This document shows positions 1-64,000 of a stretch of DNA of 64,000 nucleotides, in pieces. Position numbers and translations under genes: made by a program. The stretch is from Aromatoleum anaerobium (lineage in GTDB: Bacteria > Pseudomonadota > Gammaproteobacteria > Burkholderiales > Rhodocyclaceae), in assembly GCF_012910705.2 (NCBI RefSeq), contig NZ_WTVG02000040.1:620001-684000 (forward strand). The letters are read 5' to 3'. Within the stretch, counting starts at the first letter, position 1; each line of letters begins with the position of its first letter. Below the pieces are notes generated by a model. It worked only from the letters and a program-made list of their open reading frames with translations, made no database searches and was not told the DNA's origin.

Positions 1-666
1 GCGGGCGATGTCGACGATGCCCTGCAGGATGTGGTCCGGATACAGCGCACCGGTCGGGTTGTTGGGGTTGATGACGACGATCGCGCGCGTGTTCGGCGTG
101 ATGCGGGCGCGCATGTCGTCGAGGTCGGGCAGCCAGCCGTTGGCTTCGTCGCAGAGGTAATGCACCGGCGTGCCGCCCGACAGGCTCACCGCAGCGGTCC
201 ATAACGGGTAATCAGGCGCCGGCACGAGCACCTCGTCGCCGATGTTCAGCAGCGCGTTCATCGCCATCACGATCAGCTCGGATACGCCGTTGCCGATGTA
301 GATGTCCTCGAGCGTCACGCCCTTGATGTGCTTTTGCTGCGTGTAGTGCATCACCGCCTTGCGCGCGGCGAAAATGCCTTTCGAGTCCGAGTAGCCGGCC
401 GAATTCGGCAGGTTGCGGATCATGTCGAGCTGGATCTCTTCCGGCGCATCGAAGCCGAACGCGGCGAGGTTGCCGATGTTCAGCTTGATGATCTTGTGGC
501 CTTCGTCCTCCATCTGTTTGGCCTTGGCCAGCACCGGGCCGCGGATGTCATAGCAGACGTTGGCGAGTTTCGCGGACTTGCGCACCATCCTCGCGTCGGG
601 GGCCAGCGGGGAGGCTTGCGTTTCCGCCACCAGGGGGGCAACACGCAGTTTCGGCTCGACGCTCAT
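1..666 (-). CDS. alaA: Alanine/glutamate-pyruvate aminotransferase (5' part; cut by window edge)
   Basis: Fold-type I PLP aminotransferase of the AlaA/AlaC kind, expected to move an amino group between glutamate and pyruvate to make alanine. The visible 222 codons begin at an ATG preceded by AAAGGACGG and read through the start of the window without a stop. The N-terminal half shows the family pattern: NIGNLAAFGFDAPEEI, an IYIGNGVSELI stretch, a VPAPDYPLWTAAV substrate-site segment and the INPNNPTGALY loop that holds the cofactor pocket. The catalytic lysine lies beyond the edge. It is divergent from the genes that follow, so the short gap to 834 must carry promoters for both directions. Confidence 0.88.
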   Translation of the reverse strand, partial: MSVEPKLRVAPLVAETQASPLAPDARMVRKSAKLANVCYDIRGPVLAKAKQMEDEGHKIIKLNIGNLAAFGFDAPEEIQLDMIRNLPNSAGYSDSKGIFAARKAVMHYTQQKHIKGVTLEDIYIGNGVSELIVMAMNALLNIGDEVLVPAPDYPLWTAAVSLSGGTPVHYLCDEANGWLPDLDDMRARITPNTRAIVVINPNNPTGALYPDHILQGIVDIAR

Positions 667-833
667 CGCAATCCGTCCTTTCTTTCGCATGATCTGGATA
701 CTCCGCACCACGGCAGTGGCGCGCAAGGTTTTCGCTCGCCGGGGTAGAATGCCTCGTGCCGGATCGGCGAGCCAAAGAAGCTATCTTATCCAAGCCAGCC
801 CCCCCCGGCAATTTTGCGACCGAGCGAACCGTC

Positions 834-1208
834 ATGAAGCTGAATCTCGAACAGAACTCGAACCTCAACCTCTTCACCGGCTATGCCGCCGATCACGTGA
901 TGGTCAACAAGGTGCGCCACGAGGGCAACCTCATCGTGACGAGCGAGCGGGTGCTGGTGTGGGCAGCGGCCGGATTCGACGATCTTGCCGCCGCCGACTT
1001 CGTCGCCCTGCGCGAACTCGCCCCCGAAGTGGTCCTCCTCGGCACCGGTTCGCGGTTGCGCTTTCCGTCGCCACGCGTGCTGCGCCCGCTGATCGACGCC
1101 GGCATCGGCTATGAAGTCATGGATCTGGCGGCGGCATGCCGCACCTACAATATCCTGGCCACCGAAGGTCGCGCCGTCGCAGCCGCGCTGATTTTCGACG
1201 CGCCCTGA
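834..1208 (+). CDS. Mth938-like domain protein (DUF498/DUF598)
   Basis: Small 124-residue protein of the Mth938/Xcc1710-like family, related to mitochondrial complex I assembly factor NDUFAF3; no enzymatic role is established for bacterial members. The start at 834 was chosen because the protein then begins MKLNLEQN, as family members do, whereas the longer in-frame extension is not family-like. Visible family motifs are the central VVLLGTGSRLRFP and the C-terminal YEVMDLAAACRTYNIL, ending with the conserved RAVAAALIF. A TAGAAT hexamer at 745-750 may be the -10 element. Function here is unknown, but the presence of a full nuo operon in the window makes a complex I link worth remembering. Confidence 0.85.
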   Translation: MKLNLEQNSNLNLFTGYAADHVMVNKVRHEGNLIVTSERVLVWAAAGFDDLAAADFVALRELAPEVVLLGTGSRLRFPSPRVLRPLIDAGIGYEVMDLAAACRTYNILATEGRAVAAALIFDAP

Positions 1209-1234
1209 ACACCGCGCCCGCCTTCCGGCGCGCA

Positions 1235-1264
1235 TTGTCAGCTGCAACATTTGTCCGCTACGCT
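1235..1264 (+). promoter_or_regulatory. Candidate sigma70 promoter of the peroxiredoxin gene
   Basis: TTGTCA at 1235-1240 and TACGCT at 1259-1264, separated by 18 bp, just upstream of the peroxiredoxin start at 1293. Four or five of six positions match in each hexamer. Prediction by eye only. Confidence 0.4.
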
Positions 1265-1292
1265 GCAGCCATCCATTTTCGCTGGAGGGTCC

Positions 1293-1757
1293 ATGACCGC
1301 AAGCGCCACTTCGTCCACGCCCGACTTCAGCCTGCCCGCCACGGGCGGAACCGCCGTTGCGCTGGCAGCCCTGCGCGGCAGCAAGGTCGTGCTGTATTTC
1401 TATCCGAAGGACAGCACGCCCGGATGCACCAATGAAACAGCGGACTTCCGCGATCACTACGCGGCGTTTCGCGCCGCCGGCTGCGAAGTATTCGGCATCT
1501 CGCGCGACAGCCTCAAGTCTCACGAGAACTTCAAGGCCAAGCTCGCCCTGCCGTTCGAGCTGATCTCCGACGCCGATGAAGTCGCCTGCAACGCCTTTGG
1601 CGTCATCAAGATGAAGAACATGTACGGCAAAGAGGTGCGCGGCATCGAGCGCAGCACCTTTGTCCTCGACGCCGACGGCGCGATCCGGCGCGAATGGCGC
1701 GGCGTCAAGGTGCCCGGACACGTCCAGGAAGTGCTGGACTTCGTCACCACCCTTTAG
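1293..1757 (+). CDS. bcp: Thioredoxin-dependent peroxiredoxin, BCP/PrxQ family
   Basis: Cytosolic thiol peroxidase reducing hydrogen peroxide and organic peroxides. 154 residues from an ATG with a strong GGAGGGT ribosome site at 1284-1290. The peroxidatic cysteine is C45 in the motif FYPKDSTPGCT. The usual resolving cysteine of E. coli Bcp, five residues later, is Ala50 here; the other cysteines are C64 and C99, so the enzyme is either 1-Cys or uses a non-canonical resolving residue. The rest (VFGISRDS, FELISDADE, RSTFVLDADG) is typical. Its stop lies 35 bp before the PhoH-type gene, so co-transcription is likely. Confidence 0.93.
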   Translation: MTASATSSTPDFSLPATGGTAVALAALRGSKVVLYFYPKDSTPGCTNETADFRDHYAAFRAAGCEVFGISRDSLKSHENFKAKLALPFELISDADEVACNAFGVIKMKNMYGKEVRGIERSTFVLDADGAIRREWRGVKVPGHVQEVLDFVTTL

Positions 1758-1792
1758 ATCCGGCCGGACTCCTCCCACCTGCTCCGCACTCC

Positions 1793-3199
1793 ATGACCAA
1801 ACGCACGCTCCGCACCCAGAAGACCAAGCTGTTCGTCCTCGATACCAACGTGCTGATGCACGATCCAACGAGCCTCTATCGCTTCGAGGAACATGACATC
1901 TTCGTGCCGATCATGACGCTCGAAGAGCTCGACGCAAACAAGAAGGGGATGTCCGAAGTTGCCCGCAACGCCCGCCAGGCGAGCCGCATGATGGACGACA
2001 TCGTCAGCGGCAGCCCGGACGACATCCATGCAGGGATCACCCTCGACGGTCCCTCACGAGGCCTGGCGACCGGCAAGCTGTTCCTGCAGACCGAAGCGAT
2101 CAAGATCGCGCTGCCCGCCGCGCTGCCCACCGCCAAAGGCGACAACCACATCCTCGCGGTCGTGATGCACCTCGCCGAGCGCTTCCCGCAGCGCCCGGTG
2201 ATCCTCGTCTCCAAGGACATCAACATGCGCATCAAGGCCCGCGCACTGGGCCTCGATGCGCAGGATTACTTCAACGACAAGGTACTGGAAGATACCGACC
2301 TCCTCTATAGCGGCTGGCGCGAACTGCCGCCCGACTTCTGGGACACCCACGGCAAGGGCATGGAATCCTGGAAGGAGGACAGCCGCACCTATTACCGGGT
2401 CACCGGCCCGCTGGCCCCGGAACTGCTGGTCAATGAGTTCCTGTTCCAGAACGGCGAGGCGCCGCTGCAGGCGTGGGTGAAGGAGCGCAACGGCCGCAGC
2501 GTGCTGCTCGAAACGCTGGTCGACTATGCGCACACCAAGAACAACGTGTGGGGCATCACGGCGCGCAATCGCGAGCAGAATTTCGCGTTCAACCTGCTGA
2601 TGAACCCGGAAATCGACTTCGTCACGCTGCTCGGCCAGGCCGGCACCGGCAAGACGCTGCTGACGCTGGCCGCCGGTCTCACCCAGGTGCTCGAAGCCAA
2701 GCGCTATTCCGAAATCATCATGACGCGGGTGACGGTGCCGGTCGGCGAGGACATCGGCTTCCTGCCCGGCACCGAGGAAGAGAAAATGGCGCCGTGGATG
2801 GGCGCACTCGAGGATAACCTCGACGTATTGAACGGCACCGCCGGCGAAGGCGGCGACTGGGGCCGCGCCGCGACGCGCGACCTGATCCGCAGCCGCATCA
2901 AGATCAAGAGCCTGAACTTCATGCGCGGGCGCACTTTCATCAACAAGTTCCTGATCATCGACGAAGCGCAGAACCTGACGCCGAAGCAGATGAAGACGCT
3001 GATCACGCGCGCGGGCCCCGGCACCAAGGTCGTGTGCCTCGGCAACATCGCGCAGATCGACACGCCCTATCTGACCGAAGGCAGCTCGGGCCTGACTTTC
3101 GTCGTCGACCGCTTCAAGGACTGGCTGCATTCGGGCCATATCACGCTGCAGCGCGGCGAACGTTCACGGCTCGCGGACCACGCGGCCGAAGTGCTGTAG
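1793..3199 (+). CDS. PIN domain-PhoH family ATPase/ribonuclease
   Basis: 468-residue fusion of an N-terminal PIN nuclease domain and a C-terminal PhoH ATPase (the YlaK/PhoH2 arrangement). PhoH2 proteins are reported to be ATP-dependent RNases/RNA helicases; the exact role here is inferred. The PIN domain starts at once with VLDTNVL (metal ligand D17) and runs to about residue 150. The PhoH domain carries Walker A GQAGTGKT at 281-288 and Walker B LIIDEAQN from 387, followed by the sensor-like GPGTKVVCLGNIAQID. The start at 1793 puts the PIN motif at the usual distance from the N terminus; the longer in-frame extension overlaps the peroxiredoxin gene and is not family-like. Confidence 0.93.
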   Translation: MTKRTLRTQKTKLFVLDTNVLMHDPTSLYRFEEHDIFVPIMTLEELDANKKGMSEVARNARQASRMMDDIVSGSPDDIHAGITLDGPSRGLATGKLFLQTEAIKIALPAALPTAKGDNHILAVVMHLAERFPQRPVILVSKDINMRIKARALGLDAQDYFNDKVLEDTDLLYSGWRELPPDFWDTHGKGMESWKEDSRTYYRVTGPLAPELLVNEFLFQNGEAPLQAWVKERNGRSVLLETLVDYAHTKNNVWGITARNREQNFAFNLLMNPEIDFVTLLGQAGTGKTLLTLAAGLTQVLEAKRYSEIIMTRVTVPVGEDIGFLPGTEEEKMAPWMGALEDNLDVLNGTAGEGGDWGRAATRDLIRSRIKIKSLNFMRGRTFINKFLIIDEAQNLTPKQMKTLITRAGPGTKVVCLGNIAQIDTPYLTEGSSGLTFVVDRFKDWLHSGHITLQRGERSRLADHAAEVL

Positions 3200-3204
3200 C
3201 CGCG

Positions 3205-3230
3205 TGCGCTTGCCGGACCCGGCAGGCGCA
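3205..3230 (+). terminator. Strong hairpin after the PhoH gene (no U-tract)
   Basis: TGCGC-T-TGCCG pairs with CGGCA-G-GCGCA around a GACC loop, giving an 11-bp stem including one U-G pair, 5 bp after the PhoH-type stop codon. There is no T-run after it on the plus strand, so it may protect the 3' end or act with Rho rather than work as a classic intrinsic terminator. Confidence 0.5.
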
Positions 3231-3277
3231 TGCATGTGAAACATTTCCGGATCATCCCGATTAACCGGTACGCGGCC

Positions 3278-3283
3278 TATAAT
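3278..3283 (+). promoter_or_regulatory. -10 element (TATAAT) before the cNMP/CBS gene
   Basis: Perfect TATAAT, 29 bp before the ATG at 3313, in the context CCTATAATGCG. No convincing -35 box is visible at 16-18 bp. Similar -10 contexts occur before rnfA and the MoxR gene. Confidence 0.45.
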
Positions 3284-3312
3284 GCGCAGGTTTTTTTGCG
3301 CGGAAGAGCCCC

Positions 3313-5211
3313 ATGACCGCTACCGCCGCCGGGATGCTGATCGGCGCCAGCTCGGATTTCCTCAAGCGCTTCTCGCCCTTCAACCGGATGGAGCCGCACG
3401 CGCTCGACTTCCTCGCCGAGCGGGCAGTGCTGGCGTTTCATGCCCGGGGCAGGGAGATCCTGACGCCCGAGATGGGGCAGCCGCGGCATTTCCATATCGT
3501 CCAGCGCGGCAAGGTGCAGGCGCGCCAGTTCGGCCCGGCAACCGTCACGGATTACACGACGATGACGCTGGGGCCGGGCGAATGCTTTCCGATCGGCGCG
3601 ATTTCGGCGCAGCGCCCGTCGACGAACAGCTACGTCGCCGTCGAAGACAGCTTCATCTACCAGCTGCCGGCTGAAGACTTTCTCAAGCTCATGCAGATGA
3701 GCCCGGTGTTCCACCTGTTCTGCACCCAGTACATCGCCAGCCTGCTGAACCAGTCGCGCCAGCAGCTGCAGACGAGCTTCGCGCAGCGCGCCGCCGAGCA
3801 GCAGACGATGACGACGCCGCTCGGCGAACTCGTGAAGAAGGACGCGATCTTCGTCACCCCCGGAACGACGATCCGCGCGGCGCTCGAAAAGATGTCCGAA
3901 ATGCGCCTCGGCTGCATGGTGATCGTTGACACCGAACAGCGCCCGGTCGGCATCCTCACGCAGAGCGACCTGCTGTCGCGCATCGTTTTGCCGGCGATCG
4001 ACCTGCAGCGACCGATCAGCGAGGTGATGACCCGCGATCCGCACCTGATGCCCGCCTCGGCGTCCGCGTACGACGCAGCGCTCGAAATGGCAACGCACGG
4101 CGTGCGCCACCTGCTCGTCACCGACGGCGACGACAGGCTCAAGGGCGTCGTGTCCGAGCGCGACCTGTTCTCGCTGCAGCGCATCAGCCTGCGCCAGGTT
4201 CGCGCCGGCATCGAGGGCGCGGAGGACGTCGAGGGGCTGCAGCGGGCGAGCCGCGACATTCGCCAGCTCGCGCTGAACCTGATTGCCCAGGGCGTCGGCG
4301 CCGAGCAGCTGACCCAGTTCATCTCCGCGCTCAACGATGCGCTCACCCGCCGCATCATCGACCTCGCCGCCGCCCGCCACGACATCCACGGCATCGATTA
4401 CGCCTGGCTCGCATTCGGTTCGGAAGGACGGCATGAACAGACCCTGTCGTCGGACCAGGACAACGGCGTGATCTTCGTCAGCCCGCCAGGCGCCGACAAG
4501 GAAGCCCTGCGCAAGCGCCTGCTCGCGTTCGGCCGGGAGGTGAACGAAAACCTCGCGGCCTGCGGCTTCCCGCTGTGCAAGGGCAACATCATGGCGAGCA
4601 ACCCGGAGCTATGCCTGACGTTCGAGGAATGGCGAGGGCGTTTCGGCGACTGGATCCGCGAACCGGACCCGCAGGCACTGCTCAATGCGTCGATCTTCTT
4701 CGATTACCGCGTGCTGTGCGGCAACGAACGGCTCGGCGACCAGTTGCGCACGTGGCTGAACAACACCGCGCGAGCGAACACGGCTTTCCTGCGCATGATG
4801 GCCGTGAACGCCCTGCAGGTCGCGCCGCCGCTCGGCCGCATCCGCGATTTCGTCCTGGACGACGACGGCACGATCGACCTGAAAAAATGCGGCGCCCGCC
4901 TGTTCGTCGACGTCGCCCGCATCCTCGCGCTGCGCACCGGCGTCGCTTCGAGCAGCACGGTCCAGCGCCTGCGCCAGGCCGGCGCGAAGATGGGAATGCA
5001 GGCCGAGGAAATCGCCGCGCTGATCGACGGCTTCCACTTCATCCAGTTGCTGCGCCTGCGCTCGCAGCATCTCGAAACCGAACACGATTCGCCGGGCGAC
5101 AACCGCATCAATCCCGACGAACTCAATGAACTCGACCGCCGCATCCTCAAGGAAGCGTTTCGCCAGGCGCGCAAGCTCCAGCTCCGGCTGAAGCTCGACT
5201 ACCAGCTATGA
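3313..5211 (+). CDS. cNMP-binding/CBS/DUF294 nucleotidyltransferase-like signalling protein
   Basis: 632-residue cytosolic protein. Domains in order: cyclic-nucleotide-binding fold (about 15-140), a CBS pair (about 170-290, with VTPGTTIRAALEKM and a second repeat including HGVRHLLVTDGDD), the DUF294 nucleotidyltransferase domain with GSEGRHEQ at 369-376 followed by a DQD pair at 381-383, and the DUF294 C-terminal helical domain. The GSxGRxEQ and DxD residues needed by the polymerase-beta fold are intact, so it is probably active, by analogy with PII-uridylylating enzymes; the substrate is unknown. Its stop overlaps the start of the DnaQ-like gene by ATGA, a pairing seen often for this family. 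Confidence 0.9.
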   Translation: MTATAAGMLIGASSDFLKRFSPFNRMEPHALDFLAERAVLAFHARGREILTPEMGQPRHFHIVQRGKVQARQFGPATVTDYTTMTLGPGECFPIGAISAQRPSTNSYVAVEDSFIYQLPAEDFLKLMQMSPVFHLFCTQYIASLLNQSRQQLQTSFAQRAAEQQTMTTPLGELVKKDAIFVTPGTTIRAALEKMSEMRLGCMVIVDTEQRPVGILTQSDLLSRIVLPAIDLQRPISEVMTRDPHLMPASASAYDAALEMATHGVRHLLVTDGDDRLKGVVSERDLFSLQRISLRQVRAGIEGAEDVEGLQRASRDIRQLALNLIAQGVGAEQLTQFISALNDALTRRIIDLAAARHDIHGIDYAWLAFGSEGRHEQTLSSDQDNGVIFVSPPGADKEALRKRLLAFGREVNENLAACGFPLCKGNIMASNPELCLTFEEWRGRFGDWIREPDPQALLNASIFFDYRVLCGNERLGDQLRTWLNNTARANTAFLRMMAVNALQVAPPLGRIRDFVLDDDGTIDLKKCGARLFVDVARILALRTGVASSSTVQRLRQAGAKMGMQAEEIAALIDGFHFIQLLRLRSQHLETEHDSPGDNRINPDELNELDRRILKEAFRQARKLQLRLKLDYQL

Positions 5212-5852
5212 ACTGGCTCACGCGACTGCTCTCGAACCGGGCCGACATCACCGCGCTCGACATCGCGCTGCGCGAGACGCTGGCGCACTGGCAGGCCGCG
5301 GCCGAGCCGGACCTGGGCGTCGCGCACTTCGAAGCCCGCTACGTCATCGTCAATACCGAAGCGACAGGGCTGGACCTCGACGCCGACCGCCTCCTCGCAG
5401 TCGGCGCAATCGCAGTCGATTGCGGAGTGCTGCCGCCGACCGAGAGCTATTACGCGAGACTCGAACCCGACCCGGCGACCGCGCTGATCAACCTGCTGAC
5501 CTTCTGCGGCGCGGGTCCGGTCGTGGTTTTCAATGCGGGCTTCAACCGCAGCCTGCTCGAACGCGCCCTCGGCGAACACCTCGGGATCAAGCCGGAATGG
5601 ACGTGGCTCGATCTTCACTGGCTGCTGCCGGCCCTGTACGGCGAACTCATCGACCATCCCGCGCGCCTCGCGGACTGGATGAAAGCGTTCGGAATCGAGA
5701 CTTTCCAGCGCCACCATGCACTCGGCGACGCGTGGGCGATTGCCCAGCTGATGCTCGCCGCCCAGGCGCGGGCGCTCGCGCTCGGGCTCAAGACCCCGCG
5801 CAGCCTCGCAGAACTGGAGCGCTCGTGCCGCCACCTGAGACGACAGGCATGA
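5208..5852 (+). CDS. DnaQ-like (DEDD) 3'-5' exonuclease homologue with altered active site
   Basis: 214 residues with the RNase H-like exonuclease fold of DNA polymerase III epsilon. Exo I reads VNTEATGLD where active enzymes read D-x-E, so the first metal ligand Asp is N49 (E51 kept). Exo II reads FNAGFNRSLL, where the ligand Asp is replaced by N113. Exo III keeps H169 and D174 (HHALGDAW). Two of the four DEDD carboxylates are therefore Asn, and nuclease activity is doubtful. The gene is otherwise intact and translationally coupled to its partner upstream (ATGA overlap at 5208) and to the NlpC/P60 gene downstream (ATGA at 5849). A nucleic-acid- or nucleotide-binding role with the nucleotidyltransferase is a possible alternative. 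Confidence 0.87.
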   Translation: MNWLTRLLSNRADITALDIALRETLAHWQAAAEPDLGVAHFEARYVIVNTEATGLDLDADRLLAVGAIAVDCGVLPPTESYYARLEPDPATALINLLTFCGAGPVVVFNAGFNRSLLERALGEHLGIKPEWTWLDLHWLLPALYGELIDHPARLADWMKAFGIETFQRHHALGDAWAIAQLMLAAQARALALGLKTPRSLAELERSCRHLRRQA

Positions 5853-6418
5853 AATATCCTCACGACGCTGCACCCCGCAGGGTGCTGTCGCGCATCGGCG
5901 TCCTTGCCGCGCTGCTGATCGCCTTCGCGTTTGCTGCCGCGACACCTGTGGCGGCGGCGGAAGAAAGGGAGGCCCCGGCGGACGACGGCTCTGTGGACCT
6001 GATCGAGCGCTACGGCAACGCCGCCCAGGAACTGATGAACCAGGGGATGGAGTATCTGGGTATCCGCTACCGCTTCGGCGGAAATTCCCCCGCGACCGGG
6101 CTCGACTGCAGCGGCCTCGTGCAGAACGTGTTCCGCAACGCGCTCGGCCTCGATCTGCCGCGCACTGCGCGGGAAATGGCGCGCCTCGGCGACAAAGTGG
6201 GCCTGCAGGACCTGAAACCGGGCGATCTGGTGTTCTTCAACACCATGCGGCGCACGTTCTCGCACGTCGGCATCTACATGGGCGAGGGACGCTTCCTGCA
6301 TGCGCCGGCAAGCGGCGGCCGGGTCCGCCTTGACGAGATCGGGGAGCGTTACTGGAGCCAGCGTTTCAACGGCGCGCGCCGCCTGCTGCCAGACGCCGAC
6401 GCGATGCTGCCCCGCTAG
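5849..6418 (+). CDS. NlpC/P60 family peptidoglycan endopeptidase
   Basis: 189-residue exported cysteine peptidase expected to cut peptide stems of murein. An N-terminal hydrophobic segment (about residues 15-36) ending in ATPVAAAEE looks like a signal peptide. The catalytic triad is visible: C87 in LDCSGLV, H139 in SHVGIYMG and H151 in RFLHAP. The start at 5849 overlaps the previous stop by ATGA and gives the signal peptide directly; longer in-frame readings run inside the upstream gene. Its stop lies 13 bp from the stop of the convergent DUF2325 gene. Confidence 0.92.
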   Translation: MKYPHDAAPRRVLSRIGVLAALLIAFAFAAATPVAAAEEREAPADDGSVDLIERYGNAAQELMNQGMEYLGIRYRFGGNSPATGLDCSGLVQNVFRNALGLDLPRTAREMARLGDKVGLQDLKPGDLVFFNTMRRTFSHVGIYMGEGRFLHAPASGGRVRLDEIGERYWSQRFNGARRLLPDADAMLPR

Positions 6419-6431
6419 AACTCAGCCGCCA

Positions 6432-6767
6432 TCACTTCCTGCGCGTCGCGCAACCGCCCCGGCAGCCTTCGCAGTCGCCCTGCTCGATGCGCCGCCCGAG
6501 CGCCTGCTGCAGCGCGCATACCGACCGGCGGCAACACACCAGCATTACGCCTTCGCGGCTGGCGGCCTCGCGAAAACGCTGCATCACGTTGTGCCCGAGA
6601 AAATCGGTAAACAGGATCACCATCTGGATGCCGGCCGGCAGCGGCGCGCTGCGGCGCTGGTGCGCGCTGTCGCGCCCGCTGACGTGGGCCGCAATGCGGA
6701 TGCCGAACCCCGCGAGCACGTCCGGAATGTTGCCGAGGCGGTCGGCACCGACGATCAGCGCGTTCAT
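6432..6767 (-). CDS. DUF2325 domain protein, Cys-rich C terminus
   Basis: 111-residue protein of the DUF2325 family, function not established. The N terminus NALIVGADRLGNIP is the family signature. The C-terminal 35 residues hold many cysteines (LVCCRRSVC, then GDCEGCRGGC), suggesting metal or Fe-S binding. Start chosen at 6767 because AAGGAG lies 6-7 bp upstream; the in-frame upstream ATG has no such site. It is divergent from the ferric-binding protein gene and shares the Fur-type dyads between them, so iron control of both genes is likely. Confidence 0.8.
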   Translation of the reverse strand: MNALIVGADRLGNIPDVLAGFGIRIAAHVSGRDSAHQRRSAPLPAGIQMVILFTDFLGHNVMQRFREAASREGVMLVCCRRSVCALQQALGRRIEQGDCEGCRGGCATRRK

Positions 6768-6781
6768 GCGAATCTCCTTAT

Positions 6782-6796
6782 TGCGAATTATTCGCA
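6782..6796. promoter_or_regulatory. Fur-type 7-1-7 operator between DUF2325 gene and fbpA
   Basis: TGCGAAT-T-ATTCGCA is a perfect 7-1-7 inverted repeat, the geometry of Fur boxes (consensus TGATAAT-N-ATTATCA), matching five of seven positions per arm. It sits 15 bp upstream of the DUF2325 start and about 90 bp upstream of the iron-binding protein gene. Confidence 0.62.
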
Positions 6797-6829
6797 TTCA
6801 TATTGCCGCTAATACGAATGGATTGCAAC

Positions 6830-6844
6830 TGCGAATTGTTATCG
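6830..6844. promoter_or_regulatory. Second, imperfect Fur-type site upstream of fbpA
   Basis: TGCGAAT-T-GTTATCG repeats the left arm of the perfect dyad at 6782 exactly and has a diverged right arm close to the Fur consensus ATTATCA. It lies in the likely core promoter of the ferric-binding protein gene. Confidence 0.45.
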
Positions 6845-6884
6845 TTATTATGCCGCCATCGAACTAACACAAAGGCGCCAAGTC

Positions 6885-7904
6885 ATGAAGAAGACCCTCC
6901 TTGCCTCCGTCCTGATCGGCCTCGGCCTGACTGCGGTCCACGCGCACGCGGCGGACAACGAGCTGAACCTCTACTCCGCCCGCCACTACCAGACCGACGA
7001 AGCTCTCTACCAGGACTTCACGAAGCAGACCGGCATCAAGATCAACCGCATCGAAGCCAAGGAAGACGAGCTGCTGGAGCGGATCCGCAACGAAGGCGCG
7101 AACAGCCCGGCCGACGTGTTCATTACCGTCGACGCATCGCGTCTGGCGAAGGCCGACGAGCTCGGCATTTTCGCCCCGGTAAAGTCGAAGGTGCTCGAAG
7201 AGCGGATCCCCGCCCACCTGCGCACCGACAACTGGTTCTCGTATTCGACTCGCGCGCGCCTGATCGTCTACAACAAGGAAACAGTGAAACCCGAACAGGT
7301 CCAGACCTACGCCAGCCTTGCCAGCCCCGAGCTGAAAGGCAAGGTCTGCACGCGCTCCGGCAGCCATCCGTACAACATTTCTCTCGGCGCCGCGCTGATC
7401 AATCACGAGGGTGCCGAGAAGACCGAGAAGTGGGCGCGCGACCTCGTCGCGAACTTCGCCCGCACGCCGAAGGGCGGCGACACCGACCAGATCAAGGCAG
7501 TGGCCGCCGGCGAGTGCGGGGTCGCGATCGCGAACAGCTACTACCTCGCGCGGCTGATGAACTCGACGAAGGAAGAGGACAAGGCGGTTGTCGCGAAGGT
7601 CGGCGCGGTGTGGCCGAACCAGAAGACCTGGGGCACGCATATCAACATCTCCGGCGCCGGGATGCTGAAGCACGCCCCGAACAAGGCTGCCGCCGTCAAG
7701 TTCCTCGAATACCTCGCCTCCGACAGTGCGCAGAAGTATTTCGCCGACGGCAACAATGAATGGCCGGTGGTCAAGACTGTGAAGGTCACGAACCCTGCCC
7801 TCGACGCGCTCGGCGACTTCAAGGCGGATGCGCTGCCTGTCGGCGATCTGGCGAAGACCGCGGCCGAAGCCCAGCGCATCTACGACCGCGCCGGTTTCCG
7901 CTAA
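6885..7904 (+). CDS. fbpA: Periplasmic ferric iron-binding protein (ABC transporter)
   Basis: 339-residue Fe(III)-binding lipid-free periplasmic receptor of the FbpA/FutA family. Signal peptide MKKTLLASVLIGLG with cleavage after AHA (about residue 22), then ELNLYSARHYQTDEALY typical of the family. The adjacent tyrosines Y219-Y220 in NSYYLARL match the iron-coordinating pair of FbpA. No permease or ATPase gene follows; those are at 19.4-22.4 kb in the window. It stands alone between Fur-type sites upstream and a strong intrinsic terminator downstream, so it is probably a monocistronic, iron-repressed transcript made in excess over the membrane components. Confidence 0.93.
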   Translation: MKKTLLASVLIGLGLTAVHAHAADNELNLYSARHYQTDEALYQDFTKQTGIKINRIEAKEDELLERIRNEGANSPADVFITVDASRLAKADELGIFAPVKSKVLEERIPAHLRTDNWFSYSTRARLIVYNKETVKPEQVQTYASLASPELKGKVCTRSGSHPYNISLGAALINHEGAEKTEKWARDLVANFARTPKGGDTDQIKAVAAGECGVAIANSYYLARLMNSTKEEDKAVVAKVGAVWPNQKTWGTHINISGAGMLKHAPNKAAAVKFLEYLASDSAQKYFADGNNEWPVVKTVKVTNPALDALGDFKADALPVGDLAKTAAEAQRIYDRAGFR

Positions 7905-7928
7905 ACGATATCCGGTATCGCTGCTACC

Positions 7929-7956
7929 AAAGCCGCCCTGCAGGGCGGCTTTTTTT
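7929..7956 (+). terminator. Intrinsic terminator after fbpA
   Basis: AAAGCCGCCC pairs perfectly with GGGCGGCTTT around a TGCA loop and is followed by a T-run to 7956, 25 bp after the fbpA stop. It separates fbpA from the secretion operon. Confidence 0.93.
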
Positions 7957-8036
7957 CGCCATTCTCTACCGTATTCCTGCACGCACAAGCGAAGGAGTAA
8001 TATGCGCCCTTCGTTCAAGGCCGCACGTCGCTCCCG

Positions 8037-8534
8037 ATGCTCAAACGCTTTTTCTCGACGCGATTCGGTCGCTGGCCGGCGACGTTCGCCTGGATCGCCG
8101 CATTATCGGTTTCGGCGTGGGTCGCAGCGGATTCATTCCTGCTTTTCGCCGCCCCCGGGAATATCTCGGCCACCTTCCGCTCCTCAGCCGATCCGGCAAC
8201 GGCAGCGCAGAAGATCGTCGACAGCGCACCGCTCGCCGTCGAGACGCGCCCGGTCTCGGAGCCGACCGCCGACAGCCCCACATACGCGCTCATCGGCGTC
8301 GCGACCGGATTCGGCAGCGAGCGGGGTTTTGCCCTGCTGAAATCCGCAGGCGGCGGTGTCATCCCCGCAACTGAAGGGGAAACGCTTGCGCCGCACACCC
8401 GGCTCGTGAAGATCCATGCCGACCGCGTCGAGATCGAACGCAGCGGCATCACCCGGACGCTCCATCTGGAACTACCGCAATCACCCGGCAGCTCGCTCGC
8501 TGCCGCAACCGCAACTGCAAAACCGGACCGCTAG
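8037..8534 (+). CDS. gspC: Type II secretion protein C (short, no PDZ domain)
   Basis: Inner-membrane clamp protein linking the outer-membrane secretin to the inner-membrane platform. 165 residues: cytoplasmic start, one transmembrane helix (about 15-38), a periplasmic linker, and the homology region (about 80-150: YALIGVATGF, GFALLKSAGG, LVKIHADRVEIERSG). Classical GspC proteins carry a further PDZ or coiled-coil domain; here the chain stops soon after the homology region. First gene of the gsp operon, 14 bp before gspD. Confidence 0.85.
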   Translation: MLKRFFSTRFGRWPATFAWIAALSVSAWVAADSFLLFAAPGNISATFRSSADPATAAQKIVDSAPLAVETRPVSEPTADSPTYALIGVATGFGSERGFALLKSAGGGVIPATEGETLAPHTRLVKIHADRVEIERSGITRTLHLELPQSPGSSLAAATATAKPDR

Positions 8535-8547
8535 CGAACCCGTGCCC

Positions 8548-10707
8548 ATGACCCTGATGACTCGCGCGCGCGGCCTGCTGTTGACGCTCGGCCTGCTTTC
8601 CCTTTCCCCGCTTGCGGTCGCCGCGCAGGACGACACGGTGTCGCTGAATTTTGCGAACGCCGAGATCGACGCCGTCATAAAGGCGATCGGCAAGATATCG
8701 GGGAAGAATTTCCTCATCGATCCGCGCGTCAAGGGCACGCTGAACATCGTCACGAACACGCCGGTGTCACGCGACCTGTCATACCAGATCCTGCTGTCGG
8801 CGCTGCGGCTGCAGGGCTACACCGCAGTCGAGGGGCCGGGCGTGACGAAGATCGTGCCGGAGGCCGACGCCAAGCTGCACGGCGTGCCGGTCGGCAAGGA
8901 GAGACTCCGCGGACGGGGCGACAGCCTCGTTACGCAGGTCTTTGCGATGCGCAACGAATCGGTCACGCAGATGCTCGCTGTCGTGCGCCCGCTGGTGTCG
9001 CCGAACAACACCGTCACCGCCTTCCCGTCGAACAACGTGCTGGTGGTCACCGATTATGCCGATAACGTCGCACGCATCGCGCGCATCATCGATTCGGTGG
9101 ACGTTCCGCAGGGCGACGTCCACGTGCTCGAACTGAGGCACGCGGCAGCGGTCGACCTGGCCGCGACGCTGAACCGGCTGATGAACGATGGAACCGGGAA
9201 CAGCAGCGGGGCGAACGCCGCGGATACGAGCCAGCGCGTGCAAATCGTGCCCGACGCGCGCACCAACAGCCTGCTCGTCAGGACCGAAAATCCCTCCCGT
9301 ATCAGCGCGCTGCGCCAGCTCGTCGCGTCGCTCGACCGTCCGGGCGCAGGCGGCAACATCCATGTTGTCTACCTGAAGAACGCCGAGGCGACGAAAGTCG
9401 CGCAGACGCTGAACGGCGCGCTTGCCGGTGACGGTTCGGCATCCTCCGCGACCGACAGCATTGCCTCGCCCAGCCCGCTCGGAGCATCGACGCCGGATCG
9501 CATGACGACGCAGGGCGCCGGCCTCACCCCGGCGACGTACCGCCCCTCGCCGGAACCCGGCAACGCGTCCGAGCGCAGCGGCATGATCCAGGCCGACCCC
9601 GTCAATAACGCGCTCATCATCGTCGCGCCGGAAGCGATCTACCGCAACCTGCGCCATGTCATCGACCTGCTCGACCGGCGCCGCGCGCAGGTGTATATCG
9701 AGGCGCTGATCGCCGAGATCTCGACCGAGCGCGCCGCCGAGTTCGGCATCCAGTGGCAGAGCGCGAACACCCCGGGCGCCGGCAGCAGTTCAACCTTTTT
9801 CGGCGGCACGAACTTCGGCGGTGCCGGGCAGAACATCATCGGCGCGGCGCAGAACATCGGCTCGGTCGGCAAGGGGATGAACTTCCTGCTCGGCGGCGGC
9901 ACGGTAAAAGTCCCGATCAACGGGCAGATGGTCGAAGTCTTCAACCTCAGCCTGCTGGCGCGCTTTCTCGAAACCGACAGCCGCACCAACATCCTGTCGA
10001 CGCCGAGCCTGGTCACGCTCGACAACGAAGGTGCGAAGATCGTCGTCGGCCGCAACCTGCCGTTCATCACCGGCCAGTATGCCAATACCGGCGGCGGCAC
10101 GACGCCGGCGAATCCGTTCCAGACGATCGAACGCCGCGACGTCGGCCTGACCCTCGAGGTGCGGCCGCAGATTTCCGAAGGCGGCGCGATCCGGCTCGAC
10201 ATCTACCAGGAAGCCTCGTCGGTCGTGCCGACCCTCGACGACTCGGCCGGGCCGACGACCAACAAGCGCTCGATCCAGTCGACCGTGCTCGTCGACGACG
10301 GCGCGATCATCGCGCTCGGCGGCCTGGTCGAGGACGACTACAGCTCGGGCGAGGAAAAAGTGCCGCTGCTGGGCGACATCCCATTCGCCGGCAGCCTGTT
10401 CCGCTACGACACGCGACGGCGCACGAAGACGAACCTCGTCGTGTTCCTGCGCCCGGTGATCCTGCGCGACAGCGACAGCTACTCGGCGATCACCAACGCG
10501 CGCTACGACTACATCATCGGGCAGCAGCGCAACGTCGCCACACCGAACGCGCTGCTGCGCGGCGAGAACACGCCGCCGGAGCTGCCCGCGCCCGGCAGCC
10601 CGGCCCCCGCCGTCCCGGTGTCGCACGCGCCCACACGCGCCACGCCGCCGCCCTTCGTCACAACCGCGCCGCAGCCGGGCCGGACTCCGGAGCAGGTCAA
10701 CCCGTGA
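8548..10707 (+). CDS. gspD: Type II secretion outer-membrane secretin
   Basis: 719-residue secretin forming the outer-membrane exit channel. Signal peptide (about 1-26, ending PLAVAAQDD), then N0 ([21 protein letters not shown]), N1-N3 ring-building repeats to about 360, and the secretin beta-barrel domain from about 380 with the family signature [15 protein letters not shown] near 610. A Pro-rich C-terminal tail follows; no obvious pilotin-binding S-domain is recognisable. The ATG at 8548 was preferred because it gives the signal peptide; a longer reading overlaps gspC. The stop overlaps the GTG of gspE. Confidence 0.96.
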
Positions 10708-12173
10708 ATGACGCCGCGCCCCTGCCCTACGGTTTTGCCAGCACTCACGGCATACTCGTCGCGGGGCGCAGCGACGCGTCGGCCGAACTCGTGCTGCGCG
10801 ACGATGCGAGCCTCGCCGCGCTCACCGAAGTGCGCCGCACGCTCGGGGTCCCGGTTTCCATCACGCGCGTCACGCGCGCGGTGTTCGAGGCGCGGCTGGC
10901 CGACGCGTACAACGGCACCGACAGCAGCGCCGCCGAAGTCATCGCCGGCGCGGGTCAGGATATCGATCTGTCGAAACTGATCACCGAACTGCCTGCGGTC
11001 GCCGATCTCCTCGACAGCCAGGACGACGCGCCGATCATCCGCATGATCAATGCGCTGCTGACGCAGGCCGTGCGCGACGGCGCCTCGGACATCCACATCG
11101 AACCGTACGAGCGCCGCTCGCTGGTGCGGCTGCGCCGCGACGGCATTTTGCGCGATATCGCCGAAGTGCATCGCGGCCTGCACGCGGCGATGGCGTCGCG
11201 CATCAAGATCATGGCGAATCTCGACATCGCCGAAAAACGCCTGCCGCAGGACGGGCGCATCGGCCTGCGGCTCGCTGGCCGCCAGGTCGACGTGCGGGTG
11301 TCGACGCTGCCGACGACGCACGGCGAGCGCATCGTGCTGCGCCTGCTCGACAAGAGCACGGCGCAGCTCGGGCTCAATGCGCTCGGCATGGCACCGGACA
11401 CCCGCGCCTCGTTCGGCGCGCTGCTCGGGCAGCCGCACGGCATCGTGCTGGTGACCGGCCCGACCGGCTCCGGCAAGAGCACGACGCTGTACGCGGCGAT
11501 TCAGTCGATGGACGCCGCGCGGATGAACATCGTCACGGTCGAAGACCCGGTGGAATACGATCTGCCCGGCGTCGGCCAGATCCAGGCCAATCCGCGCATC
11601 GACCTGACGTTCGCGAGGGCGCTGCGCGCGATCCTCCGCCAGGACCCGGACGTCATCATGATCGGCGAGATCCGTGACCTCGAGACGGCGCAGATCGCGG
11701 TGCAGGCGAGCCTCACCGGCCATCTCGTGCTCGCGACGCTGCACACCAACGACGCGCCGTCGGCCGTCACGCGCCTCGCCGACATGGGCGTCGAACCGTT
11801 CCTGCTCGCCTCGACCTTGCGCGGCGTGCTCGCGCAGCGGCTGGTGCGCCGGCTGTGCCCGGCGTGCCGCGAGGCGGCGCAGGCCACCGCCTCGGAGGTC
11901 GCCGCGTTCGGCGACGCCTGCCCGGCGACGCTATGGACCGCGCACGCCTGCCCCGCCTGCAGCCATACCGGCTACAGCGGCCGCAGCGGCCTCTACGAAC
12001 TGCTCGTCACCGACGAGGCGCTCGCGCGGCTGATCCACGACGGCGCCGACGAAGCGCGGCTGCGCGGACATGCGCGTCGCGCCGGCACGCGCAGCCTGCG
12101 CGACGACGGCCTGCGCTATGTCGCGGACGGCGTCACGTCGGCCGAAGAGCTGTTGCGGGTGACGAAGGACTGA
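10704..12173 (+). CDS. gspE: Type II secretion ATPase
   Basis: Cytoplasmic hexameric ATPase that powers pseudopilus assembly. 489 residues from a GTG that overlaps the gspD stop (GTGA). Short N1/N2 region, then Walker [10 protein letters not shown] at 252-260, Asp box [11 protein letters not shown], Walker [13 protein letters not shown] and His box [13 protein letters not shown]. The zinc tetracysteine C-terminal module is present as CPAC at 385-388 and CPAC at 416-419. Confidence 0.96.
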
Positions 12174-12179
12174 CGCCGC

Positions 12180-13382
12180 ATGACCGCGTTCCGCTACCGT
12201 GCCGTCGATGACGCCGGACATGAAAGCGCCGGCGTGCTCGAAGCCGATACCGCACGCGCCGCACGCGGCCTGCTGCGCGAGCGCGGTCTGTTTCCGCTGG
12301 ACGTGACGAACATGCGCGGCGCGGCCGGGCATTCCCGCAGGCCGGGCCGGCTGCGCGACGCGGAGCTCACGCTGCTGTCGCGCCAATGGGCGACGCTGCT
12401 CGCATCCGGCCTCACCGTCGATGCGTCGCTCGCCGCGCTGATCGAACAGGCGGACCGCGAAGCGACGCGCCAGATCCTCGCCGGCGTGCGCTCCGAGATC
12501 CTCGCCGGCTACGGCCTGCGCGCCGCGCTCGAGCGCTACCCGGCCGCGTTCCCGACGATCTACCGCGCCTCGGTCGCCGCCGGCGAGCAGTCCGGCGAGC
12601 TGCCCGGTGTGATGATGCAGCTCGCCGACTACCTCGAGCGGCGCAGCGCGTTGCGCCAGAAAACCCTGCAGGCGCTGCTGTACCCGGCGATCGTCGCGGC
12701 CGTCGCGCTGCTCGTCGTGATTGGCCTGATGACCTACGTCGTGCCGCAGGTCGTCACGGTATTCCAGCACAGCCGGCAGGCGCTGCCGCTCTTGACGCGC
12801 GCGATGATCGGCCTGTCCGCTTTCCTGCGCGAATGGGGCTGGCTGGTGCTCATCGCCACCGGCGGCCTGGGGCTGTGGGCCCGCATGCTGCTGCGCAATC
12901 CTTCGGTGCAACGGCGCTGGGACGCGCGGCTGCTGCGCCTGCCGGTGCTCGGCCGCCAGCTGCGCACGCTCGACGCGACGCGCTTCGCGAGCACGCTGGC
13001 GATCCTCACCGGCAGCGGCGTGCCGCTGCTGCCGGCGCTCGAGGCGGGCCGCGAAGTCATGACGCGCCTGCCGCTGCAGGACGCCGTGCGCGACGCGGCC
13101 GAGCGCGTGCGCGAAGGTCACGGCCTCGCGCGGGCGCTCGGCGCCACTGCGGCGTTTCCGCCGCTGCTGATCCACATGATCGCGAACGGCGAAGCCACGG
13201 GGCGCCTCGACGAGCTGCTCGAACGCGCCGCGCGGTTGCAGCAGCAGGAACTGGAAAACCGCACCGCGGTGCTGACCAGCCTGCTCGAACCCGCGCTGCT
13301 GCTCGCGATGGGGGCGCTGGTGCTCGCGATCGTGCTCGCGGTGATGCAGCCGATCATCGAAATCAACACCCTGCTGAGGTAA
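12180..13382 (+). CDS. gspF: Type II secretion inner-membrane platform protein
   Basis: 400-residue polytopic protein with two GspF/PilC cytoplasmic helical domains (about 70-190 and 270-390) separated by transmembrane helices, and a third helix close to the C terminus (LLAMGALVLAIVLAVM). It couples ATPase motion to pseudopilin insertion. The typical GEQSGELP and GEATGRLDELLERAA turn motifs are present in the two repeats. Starts 6 bp after gspE. Confidence 0.95.
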   Translation: MTAFRYRAVDDAGHESAGVLEADTARAARGLLRERGLFPLDVTNMRGAAGHSRRPGRLRDAELTLLSRQWATLLASGLTVDASLAALIEQADREATRQILAGVRSEILAGYGLRAALERYPAAFPTIYRASVAAGEQSGELPGVMMQLADYLERRSALRQKTLQALLYPAIVAAVALLVVIGLMTYVVPQVVTVFQHSRQALPLLTRAMIGLSAFLREWGWLVLIATGGLGLWARMLLRNPSVQRRWDARLLRLPVLGRQLRTLDATRFASTLAILTGSGVPLLPALEAGREVMTRLPLQDAVRDAAERVREGHGLARALGATAAFPPLLIHMIANGEATGRLDELLERAARLQQQELENRTAVLTSLLEPALLLAMGALVLAIVLAVMQPIIEINTLLR

Positions 13383-13389
13383 GCGAACA

Positions 13390-13830
13390 ATGCCGCACCG
13401 CTCCACCCTCCCCCGCTGCCGCTGCCGCGGCTTCACGCTCATCGAAGTGATGATCGTCATCGTCATCCTCGGCGTGCTCGCCGCGCTGGTCGTGCCGCGC
13501 GTCATGAGCCGGCCCGACGAGGCTCGCGTCGTCGCTGCGAAGCAGGACATCGCCTCGCTGATGCAGGCGCTGAAACTCTACAAGCTCGACAACCGCCGCT
13601 ACCCGACCAGCGAACAGGGCCTGCGGGCGCTCGTCGAGCGCCCCGCCGCGGCGCCGCAGCCGGACAACTGGAAGTCCTACCTCGAACGTCTGCCGAACGA
13701 TCCCTGGGGCACCCCCTACCAGTACCTCAACCCAGGGCTGCAGAGCGACGTCGATGTGATGAGCCTGGGCGCGGACGGCACGCCCGGCGGCGAAGGTTTC
13801 GATGCCGACATTGGCTCCTGGAATCTCTGA
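13390..13830 (+). CDS. gspG: Major pseudopilin of type II secretion
   Basis: 146 residues. Prepilin peptidase site after the leader: RG|FTLIEVMIVIVILG, with Glu at +5. The C-terminal part has the calcium-binding major-pseudopilin signature (YKLDNRRYPTSEQGL, LPNDPWGTPYQYLNPG, SLGADGTPGGEG). Forms the body of the periplasmic pseudopilus. The end overlaps the start of gspH by 29 bp. Confidence 0.96.
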   Translation: MPHRSTLPRCRCRGFTLIEVMIVIVILGVLAALVVPRVMSRPDEARVVAAKQDIASLMQALKLYKLDNRRYPTSEQGLRALVERPAAAPQPDNWKSYLERLPNDPWGTPYQYLNPGLQSDVDVMSLGADGTPGGEGFDADIGSWNL

Positions 13831-14323
13831 GCAGCGCGCCGCGAGGCGGTCCGGCCACCGCACGGGGAGCGGTTTCACGCTCGTCGAACTGCTGGTGGTG
13901 ATGATCGTCATCGGCATCGCCGTCGCGGGCGCGTCGCTCGGGCTCGACGCGCTGCGCGGCCGGGATGCGGCGCTCGCCGCCGAGCGCCTGCGCTGGGTGC
14001 TCGAGGCCAGCGCCGAGCGCGCGCAGGTGCGCGGCCGGCCGATCGCGATGGAATTGCTGCCGGACGGCTATCGCTTCAGCGCCCTCGATGCGGACGGCCG
14101 GTGGGTCGCGTTCGACGAACCTCCCGTGTTCGCGGAAAGACTCCTGCCGCAGCAGATGCATTGGGAATTGCGTGTCGAGGGCCGGCCGGCCGAGCGTCTC
14201 GTGTTCGGCGCCCGCGCGCCGCGCTTCGAGCTGGTGCTGCACGCCCCGGAAGGCGACATCACGCTGTCGGGCAGCGAAACCGGGGCGGTCGTCCAGCAGC
14301 GGTCGGCGGAGCGCGGCGCATGA
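13802..14323 (+). CDS. gspH: Minor pseudopilin H
   Basis: 173 residues with a long basic leader, then SG|FTLVELLVVMIVIG, the prepilin cleavage site with Glu +5. The globular part resembles GspH/FimT. The start at 13802 overlaps gspG; shorter starts inside the leader cannot be excluded because the cleaved leader would differ only in length. Part of the pseudopilus tip or neck. Confidence 0.9.
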   Translation: MPTLAPGISEQRAARRSGHRTGSGFTLVELLVVMIVIGIAVAGASLGLDALRGRDAALAAERLRWVLEASAERAQVRGRPIAMELLPDGYRFSALDADGRWVAFDEPPVFAERLLPQQMHWELRVEGRPAERLVFGARAPRFELVLHAPEGDITLSGSETGAVVQQRSAERGA

Positions 14324-14688
14324 AGCGCCCCGCCGGCTTCACGCTGCTCGAATGCGTCATCGCGCTCGCGATCCTCGCGGTCGCGATGACCTCGGCGCTG
14401 CGAGCAGTCGGCAACACCGTGCAGTCGGCCGCAGCGCTCAAGGAGCGCACGCTGGCCGGCTGGGTTGCGCAAAACCGCCTCGCCGAACTGCGCGCGACCG
14501 CCGCGTGGCCGGCTCTCGGACGCAACGCGGGACAAGCGATGCAGGCCGGCCGCCGCTACCTGTGGCGCGAAGAAATCCACCCGACGCCGAACCCGCTGTT
14601 CCGCCGGGTCGAAGTGCAGGTGTTCGGCGAATCCGGCACGACGGCGCTCGCCGGGTTTTCCGCTTTCGTCGCGAGGCCGCTGCGATGA
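14320..14688 (+). CDS. gspI: Minor pseudopilin I
   Basis: 122 residues beginning MKRPAG|FTLLECVIALAIL: short leader, prepilin cleavage site and Glu +5. The C-terminal half (WVAQNRLAELRA, RRYLWREEIHPTPNPLFRRVEVQVF) is the GspI pattern. ATGA overlap with the gspH stop. It should start the GspI-J-K tip complex that primes pseudopilus growth. Confidence 0.94.
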   Translation: MKRPAGFTLLECVIALAILAVAMTSALRAVGNTVQSAAALKERTLAGWVAQNRLAELRATAAWPALGRNAGQAMQAGRRYLWREEIHPTPNPLFRRVEVQVFGESGTTALAGFSAFVARPLR

Positions 14689-15239
14689 GCGCCCGCCCCC
14701 AGGGACTCACGCTGATCGAGCTGATCGTCGCGCTGGCGGTGTTCGCGGTGCTCGGCACGCTGACTTACCGCGGTACGGCGCAACTGATCGACAGCCGGCA
14801 GCGGCTCGGCAGCGATCTCGAACGCTGGCGCGCGATCGAGCGCGCGCTGAACCTCATCGAGACCGACCTGCAGCAGCTCGCCGCACCGCGGCCGGTCGCT
14901 GGCCGCGCTGCCGCGATCGAACTGCACCGCAGCGGCGACGACAGCGAATTGCGGCTCCTCAGCCTGTCATCCGCAGACACGGCGCGCCGCATCGCGTTCC
15001 GCCATGCCGGGGCGCGCCTCGAATGGCTGCGCTGGCCCGGACGCGACGCGCACGAAGCGCCGCGGGTCGACACACTCCTCGATACGGTCAGCGCCGTGCG
15101 CTGGCGCTTTCTCGGCAGCGACGGATGGCTGGATCACTGGCCGCCCGGCTCCAGCCCCGGCAGCATTCCCGCTGGCGTCGAACTGCAGCTCGACCTGCCC
15201 GGGGCCGGCACCCTGACCCGCCTGTATGCGCTGCGCTGA
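14685..15239 (+). CDS. gspJ: Minor pseudopilin J
   Basis: 184 residues with MSARPQG|LTLIELIVALAVF at the N terminus (prepilin site, Glu +5). The body has GspJ features (RAIERALNLIETDLQQL, RIAFRHAGARLEWLRW, LDTVSAVRWRFL). ATGA overlap with the gspI stop. Part of the tip complex with GspI and GspK. Confidence 0.93.
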   Translation: MSARPQGLTLIELIVALAVFAVLGTLTYRGTAQLIDSRQRLGSDLERWRAIERALNLIETDLQQLAAPRPVAGRAAAIELHRSGDDSELRLLSLSSADTARRIAFRHAGARLEWLRWPGRDAHEAPRVDTLLDTVSAVRWRFLGSDGWLDHWPPGSSPGSIPAGVELQLDLPGAGTLTRLYALR

Positions 15240-16149
15240 GGCCGGTTCCCAACGCGGCGCGGCCGTGATCCTTGCGCTGCTCAGCGTCGCGCTTGCCGCC
15301 GGACTGGCAGCTGCGGTACTCGGCGATTTCGGCCGCTCGCTCGACAGCGTCGCTGGCCGCCAGGACCAGGCGCAGGCGCGGCTGCTCGCCCGCGGCGCGG
15401 TGGACTGGGCGCGCAACGTGCTGGCCGACGACTTCAAGCGCACGAACGTCGATCACGCGAAGGAAATGTGGGCGGTGCGCGTGCCGCCGACACCGGTCGG
15501 CGAAGGCGAAGTCGGCGGCGAGATCCAGGATCGCTCGGGTCTTTTCAACCTGAACAATCTGGTGCCCGACGGCAAGGCCGACCCGCTCGCACTGGCCCAG
15601 TTCGGCCGGCTGCTGGCGACGCTCGGCGTCGCGCCGGCAGACGCCGGCCGGCTCGCGCAGGCCGTCGTCGACTGGATCGGCCGCAGCGCGACCGGTGAGG
15701 AAAAAAACGGAATCGCGTCATCCGGCCTGCGCGACGCGCCGGGCGCGAACGGATCACTGCTCGATGCGGCCGAGCTGCGCCTTGCTGCCGGCTTCGACGA
15801 AGCCCTCGTCCAGCGGCTCGCCCCTTTCGTCACTGCGCTGCCGGCACCGAGCCGAATCAATGTCAACACCGCGCCGGCCGAAGTGCTGGCGGCGGTCGTC
15901 CCGGAGCTCGAACTGAACGACGCCCGCATCCTTGTCGCCGAACGTGAACGCGCGTGGTTCCGCGATCTGGCCGATTTTTCGGCGCGCCTCCCGTCCGGGG
16001 CGCAGCCGGCCGCGACGGCGCTCGACGTCAGGAGCCGCCACTTCGCCGTCATCGGGCGAGCCGGTTTCGGCAGCGCGGTGGTCCGCATGGAAGTACTGCT
16101 GGATCGCCGCGAAACCTGGCCCACCATCCTGTGGCAACGCCTCCTATGA
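15226..16149 (+). CDS. gspK: Minor pseudopilin K
   Basis: 307 residues. Leader then QRG|AAVILALLSVALAAGL; as usual for GspK there is no Glu at +5, consistent with it capping the pseudopilus. The large GspK domain follows (GEIQDRSGLFNLNNLV, AQAVVDWIG, helix-hairpin-helix-like RINVNTAPAEVLAAV). Overlaps the end of gspJ by 14 bp. The Ca-binding loops cannot be assigned by eye. Confidence 0.93.
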   Translation: MRCAEAGSQRGAAVILALLSVALAAGLAAAVLGDFGRSLDSVAGRQDQAQARLLARGAVDWARNVLADDFKRTNVDHAKEMWAVRVPPTPVGEGEVGGEIQDRSGLFNLNNLVPDGKADPLALAQFGRLLATLGVAPADAGRLAQAVVDWIGRSATGEEKNGIASSGLRDAPGANGSLLDAAELRLAAGFDEALVQRLAPFVTALPAPSRINVNTAPAEVLAAVVPELELNDARILVAERERAWFRDLADFSARLPSGAQPAATALDVRSRHFAVIGRAGFGSAVVRMEVLLDRRETWPTILWQRLL

Positions 16150-17363
16150 CCCAACGACTCATCATCTATATCGACGAAACCTGGCCCGCCGCCCCTTCGG
16201 CGCCGTGGGTGCTGCTCGATGAGCGCAACCGGATCGTGCAGGAAGGCCGATCCGAACCCGCGCACTGGCCGGTCGTGCCGCATTGCGAACTCGTGCTCGG
16301 CGGCGCCCAATGCAGCGCATTCGAGACCCGCATTCCGAAAGCCGCGCGCCGCGAACAGGAGCGGCTGCTGCGCTACGCGCTCGAAACCCAGCTGCTGAAG
16401 GACGTGGATGCACAGCACCTCGCGGTGACGCATCAACGCCCCGATGGCGCAGGGCTCGAGGCGGGCGTGCTGGTGATCAGCCGCGCGCGGCTTCGCACCG
16501 TGCTCGCCCGGCTCGCCGAAGTCGACCGCCTGCCGCTGCGCGCGGTCGCCGAACTGCAGGCGGTCCCCGACGCCGGATCGCGCTGGACGCTGGCGCTCGG
16601 CCCGACTGGCGGAGGCATCCTGCGTGTCGACGCGACGCATGCGTTCGTTGCCGATGCCGGCGCGCTCGCCGAGATCCTCGCGCATGCGCTCCTGCAGGCC
16701 CGCGCGAACGGCGCCGAACCGGATGCCCTGGAGGTCCGGCGTGCGCCCACGGCGCCGCGAAGCACGGAGCCGGCAGCGCTTGCCGGCACAGTGGCCGGGT
16801 TGAGGGTCGAGGCCGGCGCGGCGTATCGATGGTGGGAAACCCCGGCTGCGAGTGCCGATCTGCTGCACGGCGAATTCGCCCCCTCGCAGCGGAGGTGGGC
16901 CGGGCGACAGGCATTGCGCCGGCCGCTGATTCTCGCCGCCGTCGCGGTCGGGGTGTTTGTCGCGGTGAACCTTGCCTCCGTACTGTGGCAGCGCCACGAG
17001 CTCGACGGCATCGAAGAGCGCATGCGCCGGCTTTTCGTCACCGCGGTCCCCGACACGCCGGCGATCGCCCCCGCGCTGCAGTTGCGCCGCCATCTGGATG
17101 AAGCCCGGAGCCTGCACGGCGAACTTCGCGAAGACGACTTGCTCGCGCTGTTGGCCGCGTACACCGAGATCGGCGGCAGCGCGGCTCCCGCGTCGGTCCG
17201 CACCCTCGACTACGAAGCAGGGCAACTGAAACTCACGCTCGATGCAGCCTCGGCAAGCGGGATCGAGGTGCTGGAAAAGCGTTTCGCGTCGCTGGGCTAC
17301 GTTGTTCGAAGCACCGGCGTCGCGGCGCCGAGCCTGACGCTTTCAAGGAAGAACCAGCCATGA
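16146..17363 (+). CDS. gspL: Type II secretion inner-membrane protein L
   Basis: 405 residues: N-terminal actin-like cytoplasmic domain (to about 250) that docks GspE, a transmembrane helix (about 259-280, PLILAAVAVGVFVAVNLASV), and a periplasmic ferredoxin-like domain at the C terminus. Start overlaps the gspK stop (ATGA). The last residues overlap the gspM start by 4 bp. Confidence 0.92.
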   Translation: MTQRLIIYIDETWPAAPSAPWVLLDERNRIVQEGRSEPAHWPVVPHCELVLGGAQCSAFETRIPKAARREQERLLRYALETQLLKDVDAQHLAVTHQRPDGAGLEAGVLVISRARLRTVLARLAEVDRLPLRAVAELQAVPDAGSRWTLALGPTGGGILRVDATHAFVADAGALAEILAHALLQARANGAEPDALEVRRAPTAPRSTEPAALAGTVAGLRVEAGAAYRWWETPAASADLLHGEFAPSQRRWAGRQALRRPLILAAVAVGVFVAVNLASVLWQRHELDGIEERMRRLFVTAVPDTPAIAPALQLRRHLDEARSLHGELREDDLLALLAAYTEIGGSAAPASVRTLDYEAGQLKLTLDAASASGIEVLEKRFASLGYVVRSTGVAAPSLTLSRKNQP

Positions 17364-17845
17364 ACCCGCTGACCCGCATCGCGGGCGTATTCGCGGCGCG
17401 CTCGCCGCGCGAACGGCAACTGCTCGCGGTCGCTGCAATCGTCGTCAGCGCGAGCGCCCTTTTCCGCGTCGCGGACCAAGTGTGGGACGCACGCGCGCAG
17501 CTCGCCCGGCGCCTGCCCGAAGCGCGCAGCCAGCTGGCGCGCATGCAGGAAGACGCGGCCGAGCTGCAGCGACTACGCCGGGCACCACTCCCGGCAGCTG
17601 CAGCGATGCCGACGGTGCTCGAAACTGCGCGAGCCGCTGCCGCATCGCGCGCACTGCCGCTGCTGTCGATCGCCCTGTCCGGGGAAACGCTGCAGGTGCG
17701 GGGCGCAGCAGATTTCGCCATGCTGATCGAATGGCTCGCGGACATGCACGCGGAACTGGGTTTGCGGCCGCAGCGCGCGGTCATCGCCGCCCAGGGCGAC
17801 ACGGTGAGCGTCGACATCGATCTGACACGCGCAGCGACCCCCTGA
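17360..17845 (+). CDS. gspM: Type II secretion inner-membrane protein M
   Basis: 161 residues: short cytoplasmic N terminus with SPRERQLLAVAA, one transmembrane helix (about 20-40), a coiled-coil-like stretch rich in Arg, Ala, Gln (45-75) and a small periplasmic ferredoxin-like domain. SPRERxLL is the family hallmark. Pairs with GspL in the platform. Confidence 0.92.
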   Translation: MNPLTRIAGVFAARSPRERQLLAVAAIVVSASALFRVADQVWDARAQLARRLPEARSQLARMQEDAAELQRLRRAPLPAAAAMPTVLETARAAAASRALPLLSIALSGETLQVRGAADFAMLIEWLADMHAELGLRPQRAVIAAQGDTVSVDIDLTRAATP

Positions 17846-17848
17846 CCG

Positions 17849-18580
17849 ATGAAGAAGCTCGCGCTCTTTCTGCTGCTGGGTCTTGCGCTGGTGCTGCTGC
17901 GCCTGCCTGCGAGCCTCATGGACCATGTCGTCGCCGCGGCCAGCGACGGACGCATCCGCGTCACCGCCGCCGAAGGCAGTTTCTGGCGCGGCAGCGGGAC
18001 GCTCGCCACTTCGGACGGACAGCGCCGACTTCGCGCGATGCGGCCGCTCACATGGCGCTTCGGCGCCACCGGGAGCGCGCTGTCGCTGCAACTCGGAGAG
18101 CAAGGCAGGCCGCTGGCGCAACTGCTGATCTCCGTGAGCGGCGCCGATCTGTCCGGGCTCGATCTCGACCTGCCGGCGGCGCTTATCGCCGACGCGATCC
18201 CGCACCCCGCGGCACGCGCCGGTTGGCGCGGCAATGCGCAATTCTCAGCACCGGCGATCGCATGCGACTGGCAAGGCCTGTGCAACGGGGAACTGCGAAT
18301 CACGTGGCGGGATGCCGGCGTCGATATCGTGCCCGGACAACGTTTCGGCGACTATCTGCTCACGCTGCGGCTGGTCGGCAAACGAACGGCGCTCGAACTC
18401 GACACGGTGATGGGGAGCCTTCGTGTTGCCGGCCGCGGCGAGCTGAACCGGAACGGCACGGGTTCATTCGCGGGCACGGTCGAGGGAGATCCCGAAATCG
18501 TCGACCGGATCCCGAACATCATGGACCGCAACGCGGCCCGAGGCGGCAAACCGGGGATGATCAGGATCATGTTCCCCTGA
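17849..18580 (+). CDS. gspN: Type II secretion protein N
   Basis: 243 residues with an N-terminal transmembrane helix (LALFLLLGLALVLLRLPASL) and a periplasmic domain with GSFWRGSGTL and LTWRF, the pattern of GspN, an accessory part present in only some type II systems. Last gene of the operon; its stop is 21 bp from the end of a convergent gene. No prepilin peptidase gene (gspO/pilD) is in the window, so it must be supplied elsewhere. Confidence 0.9.
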   Translation: MKKLALFLLLGLALVLLRLPASLMDHVVAAASDGRIRVTAAEGSFWRGSGTLATSDGQRRLRAMRPLTWRFGATGSALSLQLGEQGRPLAQLLISVSGADLSGLDLDLPAALIADAIPHPAARAGWRGNAQFSAPAIACDWQGLCNGELRITWRDAGVDIVPGQRFGDYLLTLRLVGKRTALELDTVMGSLRVAGRGELNRNGTGSFAGTVEGDPEIVDRIPNIMDRNAARGGKPGMIRIMFP

Positions 18581-18601
18581 GCGGGATGCCGGGCAACCCC
18601 A

Positions 18602-18970
18602 TTACTGCGGTGGCGTTTCCTTCGGCGGCCGCTTGCGGAACTTTCTTGCCGGTTTTCTGGGTTGCCCGTCTTCGGCCGGTTTCGCCTGGCCCTGCGGGGG
18701 TTTCGGCTGGGCCGGAGGTCTCGGCGCCTGCGGTCCGGAGCGCGGCTGGCCACTGCCCGGTTTCGCGTGTCGCCCCGGCTTGCGGGGCCCTCCCGTTCCC
18801 GAATCCATGCGCCGGGCGCCAGGCTGCGGAGCACCCTCACGGTTGCCCGGAGCCATTGAAATTTCGAGTTCGATGAGTTCGTCCCACTCGGCCTCGGTCC
18901 GCTGGCTATCAGGGATCTCCAGGAGTTCCTGCATGCGGCGGCGAGGGGAAGTCGGTTGTGGTGCGTTCAT
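18602..18970 (-). CDS. Hypothetical protein, Pro/Lys/Gly-rich tail
   Basis: 122 residues, unrecognised. The first 45 residues look folded and contain an acidic helix (RRRMQELLEIPDSQRTEAEW then DELIELEIS). The rest is low-complexity, basic and proline-rich (repeated RKPGR, PPAQPKPPQG, RKPARKFRKRPPKE), likely disordered and able to bind nucleic acid. Coding is supported by the ordinary ATG start and by the helix-like N terminus, but codon bias could not be tested. Convergent with gspN. Confidence 0.6.
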   Translation of the reverse strand: MNAPQPTSPRRRMQELLEIPDSQRTEAEWDELIELEISMAPGNREGAPQPGARRMDSGTGGPRKPGRHAKPGSGQPRSGPQAPRPPAQPKPPQGQAKPAEDGQPRKPARKFRKRPPKETPPQ

Positions 18971-19074
18971 CGCGGCATTATCTCATCGTTCGCTGAATTC
19001 ATGCTTTGAAAGTCGCCCGGTTTGTGCCAAATCGGCCACAAACCGGTGACACGACAGCAGTCGGCGCTGCATGT

Positions 19075-19386
19075 TCACCTGGGTGCACGCCGCGTGATGC
19101 GCTCCACGATCGAGTTTTGCGCGGCCATCTCGGTGGCGCCAGCCTCCTTGGCCGCCGCAAACGCCTCGGCGTCGAACTTGGACGCGAACGCGATGATGTC
19201 CACCTGCGGATGCGCCGCACGAAGCTCGGCGATGCGCACGCACGGGTTGCGCACTGCCATGTCGATGACGATACAGTCCGGCACCTCGGTCGTGTTTTTC
19301 TTCAGCACCGTCAATCCGGCTGCCGTCCATGCCGATTCGAGGTCCCGCCGGCTCGCCAGGTTGTCGCACCACATCAGTACTTTCAT
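19075..19386 (-). CDS. Degenerate CheY-like receiver domain protein
   Basis: 103 residues with the alternating beta/alpha pattern of a response-regulator receiver and no output domain. Beta-1 VLMWCDN lacks the acidic pair, the beta-3 Asp is kept (CIVIDMAV), and the conserved Lys after beta-5 is missing (EMAAQNS). It is therefore likely a pseudo-receiver. It lies 42 bp downstream of fbpB in the same direction and may be co-transcribed with it. Its role is unknown. Confidence 0.7.
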   Translation of the reverse strand: MKVLMWCDNLASRRDLESAWTAAGLTVLKKNTTEVPDCIVIDMAVRNPCVRIAELRAAHPQVDIIAFASKFDAEAFAAAKEAGATEMAAQNSIVERITRRAPR

Positions 19387-19428
19387 GTCCTACTCCACAT
19401 CGTTAAGGTCGCGGTTTCACCGCGGCGG

Positions 19429-21111
19429 CTAGACTTCCGCTTCCTCCAGCGTGCGCCGTCGCCCGCGAACGATCTGCCGCGAAATCAGGAACATCGGCAA
19501 CAGCCCGACCGCCACGATCGTCAGGGCCGCGGTCGAGGCTTCGGTCAGGCGTTCGTCCGAGGCGAGCGTGTGCGCCTGGGTGGCCAGCGTGTCGAAGTTG
19601 AACGGCCTCATCACCAGCGTGGCGGGAAGTTCCTTCATCACATCGACGAAAACCAGCAGGCCCGCAGTCAGGAGACTGCCGCGCAGGATCGGCACATGGA
19701 CCCGACGCAGGGTGCCGAACTGTCCAAGCCCCAGGCAACGCGACGCGTCGTCCATGCTGGAGGTGATCTTGCCCAGGCTGGAATCCACCGTGTGCAGGGC
19801 TACCGCCAGGAAGCGCGTCAGATAAGCATACACGAGGGCCGCGATGCCGCCGGTCAGCAACAGCCCGGGGTTGACGCCGAACATGTCCTGCCACCACGCC
19901 GCGAGCTGGTTGTCGAGCCGCGTCACCGGGATCAGCACGCCGACCGCGATCACCGAACCTGGCACCGCATAACCGAGGCCGACGACCCGGTTGAGCACCT
20001 GCGGCAGTCGCGAACGGGCGAGCCGCGCCGCGTAGGCGAGCACCACCGCCAGCACCACCGCCAGCACCGAGGTCACCGACGCGAGGACGAAGCTGTTGCG
20101 CGCGAGGTGGAGAAAGCGCGAGCCGAATTGAGCATCGCCTTCCGAGAACGCCATGTCGAGCAGCAGCCCGGCAGGCAGCAGAAAGCCCAGCAGCAGCGGC
20201 ATGAAGCAGGCCAGCGCAGCCACCAGCCCGACGAGCGGCGACAGGCGGATGGGGACCGGCGCCGCCTGCTGGCGCGAGGTGTTATTGAAGCGCGCCCGCC
20301 CCCTGCTGGCGTGTTCGAGCACGAGGACCAGCACGACAAACGCCAGCAACGCCGCCGACAACTGCGCCGCGGCGATGCGGTCGCCGAGCGAAAACCACGC
20401 CCGGTAGATGCCGGTCGTAAAGGTCTGCACGCCGAAATAGGCAACCGTGCCGAAGTCGGCCAAGGTCTCCATCAAGGCCAGCGCGGTCCCGGCGATGACC
20501 GCGGGGCGCGCCAGCGGCAGCGACACGCGGAAGAAACAGCCCCACGGGCCGAGGCCGAGCGAACGTCCGGCTTCGAGCATGCCCGAGGCCCGTTCGAGGA
20601 ACGCCGTGCGGGCGAGCAGGTAGACATACGGATAGAGCACGAACATGAACATCGCGACCGCGCCGCCCGGCGTGCGGACGTCGGGAAACCAGTATTGTCC
20701 GGGACGCCAACCGAACGCCTCGCGCAGCCAGCTTTGCACCGGGCCGACGAACTGCAGGAAATCGGTGTAGACATAGGCCATGACATATGCCGGAACCGCA
20801 AGCGGCAGGACCAGCGCCCACTGGAAAAAACGCCGGCCGGGGAAATCGAGCATCGTCGTCAGCCAGGCCGTCGTGATGCCGATGCTCGACACGCCCAGCC
20901 CGACCCCGACGCACAGGACCACCGTATTGCGAATGAACTCAGGCAACACCGTGCTGGCGAGGTGCGACCACGTACCGGAAGTGCCCCCGGCAAAAACGTT
21001 CGAGAATACCGATATCACCGGCGTCGCGATCAGCGCAGCGATCAGGAGCGCGCCAAGCGTCAGCGACGATGCATTGCGTATCAGCTTCTCCAGTCCTCCT
21101 AGCAGCTTCAT
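19429..21111 (-). CDS. fbpB: Ferric iron ABC transporter permease (fused double permease)
   Basis: 560-residue inner-membrane permease with two BPD-type permease halves (about 60-270 and 340-550), as in FbpB/SfuB. Many hydrophobic helices are visible; the EAA-type loops include RSLGLGPWGCFFRVSLPLARPA in the first half and ASRCLGLGQFGTLRRVHVP in the second. Start at 21111 chosen for a GGGAG site 5 bp upstream and because upstream codons are not family-like. Divergent from fbpC across 129 bp. Confidence 0.93.
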   Translation of the reverse strand: MKLLGGLEKLIRNASSLTLGALLIAALIATPVISVFSNVFAGGTSGTWSHLASTVLPEFIRNTVVLCVGVGLGVSSIGITTAWLTTMLDFPGRRFFQWALVLPLAVPAYVMAYVYTDFLQFVGPVQSWLREAFGWRPGQYWFPDVRTPGGAVAMFMFVLYPYVYLLARTAFLERASGMLEAGRSLGLGPWGCFFRVSLPLARPAVIAGTALALMETLADFGTVAYFGVQTFTTGIYRAWFSLGDRIAAAQLSAALLAFVVLVLVLEHASRGRARFNNTSRQQAAPVPIRLSPLVGLVAALACFMPLLLGFLLPAGLLLDMAFSEGDAQFGSRFLHLARNSFVLASVTSVLAVVLAVVLAYAARLARSRLPQVLNRVVGLGYAVPGSVIAVGVLIPVTRLDNQLAAWWQDMFGVNPGLLLTGGIAALVYAYLTRFLAVALHTVDSSLGKITSSMDDASRCLGLGQFGTLRRVHVPILRGSLLTAGLLVFVDVMKELPATLVMRPFNFDTLATQAHTLASDERLTEASTAALTIVAVGLLPMFLISRQIVRGRRRTLEEAEV

Positions 21112-21157
21112 TACACTCCCGGCGCACAGTGCCGCGGACCCTTCCGCGCAGCAAATT

Positions 21158-21178
21158 GTCACGAATTATAATTGATCG
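21158..21178. promoter_or_regulatory. Candidate Fur-like operator between fbpB and fbpC
   Basis: AT-rich patch around the perfect 10-bp palindrome AATTATAATT (21164-21173), the only AT-rich dyad in the 129-bp divergent control region. Fur boxes are built of such ATAAT/ATTAT units. The match to the 7-1-7 model is weaker than at 6782. Confidence 0.4.
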
Positions 21179-21240
21179 CATTTGGATTGCCGCGATGCAA
21201 TAATGCTTCGTGCGAAATCCTCTACTGTATCTGATCCGTC

Positions 21241-22359
21241 ATGTCTCACCTTGAACTCGCCGACATCGACCTCGCCTACGGCGGTCATCGCGTCGTCCGC
21301 AAACTCTCGCTGCGACTCGAAAAAGGCAGCATCGGATGCCTGCTGGGGCCGTCCGGTTGCGGCAAGACCACGGTGCTGCGCTGCATTGCCGGCTTCGAAC
21401 CGGTGGCAGCCGGCGAGATCCGGCTCGACGGCGTGGCCGTCAGCGGCAAAGGTCGCCACCTGCCCCCCGAGCGGCGCCGGATCGGCATGGTGTTCCAGGA
21501 TTACGCCTTGTTCCCCCACCTCTCGGTCGCGGAAAACATCGCGTTCGGCCTGCGCGACCTGGACAAGACCCAGCGGCGCGAGCGCGTCGACGAACTGCTG
21601 CGCATCGTCGGCCTCGACCGCCAGGGCCACAAGTATCCCCATGAAATGTCCGGCGGCCAGCAGCAGCGCGTGGCGCTGGCGCGCGCCCTGGCTCCGCGCC
21701 CGAGCCTGTTGCTGCTCGACGAACCGTTCTCGAATCTCGACGTGGAACTGCGTGAACGCCTGTCGCACGAAGTACGCGACATCATCAAGGCGACACGCAC
21801 CACGGCGATCCTCGTGACGCATGACCAGAACGAAGCGTTCGCGGTCGCCGACGAGATCGGCATCATGAACGAGGGGCGCATCCAGCAATGGGATACGCCG
21901 TACAACCTGTACCACCGGCCCGCGAACCGTTTCGTCGCGGACTTCATCGGCCAGGGCGTGTTCCTGCCGGGGGTGGTGTTGAACGATCACCAGGTGAAAG
22001 TCGAACTCGGTGTCCTGAACAGCGCGATCCCCGTCGAGTGCGGGGTCGGCTGCGCAAACTGCGATCGTGACTGCACGGTCGAAGTGCTGCTGCGCCCCGA
22101 CGACATCGTCCATGACGACACCAGCGCGATGAAAGCCGAAGTCGCACACAAGGCGTTCCGCGGGGCGGACATCCTGTACACGTTGCGGCTGTCGAGCGGC
22201 GCACGGGTGTTGTCGCTGGTGCCCAGCCATCACAATCACGCGATCGGTGAAAAAATCGGCATCCGCCTCGATGTCGATCACGTCGTCACGTTCCAGAAAG
22301 ACTCGCAAGACGCGGTGCACACTCGCCAGGAGCACCAACTCGTCCACTTCCCGGCATGA
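21241..22359 (+). CDS. fbpC: Ferric iron ABC transporter ATPase with Cys cluster
   Basis: 372-residue nucleotide-binding subunit of the iron importer. Walker A GPSGCGKT near 38-45, signature SGGQQQRVALARAL near 138-151, Walker B LLLLDEPFSNLD near 157-168 and the switch His in LVTHDQNEAF. The C-terminal regulatory (TOBE-type) domain has an unusual C267-x3-C271-x2-C274-x3-C278 cluster. The stop overlaps the aat start (ATGA), so aat is translationally coupled to it. Confidence 0.94.
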   Translation: MSHLELADIDLAYGGHRVVRKLSLRLEKGSIGCLLGPSGCGKTTVLRCIAGFEPVAAGEIRLDGVAVSGKGRHLPPERRRIGMVFQDYALFPHLSVAENIAFGLRDLDKTQRRERVDELLRIVGLDRQGHKYPHEMSGGQQQRVALARALAPRPSLLLLDEPFSNLDVELRERLSHEVRDIIKATRTTAILVTHDQNEAFAVADEIGIMNEGRIQQWDTPYNLYHRPANRFVADFIGQGVFLPGVVLNDHQVKVELGVLNSAIPVECGVGCANCDRDCTVEVLLRPDDIVHDDTSAMKAEVAHKAFRGADILYTLRLSSGARVLSLVPSHHNHAIGEKIGIRLDVDHVVTFQKDSQDAVHTRQEHQLVHFPA

Positions 22360-23069
22360 TCCCGTGGCTCGCGGGACGACCGGATTTTCCGCCTGTCGAA
22401 CAGGCGCTCGATGATCCGGACGGCCTGCTCGCCGCAGGGGGCGAGCTTTCGCCGGCGTGGCTGCTGGCTGCGTACCGCCGGGGAATCTTCCCCTGGTACA
22501 CGCAAGACCAGCCCATCCTGTGGTGGAGCCCCGACCCGCGGCTGGTGCTGAATCCCGGACAAATCAGGATCAGCCGGTCGCTGCGCCGCACGCTGCGGCA
22601 GCAACGCTTCGACGTGCGCTTCGATACCGCCTTCGCCGACGTCATCGCCGCATGCGCCGAGCCCCGCGAACCGGGCGGCGGAACGTGGATCACTCCCGGC
22701 ATCCAGGAAGCCTACCTGCGCCTGCACGAACTCGGATATGCGCACAGTGTCGAATCGTGGGTCGATGGGACGCTCGTGGGCGGGTTGTATGGCATTGCGT
22801 TGGGAAGGGCATTCTTCGGCGAATCGATGTTCAGCCGCCGAAGCGACGCATCGAAAGTGGCGCTCGCACACCTCGCCCTGCATCTGAAACGGCTCGACTT
22901 CGCCACGATCGATTGCCAGATGACCACTGCCCACCTGCTGTCGCTCGGTGCCGAAGAGATGCCGCGCGCCACGTTCTGCGCCGGCTTGGCCACCTGGACG
23001 AACGAAGGCCGCGGGCCTGGACGCTGGAGCTGCGACGAAGCGGCAGAGGTTTCCAGAAATTTTTCATGA
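22356..23069 (+). CDS. aat: Leucyl/phenylalanyl-tRNA-protein transferase
   Basis: 237-residue enzyme that adds Leu or Phe from tRNA to proteins with N-terminal Arg or Lys, marking them for ClpS/ClpAP. Family motifs: [19 protein letters not shown] near the N terminus, [16 protein letters not shown], and the central [19 protein letters not shown] with FFGESMFSR. Overlaps fbpC by ATGA. Followed 10 bp later by bpt, the other bacterial N-degron transferase. Confidence 0.95.
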
Positions 23070-23079
23070 CGGGTGGAAC

Positions 23080-23820
23080 ATGCAAAAGGACTACCCCTAC
23101 GCGCTCATCCAGTTTTACGCCACGGCGCCCTACACCTGTTCCTATCTGCCGGATCGCGTCGCGCGCTCCCAGGTCGCGACCCCCGGCCACCTGATCGACA
23201 CGCCGGTCTACAGCGAGCTGGTGCGCAACGGCTTTCGCCGCAGCGGCATGTTCACGTACCGGCCGCACTGCGACCACTGCCGCGCCTGCGTGCCGGTCCG
23301 CGTGCCGGTCAAGCGTTTCGCGCCCGACCGCGGCCAGCGCCGCGCGTGGAAAATGCACCACGACCTGCGCGCCAGCGAGCAGCCGCTCGCGTATTCCGAG
23401 GAGCATTACGCGCTCTACCAGCGCTACCAGGCTGCGCGCCACGCCGGCGGCGGAATGGACCAGGACAACCGCGAGCAGTACGCCCACTTTCTGCTGCAAA
23501 GTCATGTGGACACCCGCCTCGTGGAATTCCGTGAAGGCGGGACGCTGCGCATGGTCAGCGTCATCGACCGGCTCACCGACGGCCTGTCGAGCGTGTATAC
23601 GTTCTACGATCCGGACCACGCGCACGCGAGCTACGGCACCTACGGCATCCTGTGGCAGATCGAAGTGTGCCGCCGCCTCAAGCTGCCGTACCTGTATCTC
23701 GGCTACTGGATCAAGGAAAGCCGCAAGATGGCTTACAAAGTCCGCTTCCATCCGCTGGAGGGCCGGCTGCGCGGAGAATGGCGCGACATCGATCCGCTGC
23801 GCGATCGCGCCTCCGAATGA
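23080..23820 (+). CDS. bpt: Aspartate/glutamate leucyltransferase
   Basis: 246-residue Bpt (ATE1-related) enzyme that leucylates proteins bearing N-terminal Asp or Glu. Motifs: [16 protein letters not shown] near the start, [11 protein letters not shown]-type metal/Cys cluster ([15 protein letters not shown]), and YKVRFHPLE near the C terminus. Start at 23080 preferred because a GGGTGGA site precedes it and the protein then begins [18 protein letters not shown] as in the family. Confidence 0.93.
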
Positions 23821-23887
23821 AAGGGCGGCTCGCAGCGAGCAAAAACCTGTGAGCAAAAACCCTGGAGCGGGGCGCCCTCCAAACCGG

Positions 23888-23893
23888 TAAAAT
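23888..23893 (+). promoter_or_regulatory. Possible -10 element directly before pyrD
   Basis: TAAAAT, only 6 bp before the pyrD ATG. If used, transcription would begin at or within a base of the start codon, giving a leaderless mRNA. No good -35 box is visible. Confidence 0.3.
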
Positions 23894-23899
23894 CCCGCG

Positions 23900-24952
23900 A
23901 TGCTCTACGACATCGCCCGCCCGCTGCTGTTTTCGCTCGACCCGGAAACCGCCCACGAATTCTCCCTCGCCGCCCTGCATCTGCTGGGGCGCGTCCTGCC
24001 CGCCGCAACCCCTGCGAAATCGGACCCCGTCGACGTCATGGGCCTGCGCTTTCCGAACCGCATCGGTCTGGCCGCCGGTCTCGACAAGAACGGCGAGGCG
24101 ATCGACGGCCTCGCGCGCCTGGGCTTCGGTTTCATCGAGATCGGCACGATCACGCCCCGCTCCCAGCCCGGCAACCCCCGCCCGCGGATGTTCCGCCTGC
24201 CCGAAGCGCGCGCGATCATCAACCGCATGGGCTTCAACAACCACGGCGTCGATGCGCTGCTCGCGAACGTCAAGGCAGCAAAATACCGCGGCATCCTCGG
24301 CATCAACATCGGCAAGAACTTCGACACGCCGATCGAGCGTGCCGCCGACGACTACCTCGCCTGCCTCGACAAGGTCTATGCGCTGGCGAGCTACGTGACT
24401 GTCAATATCTCGTCGCCGAACACCCAGAACCTGCGGCAATTGCAAGGCGAGTCCGAACTCGACGATCTTCTCGGCCGGCTCAAGGCGCGCCAGCGCCAGC
24501 TTGCGGATAGTCACGGCCGTTACGTGCCGCTGACGCTCAAGATCGCTCCCGATCTCGAGCCGCCGCAGATCATCAACATCGCCGACGCGTTGCGCCGCCA
24601 CCGCATCGACGGCGTGATCGCCACCAACACGACGATCGCACGCGACAAGGTCCAGGGTATTCGCTACGCCGAACAGCAGGGCGGGCTGTCGGGCGCGCCG
24701 GTCTTCGAAGCCTCCACCGCGGTCGTCGCGCAACTCGCCCGGGCGCTCGGCGGCGAACTGCCGATCATCGCAGCGGGCGGCATCCTCGACGGACGCGGCG
24801 CCTGCGCGAAACTTGCCGCCGGAGCGTCGCTGGTGCAGGTGTACAGCGGCCTCATCTACCGCGGTCCGTCCCTCATCGGGGAATGCGTACAGGCCACGAC
24901 CGACTTCGCCGATCCCGGCCGCGCCGCCGTCCCCGCTTCCATCGGCGCCTGA
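23900..24952 (+). CDS. pyrD: Dihydroorotate dehydrogenase (quinone), class 2
   Basis: 350-residue membrane-associated flavoenzyme that oxidises dihydroorotate to orotate and passes electrons to quinone (fourth step of UMP synthesis). N-terminal helix pair for membrane contact, then the FMN barrel: [36 protein letters not shown], catalytic Ser in [17 protein letters not shown] and phosphate-binding IIAAGGI. All expected class 2 motifs are intact. Stands alone between the bpt and rnf units. Confidence 0.96.
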
Positions 24953-24987
24953 CCTCGCCCGCGGGGCGGCACAAATGGGTATAAGCC

Positions 24988-24993
24988 TATAAT
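24988..24993 (+). promoter_or_regulatory. -10 element (TATAAT) upstream of rnfA
   Basis: Perfect TATAAT in CCTATAATCCGG, 65 bp before the rnfA start. No -35 match at 16-18 bp was found. Confidence 0.45.
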
Positions 24994-25058
24994 CCGGCCG
25001 TGCTTGAGCGGCGCACGGCGGGCGGCGATAATTCCGCGATTACACCCGGTACTGGATC

Positions 25059-25643
25059 ATGAGCAGTTACATCTTTATCGTCATCGGTGCGGTCCTGGTC
25101 AATAACGTCGTTTTCGTCCGCATCCTCGGCCTGTGTCCGTTCATGGGCGTGTCGAAGAAGCTCGAGACCGCGATCGGCATGGGTGCGGCCACGACGTTCG
25201 TGCTGACGCTCGGATCGGGCACGAGTTACCTGATCGACCACTATCTGCTGCAGCCGTACGACCTCGCCTACCTGCGCACGCTGTCGTTCATCGTCGTGAT
25301 CGCGGCGATCGTACAGCTCACCGAACTCGTCATCCAGAAGACCAGCCCGCTGCTGCACCAGGTGCTGGGCATCTACCTGCCGTTGATCACGACGAACTGC
25401 GCGGTGCTCGGCATCCCGCTGCTGAGCGTCGCGCTCGACTACACCCTGCTCGAGTCGCTGCTGTTCGGCTTCGGCTCGTCGATCGGATTCACGCTGGCAC
25501 TGATCCTCTTCGCCGGCCTTCGCGAGCGCCTGGACGGCGCCGACATCCCCGCGCCTTTCAAGGGCACCGCGATCGCGATGATCACCGCAGGATTCATGAG
25601 CCTCGCGTTCATGGGTTTCGCGGGCCTCGACCGGTTCCAGTAA
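25059..25643 (+). CDS. rnfA: Rnf complex subunit A
   Basis: 194-residue polytopic inner-membrane subunit of the Rnf NAD:ferredoxin oxidoreductase. Six hydrophobic helices, family start [15 protein letters not shown] and [12 protein letters not shown], where the Cys helps hold the membrane iron site shared with RnfE. Upstream lies a TATAAT element. A 92-bp gap separates it from rnfB. Confidence 0.95.
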
Positions 25644-25735
25644 TTGAAAATCAGCTCACGCATTTCTGACAAGACACAACACGCATCCGGGCGCGAGCGT
25701 TTGCGCTGCTGCGCCTCACTGACCGACATTTCATC

Positions 25736-26287
25736 ATGCTGACCGCCCTCCTCGTCATGACCGGGATTGCCATCGTGCTCGGCGCAGCACTGGGCTACGC
25801 GTCGATCCGCTTCAAGGTCGAAGGCAATCCGCTGGTCGAAAAAATCGACGCGATCCTTCCGCAGACCCAATGCGGCCAGTGCGGTTACCCCGGCTGCAAG
25901 CCGTATGCGGAAGCGATTTCGAACGGCGAAGCCGACATCAACCAGTGCCCGCCCGGCGGCGAGGAAGGCATACGCAAGCTCGCCGACCTCCTCGGGCGCG
26001 AATTCAAGTCGCTGTCCGAAGAGCACGGCGCGGAAAAACCCAAATCGGTGGCGAGGATCGACGAGCAACTGTGCATCGGCTGCACGCTGTGCATCCAGGC
26101 CTGCCCCGTCGATGCCATCGTCGGCACCGCCAAGCACATGCATACCGTCGTCCCCGCGCTGTGCACCGGCTGCGAACTGTGCGTCGCGCCCTGCCCCGTC
26201 GACTGCATCGCGATGACGCCCGTCAAGGAAACGCTGGAAACCTGGAAATGGAAATACCCGGTGTTTGAACTGAGGTCCGCGGCATGA
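25736..26287 (+). CDS. rnfB: Rnf complex Fe-S subunit B
   Basis: 183 residues: N-terminal membrane anchor helix, a 4Fe-4S domain with [16 protein letters not shown], and two ferredoxin-type clusters, [12 protein letters not shown] and [12 protein letters not shown]. It carries electrons between ferredoxin and the membrane subunits. The stop overlaps the rnfC start by 4 bp. Shorter than RnfB of acetogens, typical of the proteobacterial form. Confidence 0.95.
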
Positions 26288-27927
26288 TCGCCCGTCTGTT
26301 CAACTTCCACGGCGGCATCAAGCCGGATTCGCACAAGAACGCGTCCGCGGCGCCGCCGATCGCCGCCGCACCGCTGCCGCCGCGCCTGACGATCCCGCTG
26401 CGCCAGAGCGTCCGTTCGGTCGCCCGCTGCCTCGTCGCCCCCGGCCAGCGCGTGCTCAAGGGTGAACGCATCGGCGCCGGCGAAGGTCCGCTCGGCACCG
26501 ACGTCCACGCCTCGACGTCGGGCACCGTCGTCGGCCTCGCCCCTTGCGCGATGGCCCATGCGTCGAGCCTCGACACGCTGGCGGTCGTCATCGAACCCGA
26601 CGGCAAGGACGAATGGATCGAGCGCCGCGCATTCGACCACCGCGCCGTCCCGCGCGAAGCCGCGCTCCGGTACCTGAGCGCGTGCGGCATCGTCGGCATG
26701 GGCGGCGCAGGTTTTCCGACCCACATCAAGCTCGGTAATGGCCGCGGCATCGAAACCCTGATCATCAACGGCGCCGAATGCGAGCCGTGGATCACCTGCG
26801 ATGACCGGCTGATGCGCGAGCGCGCCGCCGAAATCCTTTCCGGCGCGGCGATCCTGCACGAACTGATCGGCGCACGCCGCACGCTCGTCGGCATCGAGGA
26901 CAACAAGCCCGAAGCGATCCGTGCGATGCGCGAAGCCGCAGCGGGTTTCCCCGGTCTCGTCGACATCGTCGCGATTCCGACGCGGTATCCCGCGGGCGGC
27001 GAAAAACAGCTGATCCGCGTGCTGACCGGCATCGAGATCGCCCACGGCAAGCTCGGCACGGAGTTCGGCGTGCAGTGCTTCAACGTCGGCACGGCGCAGG
27101 CCGTCCACCGCGCGATCCACCACGGCGAACCGCTGGTGTCGCGCGTCGTGACCCTGACCGGCAACGTCAGGCGCCCGGGCAACTACGAAGTGCTCGTCGG
27201 CACCCCGGTCGAGACGCTGCTCGCACTCGCGGCGCCGAAACCGGACACCGACCGCTATCTGATGGGCGGCCCGATGATGGGCATCACCATTTCCGACCTG
27301 TCGGTGCCGATCGGCAAGACGAGCAACTGCATCATTGCCGCCTCGGCGGCGCTGTTCCCGCCCCCACCGCCGGAGTTGCCGTGCATCCGCTGCGGCGCCT
27401 GCGCGCGCGCGTGCCCGGCCGACCTGCAGCCTTTCGAGCTGTACTGGTTCTCGCGCGCGAAGAACGTCGGCAAAGCACAGGAATATCACCTCTTCGACTG
27501 CATTGAATGCGGTTCCTGCGCCTTCGTCTGCCCTTCGCACATTCCGCTCGTCGATTACTTCCGCTTCTCGAAGAGCGAGATCTGGGCGCGCGAGCGCGAG
27601 CTCAAGGCGTCCGATCAGGCACGCGAGCGCTTCGAGTTCCGCAACTACCGGCAGGAGCGGGAAAAGGAAGAAAAGGCCGCCAAACTCGCGGCGAAAGCTG
27701 CCGAGACCCGGGCGAAGCTGAGCGGGTCCGCCACCCCGACCGACGCCGCAACCGGGGACGACCCGAAAAAAGCGCTCATCGCGGCGGCGCTCGCCCGGGC
27801 CAGGCAGCAGGTGGCGGTCGAACCCAGGAACACCGACACCCCCCACGCGGGCGTGCCGGGCGCAAGCCCGGGTATCGCCAGCCGGCGCGAGCAGCCGGAC
27901 CTGCACGACAGCGACGCAACCTCCTGA
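26284..27927 (+). CDS. rnfC: Rnf complex NADH/flavin Fe-S subunit C
   Basis: 547-residue NADH-binding, FMN and Fe-S subunit. [13 protein letters not shown] near residue 140 is the nucleotide/flavin motif shared with NuoF; two ferredoxin motifs follow, [12 protein letters not shown] and [16 protein letters not shown]. The C-terminal tail (from about 450) is charged and Ala-rich but short compared with E. coli RsxC, which has long Ala/Lys repeats. Confidence 0.95.
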
Positions 27928-27929
27928 AC

Positions 27930-28937
27930 ATGATCCATTCTCCCTACATCCGCAAACCGGCGAGCGTCCAGAGCGTGATGCTCGCAGTGCTGCTCGCGCT
28001 CCTTCCCGGCGTCACCGCCTACGTCATGCAGGTGGCCGCGGTCGTCGTCGTCAACCTGCTGATCGCGACCGTGACCGCGCTCGTCGCCGAAGCGCTGATC
28101 CTCACGCTGCGCAAGCGGCCGATCGCCCCGGCGCTGTCGGACCTGTCGGCCGTCGTCACCGCGTGGCTCGTCGTCCTGTGCTTTCCGCCGATCCTGCCAT
28201 GGTGGGTCACGGTGCTCGGGGTGCTGATCGCGATCGTCGCGGTCAAGCATCTCTATGGCGGGCTCGGCCAGAATCCGTTCAACCCCGCGATGGTCGCGTA
28301 CTGCGCGATGATCGTCGCGTTCCCGTCGCTGATGTCGCAGTGGCCGCCGGCCGGACAGATCGACTTCCAGACGCAGCTCGACCTCGTGCTCGGCGGCGCC
28401 CGCCAGCTCGACGCGATCACCGGTGCGACGGCGCTCGACGCGATGCGCACCGGCCTGCGGACAAGCGGCGCGAGCGTCGATAGCGTGCTGCAGCAAAGCG
28501 GTACGTTCGGCGCCGTCGGCGGCCGCGGCTGGGAATGGCTGGCGCTCGGCTACCTCGCCGGGGGTCTGTTCATGCTCGCGCGCCGCATCATCACCTGGCA
28601 CATGCCGGTCGCGTTCATCGCGACGCTCGCCGTCGTGTCGGGCATCTTCTGGCTCGCGGAACCGGCGCGCTTCGCGCCGCCGCTGTTCCACCTCGCCAGC
28701 GGCGGCGCAATGCTTGCAGCGTTCTTCATCGTCACCGACCCCGTTTCCGGTGCGACGACGCCGCGCGGCAAGCTGATCTTCGCCGCCGGCGTCGCGGTCA
28801 TTGCCTACCTCATCCGCGTATTCGGCGCCTTCCCCGAAGGCATCGCGTTTGCCGTGCTGCTGATGAACCTCTGCGTGCCGCTGATCGACATGAAAACGCA
28901 GCCGGCGGTATTCGGCCACCGCGGGAGCCGGCCATGA
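27930..28937 (+). CDS. rnfD: Rnf complex flavinylated membrane subunit D
   Basis: 335-residue polytopic subunit. The ITGATALDAM segment carries the Thr to which FMN is attached by ApbE in RnfD/NqrB proteins. Multiple hydrophobic helices; cytoplasmic start MIHSPYIRKPASVQSVM. ATG at 27930 is 2 bp after the rnfC stop. The longer upstream in-frame reading is inside rnfC. Confidence 0.94.
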   Translation: MIHSPYIRKPASVQSVMLAVLLALLPGVTAYVMQVAAVVVVNLLIATVTALVAEALILTLRKRPIAPALSDLSAVVTAWLVVLCFPPILPWWVTVLGVLIAIVAVKHLYGGLGQNPFNPAMVAYCAMIVAFPSLMSQWPPAGQIDFQTQLDLVLGGARQLDAITGATALDAMRTGLRTSGASVDSVLQQSGTFGAVGGRGWEWLALGYLAGGLFMLARRIITWHMPVAFIATLAVVSGIFWLAEPARFAPPLFHLASGGAMLAAFFIVTDPVSGATTPRGKLIFAAGVAVIAYLIRVFGAFPEGIAFAVLLMNLCVPLIDMKTQPAVFGHRGSRP

Positions 28938-29596
28938 GCAACCGCTATACCGCCACCCATACCTCGCTGCGCACTGCCGGCATCATGGTGGTGTTCACGC
29001 TCGCCTTCACCGCGATGATGTCGCAGACGTACCGCGTGACCCGCCCGGCGATCGACGCGTCCGAACAGGAACAGAAGATGCGCCTGATCAACGACGTGCT
29101 CCCGCCGGGCAGCTACGACAACGCGCTCCTCGATGACTTCGTCGCCGCCGGGCCGACGCCCGAGCTCGGCCTCGACCGCGGCGGGCGCATCTATCGCGCG
29201 CGTCGCGCCGGCGTTCCCGCGGCCCTCGTGTTCGAAGCGGTCGCGCCCGACGGCTACGGGGGAAAAATCCAGCTCGTCGTTGCGGTCGGCGCAGACGGTC
29301 GCCTGGGTGGTGTTCGCGTGACCGCCCACAAGGAAACGCCGGGGCTCGGCGATTACATCGATCCCAGAAAGGATCGCAACAAGACCCGGCCGTGGATCGG
29401 TCAATTCGCCGGGATGTCGCTTGTCGAGGTTGCACCCGCGCAATGGAAAGTGAAGCGCGACGGCGGCGTCTTTGCGTATCGCATCGGCGCAACGATCAGT
29501 GCCCGCGCAGTGACGAACGCGACAGGGCGAGTCCTCGAATATGCGGCCGAGCACCGCGATGCGCTGTTTGCCGCATCTACCGGCAGCGCGATCTGA
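28934..29596 (+). CDS. rnfG: Rnf complex flavinylated subunit G
   Basis: 220 residues: N-terminal membrane helix and a periplasmic FMN-binding domain. The attachment motif reads IGATISARAV, close to E. coli RsxG (GATITPxAV), with the flavinylated Thr in place. ATGA overlap with rnfD. Confidence 0.93.
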   Translation: MSNRYTATHTSLRTAGIMVVFTLAFTAMMSQTYRVTRPAIDASEQEQKMRLINDVLPPGSYDNALLDDFVAAGPTPELGLDRGGRIYRARRAGVPAALVFEAVAPDGYGGKIQLVVAVGADGRLGGVRVTAHKETPGLGDYIDPRKDRNKTRPWIGQFAGMSLVEVAPAQWKVKRDGGVFAYRIGATISARAVTNATGRVLEYAAEHRDALFAASTGSAI

Positions 29597-29606
29597 TGGA
29601 AAAAAA

Positions 29607-30305
29607 ATGAATCTCCAGACTTTTCGTGAAAACGCCTGGAATGGCCTGTGGAAGCAGAACACCGGCCTCGTGCAGCTGCTCGGCCTGTGTCCGATCCTCG
29701 CGGTCAGCACGAGCATCGTCAATGCGGTGAGTCTCGGGCTCGCGACGGTGTTGGTGATGGCCGTATCGAACTTCGCGGTCGCGTCGCTGCGCAACTTCAT
29801 CCCCTACGAGATCCGGATCCCGGTGTTCATCCTGATCATCGCCGCGCTGACGACGGTGGTCGATCTCGCGTTCAACGCCTATCTGCACGACCTCTACCTG
29901 GTGCTGGGCATCTTCATTCCGCTGATCGTCACGAACTGCATCGTCCTCGCGCGGGTCGAGGCCTACGCGGCCAAAAACGACCCGGTGTCGTCCACCGTCG
30001 ACGGCATCATGATGGGACTCGGGCTGGTGTGGCTGCTCGGCGTGCTCGGCGGCATTCGCGAACTGGTCGGCAGCGGCACGCTGTTTTCGGGTATCGAGAT
30101 GCTGATCCCGGGCCTGTCGCCGCTGTCTGTGTTCGGCGACGATTACCCCGGCTTCCTGATCGGCGTGCTGCCTCCGGGCGCGTTCTTCACGCTCGGCTGC
30201 CTGATCGCGCTATCGAACCGGGTGCGTACGCGCGCGGCAGCCGGCAAGCCCGCACGCGCGGCGAGCGACGGCGAAGAAGCTGCCCCGGCTTCGGCAGCAC
30301 CCTGA
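29607..30305 (+). CDS. rnfE: Rnf complex subunit E
   Basis: 232-residue polytopic subunit homologous to RnfA; contains the paired LLGLCPILAVS motif with the iron-site Cys. The start at 29607 follows GGAAAA; an ATG at 29595 is out of frame and stops at once. The charged C-terminal tail is Ala-rich. Followed 8 bp later by nth. Confidence 0.93.
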   Translation: MNLQTFRENAWNGLWKQNTGLVQLLGLCPILAVSTSIVNAVSLGLATVLVMAVSNFAVASLRNFIPYEIRIPVFILIIAALTTVVDLAFNAYLHDLYLVLGIFIPLIVTNCIVLARVEAYAAKNDPVSSTVDGIMMGLGLVWLLGVLGGIRELVGSGTLFSGIEMLIPGLSPLSVFGDDYPGFLIGVLPPGAFFTLGCLIALSNRVRTRAAAGKPARAASDGEEAAPASAAP

Positions 30306-30313
30306 ACAGCCGG

Positions 30314-30946
30314 ATGAAACGCGAAGCGATCCGTGAATTTTTCCGCCGCCTGGCCGCGGCGAATCCGAACCCGACGACCGAGCTCGAGTACGGGTCGCCA
30401 TTCCAGCTGCTCGTCGCCGTGGTGCTTTCCGCGCAGGCCACCGACAAGAGCGTGAACCTGGCGACGCGCGAGTTGTTCGCCGTCGCACCGACCCCCGAAG
30501 CGATGCTGAGCCTCGGCGAGGAAAACGTTGCCGCGCACCTCAAGTCGATCGGCCTTTACCGCAACAAGGCGAAAAACGTCGTCGCGCTGTCGCGGCTGCT
30601 GCTCGAGCGCCACGGCGGCGAAGTGCCGCGCAGCCGCGAAGCGCTCGAAGCGCTGCCCGGCGTCGGCCGCAAGACCGCGAACGTCGTGCTGAACACCGTG
30701 TTCGGCGAACCGGTGATGGCGGTCGACACGCATATCTTCCGCGTCGCCAATCGCACCGGCCTGGCTCCCGGCAAGGATGTTCTCGCCGTCGAGCAGGCCC
30801 TGATGCGTCGGGTGCCGAAGGAATATCTGCAGCATGCCCACCACTGGCTGATCCTGCACGGCCGCTACGTGTGCACCGCGCGCAAGCCCCGCTGCGGCGA
30901 TTGCCCGGTGCGCGACCTGTGCGAGTTCCGCGACAAGACCGTTTGA
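30314..30946 (+). CDS. nth: Endonuclease III
   Basis: 210-residue base-excision repair glycosylase/AP lyase that removes oxidised pyrimidines. Helix-hairpin-helix LPGVGRKTANVV with the catalytic Lys, catalytic Asp in VDTHIFRVANR, and a C-terminal 4Fe-4S loop C-x6-C-x2-C-x5-C (CTARKPRC, CPVRDLC). Cotranscribed with rnf, the same order as rsx-nth in E. coli. Confidence 0.96.
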   Translation: MKREAIREFFRRLAAANPNPTTELEYGSPFQLLVAVVLSAQATDKSVNLATRELFAVAPTPEAMLSLGEENVAAHLKSIGLYRNKAKNVVALSRLLLERHGGEVPRSREALEALPGVGRKTANVVLNTVFGEPVMAVDTHIFRVANRTGLAPGKDVLAVEQALMRRVPKEYLQHAHHWLILHGRYVCTARKPRCGDCPVRDLCEFRDKTV

Positions 30947-30979
30947 CAAGACGTTTAACCCAGCAACCGAGTCCCAAAG

Positions 30980-31411
30980 ATGTTCAATCCCTCACGTGAC
31001 CAGGTACGCAGCTTCTTCATCGAAAGCTGGCGGAAATATCAGGCGAAGGAAGTGCTGACGCCGCTCGAACACATCGCTTCCGACCTCGTGCTTCTGCATC
31101 CCGAATATCAGGCGCTGCTCGAAGACCCCGATTCGCTGTCGCGCGATTTCCTGCCGGAGGACGGACAGATCAATCCGTTCCTGCACCTGTCGTTCCACCT
31201 CGCGATCGAGGAGCAACTGTCGATCGACCAGCCGCCCGGCCTGCGCGCCGCGTTCGAAGCGTGCCAGCGCCGGCGGGGCAACCGTCACGATGCGCTCCAC
31301 GACGTGCTCGAATGCCTCGGCGAAACGCTTTTCGACGCGCAGCGCAACAACGCCCAACCGGACGGCCCGGCTTACGTCTCGTGCGTCTTGCGCCGGGCAC
31401 GCTCGAACTAG
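30980..31411 (+). CDS. DUF1841 family protein
   Basis: 143-residue protein of the DUF1841 family common in beta- and gammaproteobacteria; function unknown. Signature FNPSRDQVRSFFIESWRKY at the start and HLSFHLAIEEQLSIDQPPG in the middle, the latter His-rich (HxxxH) and possibly metal binding. Follows nth by 33 bp and probably belongs to the same transcript. Confidence 0.9.
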   Translation: MFNPSRDQVRSFFIESWRKYQAKEVLTPLEHIASDLVLLHPEYQALLEDPDSLSRDFLPEDGQINPFLHLSFHLAIEEQLSIDQPPGLRAAFEACQRRRGNRHDALHDVLECLGETLFDAQRNNAQPDGPAYVSCVLRRARSN

Positions 31412-31435
31412 CCGGCGTGCCCCTCCCCTTCGCGC

Positions 31436-31762
31436 TCAGCGTTTCTGGTACAGGCCGCTCTGGCTGGCGAAGTACGCGGCAAGATCGCCCAGATCCGCAG
31501 GCGACAGGTTCTCGACCTGGGCGGCCATGATCGGATTCTTCCGCCTGCCCGTCTTGTAGTCGAGCAGCGCCTGGTAGAGATAATCTTCGTATTGCCCGCC
31601 CAGGCGCGGAAATTCCGGCGACGGACTGTTGCCGTCCGGGCCGTGGCACGCTGCGCAGACCGTCGACTTCTCCTTGCCTGCGGCAGGATCGCCCGCGTGC
31701 GCAGGGAAACCTGCCAGCGCAAGGGCCGCCAGTGCCGGGAGGGTGAAACTGCGCGTCATCAT
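31436..31762 (-). CDS. Periplasmic cytochrome c, class I (small)
   Basis: Monohaem cytochrome of about 108 residues. Sec signal peptide with AHA cleavage, haem motif CAACHG and a C-terminal Met in KNPIMAAQVE as likely axial ligand. Starts at one of two adjacent ATGs (31762 or 31759) after a GGAGAG site. Overlaps the upstream cytochrome gene by ATGA, forming a tandem cytochrome pair. Confidence 0.9.
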   Translation of the reverse strand: MMTRSFTLPALAALALAGFPAHAGDPAAGKEKSTVCAACHGPDGNSPSPEFPRLGGQYEDYLYQALLDYKTGRRKNPIMAAQVENLSPADLGDLAAYFASQSGLYQKR

Positions 31763-32091
31763 TGCGTCTCTCCTCCTGCAGCACTGTAGTAGGCCGCCAG
31801 GTCCGCCATGTCCTGCTCCGACAGGCTCGCGGCAATCGCGCGCATCGTCGGATGGCTGCGTTCGCCATCGCGATATGCCTGCAGCGCGCGCACCAGATAA
31901 GCCGCATGCTGCCCGCCGAGCTTGGGCACCGGGTAGACATCCGGGAAGGCGGTGCGATAGCCCGGAATGCCGTGACACCCCATGCACATCGAAGTCTTGG
32001 CCTGGGCGGCTTTTGCATCGCCTTCCAGCGCGAACGCGGCAGGTCCGCCCAGCGCAAGACAGGCGGCGATGAGCAAATGTCGTCCGTGCAT
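31759..32091 (-). CDS. Periplasmic cytochrome c, class I (small)
   Basis: 110-residue monohaem cytochrome with a signal peptide ending AAFALEG, haem motif CMGCHG and a HPTMRAIA segment giving the axial Met. Related in sequence to the next gene; together they look like a split dihaem cytochrome c4-type carrier. Good GAGGAG ribosome site. Likely carries electrons in the periplasm. Confidence 0.9.
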   Translation of the reverse strand: MHGRHLLIAACLALGGPAAFALEGDAKAAQAKTSMCMGCHGIPGYRTAFPDVYPVPKLGGQHAAYLVRALQAYRDGERSHPTMRAIAASLSEQDMADLAAYYSAAGGETQ

Positions 32092-32238
32092 GGCGTCTCC
32101 TCGGGTTGTTTTAAGTATGGCTGAAACGGTCGCAAAAAAATTCTACGTCGCCGAAAGCGGAATGCAAATACCTGTCATTCTTCGAAAAACTCCGTAAATC
32201 CGACAATCCGGCAGCCCCTTGCCCGCGCAGGCAGGCTC

Positions 32239-32244
32239 TATAAT
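32239..32244 (+). promoter_or_regulatory. -10 element (TATAAT) before the MoxR gene
   Basis: TATAAT in TCTATAATCGG, 28 bp before the ATG. No strong -35 hexamer at the right distance. Confidence 0.4.
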
Positions 32245-32272
32245 CGGTGCGGTCTAATCAGAGGATTCCCCG

Positions 32273-33115
32273 ATGCGCTTCGAAGGTTCACAAGACTACG
32301 TCACCACTCCCGACCTGATGCTGGCCGTCAATGCCGCGATCAAACTGCAGCGCCCGCTGCTGATCAAGGGCGAACCGGGCACCGGCAAGACCATGCTGGC
32401 CGAGCAGGTCGCCGACGCGCTGGGGGTTCCGCTGCTGCAGTGGCACATCAAGTCGACGACCAAGGCCCAGCAGGGGCTGTACGAATACGATGCGGTGTCC
32501 CGCCTGCGCGACTCGCAACTCGGCGAAGACCGCGTCAAGGACATCGCCAACTACATCCTCAAGGGCGTGCTGTGGCAGGCGTTCGACGCGGAAACGCCAA
32601 CGGTCGTCCTGATCGACGAAATCGACAAGGCGGATATCGAATTCCCCAACGACCTGCTGCGCGAACTCGACCGCATGGAGTTCCACGTCTACGAGACTCG
32701 CGAGACGGTGCGCGCGCGTCATCGTCCGATCGTCTTCATCACGTCGAACAACGAGAAGGAACTGCCGGACGCGTTCCTGCGCCGCTGCTTTTTCCATTAC
32801 ATCCGCTTCCCCGATCGCGACACGATGCAGCGCATCGTCGACGTCCATTTCCCCGGACTCAAGCGCGATCTGCTGCGCGAGGCGCTGGAAGTGTTCTTCG
32901 GCCTGCGCGACGTGCCGGGGCTGAAGAAGAAGCCGTCGACCTCGGAGCTGATCGACTGGCTCAAGCTCCTCGTCGCCGAGGACATTCCGCCCGAAGCACT
33001 GCGGGCAAAGGACCAGAAGGCCGCGGTCCCGCCGCTTGCCGGCGCCCTGCTGAAGAACGAACAGGATCTTCACCTGTTCGAACGGCTGGTGTTCATGGCG
33101 CGCAACAACCGCTGA
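32273..33115 (+). CDS. MoxR-family AAA+ ATPase
   Basis: 280-residue AAA+ chaperone-like ATPase. Walker A GEPGTGKT at 33-40, Walker B LIDEIDKAD with D115-E116, sensor ITSNNEKELPDAFLRRCFF. MoxR proteins work with VWA-domain partners to insert metals or activate enzymes; the partner here is the next gene. The target is unknown. The nearby cytochrome genes are divergent and only suggestive. Confidence 0.92.
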   Translation: MRFEGSQDYVTTPDLMLAVNAAIKLQRPLLIKGEPGTGKTMLAEQVADALGVPLLQWHIKSTTKAQQGLYEYDAVSRLRDSQLGEDRVKDIANYILKGVLWQAFDAETPTVVLIDEIDKADIEFPNDLLRELDRMEFHVYETRETVRARHRPIVFITSNNEKELPDAFLRRCFFHYIRFPDRDTMQRIVDVHFPGLKRDLLREALEVFFGLRDVPGLKKKPSTSELIDWLKLLVAEDIPPEALRAKDQKAAVPPLAGALLKNEQDLHLFERLVFMARNNR

Positions 33116-33255
33116 CGTCAGGGCGTTTGCCCCACTGCTTTCCCGGCATCGGCTTTCCCGGCATCGCCACTGGGCTCGCCACAAGAAATCATCCCGAAAT
33201 CTTCCCCGGGTGCTCGAAATCGGGCGCCGGGGCGATTTCGGGAACGGAGCGGATC

Positions 33256-34434
33256 ATGCTTATCGACTTTTTTCTGCATCTGAAAGCGGGCCAGCTCAAG
33301 GTGTCCACCCGCGAGTTCCTGACGCTCCTCGAAGGACTGCGTGACGGCGCCTGCAGCCACAGCATCGACGAATTCTATTTCTACGCCCGCACCTGCCTGG
33401 TCAAAGACGAATCCCATTACGACCGTTTCGACGCGGCGTTCGGGAGCTACTTCAAGGGAGTCACCGAGATTCCGGGGCTCGAAGCGGAGCTGCCGCAGGA
33501 ATGGCTGCAGGCGATGATGAAGAAGCATCTTTCACCCGAGGACAAGGCGAAGCTCGAAAAGCTCGGCTGGGACAAGCTGATGGAAGAGTTCCGCAAGCGG
33601 CTCAGCGAGCAGAAGGAGCGTCACCAAGGCGGATCGAAATGGATCGGCACCGGTGGCAGCTCGCCGTTCGGCAACAACGGCTATCATCCCGAAGGCATCC
33701 GCGTCGGCGGCGAATCGGCCGGCAACCGCACGGCGATCAAGGTCTGGGAGAAGCGCGAATACCGCAACCTCGACGATTCCGTCGAACTCGGTACGCGCAA
33801 CATCAAGGTCGCCCTGCGGCGGCTGCGGCGGTTTGCGCGGCAAGGCGCGGCCGACGAGCTCGATCTCGATGGAACCATCGCCGCGACGGCACGAAACGCC
33901 GGCTGGCTCGATCTGATGATGCGCCCGGAACGGCACAACGCGGTGAAAGTGCTGCTGTTTCTCGACGTCGGCGGCTCAATGGACGACCATATCAAGGTCT
34001 GCGAAGAGATGTTCTCGGCGTGCCGCAGCGAATTCAAGCACCTCGAGTATTTCTATTTCCACAACTGCGTCTACGAAAAAGTCTGGCGCGACAGTTCGCG
34101 ACGCCACAGCGAAAACATCGCAGTCTCCGACCTGCTCCACCGCTACGGCCCCGACTACAAGCTGATCTTCGTCGGCGACGCCACGATGAGCCCGTACGAG
34201 ATCCTGCACCCACACGGTTCGATCGAACACATGAACACCGAGCCAGGCGCGGCGTGGCTGCGCCGCCTGCTTGACGCATGGCCGGCAGCGGCATGGCTCA
34301 ACCCCGAACCGGAACACCTGTGGCCTTACCGCAAGTCGATTGAAATCGTCGATCAGATCATGGGCGGGAGGATGTTTCCGATGACGCTCGGCGGACTCGA
34401 GCGGGCGATGCAGCAGTTGTCGAAGAAGCAGTAA
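33256..34434 (+). CDS. VWA domain protein (CoxE-like), MoxR partner
   Basis: 392-residue cytosolic protein with an N-terminal helical region (MLIDFFLHLKAGQLKVSTREF) and a C-terminal von Willebrand A domain. The metal-site motif reads D237-VGGS241, where the first Ser of the usual DxSxS is Gly. The ATG at 33256 has a weak site but yields the family N terminus; a 140-bp gap with a short repeat (TTCCCGGCATCG twice near 33139 and 33154) separates it from the MoxR gene. Confidence 0.88.
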   Translation: MLIDFFLHLKAGQLKVSTREFLTLLEGLRDGACSHSIDEFYFYARTCLVKDESHYDRFDAAFGSYFKGVTEIPGLEAELPQEWLQAMMKKHLSPEDKAKLEKLGWDKLMEEFRKRLSEQKERHQGGSKWIGTGGSSPFGNNGYHPEGIRVGGESAGNRTAIKVWEKREYRNLDDSVELGTRNIKVALRRLRRFARQGAADELDLDGTIAATARNAGWLDLMMRPERHNAVKVLLFLDVGGSMDDHIKVCEEMFSACRSEFKHLEYFYFHNCVYEKVWRDSSRRHSENIAVSDLLHRYGPDYKLIFVGDATMSPYEILHPHGSIEHMNTEPGAAWLRRLLDAWPAAAWLNPEPEHLWPYRKSIEIVDQIMGGRMFPMTLGGLERAMQQLSKKQ

Positions 34435-34456
34435 AAGCAAGAAGCAGTAAAAGCAA
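34425..34456 (+). repeat. 16-bp perfect tandem duplication over a stop codon
   Basis: GAAGCAGTAAAAGCAA occurs at 34425-34440 and again at 34441-34456. The first copy holds the TAA stop of the VWA gene, so the second copy would be a decoy of the gene end. Typical slippage duplication. Confidence 0.9.
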
Positions 34457-34461
34457 AAAAG

Positions 34462-34481
34462 AAGCGGCCCGAAGGCCGCTT
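34462..34481. terminator. Bidirectional terminator between the VWA and MarR genes
   Basis: AAGCGGCC-CGAA-GGCCGCTT. On the minus strand the loop is UUCG and it is followed by CUUUUUU, so it terminates the marR transcript well; on the plus strand the U-tract is poor. Confidence 0.8.
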
Positions 34482-34540
34482 TCAAACTGCTGTCCGCACG
34501 TTCGCGAGACGATCGCCGGATGAACCGCCGGCGCGGTTTC

Positions 34541-35056
34541 CTACTCCGTAAAGGGCAAGGGCTGCATGCCGAAGCCCTCGTCCAGATCCTTGATCTGCCG
34601 CAGCAGACCGTCGAGTTCACGCTGCAGGCGCATCAGCGCATCTTCGTCGAGCAAGCGCAGCGCCTCGGGGAGCACACCCCGCGCGGGCGACGGAGAACGC
34701 TTGAGCAGATCGCGCCCTGCATCAGTCAGGTACAGACGGACGACGCGCTGGTCGGCGCTCGTGCGCTCCTTCCGGACCAGCTTTGCCGACTCGAGCTTGT
34801 CCACCATGTTCGACGCGGTCGACTGGTGTAGCGCCATTCTTCCCGCCAGTTCCCCGACCCGCAGCCCCTCCGCTTCATTGAGTTCCTGCAGCGCCCACAA
34901 CTGGGCACCGGTGACGCCACTTTTGCGCTCGATCCACTGCGAATGACGCTGCGCAGTCCGGATGAGTACGCGAAAACGCTGCAAAACCGACAAGGGCGAA
35001 ACCGATGACTTGCGTTCCGGGGATTTTGTCAAGGTCGAAGACTGCTCTTGCGACAT
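34541..35056 (-). CDS. MarR-family transcriptional regulator
   Basis: 171-residue winged-helix repressor. The DNA-binding region reads LRVGELAGRMALHQSTASNMVDKLESAKLVRKERTSADQR-like (recognition helix and wing, about 60-105), flanked by dimer helices. Divergent from the ClC gene, with an excellent sigma70 promoter and a dyad between them. Ligand and targets unknown; possibly autoregulated. Confidence 0.9.
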   Translation of the reverse strand: MSQEQSSTLTKSPERKSSVSPLSVLQRFRVLIRTAQRHSQWIERKSGVTGAQLWALQELNEAEGLRVGELAGRMALHQSTASNMVDKLESAKLVRKERTSADQRVVRLYLTDAGRDLLKRSPSPARGVLPEALRLLDEDALMRLQRELDGLLRQIKDLDEGFGMQPLPFTE

Positions 35057-35070
35057 GAATCAGGGCTCCA

Positions 35071-35099
35071 ACTATATTTACTTGGGAAATATTTGTCAA
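35071..35099 (-). promoter_or_regulatory. marR promoter with overlapping inverted repeat
   Basis: On the minus strand TTGACA (35094-35099), 17-bp spacer, TATAGT (35071-35076). Inside the spacer lies ATATTT-N7-AAATAT (35074-35092), a likely operator. The predicted transcription start is about 8 bases from the ATG, so the leader is extremely short. Confidence 0.72.
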
Positions 35100-35326
35100 A
35101 AACATTTAACAGCTGCACGCGGCGCGGGTATCGTAGCGGAAAGGGGATTCGCGGCGTACCGTGCTTTGGGTAAAAGACGACACCTTTCCCGATAAGCACG
35201 AGAACATGGTAAGCAGAACCTCAATGGCCACTTTCCCCGCACAGAGCAGGGTTTCACTCTCGTCGCAATGCATCCGCCACCAAGCTGGCGGACGACTGTC
35301 CAGCATACTGACTGACTCCTCTCATC

Positions 35327-36736
35327 GTGCCCCTCGATCCGCCAGGCGATAACGAAACCGCTTCCGGCCGCGCCCTGAGACAGTTCGCCCGCAGCAGCCG
35401 ACGCTATGCGTTACCGTGGCTGTCGGTCGGCCGCTGGAGCAAGCGCATCCTGCTGGTCGGCGCGGCGCTGCTGGCCGGTCTCATTGCGATCCTCTTCGCG
35501 ATCGGCGCCGATCTCGCCATCGACGCGCATCAACGCGTCATGGACGTGTCGCCGTGGCTGTCCCTGCTGGTCGCACCCGCGGGCTTTGCGGCGATGGCAT
35601 GGATCGCCCGGCGATTTTTCCCCGGCACACAAGGAAGCGGCATCCCGCAGGCGATTGCCGCCTCGATGACCGACGACCGGCGCATTCGCCACAAACTGCT
35701 GTCGTTTCGGATCGCGATCGCGAAAGTCCTGTTGACGCTGGGCGGACTCCTGTCAGGGGGTTCGATCGGCCGGGAAGGGCCTTCGGTGCAGATTGGCGCC
35801 TCGGTCATGCACATGCTCGCCGGACGCAAGAAAGCGCGCGTCGCGTCAAGCCGCGACCTGATCGTCGCCGGCAGCGGCGCCGGCATCGCGGCGGCGTTCA
35901 ATACCCCGCTCGGCGGCATCATGTTCGCGATCGAGGAAATGTGCCGCCACCGGGCCTTTCGCGCGAACAGCACGACGCTCATCGCCGTGATCTTCGCCGG
36001 GCTGATGTCGCTCGGGGTGCTCGGCAACTACACCTACTTCGGTCGCACGCCCGCGGCTCTGACGTGGCCGGCGGGGATCTGGCCGGTGTTGATGTGCGGC
36101 GCAGCCGGCGGCGTGCTGGGCGGACTTTTCAGCCGCCTGCTGATCGCATCCTCGCGCGGGCTGCCCGGCACGATCGGGGAGTTCTCGCGCAGTCGGCCGA
36201 TCGCCTTCGCGGCCGCCTGCGGCCTCGGCACCGCGATCATCGGCCTGATGAGCGGGGGGCTTACGTATGGCACCGGCTATGCGGAATCGAAGGCCGCGCT
36301 CGAAGGCTCGGCCGCGCTGCCCTTCTACTTCCTGATCGCGAAGATGGCCGCGATCTGGCTCGCGTTCCTCAGCCGCATCCCGGCCGGCATCTTCGCTCCG
36401 GCGCTCGCCGTCGGCGCCGGGCTGGGCGCCGACCTCGCGATCCTTTTGCCCGAAGAACACAGCGCGGCGATTCTGGTCCTCGGCATGGTCGCGTTCCTCG
36501 CGGGCATGACGCAGACGCCGATCACGTCCTTCGTCATCGTCATGGAGATGACCGCGAACCACGAGATGCTGCTGCCGCTGATGGCGACGGCGGTTGTCGC
36601 TCACGCCTTTTCGAAGTCGGTCGCACCGGTCCCGCTCTACCACGCGCTCTCATATCCGACGTTGCGCCATGCCACCGCGCAGGTACGGGGCGAAAGCGCA
36701 ATGCTGCCTGCCGGCAGTCGCAGCTCGGGAAAATAA
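35327..36736 (+). CDS. ClC-family chloride channel/antiporter
   Basis: 469-residue polytopic protein of the ClC family, probably a Cl-/H+ antiporter. Selectivity motifs: GSGIPQ near 103-108, GREGP at 148-152 with the gating glutamate E150, and GIFAPALAVGA late in the chain; the inner proton-relay Glu is present in FAIEEM. No CBS domains. GTG start at 35327 (no clear ribosome site); a start further in cannot be excluded. The 270-bp gap upstream holds only the marR promoter. Confidence 0.9.
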   Translation: MPLDPPGDNETASGRALRQFARSSRRYALPWLSVGRWSKRILLVGAALLAGLIAILFAIGADLAIDAHQRVMDVSPWLSLLVAPAGFAAMAWIARRFFPGTQGSGIPQAIAASMTDDRRIRHKLLSFRIAIAKVLLTLGGLLSGGSIGREGPSVQIGASVMHMLAGRKKARVASSRDLIVAGSGAGIAAAFNTPLGGIMFAIEEMCRHRAFRANSTTLIAVIFAGLMSLGVLGNYTYFGRTPAALTWPAGIWPVLMCGAAGGVLGGLFSRLLIASSRGLPGTIGEFSRSRPIAFAAACGLGTAIIGLMSGGLTYGTGYAESKAALEGSAALPFYFLIAKMAAIWLAFLSRIPAGIFAPALAVGAGLGADLAILLPEEHSAAILVLGMVAFLAGMTQTPITSFVIVMEMTANHEMLLPLMATAVVAHAFSKSVAPVPLYHALSYPTLRHATAQVRGESAMLPAGSRSSGK

Positions 36737-36768
36737 AAAACGCCACATACCGTATGGGTACATGGCGT
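36733..36768 (-). terminator. htpG terminator (hairpin and U-run on minus strand)
   Basis: ACGCCA/TGGCGT with an inner TACC/GGTA stem, followed on the minus strand by a UUUUUUAUUUU run. Also separates the convergent ClC gene. Confidence 0.72.
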
Positions 36769-36804
36769 CGTCGCATCGCGCGGGCGCGCAGCCCGCCACG
36801 GCGC

Positions 36805-38751
36805 TCAGTCCGCGCCGGCGGAACTGCCCATCGCCATCATCAACTGGTTGATTCGTTTCACGAACGTCGCGGGGTCGTCGAGCGTGCCGCCCTCGGCGAG
36901 CAATGCCTGGTCGAACAGCACGGCTGCCCAGTCGTCGAACTGGCGTTCCTCGTATTTCAAACGCATCACGGCCGGGTGCTGCGGGTTGATCTCGAGGATC
37001 GGCTTCGACGCCGGCGCCTGCTGGCCAGCGGCTTTCAGGATCCGCGCGAGATTCATCCCGACGTCGTGCTCGTCGGCGACGAGGCAGGCCGGCGAATCGG
37101 TCAGGCGGTGGGTGACGCGGACTTCCTTGACGCGCTCGCCGAGGCTCGCCTTCATTTTCTCGAGCAGTTCCTTGTACTCGTCGGCGGCCTTCTCGGTTTC
37201 CTTCTTCTCCGCCTCGTCTTCGAGCTTGCCGAGGTCGAGGCCGCCCTTCGCGACGGATACTAGCGGCTTGCCGTCGAATTCCGGCAGGTTGCCGATGACC
37301 CACTCGTCGACCCGGTCGGTCAGCAGCAGCACCTCGATGCCCTTCTTGCGGAAGATTTCGAGATGCGGGCTGTTCTTCGCCGCGTTGAACGATTCGGCGG
37401 TGACGTAATAGATCTTGTCCTGGCCTTCCTTCATGCGGCCGATGTAATCGGCGAGCGACACGACTTCATCCGGCATGTCGGCGTGGGTGGAGGCGAAGCG
37501 CAGCAAGCCGGCGATCTTGTCCTTGTTCGCGAAATCCTCGCCGACGCCTTCCTTCAGCACGCGGCCGAATTCCTTCCAGAAGGTCGCGTATTTCTCCTTG
37601 TCGGCGGCGTCGTCGCTTGTGGCGAGGCTCTCGAGCAGGCCCAGCACCTTCTTCGTGCAGCCCGAGCGGATGGTGTCGATGTCCTTGCTTTCCTGCAGGA
37701 TTTCGCGCGACACGTTGAGCGGCAGGTCGCTCGAATCGACGACGCCGCGCACGAAGCGCAGGTAGGCGGGCATCAGCTTCTCGGCGTCGTCCATGATGAA
37801 CACGCGCTTGACGTAGAGCTTGATGCCGTGGCGCGCGTTGCGGTCCCACATGTCGAATGGCGCGTGCGACGGGATGTAGAGCAGCTGCGTGTATTCGTGG
37901 CGGCCTTCGACGCGCGCGTGAGTCCATGCCAGCGGCTCGTCGAAGTCGTGCCCGACGTGCTTGTAGAAGCCCTTGTATTCCTCTTCGGTGATGTCGTTCC
38001 TGGAGCGGGTCCACAGTGCGTTCGCCTGGTTGACCGTCTCGTCCTCCTCGGTCACGACCTGCTCGTTCTTGTCCTTGTCCCACTCTTCCTTCTTCATCAG
38101 GATCGGCTGGACGATGTGGTCCGAATACTTGCGGATCAGGCCGCGCAGCTTCCATCCCGACAGCAGGTCTTCCTGGCCTTCGCGCAGGTGCAGCGTGATC
38201 TCGGTGCCACGCGCGGCCTTGTCGATCGCTTCGACGGTGTATTCGCCGGCCGCGTCGCCGGTCATTGCGCATTCCCACTTCACACCTTCGCCCGCCGCCA
38301 GACCCGCGCGCCGCGTGACCACTGTCACCTTGTCGGCGACGATGAACGCCGAGTAGAAGCCGACCCCGAACTGGCCGATCAGGTGCGCGTCCTTCTTCTG
38401 ATCGCCCGTGAGCTGCGAGAAGAATTCCTTTGTCCCGGATTTGGCGATCGTGCCGAGGTGCGCGATCACTTCCTCGCGACTCATGCCGATGCCGTTGTCC
38501 GACACGGTGACCGTCTTCGCATCGCTGTCGAAGCCGATGCGGATCGCCAGCTCGCTGTCGCCTTCGAACAGCTCCGGTTTGTCGAGCGCTTCGAAACGCA
38601 GCTTGTCGCACGCGTCCGATGCGTTGGAAACCAGTTCGCGGAGGAATATTTCGCGGTTCGAGTACAGCGAGTGGATCATCAGGTGAAGCAGCTGCTTCAC
38701 CTCGGCCTGGAAATTGAGGGTCTGAGCGCCTGCGGCGTGCTCGGTCGTCAT
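36805..38751 (-). CDS. htpG: Molecular chaperone HtpG (Hsp90)
   Basis: 648-residue bacterial Hsp90. N-terminal GHKL ATPase domain with [23 protein letters not shown] and [11 protein letters not shown]; middle domain with the catalytic Arg region ([17 protein letters not shown]) and C-terminal dimerisation domain from about 520. Ribosome site GGAG, 8 bases before the ATG, is partly inside a perfect hairpin (see 38749-38790). Heat-shock regulation is expected but no sigma32 box was identified. Confidence 0.97.
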
Positions 38752-38790
38752 TGCGTGAACTCCATCTGCTGATTAACGCGCAGCAGATGG
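38749..38790 (-). promoter_or_regulatory. htpG leader hairpin over the ribosome-binding site
   Basis: In the RNA, CCAUCUGCUG (38790-38781) pairs perfectly with CAGCAGAUGG (38771-38762) around a 9-base loop. The GG at the end of the 3' arm is the first half of the GGAG ribosome site; the ATG follows 8 bases later. A translational switch such as an RNA thermometer is possible; it could also be a protein operator or a greB terminator. Confidence 0.6.
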
Positions 38791-38826
38791 GAGCGGAGAG
38801 CCCGGATTTCAAGCCCCCGCACGAGA

Positions 38827-39387
38827 TCAGACGTAGCGGATCTCGACCACTTCGATTTCGCGCGGCCCGGCCGGACTCATGAAGCGCACGACGTCGCCTT
38901 CGCGCGCCTTGAGCAGTGCCCGTGCGAGCGGCGAGATCCAGCTGATCCGGCCGACGCTGGCGTCGGCCTCGTCGACGCCGACGATCTGCCAGATCTGCTC
39001 GCTGCCGTCGTCACTGTCGACGTCGACGATGCTGACCGTGGCGCCGAAAAATACCTGGCCGATTTCCCGTTGGTCGGCGGGATCGACGACTTCGGCACTT
39101 TCGATGCGCTTGATCAGGAAACGGATGCGCCGGTCGATCTCGCGCAACCGTTTCTTGCCGTAGATGTAATCGCCATTCTCGGAACGGTCGCCATTCGACG
39201 CCGCCCAGGCGACGGTTTCGACCATCTTCGGCCGCTCGACGCGGACGAGGTGATCGAGTTCGCGGCGCAGGCTCTCGTAACCGCGCCGCGTCATGTAGTT
39301 TTTCGCGCCGGCCGGCAGGCGCACCGCAACGGGTACCTCGTCGTCATCGTCGGCGCCGTCGTTTTCTGTCACAAAGGCTTTGTTCAC
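38827..39387 (-). CDS. greB: Transcript-cleavage factor GreB
   Basis: 186 residues; rescues arrested RNA polymerase by stimulating RNA cleavage. Coiled-coil tip ASNGDRSENGDYIYGKKRLREID has the Asp and Glu that hold the catalytic Mg. GreB, not GreA, by the basic helices and FFGATVSIVD. The first 25 residues are an extra acidic extension (ENDGADDDDE) before the usual GreB start. 75 bp upstream of htpG. Confidence 0.92.
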   Translation of the reverse strand: MNKAFVTENDGADDDDEVPVAVRLPAGAKNYMTRRGYESLRRELDHLVRVERPKMVETVAWAASNGDRSENGDYIYGKKRLREIDRRIRFLIKRIESAEVVDPADQREIGQVFFGATVSIVDVDSDDGSEQIWQIVGVDEADASVGRISWISPLARALLKAREGDVVRFMSPAGPREIEVVEIRYV

Positions 39388-39439
39388 GATGGGTATCCAG
39401 TTCTTCGGGAAGGGCTTGCGGAAATGCGATAGCCGGTCG

Positions 39440-40645
39440 TCAGCGCTCAGCGTACGCCTTTCTCAGCAATTCGAGCACCCGCCGACCGGCGCGGCCGTCG
39501 GGCTCGAGCCCCTGCCCGCGCTGGAACTGCTGCACCGCTTCGCGCGAACGGGCACCCAGCACGCCGTCAGCCTCTCCGACGTCGTAGCCGAGCTGCGACA
39601 ACAATGCCTGCACTTCGCGCCGCTCGGCGCGGGACAGGCCCGGGTCGTCGGTCGGCCACGAGGCGCGGAACGGCTCGCCGCCGCGGAGGCGATCGGACAA
39701 ATGGGCGATCGCGAGCGCGTAGCTTTCGGCGGCGTTATAGGAATACAACGCATCGAAATTGCGCAGGACGAGGAAAGCCGGGCCCCGCTCGCCGGCGGGG
39801 AGCAGCAGGCCGGCGGCTTCGGTGCCCGGTTCGATCGCGCTTCCGTCCGCGCGCCGCACGCCGAGTGCGACCCATTCGGCCAGCGCCCGTTTGTTGCGGC
39901 GTCCGGCGAGCGCGGCGTTGAAGTCGGGCGGGAGAACGACTTCGAAACCCCATGGCCGGCCCGTCTGCCAGCCCGCCTCGCGCAGAAAATTCGCCGTCGA
40001 GGCGAGCGCATCGGGAACGCTGTCGATCAGGTCGCGCCGGCCGTCGCCGTCGAAATCGACTGCGACGCGCCGGAAAGTCGAGGGCATGAACTGCGTGTGG
40101 CCGAACGCCCCGGCCCACGAACCGGCGAGGCGCTGCGGTGCGACGTGGCCGTCCTCGATGATCTTCAGCGCAGTGAAGAATTCACCGCGAAAAAAGTCTT
40201 GGCGCCGCCCGAAGCAGGACAGGGTCGCGAGCGAAACGAGCAGCGGGCGTTTGCCGAAATTGCGCCCGAAGTTGCTCTCGACGCCCCACACCGCAACGAC
40301 GGTGGCCGGATCGACACCATATCGCGCTTCAATGTCCTGCAGCGTCCCGGCCCATTGGACGGCCATCGCACGGCCGTCGGCGACGCGTTCGTCGTCCACC
40401 AGCCCTGCCAGATAGTCCCAGATCGGCGTGCGGAATTCGGGCTGGTAATCGAGCAAGCCGATCACTGCCATGTCCGGTTCGAGCCCACCCACATGCTGCT
40501 CGAAGGTTGCCGGCGCGATCTCGTGCGTGGCGGCCATGCCGCGCAACTGCTCGAGGCAGTCGGCAAAGGACTCCTGCGCGTCGGCGTGAAACGGAAGCAG
40601 CGCGGCACACAGCAGGGACCAGGCGGGGAGGCGTCGGGGAATCAT
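39440..40645 (-). CDS. Lytic murein transglycosylase (MltB family) with peptidoglycan-binding domain
   Basis: 401 residues, exported. Start at 40645 gives a signal peptide (ALLPFHADAQ). Catalytic Glu in WGVESNFG; GAFGHTQFMPSTF and PDALASTANFLREAGW follow. The last 60 residues form a PG-binding_1 domain (VQALLSQLGYDVGEADGVLG). Closest to MltB; no lipobox Cys is seen, so it is likely periplasmic rather than a lipoprotein. Confidence 0.9.
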   Translation of the reverse strand: MIPRRLPAWSLLCAALLPFHADAQESFADCLEQLRGMAATHEIAPATFEQHVGGLEPDMAVIGLLDYQPEFRTPIWDYLAGLVDDERVADGRAMAVQWAGTLQDIEARYGVDPATVVAVWGVESNFGRNFGKRPLLVSLATLSCFGRRQDFFRGEFFTALKIIEDGHVAPQRLAGSWAGAFGHTQFMPSTFRRVAVDFDGDGRRDLIDSVPDALASTANFLREAGWQTGRPWGFEVVLPPDFNAALAGRRNKRALAEWVALGVRRADGSAIEPGTEAAGLLLPAGERGPAFLVLRNFDALYSYNAAESYALAIAHLSDRLRGGEPFRASWPTDDPGLSRAERREVQALLSQLGYDVGEADGVLGARSREAVQQFQRGQGLEPDGRAGRRVLELLRKAYAER

Positions 40646-40923
40646 TGTGGAACGGCTCGGGCAGGGGCGGACAGCGGCGAACGGGGCGGACGCAATTCGG
40701 ACGCGGAGCCTGACACGAATGGCGGAACGAGGCAACCGGAGACACCCGCGCCATTTTCGTGCCCGGCACAACCACCGATCCCGCCTCCCTTGTCGATCGT
40801 GCAGTTGCCCGCTTCCAAAACCCCGGCCGGAGTTGTCATTGCCCGTTCTGCGGCATACCATCCAGCGTTACTGGCCCCGCCGCCCGGACGGCGTGCAATC
40901 CCCCTAAATTGAACAGGTATACG

Positions 40924-41139
40924 ATGAGCGAGGAAGCATTCGACAACGTTACCAGCCTGCAGGTGAGGCTGGCCGAACTCAGGGCCGAGCATCGTGACCT
41001 CGACGAGGCGATCAGCCACCTCGATGCTTCGCCGCAGGAAGATGAATTGCTGTTGCGCCGCCTCAAAAAGCGCAAGCTCGCACTGAAAGACAGGATCGCC
41101 GTCGTCGAACGCATGCTCGAACCCGACGAGCGGGCCTGA
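40924..41139 (+). CDS. YdcH/DUF465 family small protein
   Basis: 71-residue helical hairpin protein. Family pattern LRAEHRDLDEAISHLD and LRRLKKRKLALKDRIAVVERML. Function unknown; often coiled coil. The preceding 278 bp to the MltB start contain no other gene I can support. Confidence 0.85.
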   Translation: MSEEAFDNVTSLQVRLAELRAEHRDLDEAISHLDASPQEDELLLRRLKKRKLALKDRIAVVERMLEPDERA

Positions 41140-41167
41140 AGCCGGACGACGAGGATTCCGGCCGCCA

Positions 41168-42472
41168 ATGACCCAATACGGATCCCCCGCGCCCGAGACG
41201 CTCGCCCTGCATGCCGGGCAGTCTCCTGATCCGGCCTTCGGCGCCCGCGCGACGCCGATCTACTTCACCGCTGGCTACGTCTTTCCGGATGCCGATCACG
41301 CCGCGGCGCTGTTCAACCACGAACGCCCGGGGCACGTCGATACCAGCCACTCGAACCCCACCAACGCAGTCCTCGAGGAGCGCGTCGCGGCCCTTGAAGG
41401 GGGCATCGGCGCGATTGCGCTGGCGAGCGGCCAGGCTGCGCTGCATGTCGCGATCGCGACACTGATGGGCGCCGGCAATCATATCGTCGCGTCGCGTGCG
41501 CTAGGCGGTGCGGCGCGCAATCTGCTGGCCCACACGCTGCCGCGCTTCGGTATCCGGACGACCTTCGTCGATCCGCGCCGCCCGGACGAATGGCGCGACG
41601 CGATCAGGCCCGAAACCCGGCTCCTGTTCGGCGAAGCGCTCGGCAATTTCGGCCTCGAGGTGCTCGACATTCCCGCCGTTGCCGCGATCGCCCATGCCCG
41701 GCGCGTCCCGCTGCTCGTCGATGCGACGCTGGTCACACCCTGCCTGCAGCGCCCGTTGTCGCTCGGCGCGGATCTGGTCCTGCATTCGGCCACCGAGTTT
41801 CTCGGCGGCCACGGCGTCGCCGTCGGCGGCCTGCTCGTCGATGGCGGGCGGTTCGACTGGGAGCAATCGGGCCTGTTCCCGACGCTGACCGAACCGTACG
41901 ACGGCTTTCACGGCATGGATTTCACCGAGGAGTCTTCGGTCGCGGCCTTCCTGCTGCGTGCCCGGTGCGAGGCGCTGCCGGACTTCGGCGCCTGTCTCTC
42001 GCCGATGAACGCATTCCAGATCCTTCAGGGCATCGAGACGCTGCCGCTGCGGATGCGCGCGCACGTTGCGAACGCACGTGCCGTGGCCACCCATCTTGCC
42101 GGTCAAGCACTCGTCGCACGAGTCGCGTATCCCGGACTCGCGCCCCATCCCGATCACGAGCTGGCGAGCCGCCTGTTACCGGATGGCGCGGGAGCGGTCC
42201 TGTCCTTCGAGCTGAGCGGCGGACGCGAGGCCGCCCGCGCCTTCATCGAGAGTCTGAAAGTGTTCTCGCACCTGGCGAACGTCGGCGACGCGAAGTCGCT
42301 CGTGAGCCACCCGTCGAGCACGACCCTTTCCCGCCTGTCCGCCGCCGCGCTCGCTGCCGCTGGAATCGGCGAAGGCACGCTGCGACTGTCGGTGGGGCTC
42401 GAGCACGTCGACGACCTGATCGAAGACCTGGACCGCGGATTGTATGCGGCGGGCCGGGTGGTTGGAGGATAA
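41168..42472 (+). CDS. Cys/Met-metabolism (MetY-like) protein lacking PLP-site residues
   Basis: 434-residue full-length member of the Cys/Met metabolism PLP enzyme family, closest in pattern to O-acetylhomoserine sulfhydrylase ([65 protein letters not shown]). The Schiff-base Lys in SATKFLGGHG is Glu (codon GAG at 41795-41797, residue 210). The Y-x-R phosphate motif before NPT reads DTS, the cofactor-stacking Tyr of LYGG is absent, and VDNT reads VDAT. The fold is intact and uninterrupted, so this is probably a pseudo-enzyme. Followed 5 bp later by an alpha/beta hydrolase. Confidence 0.85.
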
Positions 42473-42477
42473 AGACG

Positions 42478-43287
42478 GTGCAGCTGACGGTATCCGGGCT
42501 CCCGGTCTTCATCTACACCGCCAGGCAGACTTTCGCTCCCGCGCAGCCGGTCGTCGTGTTGCTGCATGGCGCCGCTCACGATCACAGCGTGTGGAACTTC
42601 CAGGCACGCCACCTCGCGCACCACGGCTTTTCGGTTCTCGCCCCGGATCTCCCCGGGCATGGCCGCTCCGGCGGCGCGCCGCTCGCGTCGATCGAAGCGC
42701 TCGCAGACTGGCTCGCGGCGCTGCTCGATGCGGCCGGCGTCCGGCAGGCCGCCGTCGCCGGTCACAGCATGGGATCGCTCGTCGCGCTGCAGGCGGCGGC
42801 ACAGTTCCCCGACCGCTTCACGCAGCTGATTCTGCTCGGAAGCGTCGCGCCGATGCCGGTGGCCGCACCGCTGCTGTCCGCCGCAAACGATGACCGGCCC
42901 ACGGCCCACGCAATGATCAACCAGTGGTCCTACACTTTCGCCTCGCAGCTCGGGGCGAGCGCCGTGCCGGGAACCTCGCTCACGGGGCTGAATCGCCGCC
43001 TCATGGAACGGCAGGACGACGCCGTGCTGGCCACCGACCTCGGCGCCTGCAACGCCTACGAAGGGGGTCTCGCAGCGGCTGGCGCCGTCCGCTGCCCGAC
43101 GCTGCTGCTATGCGCCGAGCGCGACCAGATGACCCCACGGCGCGCAGTCAAACCCTTGCACGAAGCGCTTGCCGGGGTAGCCGACGGCGCACGTATGATA
43201 TCCATTCCTCGTGCCGGGCATGCGATGCTGGCCGAGGCCCCCGATGCAGTGGGCAATGCCATACGGAGCTTCCTCACCCGCAACTGA
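42478..43287 (+). CDS. Alpha/beta hydrolase
   Basis: 269 residues starting at GTG 42478, with GGAGG 9 bases upstream. Alpha/beta hydrolase fold with HGAAHDHSVW, nucleophile Ser in AGHSMGSLVAL, acid in CAERDQMTP and His in RAGHAML. Substrate unknown. Placed just after the MetY-like gene and likely co-transcribed. Confidence 0.85.
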   Translation: MQLTVSGLPVFIYTARQTFAPAQPVVVLLHGAAHDHSVWNFQARHLAHHGFSVLAPDLPGHGRSGGAPLASIEALADWLAALLDAAGVRQAAVAGHSMGSLVALQAAAQFPDRFTQLILLGSVAPMPVAAPLLSAANDDRPTAHAMINQWSYTFASQLGASAVPGTSLTGLNRRLMERQDDAVLATDLGACNAYEGGLAAAGAVRCPTLLLCAERDQMTPRRAVKPLHEALAGVADGARMISIPRAGHAMLAEAPDAVGNAIRSFLTRN

Positions 43288-43350
43288 CAACAAGACAAAG
43301 AGGCAATCCGTGCGCTGCATCGACAACAAAGTCCACAACAGGAGAGAGAG

Positions 43351-44148
43351 ATGTCGCAGCCGGAGGATGTCAAGCTGGGAACCGAGGAGTGGGTGTTTCC
43401 CGTTGTCAGGGACGTCGGGGGAGGTGCGCCGTTGCACTGGATCAGGAGCGGCTGGGCGGATTTACGTGCCTGCCCGATACCGAGCCTGTTCTACGGATTC
43501 TGCTTTGCCGCGATGGGATTGCTCGTCACGATGGTTTTCGAGCACGCCTACGCCTACACCGTCGCCCTCACGTCGGGCTTTCTCCTGCTCGGGCCGTTTC
43601 TCGCGATGGGCCTCTATGAGATCAGCCGGCGGCGCGAGCAAGGTGCGGCTTGCGCGCTCCTTCCGACCCTGACCGTATGGAAGCGCAACGCCGGCAACAT
43701 CGGCATTTTCGCCGTCGTGCTGGGCATCGTGTTCCTCGTCTGGGCGCGCGCATCGATGGTCGTGTTCGCGCTGTTCTACACCAACGAGATGCCGAACCTG
43801 TCAGGCTTTCTGACGCAGTTGCTGGCCCTCGACAACCTCGAGTTTTTGCTCGTGTATTTCGGCGTCGGCCTGATCTTTGCGACCATCGTGTTTGCCGTCA
43901 GCGTGATTTCCGTGCCATTGATGCTCGACCGCAACCAGGACGCGATTTCGTCGATGTTGACGAGCGTCGGGGCGTTGATGCGCAACCCCGGCGCGATGAT
44001 CATCTGGGCTTTCATGATCGCCGGCCTCACGGTGATCGGATTCATGACCTTCCATCTCGGGCTGGTGGTGCTGATGCCGATCGTCGGCCACGCCAGCTGG
44101 CACGCGTATCGCGACCTCGTCGTGCAGCCGGGCGTGCCAGCAGGCTGA
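43351..44148 (+). CDS. DUF2189 membrane protein
   Basis: 265 residues with about six transmembrane helices and the family start FPVVRDVGGGAPLHWIRSGW and LLGPFLAMGLYEISRR. Function unknown. Ribosome site AGGAGAGAG. A polycistronic link to the two genes before it is possible (63-bp gap). Confidence 0.85.
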   Translation: MSQPEDVKLGTEEWVFPVVRDVGGGAPLHWIRSGWADLRACPIPSLFYGFCFAAMGLLVTMVFEHAYAYTVALTSGFLLLGPFLAMGLYEISRRREQGAACALLPTLTVWKRNAGNIGIFAVVLGIVFLVWARASMVVFALFYTNEMPNLSGFLTQLLALDNLEFLLVYFGVGLIFATIVFAVSVISVPLMLDRNQDAISSMLTSVGALMRNPGAMIIWAFMIAGLTVIGFMTFHLGLVVLMPIVGHASWHAYRDLVVQPGVPAG

Positions 44149-44157
44149 AGAACATCG

Positions 44158-45009
44158 TCAATCGTTCAATTCGAGCACCAGGGGCTGATGGTCGGACGCC
44201 GGTGTCGCGGTGTACACCTCCACTTTGGCGACACGGGCAGCAAGATCATCCGACACCCAGGCGTAATCGCAACAATAGGCCCGCCCCGGCCACTCGGCAC
44301 CGTGAAGGCCGACCGTCGGATCATGTACACGGCTGCCATGCTTGACGCGCCAAGCGTCCCGCCACGGCGGGACGTGTAACGCGATATCCGCCGACATCAG
44401 CGTGTAGGCGCCGGATCCGGGCTCACAATTGAAGTCCCCGCAGACGACTGCGGTCACCGGCCCGCGCCGTGCGGCGAAAGCCGGGCTGGCTTCCCTGCCG
44501 CCAGGGCCGTCGCGGGCATGTCCGGCAACCTCCTTCTGCAGCGCCCGTAACATGGCCACCTGCGCCGCGCGCTGTCGTGCGGAATAGTATTCGAGATGCG
44601 TCGTCAGAACGCGGACGGAGCCCCACGGCGCCTGCAGTACGGCCTCGACGCAGCAGCGCTGAATCGCGGGCTGTTCCGGGTCGGCGGGACACGGAAGCAG
44701 ATGCCGGAACACGGGGCCGACCGCAAGCCGTGACAACATCAGGTTGCCGAAACGCGCCCGCCCGCCGGCGCCATCGGGCACGTCGACGCCCGCCCCATAT
44801 ATCGCTTCATGGCCGGGAAAAGCCGCAGCCAGGATTCCCACTTCGTCTTCCCGGTTGCCGCCTTCGAGGCCGGGGAAATTCTGCGCGACCTCCTGCAGGC
44901 AGATCACATCCGCGTCGCCAATATCATGGATCGCCGCGACGGTCCGCGCCAGGTCGACACGCCCGTCCGCGCCGCGGCCCCATTGAATGTTCCACGAAAC
45001 AATGCGCAT
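44158..45009 (-). CDS. Endonuclease/exonuclease/phosphatase family protein
   Basis: 283 residues, EEP fold. Motifs: SWNIQWG, CLQEVAQN (metal Glu), CGDFNCEPGSG and SDHQPLVLEL (Asp-His). Could be a nuclease or a phosphodiesterase; substrate not predictable. Convergent with the DUF2189 gene (9 bp apart). Start at 45009 gives the motif MRIVSWNIQWG used by the family. Confidence 0.88.
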   Translation of the reverse strand: MRIVSWNIQWGRGADGRVDLARTVAAIHDIGDADVICLQEVAQNFPGLEGGNREDEVGILAAAFPGHEAIYGAGVDVPDGAGGRARFGNLMLSRLAVGPVFRHLLPCPADPEQPAIQRCCVEAVLQAPWGSVRVLTTHLEYYSARQRAAQVAMLRALQKEVAGHARDGPGGREASPAFAARRGPVTAVVCGDFNCEPGSGAYTLMSADIALHVPPWRDAWRVKHGSRVHDPTVGLHGAEWPGRAYCCDYAWVSDDLAARVAKVEVYTATPASDHQPLVLELND

Positions 45010-45161
45010 ACTTCGACTCCGGTTGCCCCGCCCGAACCCTCTCGTCCGGACGGTCACGCGCGCTCGCCCGGACCATGGGCAAATCCCGAGCACGGAACAT
45101 GTTCATTGTAGGCATCCCCGCACGGGAACGCGGCGGGCACCTTTCGACGACCACGAACAGG

Positions 45162-46139
45162 ATGACGGCGATCCACGACCACGCGCATCACGGCCACGGC
45201 GAGGCCCTCCACCGCGACGGGCGCCCCAACCGCGCCTTGCCCTGGGCGCTCGCGATGACCCTGAGCTTTGCGGCAGTCGAGGCCGTGGCAGGCTGGTGGT
45301 CAGGTTCGCTGGCGCTGCTCGGGGATGCCGGACACATGCTTACCGACAGCCTCGCCCTGGCACTGGCGACCGCGGCGAGCATGCTGGCCCGCCGTCCCTC
45401 CAGCGCCCGCCACACGTATGGGCTGCGCCGCGTCGAGACTCTCGCCGGGATGCTCAACGGACTGTTCATGCTGTTCGTCGTGGCGTTGATCGCGTGGCAC
45501 GCGATCGAGCGCCTGATCACGCCGCACCCGGTGCAGGCCGGCACCGTGATCGGCGTCGCGGCGCTGGGACTGGCGGTCAACGTGATCGTCGCGTGGAGGC
45601 TGTCGCACGGCGAAGGCGATCTGAACACGCGCGCCGCGCTGCTTCATGTACTCGGCGATCTGCTCGGTTCTGTCGCCGCGCTCGCGTCCGGGATCGTGAT
45701 CCATTACACCGGCTGGTACCCGGCCGACCCCCTGCTGTCGATGCTGATCTGCGGGCTGATCCTCGCCTCGACGCTGAAATTGCTTCGTGTGGCGACGCAC
45801 ACACTGCTCGAAGGCGTGCCCGACAATCTCTCACTGGTCGCGATCGGCCACGCGATGGCGGAAGTCGAAGGAGTGCATTCGATTCACGACCTGCACGTGT
45901 GGAGCCTGGACTCGAACCATGTCGCACTTTCGGCGCATGTTGTCCTGCACTCGTGGCAAGCGTGGCCGACAGCCCTCGTTGCGCTGCAACGGCTCCTCGC
46001 CGACCAGTTCGGCATCGGCCATGCGACGCTCCAGCCTGAACCCTTGCCGGGCCAGATCGTCACATTTTCATTGCGCCACCCGGGGCTCAAGTCTCCAGCG
46101 GGCGCTTCCCCCGGACCGCGCGGCGCAACGGAGACGTGA
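45162..46139 (+). CDS. Cation diffusion facilitator (CDF) metal exporter
   Basis: 325-residue inner-membrane exporter of Zn/Co/Cd type. His-rich N terminus (HDHAHHGHGEALH), six helices, metal sites GDAGHMLTD (TM2) and HVLGDLLGS (TM5, HxxxD) and a cytoplasmic C-terminal domain. The start may be at 45162 (used here) or 45099; 45162 is preferred as it begins just before the His cluster. Confidence 0.88.
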   Translation: MTAIHDHAHHGHGEALHRDGRPNRALPWALAMTLSFAAVEAVAGWWSGSLALLGDAGHMLTDSLALALATAASMLARRPSSARHTYGLRRVETLAGMLNGLFMLFVVALIAWHAIERLITPHPVQAGTVIGVAALGLAVNVIVAWRLSHGEGDLNTRAALLHVLGDLLGSVAALASGIVIHYTGWYPADPLLSMLICGLILASTLKLLRVATHTLLEGVPDNLSLVAIGHAMAEVEGVHSIHDLHVWSLDSNHVALSAHVVLHSWQAWPTALVALQRLLADQFGIGHATLQPEPLPGQIVTFSLRHPGLKSPAGASPGPRGATET

Positions 46140-46380
46140 TTCGCCGGCCGGGGAACGGGCGCCTCGCGACGATCCGCCGGATCGGGCAACTGCCCGGACC
46201 ACGTTGCAAACTGGATCACCCCGGTGCTTCCGTGTCGGCAAGACGGTCGCCGCTCTTTCGCTTCCCGCCGGACGTCGGGGCGACAGGAATTCTTTTCATC
46301 AGGTCTCCGTCGCCCTTCCCGCACGAACCGCGCAAGACCCTTGCGGGACGTGGAATCGGGCGAAAACGGCCCTGCAGAAC
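46140..46380. other. Non-coding stretch upstream of the nrdJ promoter
   Basis: About 240 bp after the CDF gene without a supportable gene. It holds a small hairpin (CGCAAG/CTTGCG near 46331-46345) and no B12-box, so no cobalamin riboswitch is apparent despite the B12-dependent gene downstream. GC-rich, in contrast with the AT-rich promoter that follows. Confidence 0.5.
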
Positions 46381-46421
46381 CTACTACATCTAGTGCAAAT
46401 GTCGCTGTTGACATACTGCAA
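46381..46421 (+). promoter_or_regulatory. Candidate NrdR-like box and FNR-like dyad before nrdJ
   Basis: CTACTACATCTAGTGC (46381-46396) matches 11 of 16 positions of the NrdR box. TTGAC-ATAC-TGCAA (46408-46421) is close to the FNR half-sites TTGAT/ATCAA. Both lie upstream of the likely core promoter. Only one NrdR-like box was found, whereas two are usual. Confidence 0.32.
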
Positions 46422-46460
46422 TAAACGTTAAGTACTTGTTTTATAAATATTTTTAATTTT

Positions 46461-46489
46461 TTGCCTTATCGGCCTTTACACGCTATTCT
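46461..46489 (+). promoter_or_regulatory. Candidate sigma70 promoter of nrdJ
   Basis: TTGCCT at 46461-46466, 17-bp spacer, TATTCT at 46484-46489; the region just upstream is AT-rich (46436-46460), like an UP element. Predicted leader of about 25 bases. Confidence 0.52.
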
Positions 46490-46521
46490 TCGGCCACCTT
46501 CAGACCACTCCAAAAAAGACC

Positions 46522-49413
46522 ATGAGCATCGCTATCCATCATCAGGCCAAGGGCAAGACCGACGTATCCACGCTGGCGCCGCAGGAGATTTCTGGTGAAG
46601 TCCTGGTCGAAAAATACGCCAAGGGTGACGAACAGAGCGTGGGCGAAGTGCGCGCACGGGTGGCACGTGCGCTGGCGATTGTCGAAGCCGAAGACAAGCG
46701 CGCACACTGGGAAGCGAAATTTCTCGAAGCCCAGGAAAAAGGCTTCGTGCCCGCCGGCCGCATCAACAGCGCTGCCGGAACGAACCTTCAGGCAACGCTG
46801 ATCAACTGCTTCGTCCAGCCGGTCGGGGATTCGGTGACCGAAGCGGTCGATGGACGCCCCGGGATCTACACCGCCCTTGCGCAGGCAGCAGAAACGATGC
46901 GTCGCGGCGGCGGCGTCGGCTACGACTTTTCCAGCATCCGGCCCAAGGGCGCGCTGGTCCGGGGCACGCTTTCGAATGCCTCCGGCCCGGTGTCCTACAT
47001 GCGCGTGTTCGATCGTTCGTGCGAAACCGTCGAATCGGCAGGTGCCCGTCGTGGTGCGCAGATGGGCGTGCTGCGCTGCGACCATCCGGACATCGAGGAA
47101 TTCATCCACGCCAAGGATCATGGCGACCTGACCAACTTCAACATCTCGGTGGGCGTGACCGACGCATTCATGAAAGCCGTCGACACCGATACCGACGTCG
47201 AACTTGCGCACAAAGCCGAGCCGATCGAGGAGCTGAAGGCGGCCGGCGCCTACCAGCGTGACGACGGCCTGTGGGTCTACCGCAAGCTGCCCGCGCGCGA
47301 ACTGTGGGACCAGATCATGCGTTCGACGTACGACCACGCCGAGCCGGGAATCCTGTTTCTCGACCGGATGAACCAGGACAACAACCTTCACTACTGCGAG
47401 ACGATCGAGGCGACCAACCCTTGCGCCGAACAGCCCCTGCCGCCGTACGGCTGCTGCGACCTCGGTTCGATCAACCTCACGCCGTTCGTGAAGCACCCCT
47501 TCACGGACAAGGCGGAATTCGATTACCCGGCGTTCGGCAAGGTCGTCGACGTCGCGATCCGTATGCTCGACAACGTGCTCGATGTCACGCACTGGCCGCT
47601 GCCGCAACAGGAAAACGAAGCGCAGTCGAAACGGCGCGTCGGCCTCGGCTTCACGGGACTTGGCGACGCCCTGATCATGCTGTGCAAGCGCTACGATTCG
47701 CCCGAAGCGCGCGCCGTGGCGACGAAGATCTCGGAGTACATGCGGGACCGAGCCTACCTCGCGTCGATCGAGCTTGCGAAGGAGCGTGGCGCTTTCCCGC
47801 TGTTCAACGCCGATCTGTACCTGTCCGGCGGCAACTTCGCATCGCGCCTGCCCGCCGACGTCAAGGACCGGATACGCAAGCACGGGCTGCGCAATTCCCA
47901 TCTTCTCTCGATCGCCCCGACTGGTACGATCTCGCTCGCTTTTGCCGACAACGCGTCGAACGGCATCGAGCCGCCGTTCTCCTACACCTACACGCGCCGC
48001 AAGCGCATGGCCGACGGGACCTACAAGGAATACGCGGTCGAGGACTACGCGTGGCGGCTCTTCAAGCACCTCGGCGGCAACGTCGACGAGCTCCCGCCCT
48101 ATTTCGTCACCGCGCTCGAAATTTCCGCCCAGGCGCACAAGGACATGGTCGCAGCGGTCGCCCCGTACGTTGACACGTCGATCTCGAAGACGGTGAACGT
48201 GCCCGAAGACTACCCGTATGCGGAGTTCGAGGACCTCTACCTTTCCGCGTGGAAGGCCGGTCTCAAGGGTCTTGCGACCTATCGCCCGAACTCAGTGCTC
48301 GGTTCGGTGCTGTCGGTGACGCCATCCGCCGGCCCGAAGCAGCCGCAGGACATTGAATTTTCCGGCCCGAACAAGCGCTTGGCGATCAAGAGCCTGCCTG
48401 CCCCGGTGCTGTCGAGCCTGCGCTGGCCCGGCCGCCCTGAATTGCCCGACGGCAACCTCGCGTGGACCTACATGCTCGGCACGCCGCAAGGTGAATTCGC
48501 GCTGTTCGTCGGCCACATCGAAACCGAAACCCAAGGCGTCGGCGGCTTCCCGTTCGAGGTCTGGGTCAATGGCGCCGACCAGCCGCGCGGACTTGGCGCA
48601 GTCGCCAAGACGCTGTCGATGGACATGCGCACCAACGACCATGGCTGGCTGAAGCTGAAGCTCGAAACGCTGGCCATGACGATCGGCGAAAAATCGTTCG
48701 AGATGCCGTTCCCGCCCCACGGCGAGAAAAAACTCTTCCCGGGTGTCGTCTCCGCCTTCGCCCAAGTCGTGCGCTATCGTTGCGAGCGCCTCGGCGCGCT
48801 CGCCGTCGAGGGACCGACCCCGGTGCTCGATACGCTGTTCAGCCTGCAGGAGCCGAAGACCGGCACCGATGGCACGCTGTCCTGGACTGTCGACATCCAG
48901 AACCCTGCTACCGGCGAAGACTTTGTACTCGGGATGAAGGAGATCACGCTACCGGCCCAGGACGACTTCTCGGTGGGCGTCACCCGGCCGTACTCGCTGT
49001 GGCTCTCGGGCAATTACCCCCGCGCGCTCGACGGGCTGACCCGTATCCTGTCGCTCGACATGCGGGTCATGGACCCGGCGTGGATTGGCATGAAGCTGCG
49101 CAAGCTGCTGAACTACCCGGAACCCCTCGGTGACTTCATGGCGTTCGTGCCCGGGACGAAGCGCCAACAGAACTACCCGAGCACCGTTGCGTACATGGCG
49201 CGGCTGATCATCCACCGCTACGCGATGCTCGGCGTTCTCGACGAAAAGGGTTATCCGGTGCGCGAGATGGGGATTCTCGAGGCGCCACGCGAGAACAGCG
49301 ACCCGAAAGTCATGCAGGGCGCGTTGTGCGCCGAATGCGGGAATTATTCGGTGATCCGCAAGGACGGCTGCGATTTCTGTACCGCCTGCGGTGCCGTCGG
49401 GACCTGCGGCTGA
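46522..49413 (+). CDS. nrdJ: Adenosylcobalamin-dependent ribonucleotide reductase (class II)
   Basis: 963-residue enzyme reducing ribonucleotides, using coenzyme B12 to make the thiyl radical, with or without oxygen. Catalytic part (to about 600): C96 in [14 protein letters not shown] with C301 and E303, [13 protein letters not shown] and the [11 protein letters not shown] loop. The last 330 residues are two related modules (about 633-765 and 773-910), resembling the TSCPD-type domains, then a zinc-like tail CAECGNYSV and [14 protein letters not shown]. Ribosome site is weak (AAAAAAGACC). No nrdA/B or nrdD is in the window. Confidence 0.95.
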
Positions 49414-49423
49414 GGAGCCAAAC

Positions 49424-49455
49424 AAAAGCCCGCGACTGGAAAATCGCGGGCTTTT
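49424..49455. terminator. Bidirectional terminator between nrdJ and the Nudix gene
   Basis: AAAAGCCCGCGA pairs perfectly with TCGCGGGCTTTT around an 8-base loop; T-rich on both strands. Serves both convergent units. Confidence 0.93.
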
Positions 49456-49509
49456 GTTCATCGGAAAACAGCAAGAGGCAAAGCGAGGCACGCCTTGCCT
49501 CGAAACCGT

Positions 49510-50097
49510 TCAGCTGCCGCCAGCCGGCCCCACCGCCAGACCCAGCGCGCGAAAGCCACGGAACAGCGCAACGATGCTCTTGCCGTCCGTGATGCGTCCG
49601 TCCTGCGCAGCCTCCAGCGCCTCCTCGACGGAAAGGGTCAGGACCTCGAGAAATTCACCGTCGTCCAGGGCATCCCCGACATGCGAGAGGCCGCGCGCGA
49701 GAAAAATCTCGATGCGTTCGTCCGAATAACCGATGCACGGGTGCATCACACCCAGATACTGCCATTCGTCCGCCTCGTAGCCGGTCTCTTCCCGCAGTTC
49801 CCGGCAAGCACAACTCAGCAGGTCTTCGCCGGCATCGATCTTTCCGGCCGGCAGTTCGAGAAAAGCACGCCGAAGCGGGTAGCGATACTGGCGCTCGAAC
49901 AGCAGCCTGCCGTCGGGAAGCACCGCAAGTACCACCACCGCACCGGGATGCCGCACATATTCGCGCATCGATTCCGCCCCGTCGGGCAGCCTGACCCGAT
50001 CGCGTCGGACTTTCAGCAACGCCCCCTCGAAAACCGGCTCGGAGTCGAGTTCGAGTTCTTCGAGCGGGTCCCGCTCAGAGGGAGGCGAGCAACGCAT
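49510..50097 (-). CDS. Nudix hydrolase (ADP-ribose pyrophosphatase type)
   Basis: 195 residues. Nudix box is complete: G-x5-E-x7-REUxEExG as GKIDAGED and [12 protein letters not shown]. The N-terminal strand ([22 protein letters not shown]) is ADPRase-like, so ADP-ribose hydrolysis to AMP and ribose-5-phosphate is likely. Its first 23 bases overlap the end of nuoN, indicating translational coupling to complex I. Confidence 0.9.
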
Positions 50098-51544
50098 AGG
50101 CGCAGACCGACATCAGCCCCTGGGGCAGCAGGCCGAGTACCGCGATCGCCAGACCGTTGGCCGAAAGCATCACGCGTACTTCGGCCGGAGCACGGATCGG
50201 CGCGGAGTCGGTGGGTTCGTCGAAATACATGACCTTCACGACGCGCAGGTAGTAATACGCACCGATCACCGACATCACCACAGCCAGCACGGCGAGCCAC
50301 ACATAGCCCGCTGCGACGACCGCCTGGAGCACGGACAGTTTCGCGAAGAACCCGATGAAGAACGGAATGCCCGCCATCGAGAACATGACGATCATCATCA
50401 TTGCGGCGAACCACGAACTACGCTTGTTCAGCCCCTTGAAGTCGTCGATATTCTCGGCTTCGAACCCCGCACGCGACAGCAGGATCACCATTCCGAACGA
50501 GGCAAGGCTCATGATCACGTACGACACGGCGTAGAACATCGCCGAACTGTAGGCGTTGAGTGCGAAATGGCGGTCGCCCTCCACCACGCCGGAAAGCAGG
50601 CCCAGCAGCACGAAGCCCATGTGCGAAATGCCCGAATACGCCAGCATCCGCTTGATGCTCGACTGGGCGATCGCCGCGAAGTTGCCTAGAATGATCGACA
50701 GCACGGCGAGGAACATCAGCATCGACTGCCACTGTTCTGCCAGTTCGAACAGGCCATACACCAGCAACCGCATCGTCATGGCAAACGCGGCAAGCTTCGG
50801 TGCCGACGAGATCATCAGCGTCACGGCGGTCGGGGCGCCTTGATAGACGTCGGGCACCCACATGTGGAAAGGCACCACCCCCAGCTTGAATGCGATTCCC
50901 GCGACCAGGAACACCACGCCGAACAACAGCACGGTCTTGTTTGCGGCCTGGTGATAGATCGACTGCGCGATCCCCGAGAACTCGAGGCTGCCGGTCGCGC
51001 CATAAACCATCGACATGCCGTACAGCAGCAGCCCGGACGCGAGCGCGCCGAGCACGAAATACTTCATCGCCGCTTCGGTCGAGCGAGCCGACTCGCGGTC
51101 GAACGCCACCATCCCGTAGAGCGACAGCGACATCATCTCCAGTCCGATGTACAGCGACAACATGTGGTTCGACGTGACCATCACCATCATGCCGAGCGTC
51201 ATCAGCAGCGTGAGCAGATAGTATTCGGGGCGATCGATGTTGCGGTCGGCGAGGTAGCCTCGCCCGTACAGCAGGGCGATCGCGACGGTGAAGTAGATCA
51301 TGACCTTCAGGAAATCCCCCATCAGGTCTGAAATGAACATGTTGCTGAAAGTCAACGTGACCTGACCGTCCATCGTCCCAATCGTGATCAACGCGGCGAC
51401 GACCAGGGTCGTCTGGGTCAGATAGTAGGCCAGACCGCGTGCAATCCGCCGCGCAAAGGTCGTCGCCATCATGATGATGAGCGCCATCACGGCAACAAAA
51501 ATCTCGGCCGCCGCGGGGTAGAAGTCGGGAATAACAAAATTCAT
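50075..51544 (-). CDS. nuoN: NADH-quinone oxidoreductase subunit N
   Basis: 489-residue antiporter-like membrane subunit of complex I, 14 or so helices. Conserved [15 protein letters not shown] and key Lys/Glu residues in [10 protein letters not shown] and [12 protein letters not shown]. Last nuo gene; overlaps the Nudix gene. Confidence 0.96.
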
Positions 51545-51580
51545 CTTCTGACCAGTCCGAAAAAAGTCTCGCCCGCTCGA

Positions 51581-53062
51581 TTAGAGCTTGCTTACGGCAA
51601 CGTGCCGCAGGAGTTCATTGACCGAAGCATGCATGACTTCGGTAAAGGGATATGGATACAAGCCCATTGCCAGCACGCACAGAGCCAGAACCCCGAGGAA
51701 CGCGAACTCTCGCCCGTCGATATCATTCAGCTGCGCCACATGGCTGTTGCCGACCACGCCGAACATCACGCGCTTGTACATCCAGAGGGTGTATGCGGCG
51801 CCGAGAATCAGCGTAATCGCTGCCGCAAACGCGACCCAGAAATTGAACTGCACCGCACCGAGAACGACCATGAACTCGCCGACGAAGCCGCTGGTACCGG
51901 GCAACCCGGCATTGGCCATCGCAAACAGCATGAAGAATGCGGCGAACTTCGGCATCACCTTCACCACCCCGCCGTAATCGGCGATGTTGCGCGAGTGCAT
52001 GCGGTCGTAAAGCACGCCGATGCAAAGGAACATCGCGCCCGAGACGAAGCCGTGCGAAATCATCTGCACCAGCGCGCCCTCGAGGCCGATGGTGTTGAAC
52101 ATGAAGAACCCGAGCGTGACGAAACCCATGTGCGAGATCGACGAGTACGCGACGAGCTTCTTCATGTCCGTCTGCACGAGGGCGACGAAGCCGATATAGA
52201 CCACCGCTATCAGTGACAGCGTAATCATCATCGGTGCCATCGCCTGGGCCGCGTCTGGGACGATTGGCAGCGAAAAACGCAGGAAACCGTACGCACCAAG
52301 CTTCAGCGCGATTGCCGCCAGCACCACGGAACCCCCGGTCGGCGCCTCGACGTGCGCATCGGGCAGCCACGTATGAACCGGCCACATCGGCACCTTCACC
52401 GCGAACGCGATGAGGAAGGCCCAGAAAATCAGCGTCTGCGGCCCCATCCCGAGCGGCAGCTGGTGCCAGTCGAGAATGTTGAAACTGCCACCGGCCTCCA
52501 TGAACAGATACAGCAACGCAATCAGCATCAGCAGCGAGCCGAGCAGCGTATAGAGGAAGAACTTGATCGCTGCGTACACCCGGTTCGCGCCGCCCCAGAT
52601 CCCGATGACCAGATACAGCGGGATCAGCGAAGCCTCGAAGAACGTGTAGAACAGCACGGCGTCCAGTGCCGAGAAGATGCCGTTCATCAGGCCCGACATG
52701 ATCAGGAAGGCAGCCATGTACTGCGCCACCTTCTCCCGGATCACCTGCCATCCCGCGATCACCACCATGATCGTGATGAACGCGTTCAACAGGATGAACA
52801 GGACCGAAATTCCGTCGACCCCGAGGTGGTAATTGATGTTGAAGCGCGGAATCCACGGCAGGATCTCGACGAACTGCATCGCGCTGGTACTCGCGTCGAA
52901 CTGCGAGTACAGCGGCAACGTCACGAGGAAACCGGCAATGGCGACCAGCATGGCCAAGAATCGCGCCAGCGGCGCATTACGATCCGACCCGGTCGCTAGC
53001 ACGAGCAACCCCCCCAGGATCGGTACCCAGATCGCAAGGCTCAGGAATGGCAAACCCGTCAT
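51581..53062 (-). CDS. nuoM: NADH-quinone oxidoreductase subunit M
   Basis: 493-residue antiporter-like proton-pumping subunit. Typical YHLGVDGISVLFILLNAF, FFEASLIPLYLVIGIWG and KVPMWPVHTWLPDAHVEAPT. Lies 36 bp upstream of nuoN. Confidence 0.97.
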   Translation of the reverse strand: MTGLPFLSLAIWVPILGGLLVLATGSDRNAPLARFLAMLVAIAGFLVTLPLYSQFDASTSAMQFVEILPWIPRFNINYHLGVDGISVLFILLNAFITIMVVIAGWQVIREKVAQYMAAFLIMSGLMNGIFSALDAVLFYTFFEASLIPLYLVIGIWGGANRVYAAIKFFLYTLLGSLLMLIALLYLFMEAGGSFNILDWHQLPLGMGPQTLIFWAFLIAFAVKVPMWPVHTWLPDAHVEAPTGGSVVLAAIALKLGAYGFLRFSLPIVPDAAQAMAPMMITLSLIAVVYIGFVALVQTDMKKLVAYSSISHMGFVTLGFFMFNTIGLEGALVQMISHGFVSGAMFLCIGVLYDRMHSRNIADYGGVVKVMPKFAAFFMLFAMANAGLPGTSGFVGEFMVVLGAVQFNFWVAFAAAITLILGAAYTLWMYKRVMFGVVGNSHVAQLNDIDGREFAFLGVLALCVLAMGLYPYPFTEVMHASVNELLRHVAVSKL

Positions 53063-53128
53063 CGTTACTTTCCGTCAAGTGCGTCGACGACCGACGCGCG
53101 TTTATCGTTATTCACTGTTCCGACCCGT

Positions 53129-55150
53129 TCAACCGAGATTGAACCAGAAGGTGAGCAGGATGAAGACCCCGATGATCATTGCGAACGCGTACTGGTAGAG
53201 GTGCCCGGTCTGGAACAGCCGGCTGATCTGTGCGACCCAGCCGACCAGCCTGGCGGTCCCGTTCACCGCAATTCCGTCGATCAACCCCTGGTCGCCGCCC
53301 TTCCATAATCCCTTGCCGAGTTGTCGCGAGCCGCCGGCAAAAACGATTTCGTTGAAACGATCGAAGAAATACTTGTTCTCGAGCAGCGCATGCAGCGGCT
53401 GGAAGGTGCGCTGTATCGCCGCCGGAATGTCCGGGCGCACCATATAGAAGAACCATGCGAGCCCGACGCCGCCCATCGCGAGCCAGAACGGCGCGGTCTG
53501 CAGCCCGTGGATCGCCATGGCCACCGGCCCGTGGAAGTTCTCAGCCAGTTCGGACAGACCGACGTGGTTGGCGCCGACGTGAATCACGCCCTTGAACCAT
53601 TCTCCGAACAGCATCGGCTCGATCGTGAAGAACCCGATCACGACCGACGGAATCGCGAGCAGCACCAGCGGCAGCGTGACGACCCACGGCGACTCGTGAG
53701 GCTTCTGTCCGGGGGCCAGGCCATGATGGTGATCGGTCGACGGTTCCTCGTCGTCATGATCGCCGACATGCTCATGGTGTCCATGGTTGTTGCCGAACCG
53801 CTCCTTGCCGTGGAAAACAAGGAAATACATGCGGAACGAATAAAATGCGGTGATGAAGACACCGAACAGCACACAGAACAGCGCGTAGCCGGCACCCGGA
53901 ATCGTCGAAGCATGCACCGCCTCGATGATCGAGTCCTTCGAATAGAAACCCGCGAAGAACGGAAAGCCGATCAGCGCGAGCGACCCCAGCAGCGACGTGA
54001 ACCAGGTCACGGGCATGTACTTCCACAGGCCGCCCATGTTGCGCATGTCCTGATCGTGATGCATGCCGATGATGACCGAACCGGCGCCGAGGAACAGCAG
54101 CGCCTTGAAGAATGCGTGCGTCATCAGATGGAACACTGCCGCCGAATACGCCGAGACGCCCAGGGCGACGGTCATGTAGCCCAGTTGCGAGAGCGTCGAG
54201 TACGCGACGACGCGCTTGATGTCGTTCTGGACGATGCCGAGGAAACCCATGAACAGGGCGGTGGTCGCGCCGATCACGAGCACGAACGACAGCGCGACGT
54301 CCGACAGTTCGAACAGCGGCGACATGCGCGCGACCATGAAAATCCCGGCCGTCACCATCGTCGCCGCGTGAATCAGCGCGGAAATCGGTGTCGGGCCTTC
54401 CATCGAATCGGGAAGCCAGACATGCAGCGGGACCTGCGCGGATTTGCCCATCGCGCCGATGAACAGGCAGATGCAGATCGCGGTGATCAGCGGCCAGCCT
54501 GTAACCGCCATGTCCTGCGCGGCGAGTTCGCCCGCCTTGGCGAATACTTCGGCGTAATCGAGGCTCCCAGCGTAGGCGGCGATCAGGCCGATGCCGAGCA
54601 GGAACCCGAAGTCGCCCACGCGGTTGACCAGGAACGCCTTGAGGTTCGCGTAGATCGCGGTCGGACGCTCATACCAGAAGCCGATAAGCAGGTACGAAAC
54701 GAGACCCACTGCTTCCCAGCCGAAGAACAACTGGAGAAAGTTGTTCGACATGACCAGCATCAGCATCGAGAACGTGAACAGCGAGATATAGCTGAAGAAC
54801 CGCTGGTAGCCAGGGTCGTCATGCATGTAGCCGATGGTGTAGATATGCACCATCAACGACACGAAGCTCACGACAAGCATCATCATCACGGTCAGCGAGT
54901 CGATCAGGAAGCCGACCTCGAGGGTCAGGTTTCCGGTCGTCATCCACGTGTACACGGTTCCGTTGAACGTATTCCCGGCCTGCACATCCTGATAGATCAC
55001 CACCGATGCCACGAGCGCCACTGCGACGCCGAGGATCGTGACGATGTGCGCGCCCGCGCGTCCGATCAGCTTGCCGAACAGTCCGGCGAGGAGTGCGCCG
55101 GCCAGCGGTGCCAGCGGCACCAGGAGATAAAGCTTTTGCATGTCCGTCAT
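53129..55150 (-). CDS. nuoL: NADH-quinone oxidoreductase subunit L
   Basis: 673-residue antiporter-like distal subunit of complex I with the long lateral helix at the C-terminal end. Motifs: FFGWEAVGLVSYLLIGFWY, GKSAQVPLHVWLPDSMEGPTPIS-like (split over the conserved pocket) and HDQDMRNMGGLWKYMP. A His/Asp-rich loop near residue 470 (HHEHVGDHDDEE) is a lineage-typical insertion. Confidence 0.97.
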   Translation of the reverse strand: MTDMQKLYLLVPLAPLAGALLAGLFGKLIGRAGAHIVTILGVAVALVASVVIYQDVQAGNTFNGTVYTWMTTGNLTLEVGFLIDSLTVMMMLVVSFVSLMVHIYTIGYMHDDPGYQRFFSYISLFTFSMLMLVMSNNFLQLFFGWEAVGLVSYLLIGFWYERPTAIYANLKAFLVNRVGDFGFLLGIGLIAAYAGSLDYAEVFAKAGELAAQDMAVTGWPLITAICICLFIGAMGKSAQVPLHVWLPDSMEGPTPISALIHAATMVTAGIFMVARMSPLFELSDVALSFVLVIGATTALFMGFLGIVQNDIKRVVAYSTLSQLGYMTVALGVSAYSAAVFHLMTHAFFKALLFLGAGSVIIGMHHDQDMRNMGGLWKYMPVTWFTSLLGSLALIGFPFFAGFYSKDSIIEAVHASTIPGAGYALFCVLFGVFITAFYSFRMYFLVFHGKERFGNNHGHHEHVGDHDDEEPSTDHHHGLAPGQKPHESPWVVTLPLVLLAIPSVVIGFFTIEPMLFGEWFKGVIHVGANHVGLSELAENFHGPVAMAIHGLQTAPFWLAMGGVGLAWFFYMVRPDIPAAIQRTFQPLHALLENKYFFDRFNEIVFAGGSRQLGKGLWKGGDQGLIDGIAVNGTARLVGWVAQISRLFQTGHLYQYAFAMIIGVFILLTFWFNLG

Positions 55151-55162
55151 CGAGCCGCTTCC

Positions 55163-55471
55163 TTAACCCTTGAGGCTGTCGAGATCATCCACATGGATCG
55201 TCCGCAGATTGCGGAACAACACCACCAGAATCGCAAGACCAATTGCCGATTCTGCTGCTGCCACGGTGAGAATGAAGAAAACAAAAATCTGCCCTGCCAG
55301 GTCGCCGAGATAATGCGAAAAGGCAATGAAGTTCAGATTGACCGCGAGCAACATCAACTCGATAGCCATCAGCAGGACGATCAGGTTCTTCCGGTTGAGG
55401 AAAATCCCGACCACGCTGATCGCGAACAGGATCGCGCCCAGAACGAGATAGTGGGAAAGCGAAAGCATCAA
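55163..55471 (-). CDS. nuoK: NADH-quinone oxidoreductase subunit K
   Basis: 102-residue three-helix subunit: [35 protein letters not shown] with the conserved membrane Glu, and [16 protein letters not shown]. Twelve bp before nuoL. Confidence 0.97.
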
Positions 55472-55511
55472 TGACTCCCTGATTGCATCGGCCTAACAGC
55501 GGCAGCAGTTC

Positions 55512-56114
55512 TTATTCTTTCTCGGCGGGCATCGAAATCAGTTCGACGCGATCGCCACGCTTGATCGAAATCTGTTCGGACGGATTGAGATAGCGGACGC
55601 CCTTGCGCTTGCGCAGCGTCAGAGTCACCGCGACGATCATCGCCACGAGCAACAACAGCGAAGCCAGCTCGAACGGATACACATAATCGGTGTAGAGCAA
55701 GCGCCCCAATTCCCGTGTGTTGCTGTATCCCGCCTGCGCCGCCGGCGGCTCGGGCATTGCTTCCAGTCCGAAGTACCGCCCGCCGAGCACCAGCGCCATT
55801 TCGACCACTAGCAGCACCCCGATCAGCGCGCCGACCGGCAGATAGCTCCAGAATCCCTGTCGCAGCCGATCGAGGTTGATGTCCAGCATCATGACGACGA
55901 ACAGGAACAGCACCATCACCGCGCCCACGTACACCATGACGAGGACAATTGCGAGAAATTCTGCCGCCAGCAACAGCCAGATACCGCCGGCCGTGAAGAA
56001 CGCCAGCACCAGAAACAATGCTGCCTGCACCGGGTTCCGCGCCGTAATGACCCTCAGCGCGGCAAAGACCATGATCGCGGCGAGAATGTAGAAGACGAAA
56101 GTCTTGAAATCCAT
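55512..56114 (-). CDS. nuoJ: NADH-quinone oxidoreductase subunit J
   Basis: 200-residue membrane subunit near the quinone site. Five helices, ALFLVLAFFTAGGIWLLL and VYVGAVMVLFLFVVMMLDI signature, and a short charged C-terminal tail. Confidence 0.96.
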   Translation of the reverse strand: MDFKTFVFYILAAIMVFAALRVITARNPVQAALFLVLAFFTAGGIWLLLAAEFLAIVLVMVYVGAVMVLFLFVVMMLDINLDRLRQGFWSYLPVGALIGVLLVVEMALVLGGRYFGLEAMPEPPAAQAGYSNTRELGRLLYTDYVYPFELASLLLLVAMIVAVTLTLRKRKGVRYLNPSEQISIKRGDRVELISMPAEKE

Positions 56115-56147
56115 TTTCTTTATCGTGGCGCCCGTCAGCGCCCTCCC

Positions 56148-56633
56148 TTAGCGATACTTGGCGTCGGCTTCGCGATCGGCAGCGATCTGTGCTTCATAAC
56201 GATCGCCCACGGCAAGCAGCATCTGCTTCGTGTAGTAGAGATCGCCGCGTTTTTCACCGTGATACTCGAACACGCGGGTTTCAACCACCGCGTCGACCGG
56301 GCACGCTTCCTCGCAGAAACCGCAAAAGATGCACTTGGTGAGGTCGATGTCATAGCGCGTGGTGCGCCGCGATCCATCGTCCCGCTGCTCGGATTCGATC
56401 GTGATCGCCAGCGCCGGGCAGATCGCTTCACAAAGCTTGCATGCAATGCAGCGCTCCTCTCCGTTCGGATAGCGACGCGGCGCGTGCAATCCACGGAACC
56501 GCGGGCTCGCCGGCGTCTTCTCCTCCGGGAACTGCACAGTAATCTTGCGCGCAAACAGGTGACGCCCGGTCAGCGCCATGCCCTTGATCAGTTCCGTGAG
56601 GAACAGGCTACCGATGTAATCCTTCGCACCCAT
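56148..56633 (-). CDS. nuoI: NADH-quinone oxidoreductase subunit I
   Basis: 161 residues; carries clusters N6a and N6b in two ferredoxin motifs, [12 protein letters not shown] and [16 protein letters not shown]. Relays electrons towards N2. Eleven bases downstream of nuoH's stop region. Confidence 0.97.
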
Positions 56634-56643
56634 CTTCAGCCTC

Positions 56644-57693
56644 TCATTTCCAGATCGACAGCGGCGACATCATCCACACTGCCACCACGATCACCCACAC
56701 CAGGGTGATGGGAATAAATACCTTCCAGCCCAGCCGCATGATGTGGTCGTAACGGAAGCGCGGGAACGTTGCTCGCGCCCACAGGAACACGAACAGGAAA
56801 AATGCTGTTTTCAACGCCAGCCAGAAGAACCCATCAGGCAGGAAACTGACCGGGGACAGCCAGCCGCCGACAAACAGCACCGACGTCAGGATCGAGACCA
56901 GGATCATGTTCGCGTATTCGGCGAGGAAGAACAGCGCGAACGCCATGCCCGAATACTCGACCATGTGGCCGGCCACAACTTCGGACTCGCCTTCAACGAC
57001 GTCAAACGGCGCGCGGTTGGTTTCGGCAATGCCCGAAATCAGGAACACGATGAACATCGGAAACAGCGGGATCCAGTTCCACGACAGGAACGACAACCCC
57101 ATTTCGTGGAATTGACCCTGCCCCTGCGAGCGGACGATGTCAGTGAGGTTGAGGCTCGCCGATATCAACAGCACGCAAATCAGCGCGAAACCCATCGCGA
57201 CTTCGTACGACACCATCTGTGCCGCAGCACGCATGGAGCCGAGGAACGGGTACTTCGAGTTCGATGCCCAGCCAGCAATAATCACGCCATATACTTCAAC
57301 CGACGTGATTGCCAGCAGGAAGAGCAACCCCGCATTGACATCGGCAAGCACCATCCCGTCACCGAACGGCACCACTGCCCAGGCTGCCAGCGAGGGCGCG
57401 ATCGCCAGGATCGGGCCGAGAATGAACAGCCCTTTGCTGGCGCCGGACGGGACGATGATTTCCTTGAAAAGGAGTTTCATCCCGTCGGCGATCGGCTGCA
57501 GCAGTCCCTTCGGGCCGACCCGGTTCGGTCCGATCCGGACTTGCATGTAGCCGATGACCTTGCGCTCCGCCAGCGTCAGATACGCGACGCAGATCATCAA
57601 CGGTGCGATGATCGCGACGATCTTCGCAAGCGTCCACACTGCGGGCCATGCGGGCCCGAACAACTGCGCCACGGGTTCCAGCAAAGCTTCCAT
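56644..57693 (-). CDS. nuoH: NADH-quinone oxidoreductase subunit H
   Basis: 349-residue membrane subunit forming part of the quinone chamber. [19 protein letters not shown] and [23 protein letters not shown]-like loops carry the conserved acid residues. Start at 57693 overlaps the nuoG stop by ATGA; a longer reading lies inside nuoG. Confidence 0.97.
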
Positions 57694-60029
57694 CAGACAC
57701 GCTCCAGGCTGATTTCGCCGCACATCGGGCCGAGGGCCGAGGTCGCAGGGTGAGCGGCCGCGATGCGAACACACTTGTCCGCAACGTTTTCATCGACGAC
57801 CACGGTCAATTCAGCGGCTCCGCCCTGCTTCACGCGAACACGCGCACCTGCTTCGAATCCCAGGCGCGCCAAAGTCGCCGCGCTCGCACGAACGGACGGC
57901 GCCGCGGCATCCCGCGTCTTCTGCAGCGGGGGCGACCGGCGCACCAGCGGATCGGCGAAATAGATTGGCACGTCGCTCACCCGCTCCAGCCCGCCTGCAA
58001 CAGCAGGGCGCGCCGAAAGCTCAACGCCCGACACGCCGTTCCCCAAGCGCTCGGCGACGTCCGTGGACAGCACTTCCGCGGCGACCGCCTCGGAATCGTT
58101 CTGGTCGAACCCTTCCAGTTCGAGCAGGTTGCCGAGAACGCGAAGCACTTTCCAGCCCGGTCGAGCCTCGCCGCGCGGACGCGCGACGGCATTGAAGTTC
58201 TGCGCACTGCCCTCGCAATTGACGAACGTGCCGGACGTTTCGGTAAAGGGAGCAATCGGCAGCAGCACGTTTGCACAGGACCGCAGCGCGGGCGACGTGA
58301 ATGCGGACAGCGCTACGACTAGCCGCGCGCCGCGCAGCGCCGCCATCGTCGCGACAGGATTCGCAAAATCGAGATCCGGCTCGGCGTTGAGCAGCAGATA
58401 GGATTTCAGAGGCTGCTCGACCATCTGCCGGGCGTTGAACCCGCCGACGATCGGTGCCGCCTTTGCGAGATACCCGCCGACGCTGTTTGCCGCTTCGCCG
58501 ATGAAGCCCAGGGATCCGCCGCTCAACCGGGCGATCTCCTGTGCAACGACCTGCAGTTCGGCAGCGAACTCGGACTGTTCGGCAAAGTTGCCCAACCACA
58601 CGGCGACGCGAGCGCCAGTGCCGAGACTTTGTGCGATGGCACGCGCATCGCTCGAGATTTCCGCAGGCACGAGGGGGGCGATTTCGTCTGCGACCGGCAG
58701 GCCTTTTTCGGTCGCCAGAGCTCCCGCGACCTGCAGCAGCATGCCGACCATTGCCGACGGGGCGACCAGCGCCCGGTTCTTGACCGGCAACAACCAGTCG
58801 TCGCTCGCGGCATGAATCGCATTCACCTGCAGCCCACGCTTGGCCGCCTGGCGCACGCGCTGCGCAAGCAGCGGCGCGTCCTTGCGGAAGAAGCTGCCGA
58901 TGATCAGCAGCCGGTTCAGCTCCGTGACCTCGGAGATCGCCATCCCGAGCCACGGAGCGCCCGTCCGATGACCGTCCGCGCGGAAATCCCACTGGCGCAG
59001 CCGGAAGTCGATGTTGTCGGTACCGAGCGTGCGCGCGAGTTTCTGCAACAGGTGCAATTCTTCGAGGGTCGAATGGGGCGATGCCAGTGCGCCGATCGTC
59101 GCCGGCCCATTCTCCTTCGCCGTCGCGAGCAGGCCGTTTGCGACGAATTCGAGCGCCGCCTGCCAGGCGACCTCTTTCCACTCACCACCCTGCTTGATCA
59201 TCGGGACCGTCAGGCGATCCTCGCTATTCAAGCCTTCATACGAAAAACGGTCCTTGTCGGACAGCCAGCACTCGTTGATTGCCTCGTTCTCGAGCGGCAG
59301 CACACGCTTGACGATATCGTGTTTGACCTGAACGACGAGGTTCGAGCCGAGCGAATCGTGCATGCTGATCGATTTGCGCCGGGAAAGCTCCCATGTCCGC
59401 GCGGCGAAACGGAAGGGCTTCGACGTCAGTGCACCGACGGGGCAAAGGTCGATGATGTTGCCCGACAGTTCGGAGTCCAGCGTCTTTTCGATGAACGGCA
59501 TGATTTCCGCATGCTCGCCACGAAATGCCTGGCCGAGTTCCATCATGCCTGCAATTTCGGTCGTGAATCGCACGCAGCGTGTGCAGTTGATGCAACGCGT
59601 CATGTCGGTTGCCACGAGCGGGCCGAGGTTCTTGTTGAACACGACGCGCTTTTCTTCCTCGTAGCGCGACTGGCTGCCGCCGTAACCCACTGCGAGATCC
59701 TGCAGCTGGCACTCGCCGCCCTGATCGCAGATCGGGCAATCGAGTGGGTGGTTGATGAGCAGAAACTCCATCACCCCCTTTTGCGCCTTGATCGCCTGGT
59801 CCGACCGCGTCCACACCTTCATGCCGTTGGTGACCGGAGTCGCGCACGCGGGCAGCGGCTTCGGCGCCTTTTCGACCTGAACGAGGCACATGCGGCAATT
59901 TGCCGCGATGGACAGTTTCTTGTGATAACAGAAGTGCGGAATGTATGCACCGATCTTGGTCGCGGCATCCATCACGGTGCTGCCATCCTCGACCGATACC
60001 TGCTTGCCGTCGATTTCGATCTCTAGCAT
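57693..60029 (-). CDS. nuoG: NADH-quinone oxidoreductase subunit G
   Basis: 778-residue peripheral subunit. N-terminal 2Fe-2S domain, [17 protein letters not shown], and [24 protein letters not shown] for clusters N4/N5; then a molybdopterin-oxidoreductase-like domain without cofactor binding. Start at 60029 overlaps the nuoF stop (ATGA). Confidence 0.96.
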
Positions 60030-61342
60030 CACGGACTCACGTAGATTTGGCTGCCCAGGTACTGAACCTCGGGCGGCACTAGACATTTCTTGTTTTCGAT
60101 GTGGTACTCGAACTCCGAGCCGAAGTGCTTGATAAAACTCTGCACCGGCATCGACGCGGCATCACCGAGGGCGCAAATGGTGCGTCCCATGATATTGCCG
60201 GTCACCGAGTTGAGCAGATCGAGATCGTCCCGACGTCCCAGCCCGTTCTCGATCCGATGAACCACCCGATAAAGCCAACCGGTTCCCTCGCGGCACGGCG
60301 TGCACTGCCCGCAGGATTCCTCGAAGTAGAAATACGACAGGCGCTCGAGCGCCTTCACCATGCACGTGGTCTCGTCCATGACGATCACCGCGCCTGAACC
60401 GAGCATCGAGCCCGCCTTGGCGATGGAGTCATAGTCCATCGTGCAGTCCATCATCGCGGCTGCCGGCAGCACAGGCGATGACGAGCCGCCGGGAATCACG
60501 GCCTTGAGCTTGCGTCCGCCGCGCATTCCGCCCGCCATTTCAAGCAACTCCGCAAAGGGAGTGCCCATCCCGATCTCGTAATTCCCCGGACGATTGACGT
60601 GCCCCGAAATCGAGAACAGCTTCGTGCCGCCGTTGTTCGGCTTCCCGAGGTTGAGAAAATTCTCGCCGCCCATATTGACGATGAACGGCACCGACGCGAA
60701 TGTTTCGGTGTTGTTGATCGTCGTGGGCTTGCCGTAAAGGCCATAGCTTGCCGGAAAGGGCGGCTTGAAGCGGGGCTGCCCTTTCTTGCCTTCGATCGAC
60801 TCGAGCAGCGCGGTCTCTTCACCGCAGATGTAAGCACCGTAGCCGTGGTGCGCGAACAATTCGAACGAAAAATCCGAACCCAGGATTTTCTGCCCGAGCA
60901 GGCCCGCTTCACGCGCTTCGGCCAGCGCCTCCTCGAAGCGCTCGTAGATCTCGAAAATCTCGCCGTGGATGTAGTTGTAGCCCCGTTCGCATCCCATCGC
61001 ATACGCCGCGATCGTCATGCCCTCGATGACGCTGTGCGGGTTGTAGCGAAGAATATCGCGGTCCTTGAAAGTGCCCGGCTCGCCCTCGTCGGAATTACAG
61101 GCGAGGTATTTCGCTCCCGGGAATGAACGCGGCATGAAGCTCCATTTGAGTCCGGTGGGAAAACCCGCACCCCCGCGTCCGCGCAGCGAAGAAGCCTTCA
61201 ATTCGGCGATGATCGTTTCGGCCGGAATCTTTTCCGCGATGATTTTTTTCAGAGCGGAATAACCACCGCGTCCGAGATAGTCCTGTAACCGCCAGGTACG
61301 GTCGCCGTCGACCCCGGCGAGAATAAGTCCGCATGCGCTCAT
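60029..61342 (-). CDS. nuoF: NADH-quinone oxidoreductase subunit F
   Basis: 437 residues; binds NADH and FMN ([15 protein letters not shown]) and a 4Fe-4S cluster ([14 protein letters not shown] plus a later Cys). The first electron acceptor site of complex I. Start at 61342 follows the family start SACGLILAG and overlaps the nuoE stop. Confidence 0.97.
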
Positions 61343-61818
61343 TTGTCTTCCAGATCGGCCAGCAGTTGATCGATCTTTTCCGTCGTCATCCAGCTGCACA
61401 TGTGGTGATTATTCACCAGCAGCACTGGAGCGTCGCCACAGGCCCCCATGCATTCACCCTCCTTGAGGGTGAATTTGCCGTCCGGCGTGGTCTCGTTGAA
61501 ATCGATCCCGAGCTTCTGCTTGACATAATCGGCCGCATGCACACCGCCCGACAGGGCGCACGGGAGGTTGGTGCACACCGTGATCTTGTGGCGTCCCACC
61601 GGCTGAAGATCGTACATGTTGTAGAAACTCGCCACCTCGTAAGCAGCGATTGCCGGCATATCGAGATAGCCGGCGACAAATTCGATCGTCTCTTTCGCCA
61701 GCCAACCCATTTCAAGCTGGGCGATGCGCAACGCCGACATTACCGCCGACTGTTTCTGATCGGGCGGATATTTCGCGATCTCGCGATCGATCTGTTGTAG
61801 CGATTCCTGACTCAGCAT
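61339..61818 (-). CDS. nuoE: NADH-quinone oxidoreductase subunit E
   Basis: 159-residue thioredoxin-like 2Fe-2S subunit. Ligands in CTNLPC and [14 protein letters not shown] overlap with nuoF. Confidence 0.97.
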
Positions 61819-61869
61819 TTCGTGTTCGTCTTCCCGGATTGCCTGCCGACGTTTGTCATGCCAGTTCGT

Positions 61870-63123
61870 TCAGCGGTCGATTTCGCCGAACACCACATCC
61901 ATCGTGCCGATGATCGCGACCACGTCCGCAATCATGTGGCCGCGGGCGATCTCGTCCATCGCCGCCAGATGCGCGAACCCCGGCGCCCTGAGTTTCAGAC
62001 GATAAGGCTTGTTGGCGCCATCGGAGACGGCATAGACGCCGAATTCACCCTTCGGGTGTTCAATTGCCGCATACACCTCGCCGCTCGGGACATGCATGCC
62101 TTCGGTGAAGAGCTTGAAATGGTGGATCAGCTCCTCCATGTTGCCCTTCATCCTCTCGCGCGGCGGCGGCGCAACCTTGTAGTTGTCCGCGATGACCGGT
62201 CCCGGATTCTTGCGCAACCAGTCGATACACTGCTTGACGATCCGGTTCGACTGGCGCATCTCTTCCATGCGGCACAAATAACGGTCGTAACAATCGCCGT
62301 TCTTCCCGACCGGAATGTCGAAGTCCATGCGGTCGTATACTTCGTAAGGCTGTTTTTTGCGCAGGTCCCATGCGACGCCGGAACCCCGCAGCATCGGCCC
62401 GGTGAATCCCCAGGCCTTGGCCTGCTCGGGCGTGACCACACCGATACCCACCGTGCGCTGTTTCCAGATCCGGTTGTCGGTGAGGAGTGTCTCGTAGTCG
62501 TCGCAATAGCCGAGGAACCGGGTGGTGAAATCCTCCAGGAAATCGAGCAACGAACCCTGGCGGTTGTCATTCAGTTCCCGGACGGTATTCGCATTCTTGA
62601 ACTTGTTAACAGCATATTGCGGCATACGATCCGGCAGATCGCGATAAACGCCACCGGGACGGTAATACGCGGCATGCATCCGCGCGCCCGAAACCGCCTC
62701 GTAGGCATCCATCAAATCTTCACGCTCGCGGAACGTATACAGCACCATCGTCATCGCACCGATATCGAGCGCGTGCGTGCCGATACCGAGGAGGTGATTC
62801 AAAATCCGGGTGACTTCGTCGAACATAACCCGGATGTATTGGGCACGGATCGGCACTTCGAGCCCCAGCAGGCGCTCGATCGCCATGCAGTAGGCGTGCT
62901 CGTTGCACATCATGGACACATAGTCGAGCCGGTCCATATAAGGAACCGATTGCACCCAGGTGCGTGTTTCCGCGAGTTTCTCCGTTCCGCGATGGAGCAG
63001 GCCGATATGCGGATCGGCACGCACCACGACCTCGCCGTCGAGCTCAAGCACTAAGCGAAGCACGCCATGGGCAGAAGGGTGTTGCGGACCGAAGTTGATC
63101 GTGTAATTGCGAATCTCAGCCAT
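61870..63123 (-). CDS. nuoD: NADH-quinone oxidoreductase subunit D
   Basis: 417-residue 49-kDa subunit lining the quinone site. Start [20 protein letters not shown] with the conserved His; [10 protein letters not shown] and [10 protein letters not shown] follow. Overlaps nuoC by 8 bp. A start 9 bp upstream (63132) is possible. Confidence 0.96.
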
Positions 63124-63721
63124 TGCCGACATCCCCGTAGTTCTCTTCGCGCACGATGCGCGGCGTGTTCTCACGCGGCTCGATGGTCACTGGCTGATAC
63201 ACCACCCTTCCCTGCTCGGGGTCGTAACGCATCTCGACGTAGCCGGAAACAGGAAAATCCTTGCGGAACGGATAACCCACGAATCCGTAATCCGTCAAGA
63301 TTCGGCGCAGGTCCGGATGGCCGGCAAACATGATGCCATAGAGATCGAATGCCTCACGCTCGTACCAGTTGACACCCGGCCACACCCCAACCAGCGACTC
63401 GAGTACCGGAAATGCGTCGTCATCGGCGAATGCACGCAACCGAATCCGCCAGTTATGCGTGATCGAAAGCAGATGCACGGCGACAGCGAACCGTCTTCCC
63501 GCCCAGACTCCGTTTCCGTAAGCCGAATAATCCAGACCGGTAAGATCGACCAGTTCCTCGAACCGCAGATCGCGATGATCCCGCAGCAGTTGCGCAACGG
63601 GGAGGTAATCGGCCGCCGCGACTTCGAGCGTAACCTCACCACGGTCAACGACCACCGACCGTACCTTCGCACCCAGGATATTTTGCAGCGAACTGCTCAG
63701 ACGTTCCAGCTTCGAGCTCAT
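63116..63721 (-). CDS. nuoC: NADH-quinone oxidoreductase subunit C
   Basis: 201-residue 30-kDa subunit. Family stretch [29 protein letters not shown]-like (shown in parts) and GYPFRKDFP near the C terminus. Start at 63721, after an AGGTGG site; an upstream GTG is less likely. Confidence 0.95.
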
Positions 63722-63735
63722 AAATGGGCCACCTG

Positions 63736-64000
63736 TCACCGCGCTATGGTGTTAGTGCGCTTGATCTTGTTCTGCAACTGAATGATGCCGTACAGCAACG
63801 CTTCTGCGGTCGGCGGGCAGCCGGGCACGTAGACATCGACCGGTACGATGCGATCACACCCCCTTACGACCGAATACGAGTAGTGATAATAGCCACCGCC
63901 ATTGGCACAGGAGCCCATCGAGATCACCCAGCGAGGCTCGGCCATCTGGTCATAAACCTTGCGCAATGCCGGCGCCATCTTATTGCAAAGCGTGCCCGCC
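63736..64000 (-). CDS. nuoB: NADH-quinone oxidoreductase subunit B (C-terminal part; cut by window edge)
   Basis: C-terminal 87 codons. Visible ligands of cluster N2: [33 protein letters not shown]. The start and the upstream nuoA lie outside the window. Confidence 0.96.

Follow-up and report, generated by a model that had tools for sequence, protein, structure and literature searches.

A MetY-Family Protein of Aromatoleum Without the PLP-Binding Lysine: A Candidate Pseudoenzyme Under Purifying Selection

Introduction

LCB1/SPTLC1 of serine palmitoyltransferase is a homologue of a PLP enzyme which lacks the PLP lysine and works in a complex, as described in the accessible part of the source (PMC3794620). 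The MetY-like protein of Aromatoleum anaerobium considered here resembles it in that a homologue without the PLP lysine is retained in both cases (PMC3794620, in the same part). The difference, as far as that text goes, is that LCB1 pairs with a Lys-bearing homologue, whereas the MetY-like protein is devoid of the residues lent in trans and its gene adjoins an unrelated hydrolase gene. Another example is provided by the antizyme inhibitors AZIN1 and ADC, regulatory homologues of ornithine decarboxylase without activity, of which human ADC retains the lysine (PMC2748086, available excerpt). The likeness lies in an inactive homologue of a PLP enzyme, and the difference in that AZIN1 and ADC, as the excerpt presents them, come from another PLP enzyme family. 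Deoxyhypusine synthase is not a PLP enzyme. Its trypanosomatid paralogue is catalytically dead and is kept as an activator of its partner, according to the accessible portion of PMC3663545. A dead copy would be kept in both systems; a partner is proven, in that portion, only for the trypanosomatid one.

The closest described system is the PRK08134/NF006004 MetY family itself, to which the protein is orthologous by score and neighborhood. It differs from this family in the absence of the Schiff-base Lys and of both Tyr residues sandwiching the PLP ring, and in the change of 13 of 144 invariant sites. No MetY-type pseudoenzyme was found in the accessible parts of open-licence papers, and the open-licence literature yielded nothing related on Aromatoleum and O-acetylhomoserine. 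We consider it moderately likely that the MetY-like protein has no catalytic activity and that its fold has been retained for a role without PLP, perhaps together with the adjoining hydrolase. The Lys form and the dead form adjoin the same neighbor genes in sister species of one genus, and therefore a non-catalytic role can be tested by comparing the two forms side by side. Annotation pipelines relying on PRK08134 would assign to this copy an enzyme name and a reaction which it should not perform. Moreover, the constant hydrolase neighbor offers a clue to what the whole PRK08134 gene pair does.

The Gene and Its Family

The window, i.e., the whole analyzed stretch of 64,000 nucleotides, carries the candidate pseudoenzyme gene of the MetY family (PRK08134/Cys_Met_Meta_PP) at 41168–42472 of the forward strand. 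The open reading frame reported in the first-pass annotation was confirmed, with an ATG start and 434 aa. Its product matches NCBIfam NF006004/PRK08134 with 750 bits over residues 1–431 (cut-off 636) and Pfam PF01053 (Cys_Met_Meta_PP) at 4e-114. The O-acetylhomoserine sulfhydrylase of PDB entry 4kam aligns with residues 10–431 (E 1.9e-129), which bears out the whole-length likeness to this enzyme previously seen by eye. Judged by sequence comparison, the gene is a member of the PRK08134/MetY family by descent, as the curated cut-off is passed and the neighborhood is that of the Lys-bearing orthologues. The structure predicted from three sequences had a mean pLDDT of 41.6 and was not used as evidence.

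Residues Contacting PLP

The cofactor site of the superfamily is described for the cystathionine gamma-lyase of L. plantarum. In the available part of that source (PMC7483736), the PLP ring is flanked by Y97 and by Y43 from the adjacent subunit, the phosphate contacts G73, S74, S191, S193, Y43′ and R45′, N1 is bound to D169 and O3 to N144, and the Schiff base is formed with K194. Mapping by motif and spacing gives Y113, Y58′, G88, Q89, S207, T209, R60′, D185, N160 and K210 as the putative equivalents of these ten contacts in the MetY-like protein.

Codon 210 (41795–41797, forward strand) is GAG, and the Glu claimed at the position of the Schiff-base Lys is indeed present, in common with four further Aromatoleum genomes; these five are referred to below as Glu-type. 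Codons 58–60 (41339–41347, forward strand) encode Asp-Thr-Ser in place of Tyr-x-Arg, with which one subunit reaches the ring and the phosphate of the PLP in the other. The previous reading of DTS was right and Asp58 occurs in all five species, but the Ser at position 60 is confined to the window's species; DTR stands in the other four. Codons 113–116 (41504–41515, forward strand) encode Gly-Gly-Ala-Ala for Tyr-Gly-Gly-Ser; the window reads LGGA for LYGG, and the reported loss of the ring-stacking Tyr113 extends to all five genomes. The residues of a functional MetY, the Lys of SATK and the Tyr of both Y-x-R and LYGG, are thus replaced by Glu, Asp58 and Gly/Cys113 in five of five Glu-type species.

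Three of the ten contacts (K210, Y58, Y113) are gone in all five species and four, with R60, in the window's species, so that the statement that most cofactor contacts are lost was too strong. The six kept throughout are Gly88, Gln89, Asn160, Asp185, Ser207 and Thr209; the pyridine-nitrogen Asp and the phosphate-site Ser and Thr are among them. The reading of VDAT as a further lost contact was rejected, since the residue after Asp185 is Ala, Ser or Gly in 78 of 78 Lys-type orthologues and Asp185 itself is kept.

These replacements bear on the question of whether the cofactor is still held. The Glu-type protein probably binds little or no PLP, because neither ring-stacking residue is left and the surroundings of the phosphate site have gained two carboxylates. 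Alternatively, PLP or a PLP-amino acid aldimine could still be bound without a Schiff base, the protein acting as a sensor, a carrier or a slow catalyst. The six conserved contacts, joined by Arg60 in four of the five species, speak for this option, as does the K194A variant of the L. plantarum cystathionine gamma-lyase, of the same superfamily, which was crystallized with a PLP-cystathionine external aldimine (PMC7483736, available part). Nevertheless, both residues sandwiching the ring are missing, and Glu210 together with Asp58 should bring negative charge near the phosphate site, and retention of PLP is decidedly unlikely.

The same carboxylates allow another proposal, which is doubtful as well. 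The former PLP pocket would then have been remodeled and not just vacated: Glu210 and the conserved Asp185 of one subunit could form a three-carboxylate site at the dimer interface with Asp58 from the neighboring subunit. Cations, polyamines or other compounds would be possible ligands, and the tetramer could function without PLP as a sensor or as a regulatory subunit of the hydrolase. Cys267 is a further fixed change named with this proposal. If it were true, a protein of the MetY fold would have gained a new ligand and a new partner.

Distribution of the Change

All 17 Aromatoleum genomes searched contain one copy each of the MetY-like orthologue (80–100% identical). Glu210, Asp58 and Gly/Cys113 are found in five of them, which form one subclade (G000, G001, G002, G003 and G009) and whose four other proteins are 92–94% identical to that of the window. 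The remaining 12, the Lys-type orthologues, have Lys210, Tyr58, Arg60 and Tyr113 and are 80–83% identical to the window protein. A search of 199 genomes of the family, drawn from a larger group, gave 72 with a match at E ≤ 1e-150, 6 of these being Aromatoleum, and the Lys, Tyr, Arg and Tyr residues are present in 66 of 66 orthologues from other genera. The four residues are therefore kept in all 78 other orthologues (12 from Aromatoleum and 66 from other genera). On the codon level, all five Glu-type sequences have GAG at position 210; those five of the Lys type for which codons were compared have AAG or AAA. A variation is seen next to this position: the first Gly of the GGH following the Lys is replaced by Cys, Ala or Ser in the Lys-type orthologues L077, L086, L089 and L094, and likewise in L095, L096, L105 and L106.

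The first-pass annotation had proposed to look for the changes among relatives and held that orthologues with the Lys would point to a sequencing error or to very recent decay. Glu210 and Asp58 proved to be common to five species, while Ser60 is private and the Ala after Asp185 is normal. Lys-bearing orthologues do exist, 78 of 78, but Glu is fixed in the whole subclade, and Glu210 is therefore neither an error nor very recent decay. An error in sequencing or assembly has practically no likelihood and was rejected, as identical codons occur in five separate genomes, including that of Aromatoleum buckelii U120. Since the five species share the loss, it is older than their common ancestor; they have one origin, and hence represent one event. 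Transfer of the gene from elsewhere was also rejected, because both clades have the same neighbor genes.

The extent of the change was assessed at the 144 positions at which all 78 Lys-type sequences agree. Thirteen of these are altered in all five Glu-type sequences (S36, Y58, I61, L94, Y113, G115, S116, K210, R267, G269, R271, I380 and M390), and 12 further ones in some of them. The same count gives 0–4 in 16 Lys-type control clades of 2–11 close relatives and 0–2 in single Lys-type genomes. Invariant contacts are changed at three of nine positions vs. 10 of 135 for the other invariant sites, a modest enrichment (hypergeometric P 0.035). Private changes at invariant sites in the window's species are R60S, P161F and H387L. 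The Glu-type lineage is also the faster one, with a mean identity of 0.762 to twenty orthologues from other genera vs. 0.841 for the Lys-type Aromatoleum proteins.

Neighboring Genes

The gene upstream, which is separated by a 28 nt gap, encodes a DUF465 protein (40924–41139, forward strand; Pfam PF04325, 3.3e-14) and is probably in the same operon. Among the loci of other genera, tblastn detected this gene in 23 of 24. Within Aromatoleum, ORF scores revealed it in 16 of the 17 loci; the remaining one, L024, comprises only 2765 bases at the end of a contig. Directly downstream lies the alpha/beta hydrolase gene (42478–43287, forward strand), with a GTG start 5 nt past the stop of the MetY-like gene and with intact GHSMGS, Asp and His motifs. 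The hydrolase has no NCBIfam match above cut-off among the best 25 of 38. The next gene, encoding a DUF2189 membrane protein (43351–44148, forward strand; PF09955, 1.2e-38), was included as a selection control.

All 41 loci analyzed (5 Glu-type, 12 Lys-type and 24 from other genera) have a hydrolase homologue with the GHSMGS motif in their flanks, and it is directly downstream in all 35 loci in which the position was checked (11 Aromatoleum, 24 other genera). Both its acid motif and its His motif can be recognized in 39 of the 41, the exceptions being a locus at a contig end (L048) and a frameshifted one (L012 of G009). In the latter Glu-type genome, the frameshift lies near codon 233 of the hydrolase (L111, 8048–8847) and represents either a true change or a draft-assembly error. 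The MetY-like gene is flanked by the same genes in 11 of 11 Aromatoleum stretches, and the order of DUF465, PRK08134 MetY-like and alpha/beta hydrolase genes seen in the window (40924–43287) looks conserved across genera of the family. The spacing suggests that the MetY-like gene is co-transcribed with the hydrolase gene.

Selection After the Loss

The constraint on the gene was estimated with a branch-class codon model using F3x4 codon frequencies, kappa and a separate omega for each class, implemented in our own code and not in PAML. In the 22-taxon analysis, the background had an omega of 0.039, the stem one of 0.064 and the Glu-type crown one of 0.114; the stem is saturated (length 3.5), and support within the crown amounts to 66–80%. 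Fixing the crown omega at 1 worsened the fit by 147 log units. With 11 genomes, omega was 0.030 for the Lys-type and 0.116 for the Glu-type form. The four operon genes were compared in a nine-genome set, i.e., the 11 minus the Lys-type L116 and L117. In this set the values for the MetY-like gene were 0.018 in the Lys-type vs. 0.116 in the Glu-type genomes (2dlnL 54.5). The corresponding pairs were 0.052 and 0.027 for DUF465 (2dlnL 0.6), 0.104 and 0.164 for the alpha/beta hydrolase (2dlnL 3.1, P 0.08), and 0.049 and 0.049 for DUF2189 (2dlnL 0.1). Only the MetY-like gene thus displays a significant rise, which is about sixfold.

The crown value can be placed among those of other genes in the five Glu-type genomes alone, which are 0.032 for HtpG, 0.050 for GreB, 0.169 for MltB, 0.165 for EEP and 0.157 for CDF. 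It is lower than those of the neighboring genes MltB, EEP and CDF, and higher than those of HtpG, GreB, DUF465 and DUF2189. Within the crown, omega is 0.064 at the sites invariant in the Lys-type sequences vs. 0.165 at the remaining ones. Under neutrality, about 17 stop-making events would be expected, and the five Glu-type frames contain no internal stop; the G001 frame is two codons shorter, with no stop before codon 433 in any of the five. The MetY-like gene is therefore constrained after the loss, within the range of its neighbors; the constraint on its Lys-type sister form is three to six times stronger. The two features of a pseudoenzyme, a catalytic residue loss common to several species and purifying selection afterwards, are both found.

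The main and strongest rival to a retained non-PLP role is partial or slow decay. In this scenario, the enzyme is redundant and relaxed or decaying, other Cys/Met enzymes suffice, and the reading frame is partly held by translational coupling to the hydrolase. The rise of omega confined to one of the four operon genes is in line with it, as are the further losses of Arg60, Pro161 and His387 in the window's species. The hydrolase start (the nearest plausible one) lies 2–10 nt past the stop of the MetY-like gene in 11 Aromatoleum genomes, and with such tight spacing the frame could persist even if the protein had no role. The hydrolase frame of G009, a Glu-type genome, is itself shifted. However, the loss predates the five species and omega has stayed at 0.114–0.116, the formerly invariant sites are still the slowest, and no internal stop has appeared. 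Coupling alone would be insufficient for such a low level of nonsynonymous change. On these grounds decay is rated as unlikely. The previous claim of selection and not decay is thus mainly upheld by the shared loss, the low omega and the open frames, with the reservation that the constraint is weaker than in the Lys-type form and that three changes are private to the window's species.

Redundancy and Possible Partners

Besides the MetY-like protein, the genome of the window (4.56 Mb) encodes four Cys/Met PLP enzymes, each of which has the Lys. A MetY paralogue, 47% identical, is located on another contig, and such a paralogue (47–49%) is present in 17 of 17 Aromatoleum genomes. A full-length MetX match of about 460–470 bits also occurs in all 17; it is below the family cut-off of 500 and therefore perhaps of the succinyl type. 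With four Lys-bearing enzymes and the MetX match kept, losing the activity of the MetY-like protein looks affordable. The setting is alike in both clades, and loss of the whole pathway was rejected in view of the MetX match, below cut-off as it is, in every genome.

The presence of the paralogue raises the possibility of a hetero-oligomer with the true MetY, analogous to that of LCB1 with LCB2 in serine palmitoyltransferase. In the related L. plantarum cystathionine gamma-lyase, a tetramer, neighboring subunits contribute jointly to the active sites, a Tyr and an Arg being lent by one subunit to the active site of its neighbor (PMC7483736, available part), and the paralogue occurs throughout the genus. 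Nonetheless, an LCB1-like helper would lend residues to its partner's site, and the residues lent across the dimer are the ones lost, Tyr58 in five of five Glu-type species and Arg60 in the window, which makes such a helper unlikely. Furthermore, both MetY copies coexist in all 12 Lys-type species too. The hetero-oligomer is therefore very improbable, and the earlier suggestion of a partner of a true MetY is disfavored in its simplest form. The alpha/beta hydrolase is a better candidate partner. In all five Glu-type species, one of 64 invariant sites of the hydrolase is altered vs. 13 of 144 for the MetY-like protein.

The preferred reading, a dead fold with a non-PLP role, can be outlined as follows. 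At its present locus, the gene goes back to a regular PLP-dependent member of the MetY family, probably co-transcribed with the alpha/beta hydrolase gene. Comparison of the two forms shows that, in the ancestor of one Aromatoleum subclade, the Schiff-base Lys was replaced by Glu and the ring-sandwiching Tyr residues by Asp and Gly/Cys. Without the Lys and both Tyr, no MetY chemistry would be expected and PLP would probably not be held. Since the loss, according to the codon models, the protein has been under purifying selection. Its most likely role would be that of a non-catalytic binding or scaffold protein, most plausibly acting with the adjoining hydrolase as the candidate partner.

Rarity and a Case in Helicobacter

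In nature, members of the MetY/cystathionine family appear to lose the PLP lysine only rarely. A scan of 84,980 species genomes, which covered G-first codons at the Lys position within a strict motif and possibly omitted near relatives of the window, gave three matches: Aromatoleum buckelii, Helicobacter sp. 15-1451 and one Planctomycetota contig. The last was set aside as a chance match, as it contains no MetY-like ORF of at least 150 aa and its best similarity (22% identity) leaves the motif uncovered. Among 369 genomes of the class, the strict pattern recovered the Lys form in only 9 and a form with a C-, G- or T-first codon in 1, the window's own.

The Helicobacter protein (L040, 3563–4783) has an intact frame of 406 aa, is 39% identical and carries Glu in place of Lys; it likewise has [10 protein letters not shown]. 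All of the 25 NCBIfam matches listed for it are below cut-off, and no close copy was found in four other genomes of the genus (best 31–35% identity). The Lys-to-Glu change in Helicobacter is apparently independent, and would thus have taken place at least twice in the MetY family. In a three-way alignment, the Helicobacter protein lacks the Y-x-R segment; LYGG is replaced by LCNR, GNP by GRL and the C-terminal Arg by Tyr. The Asp and the Ser/Thr are kept.
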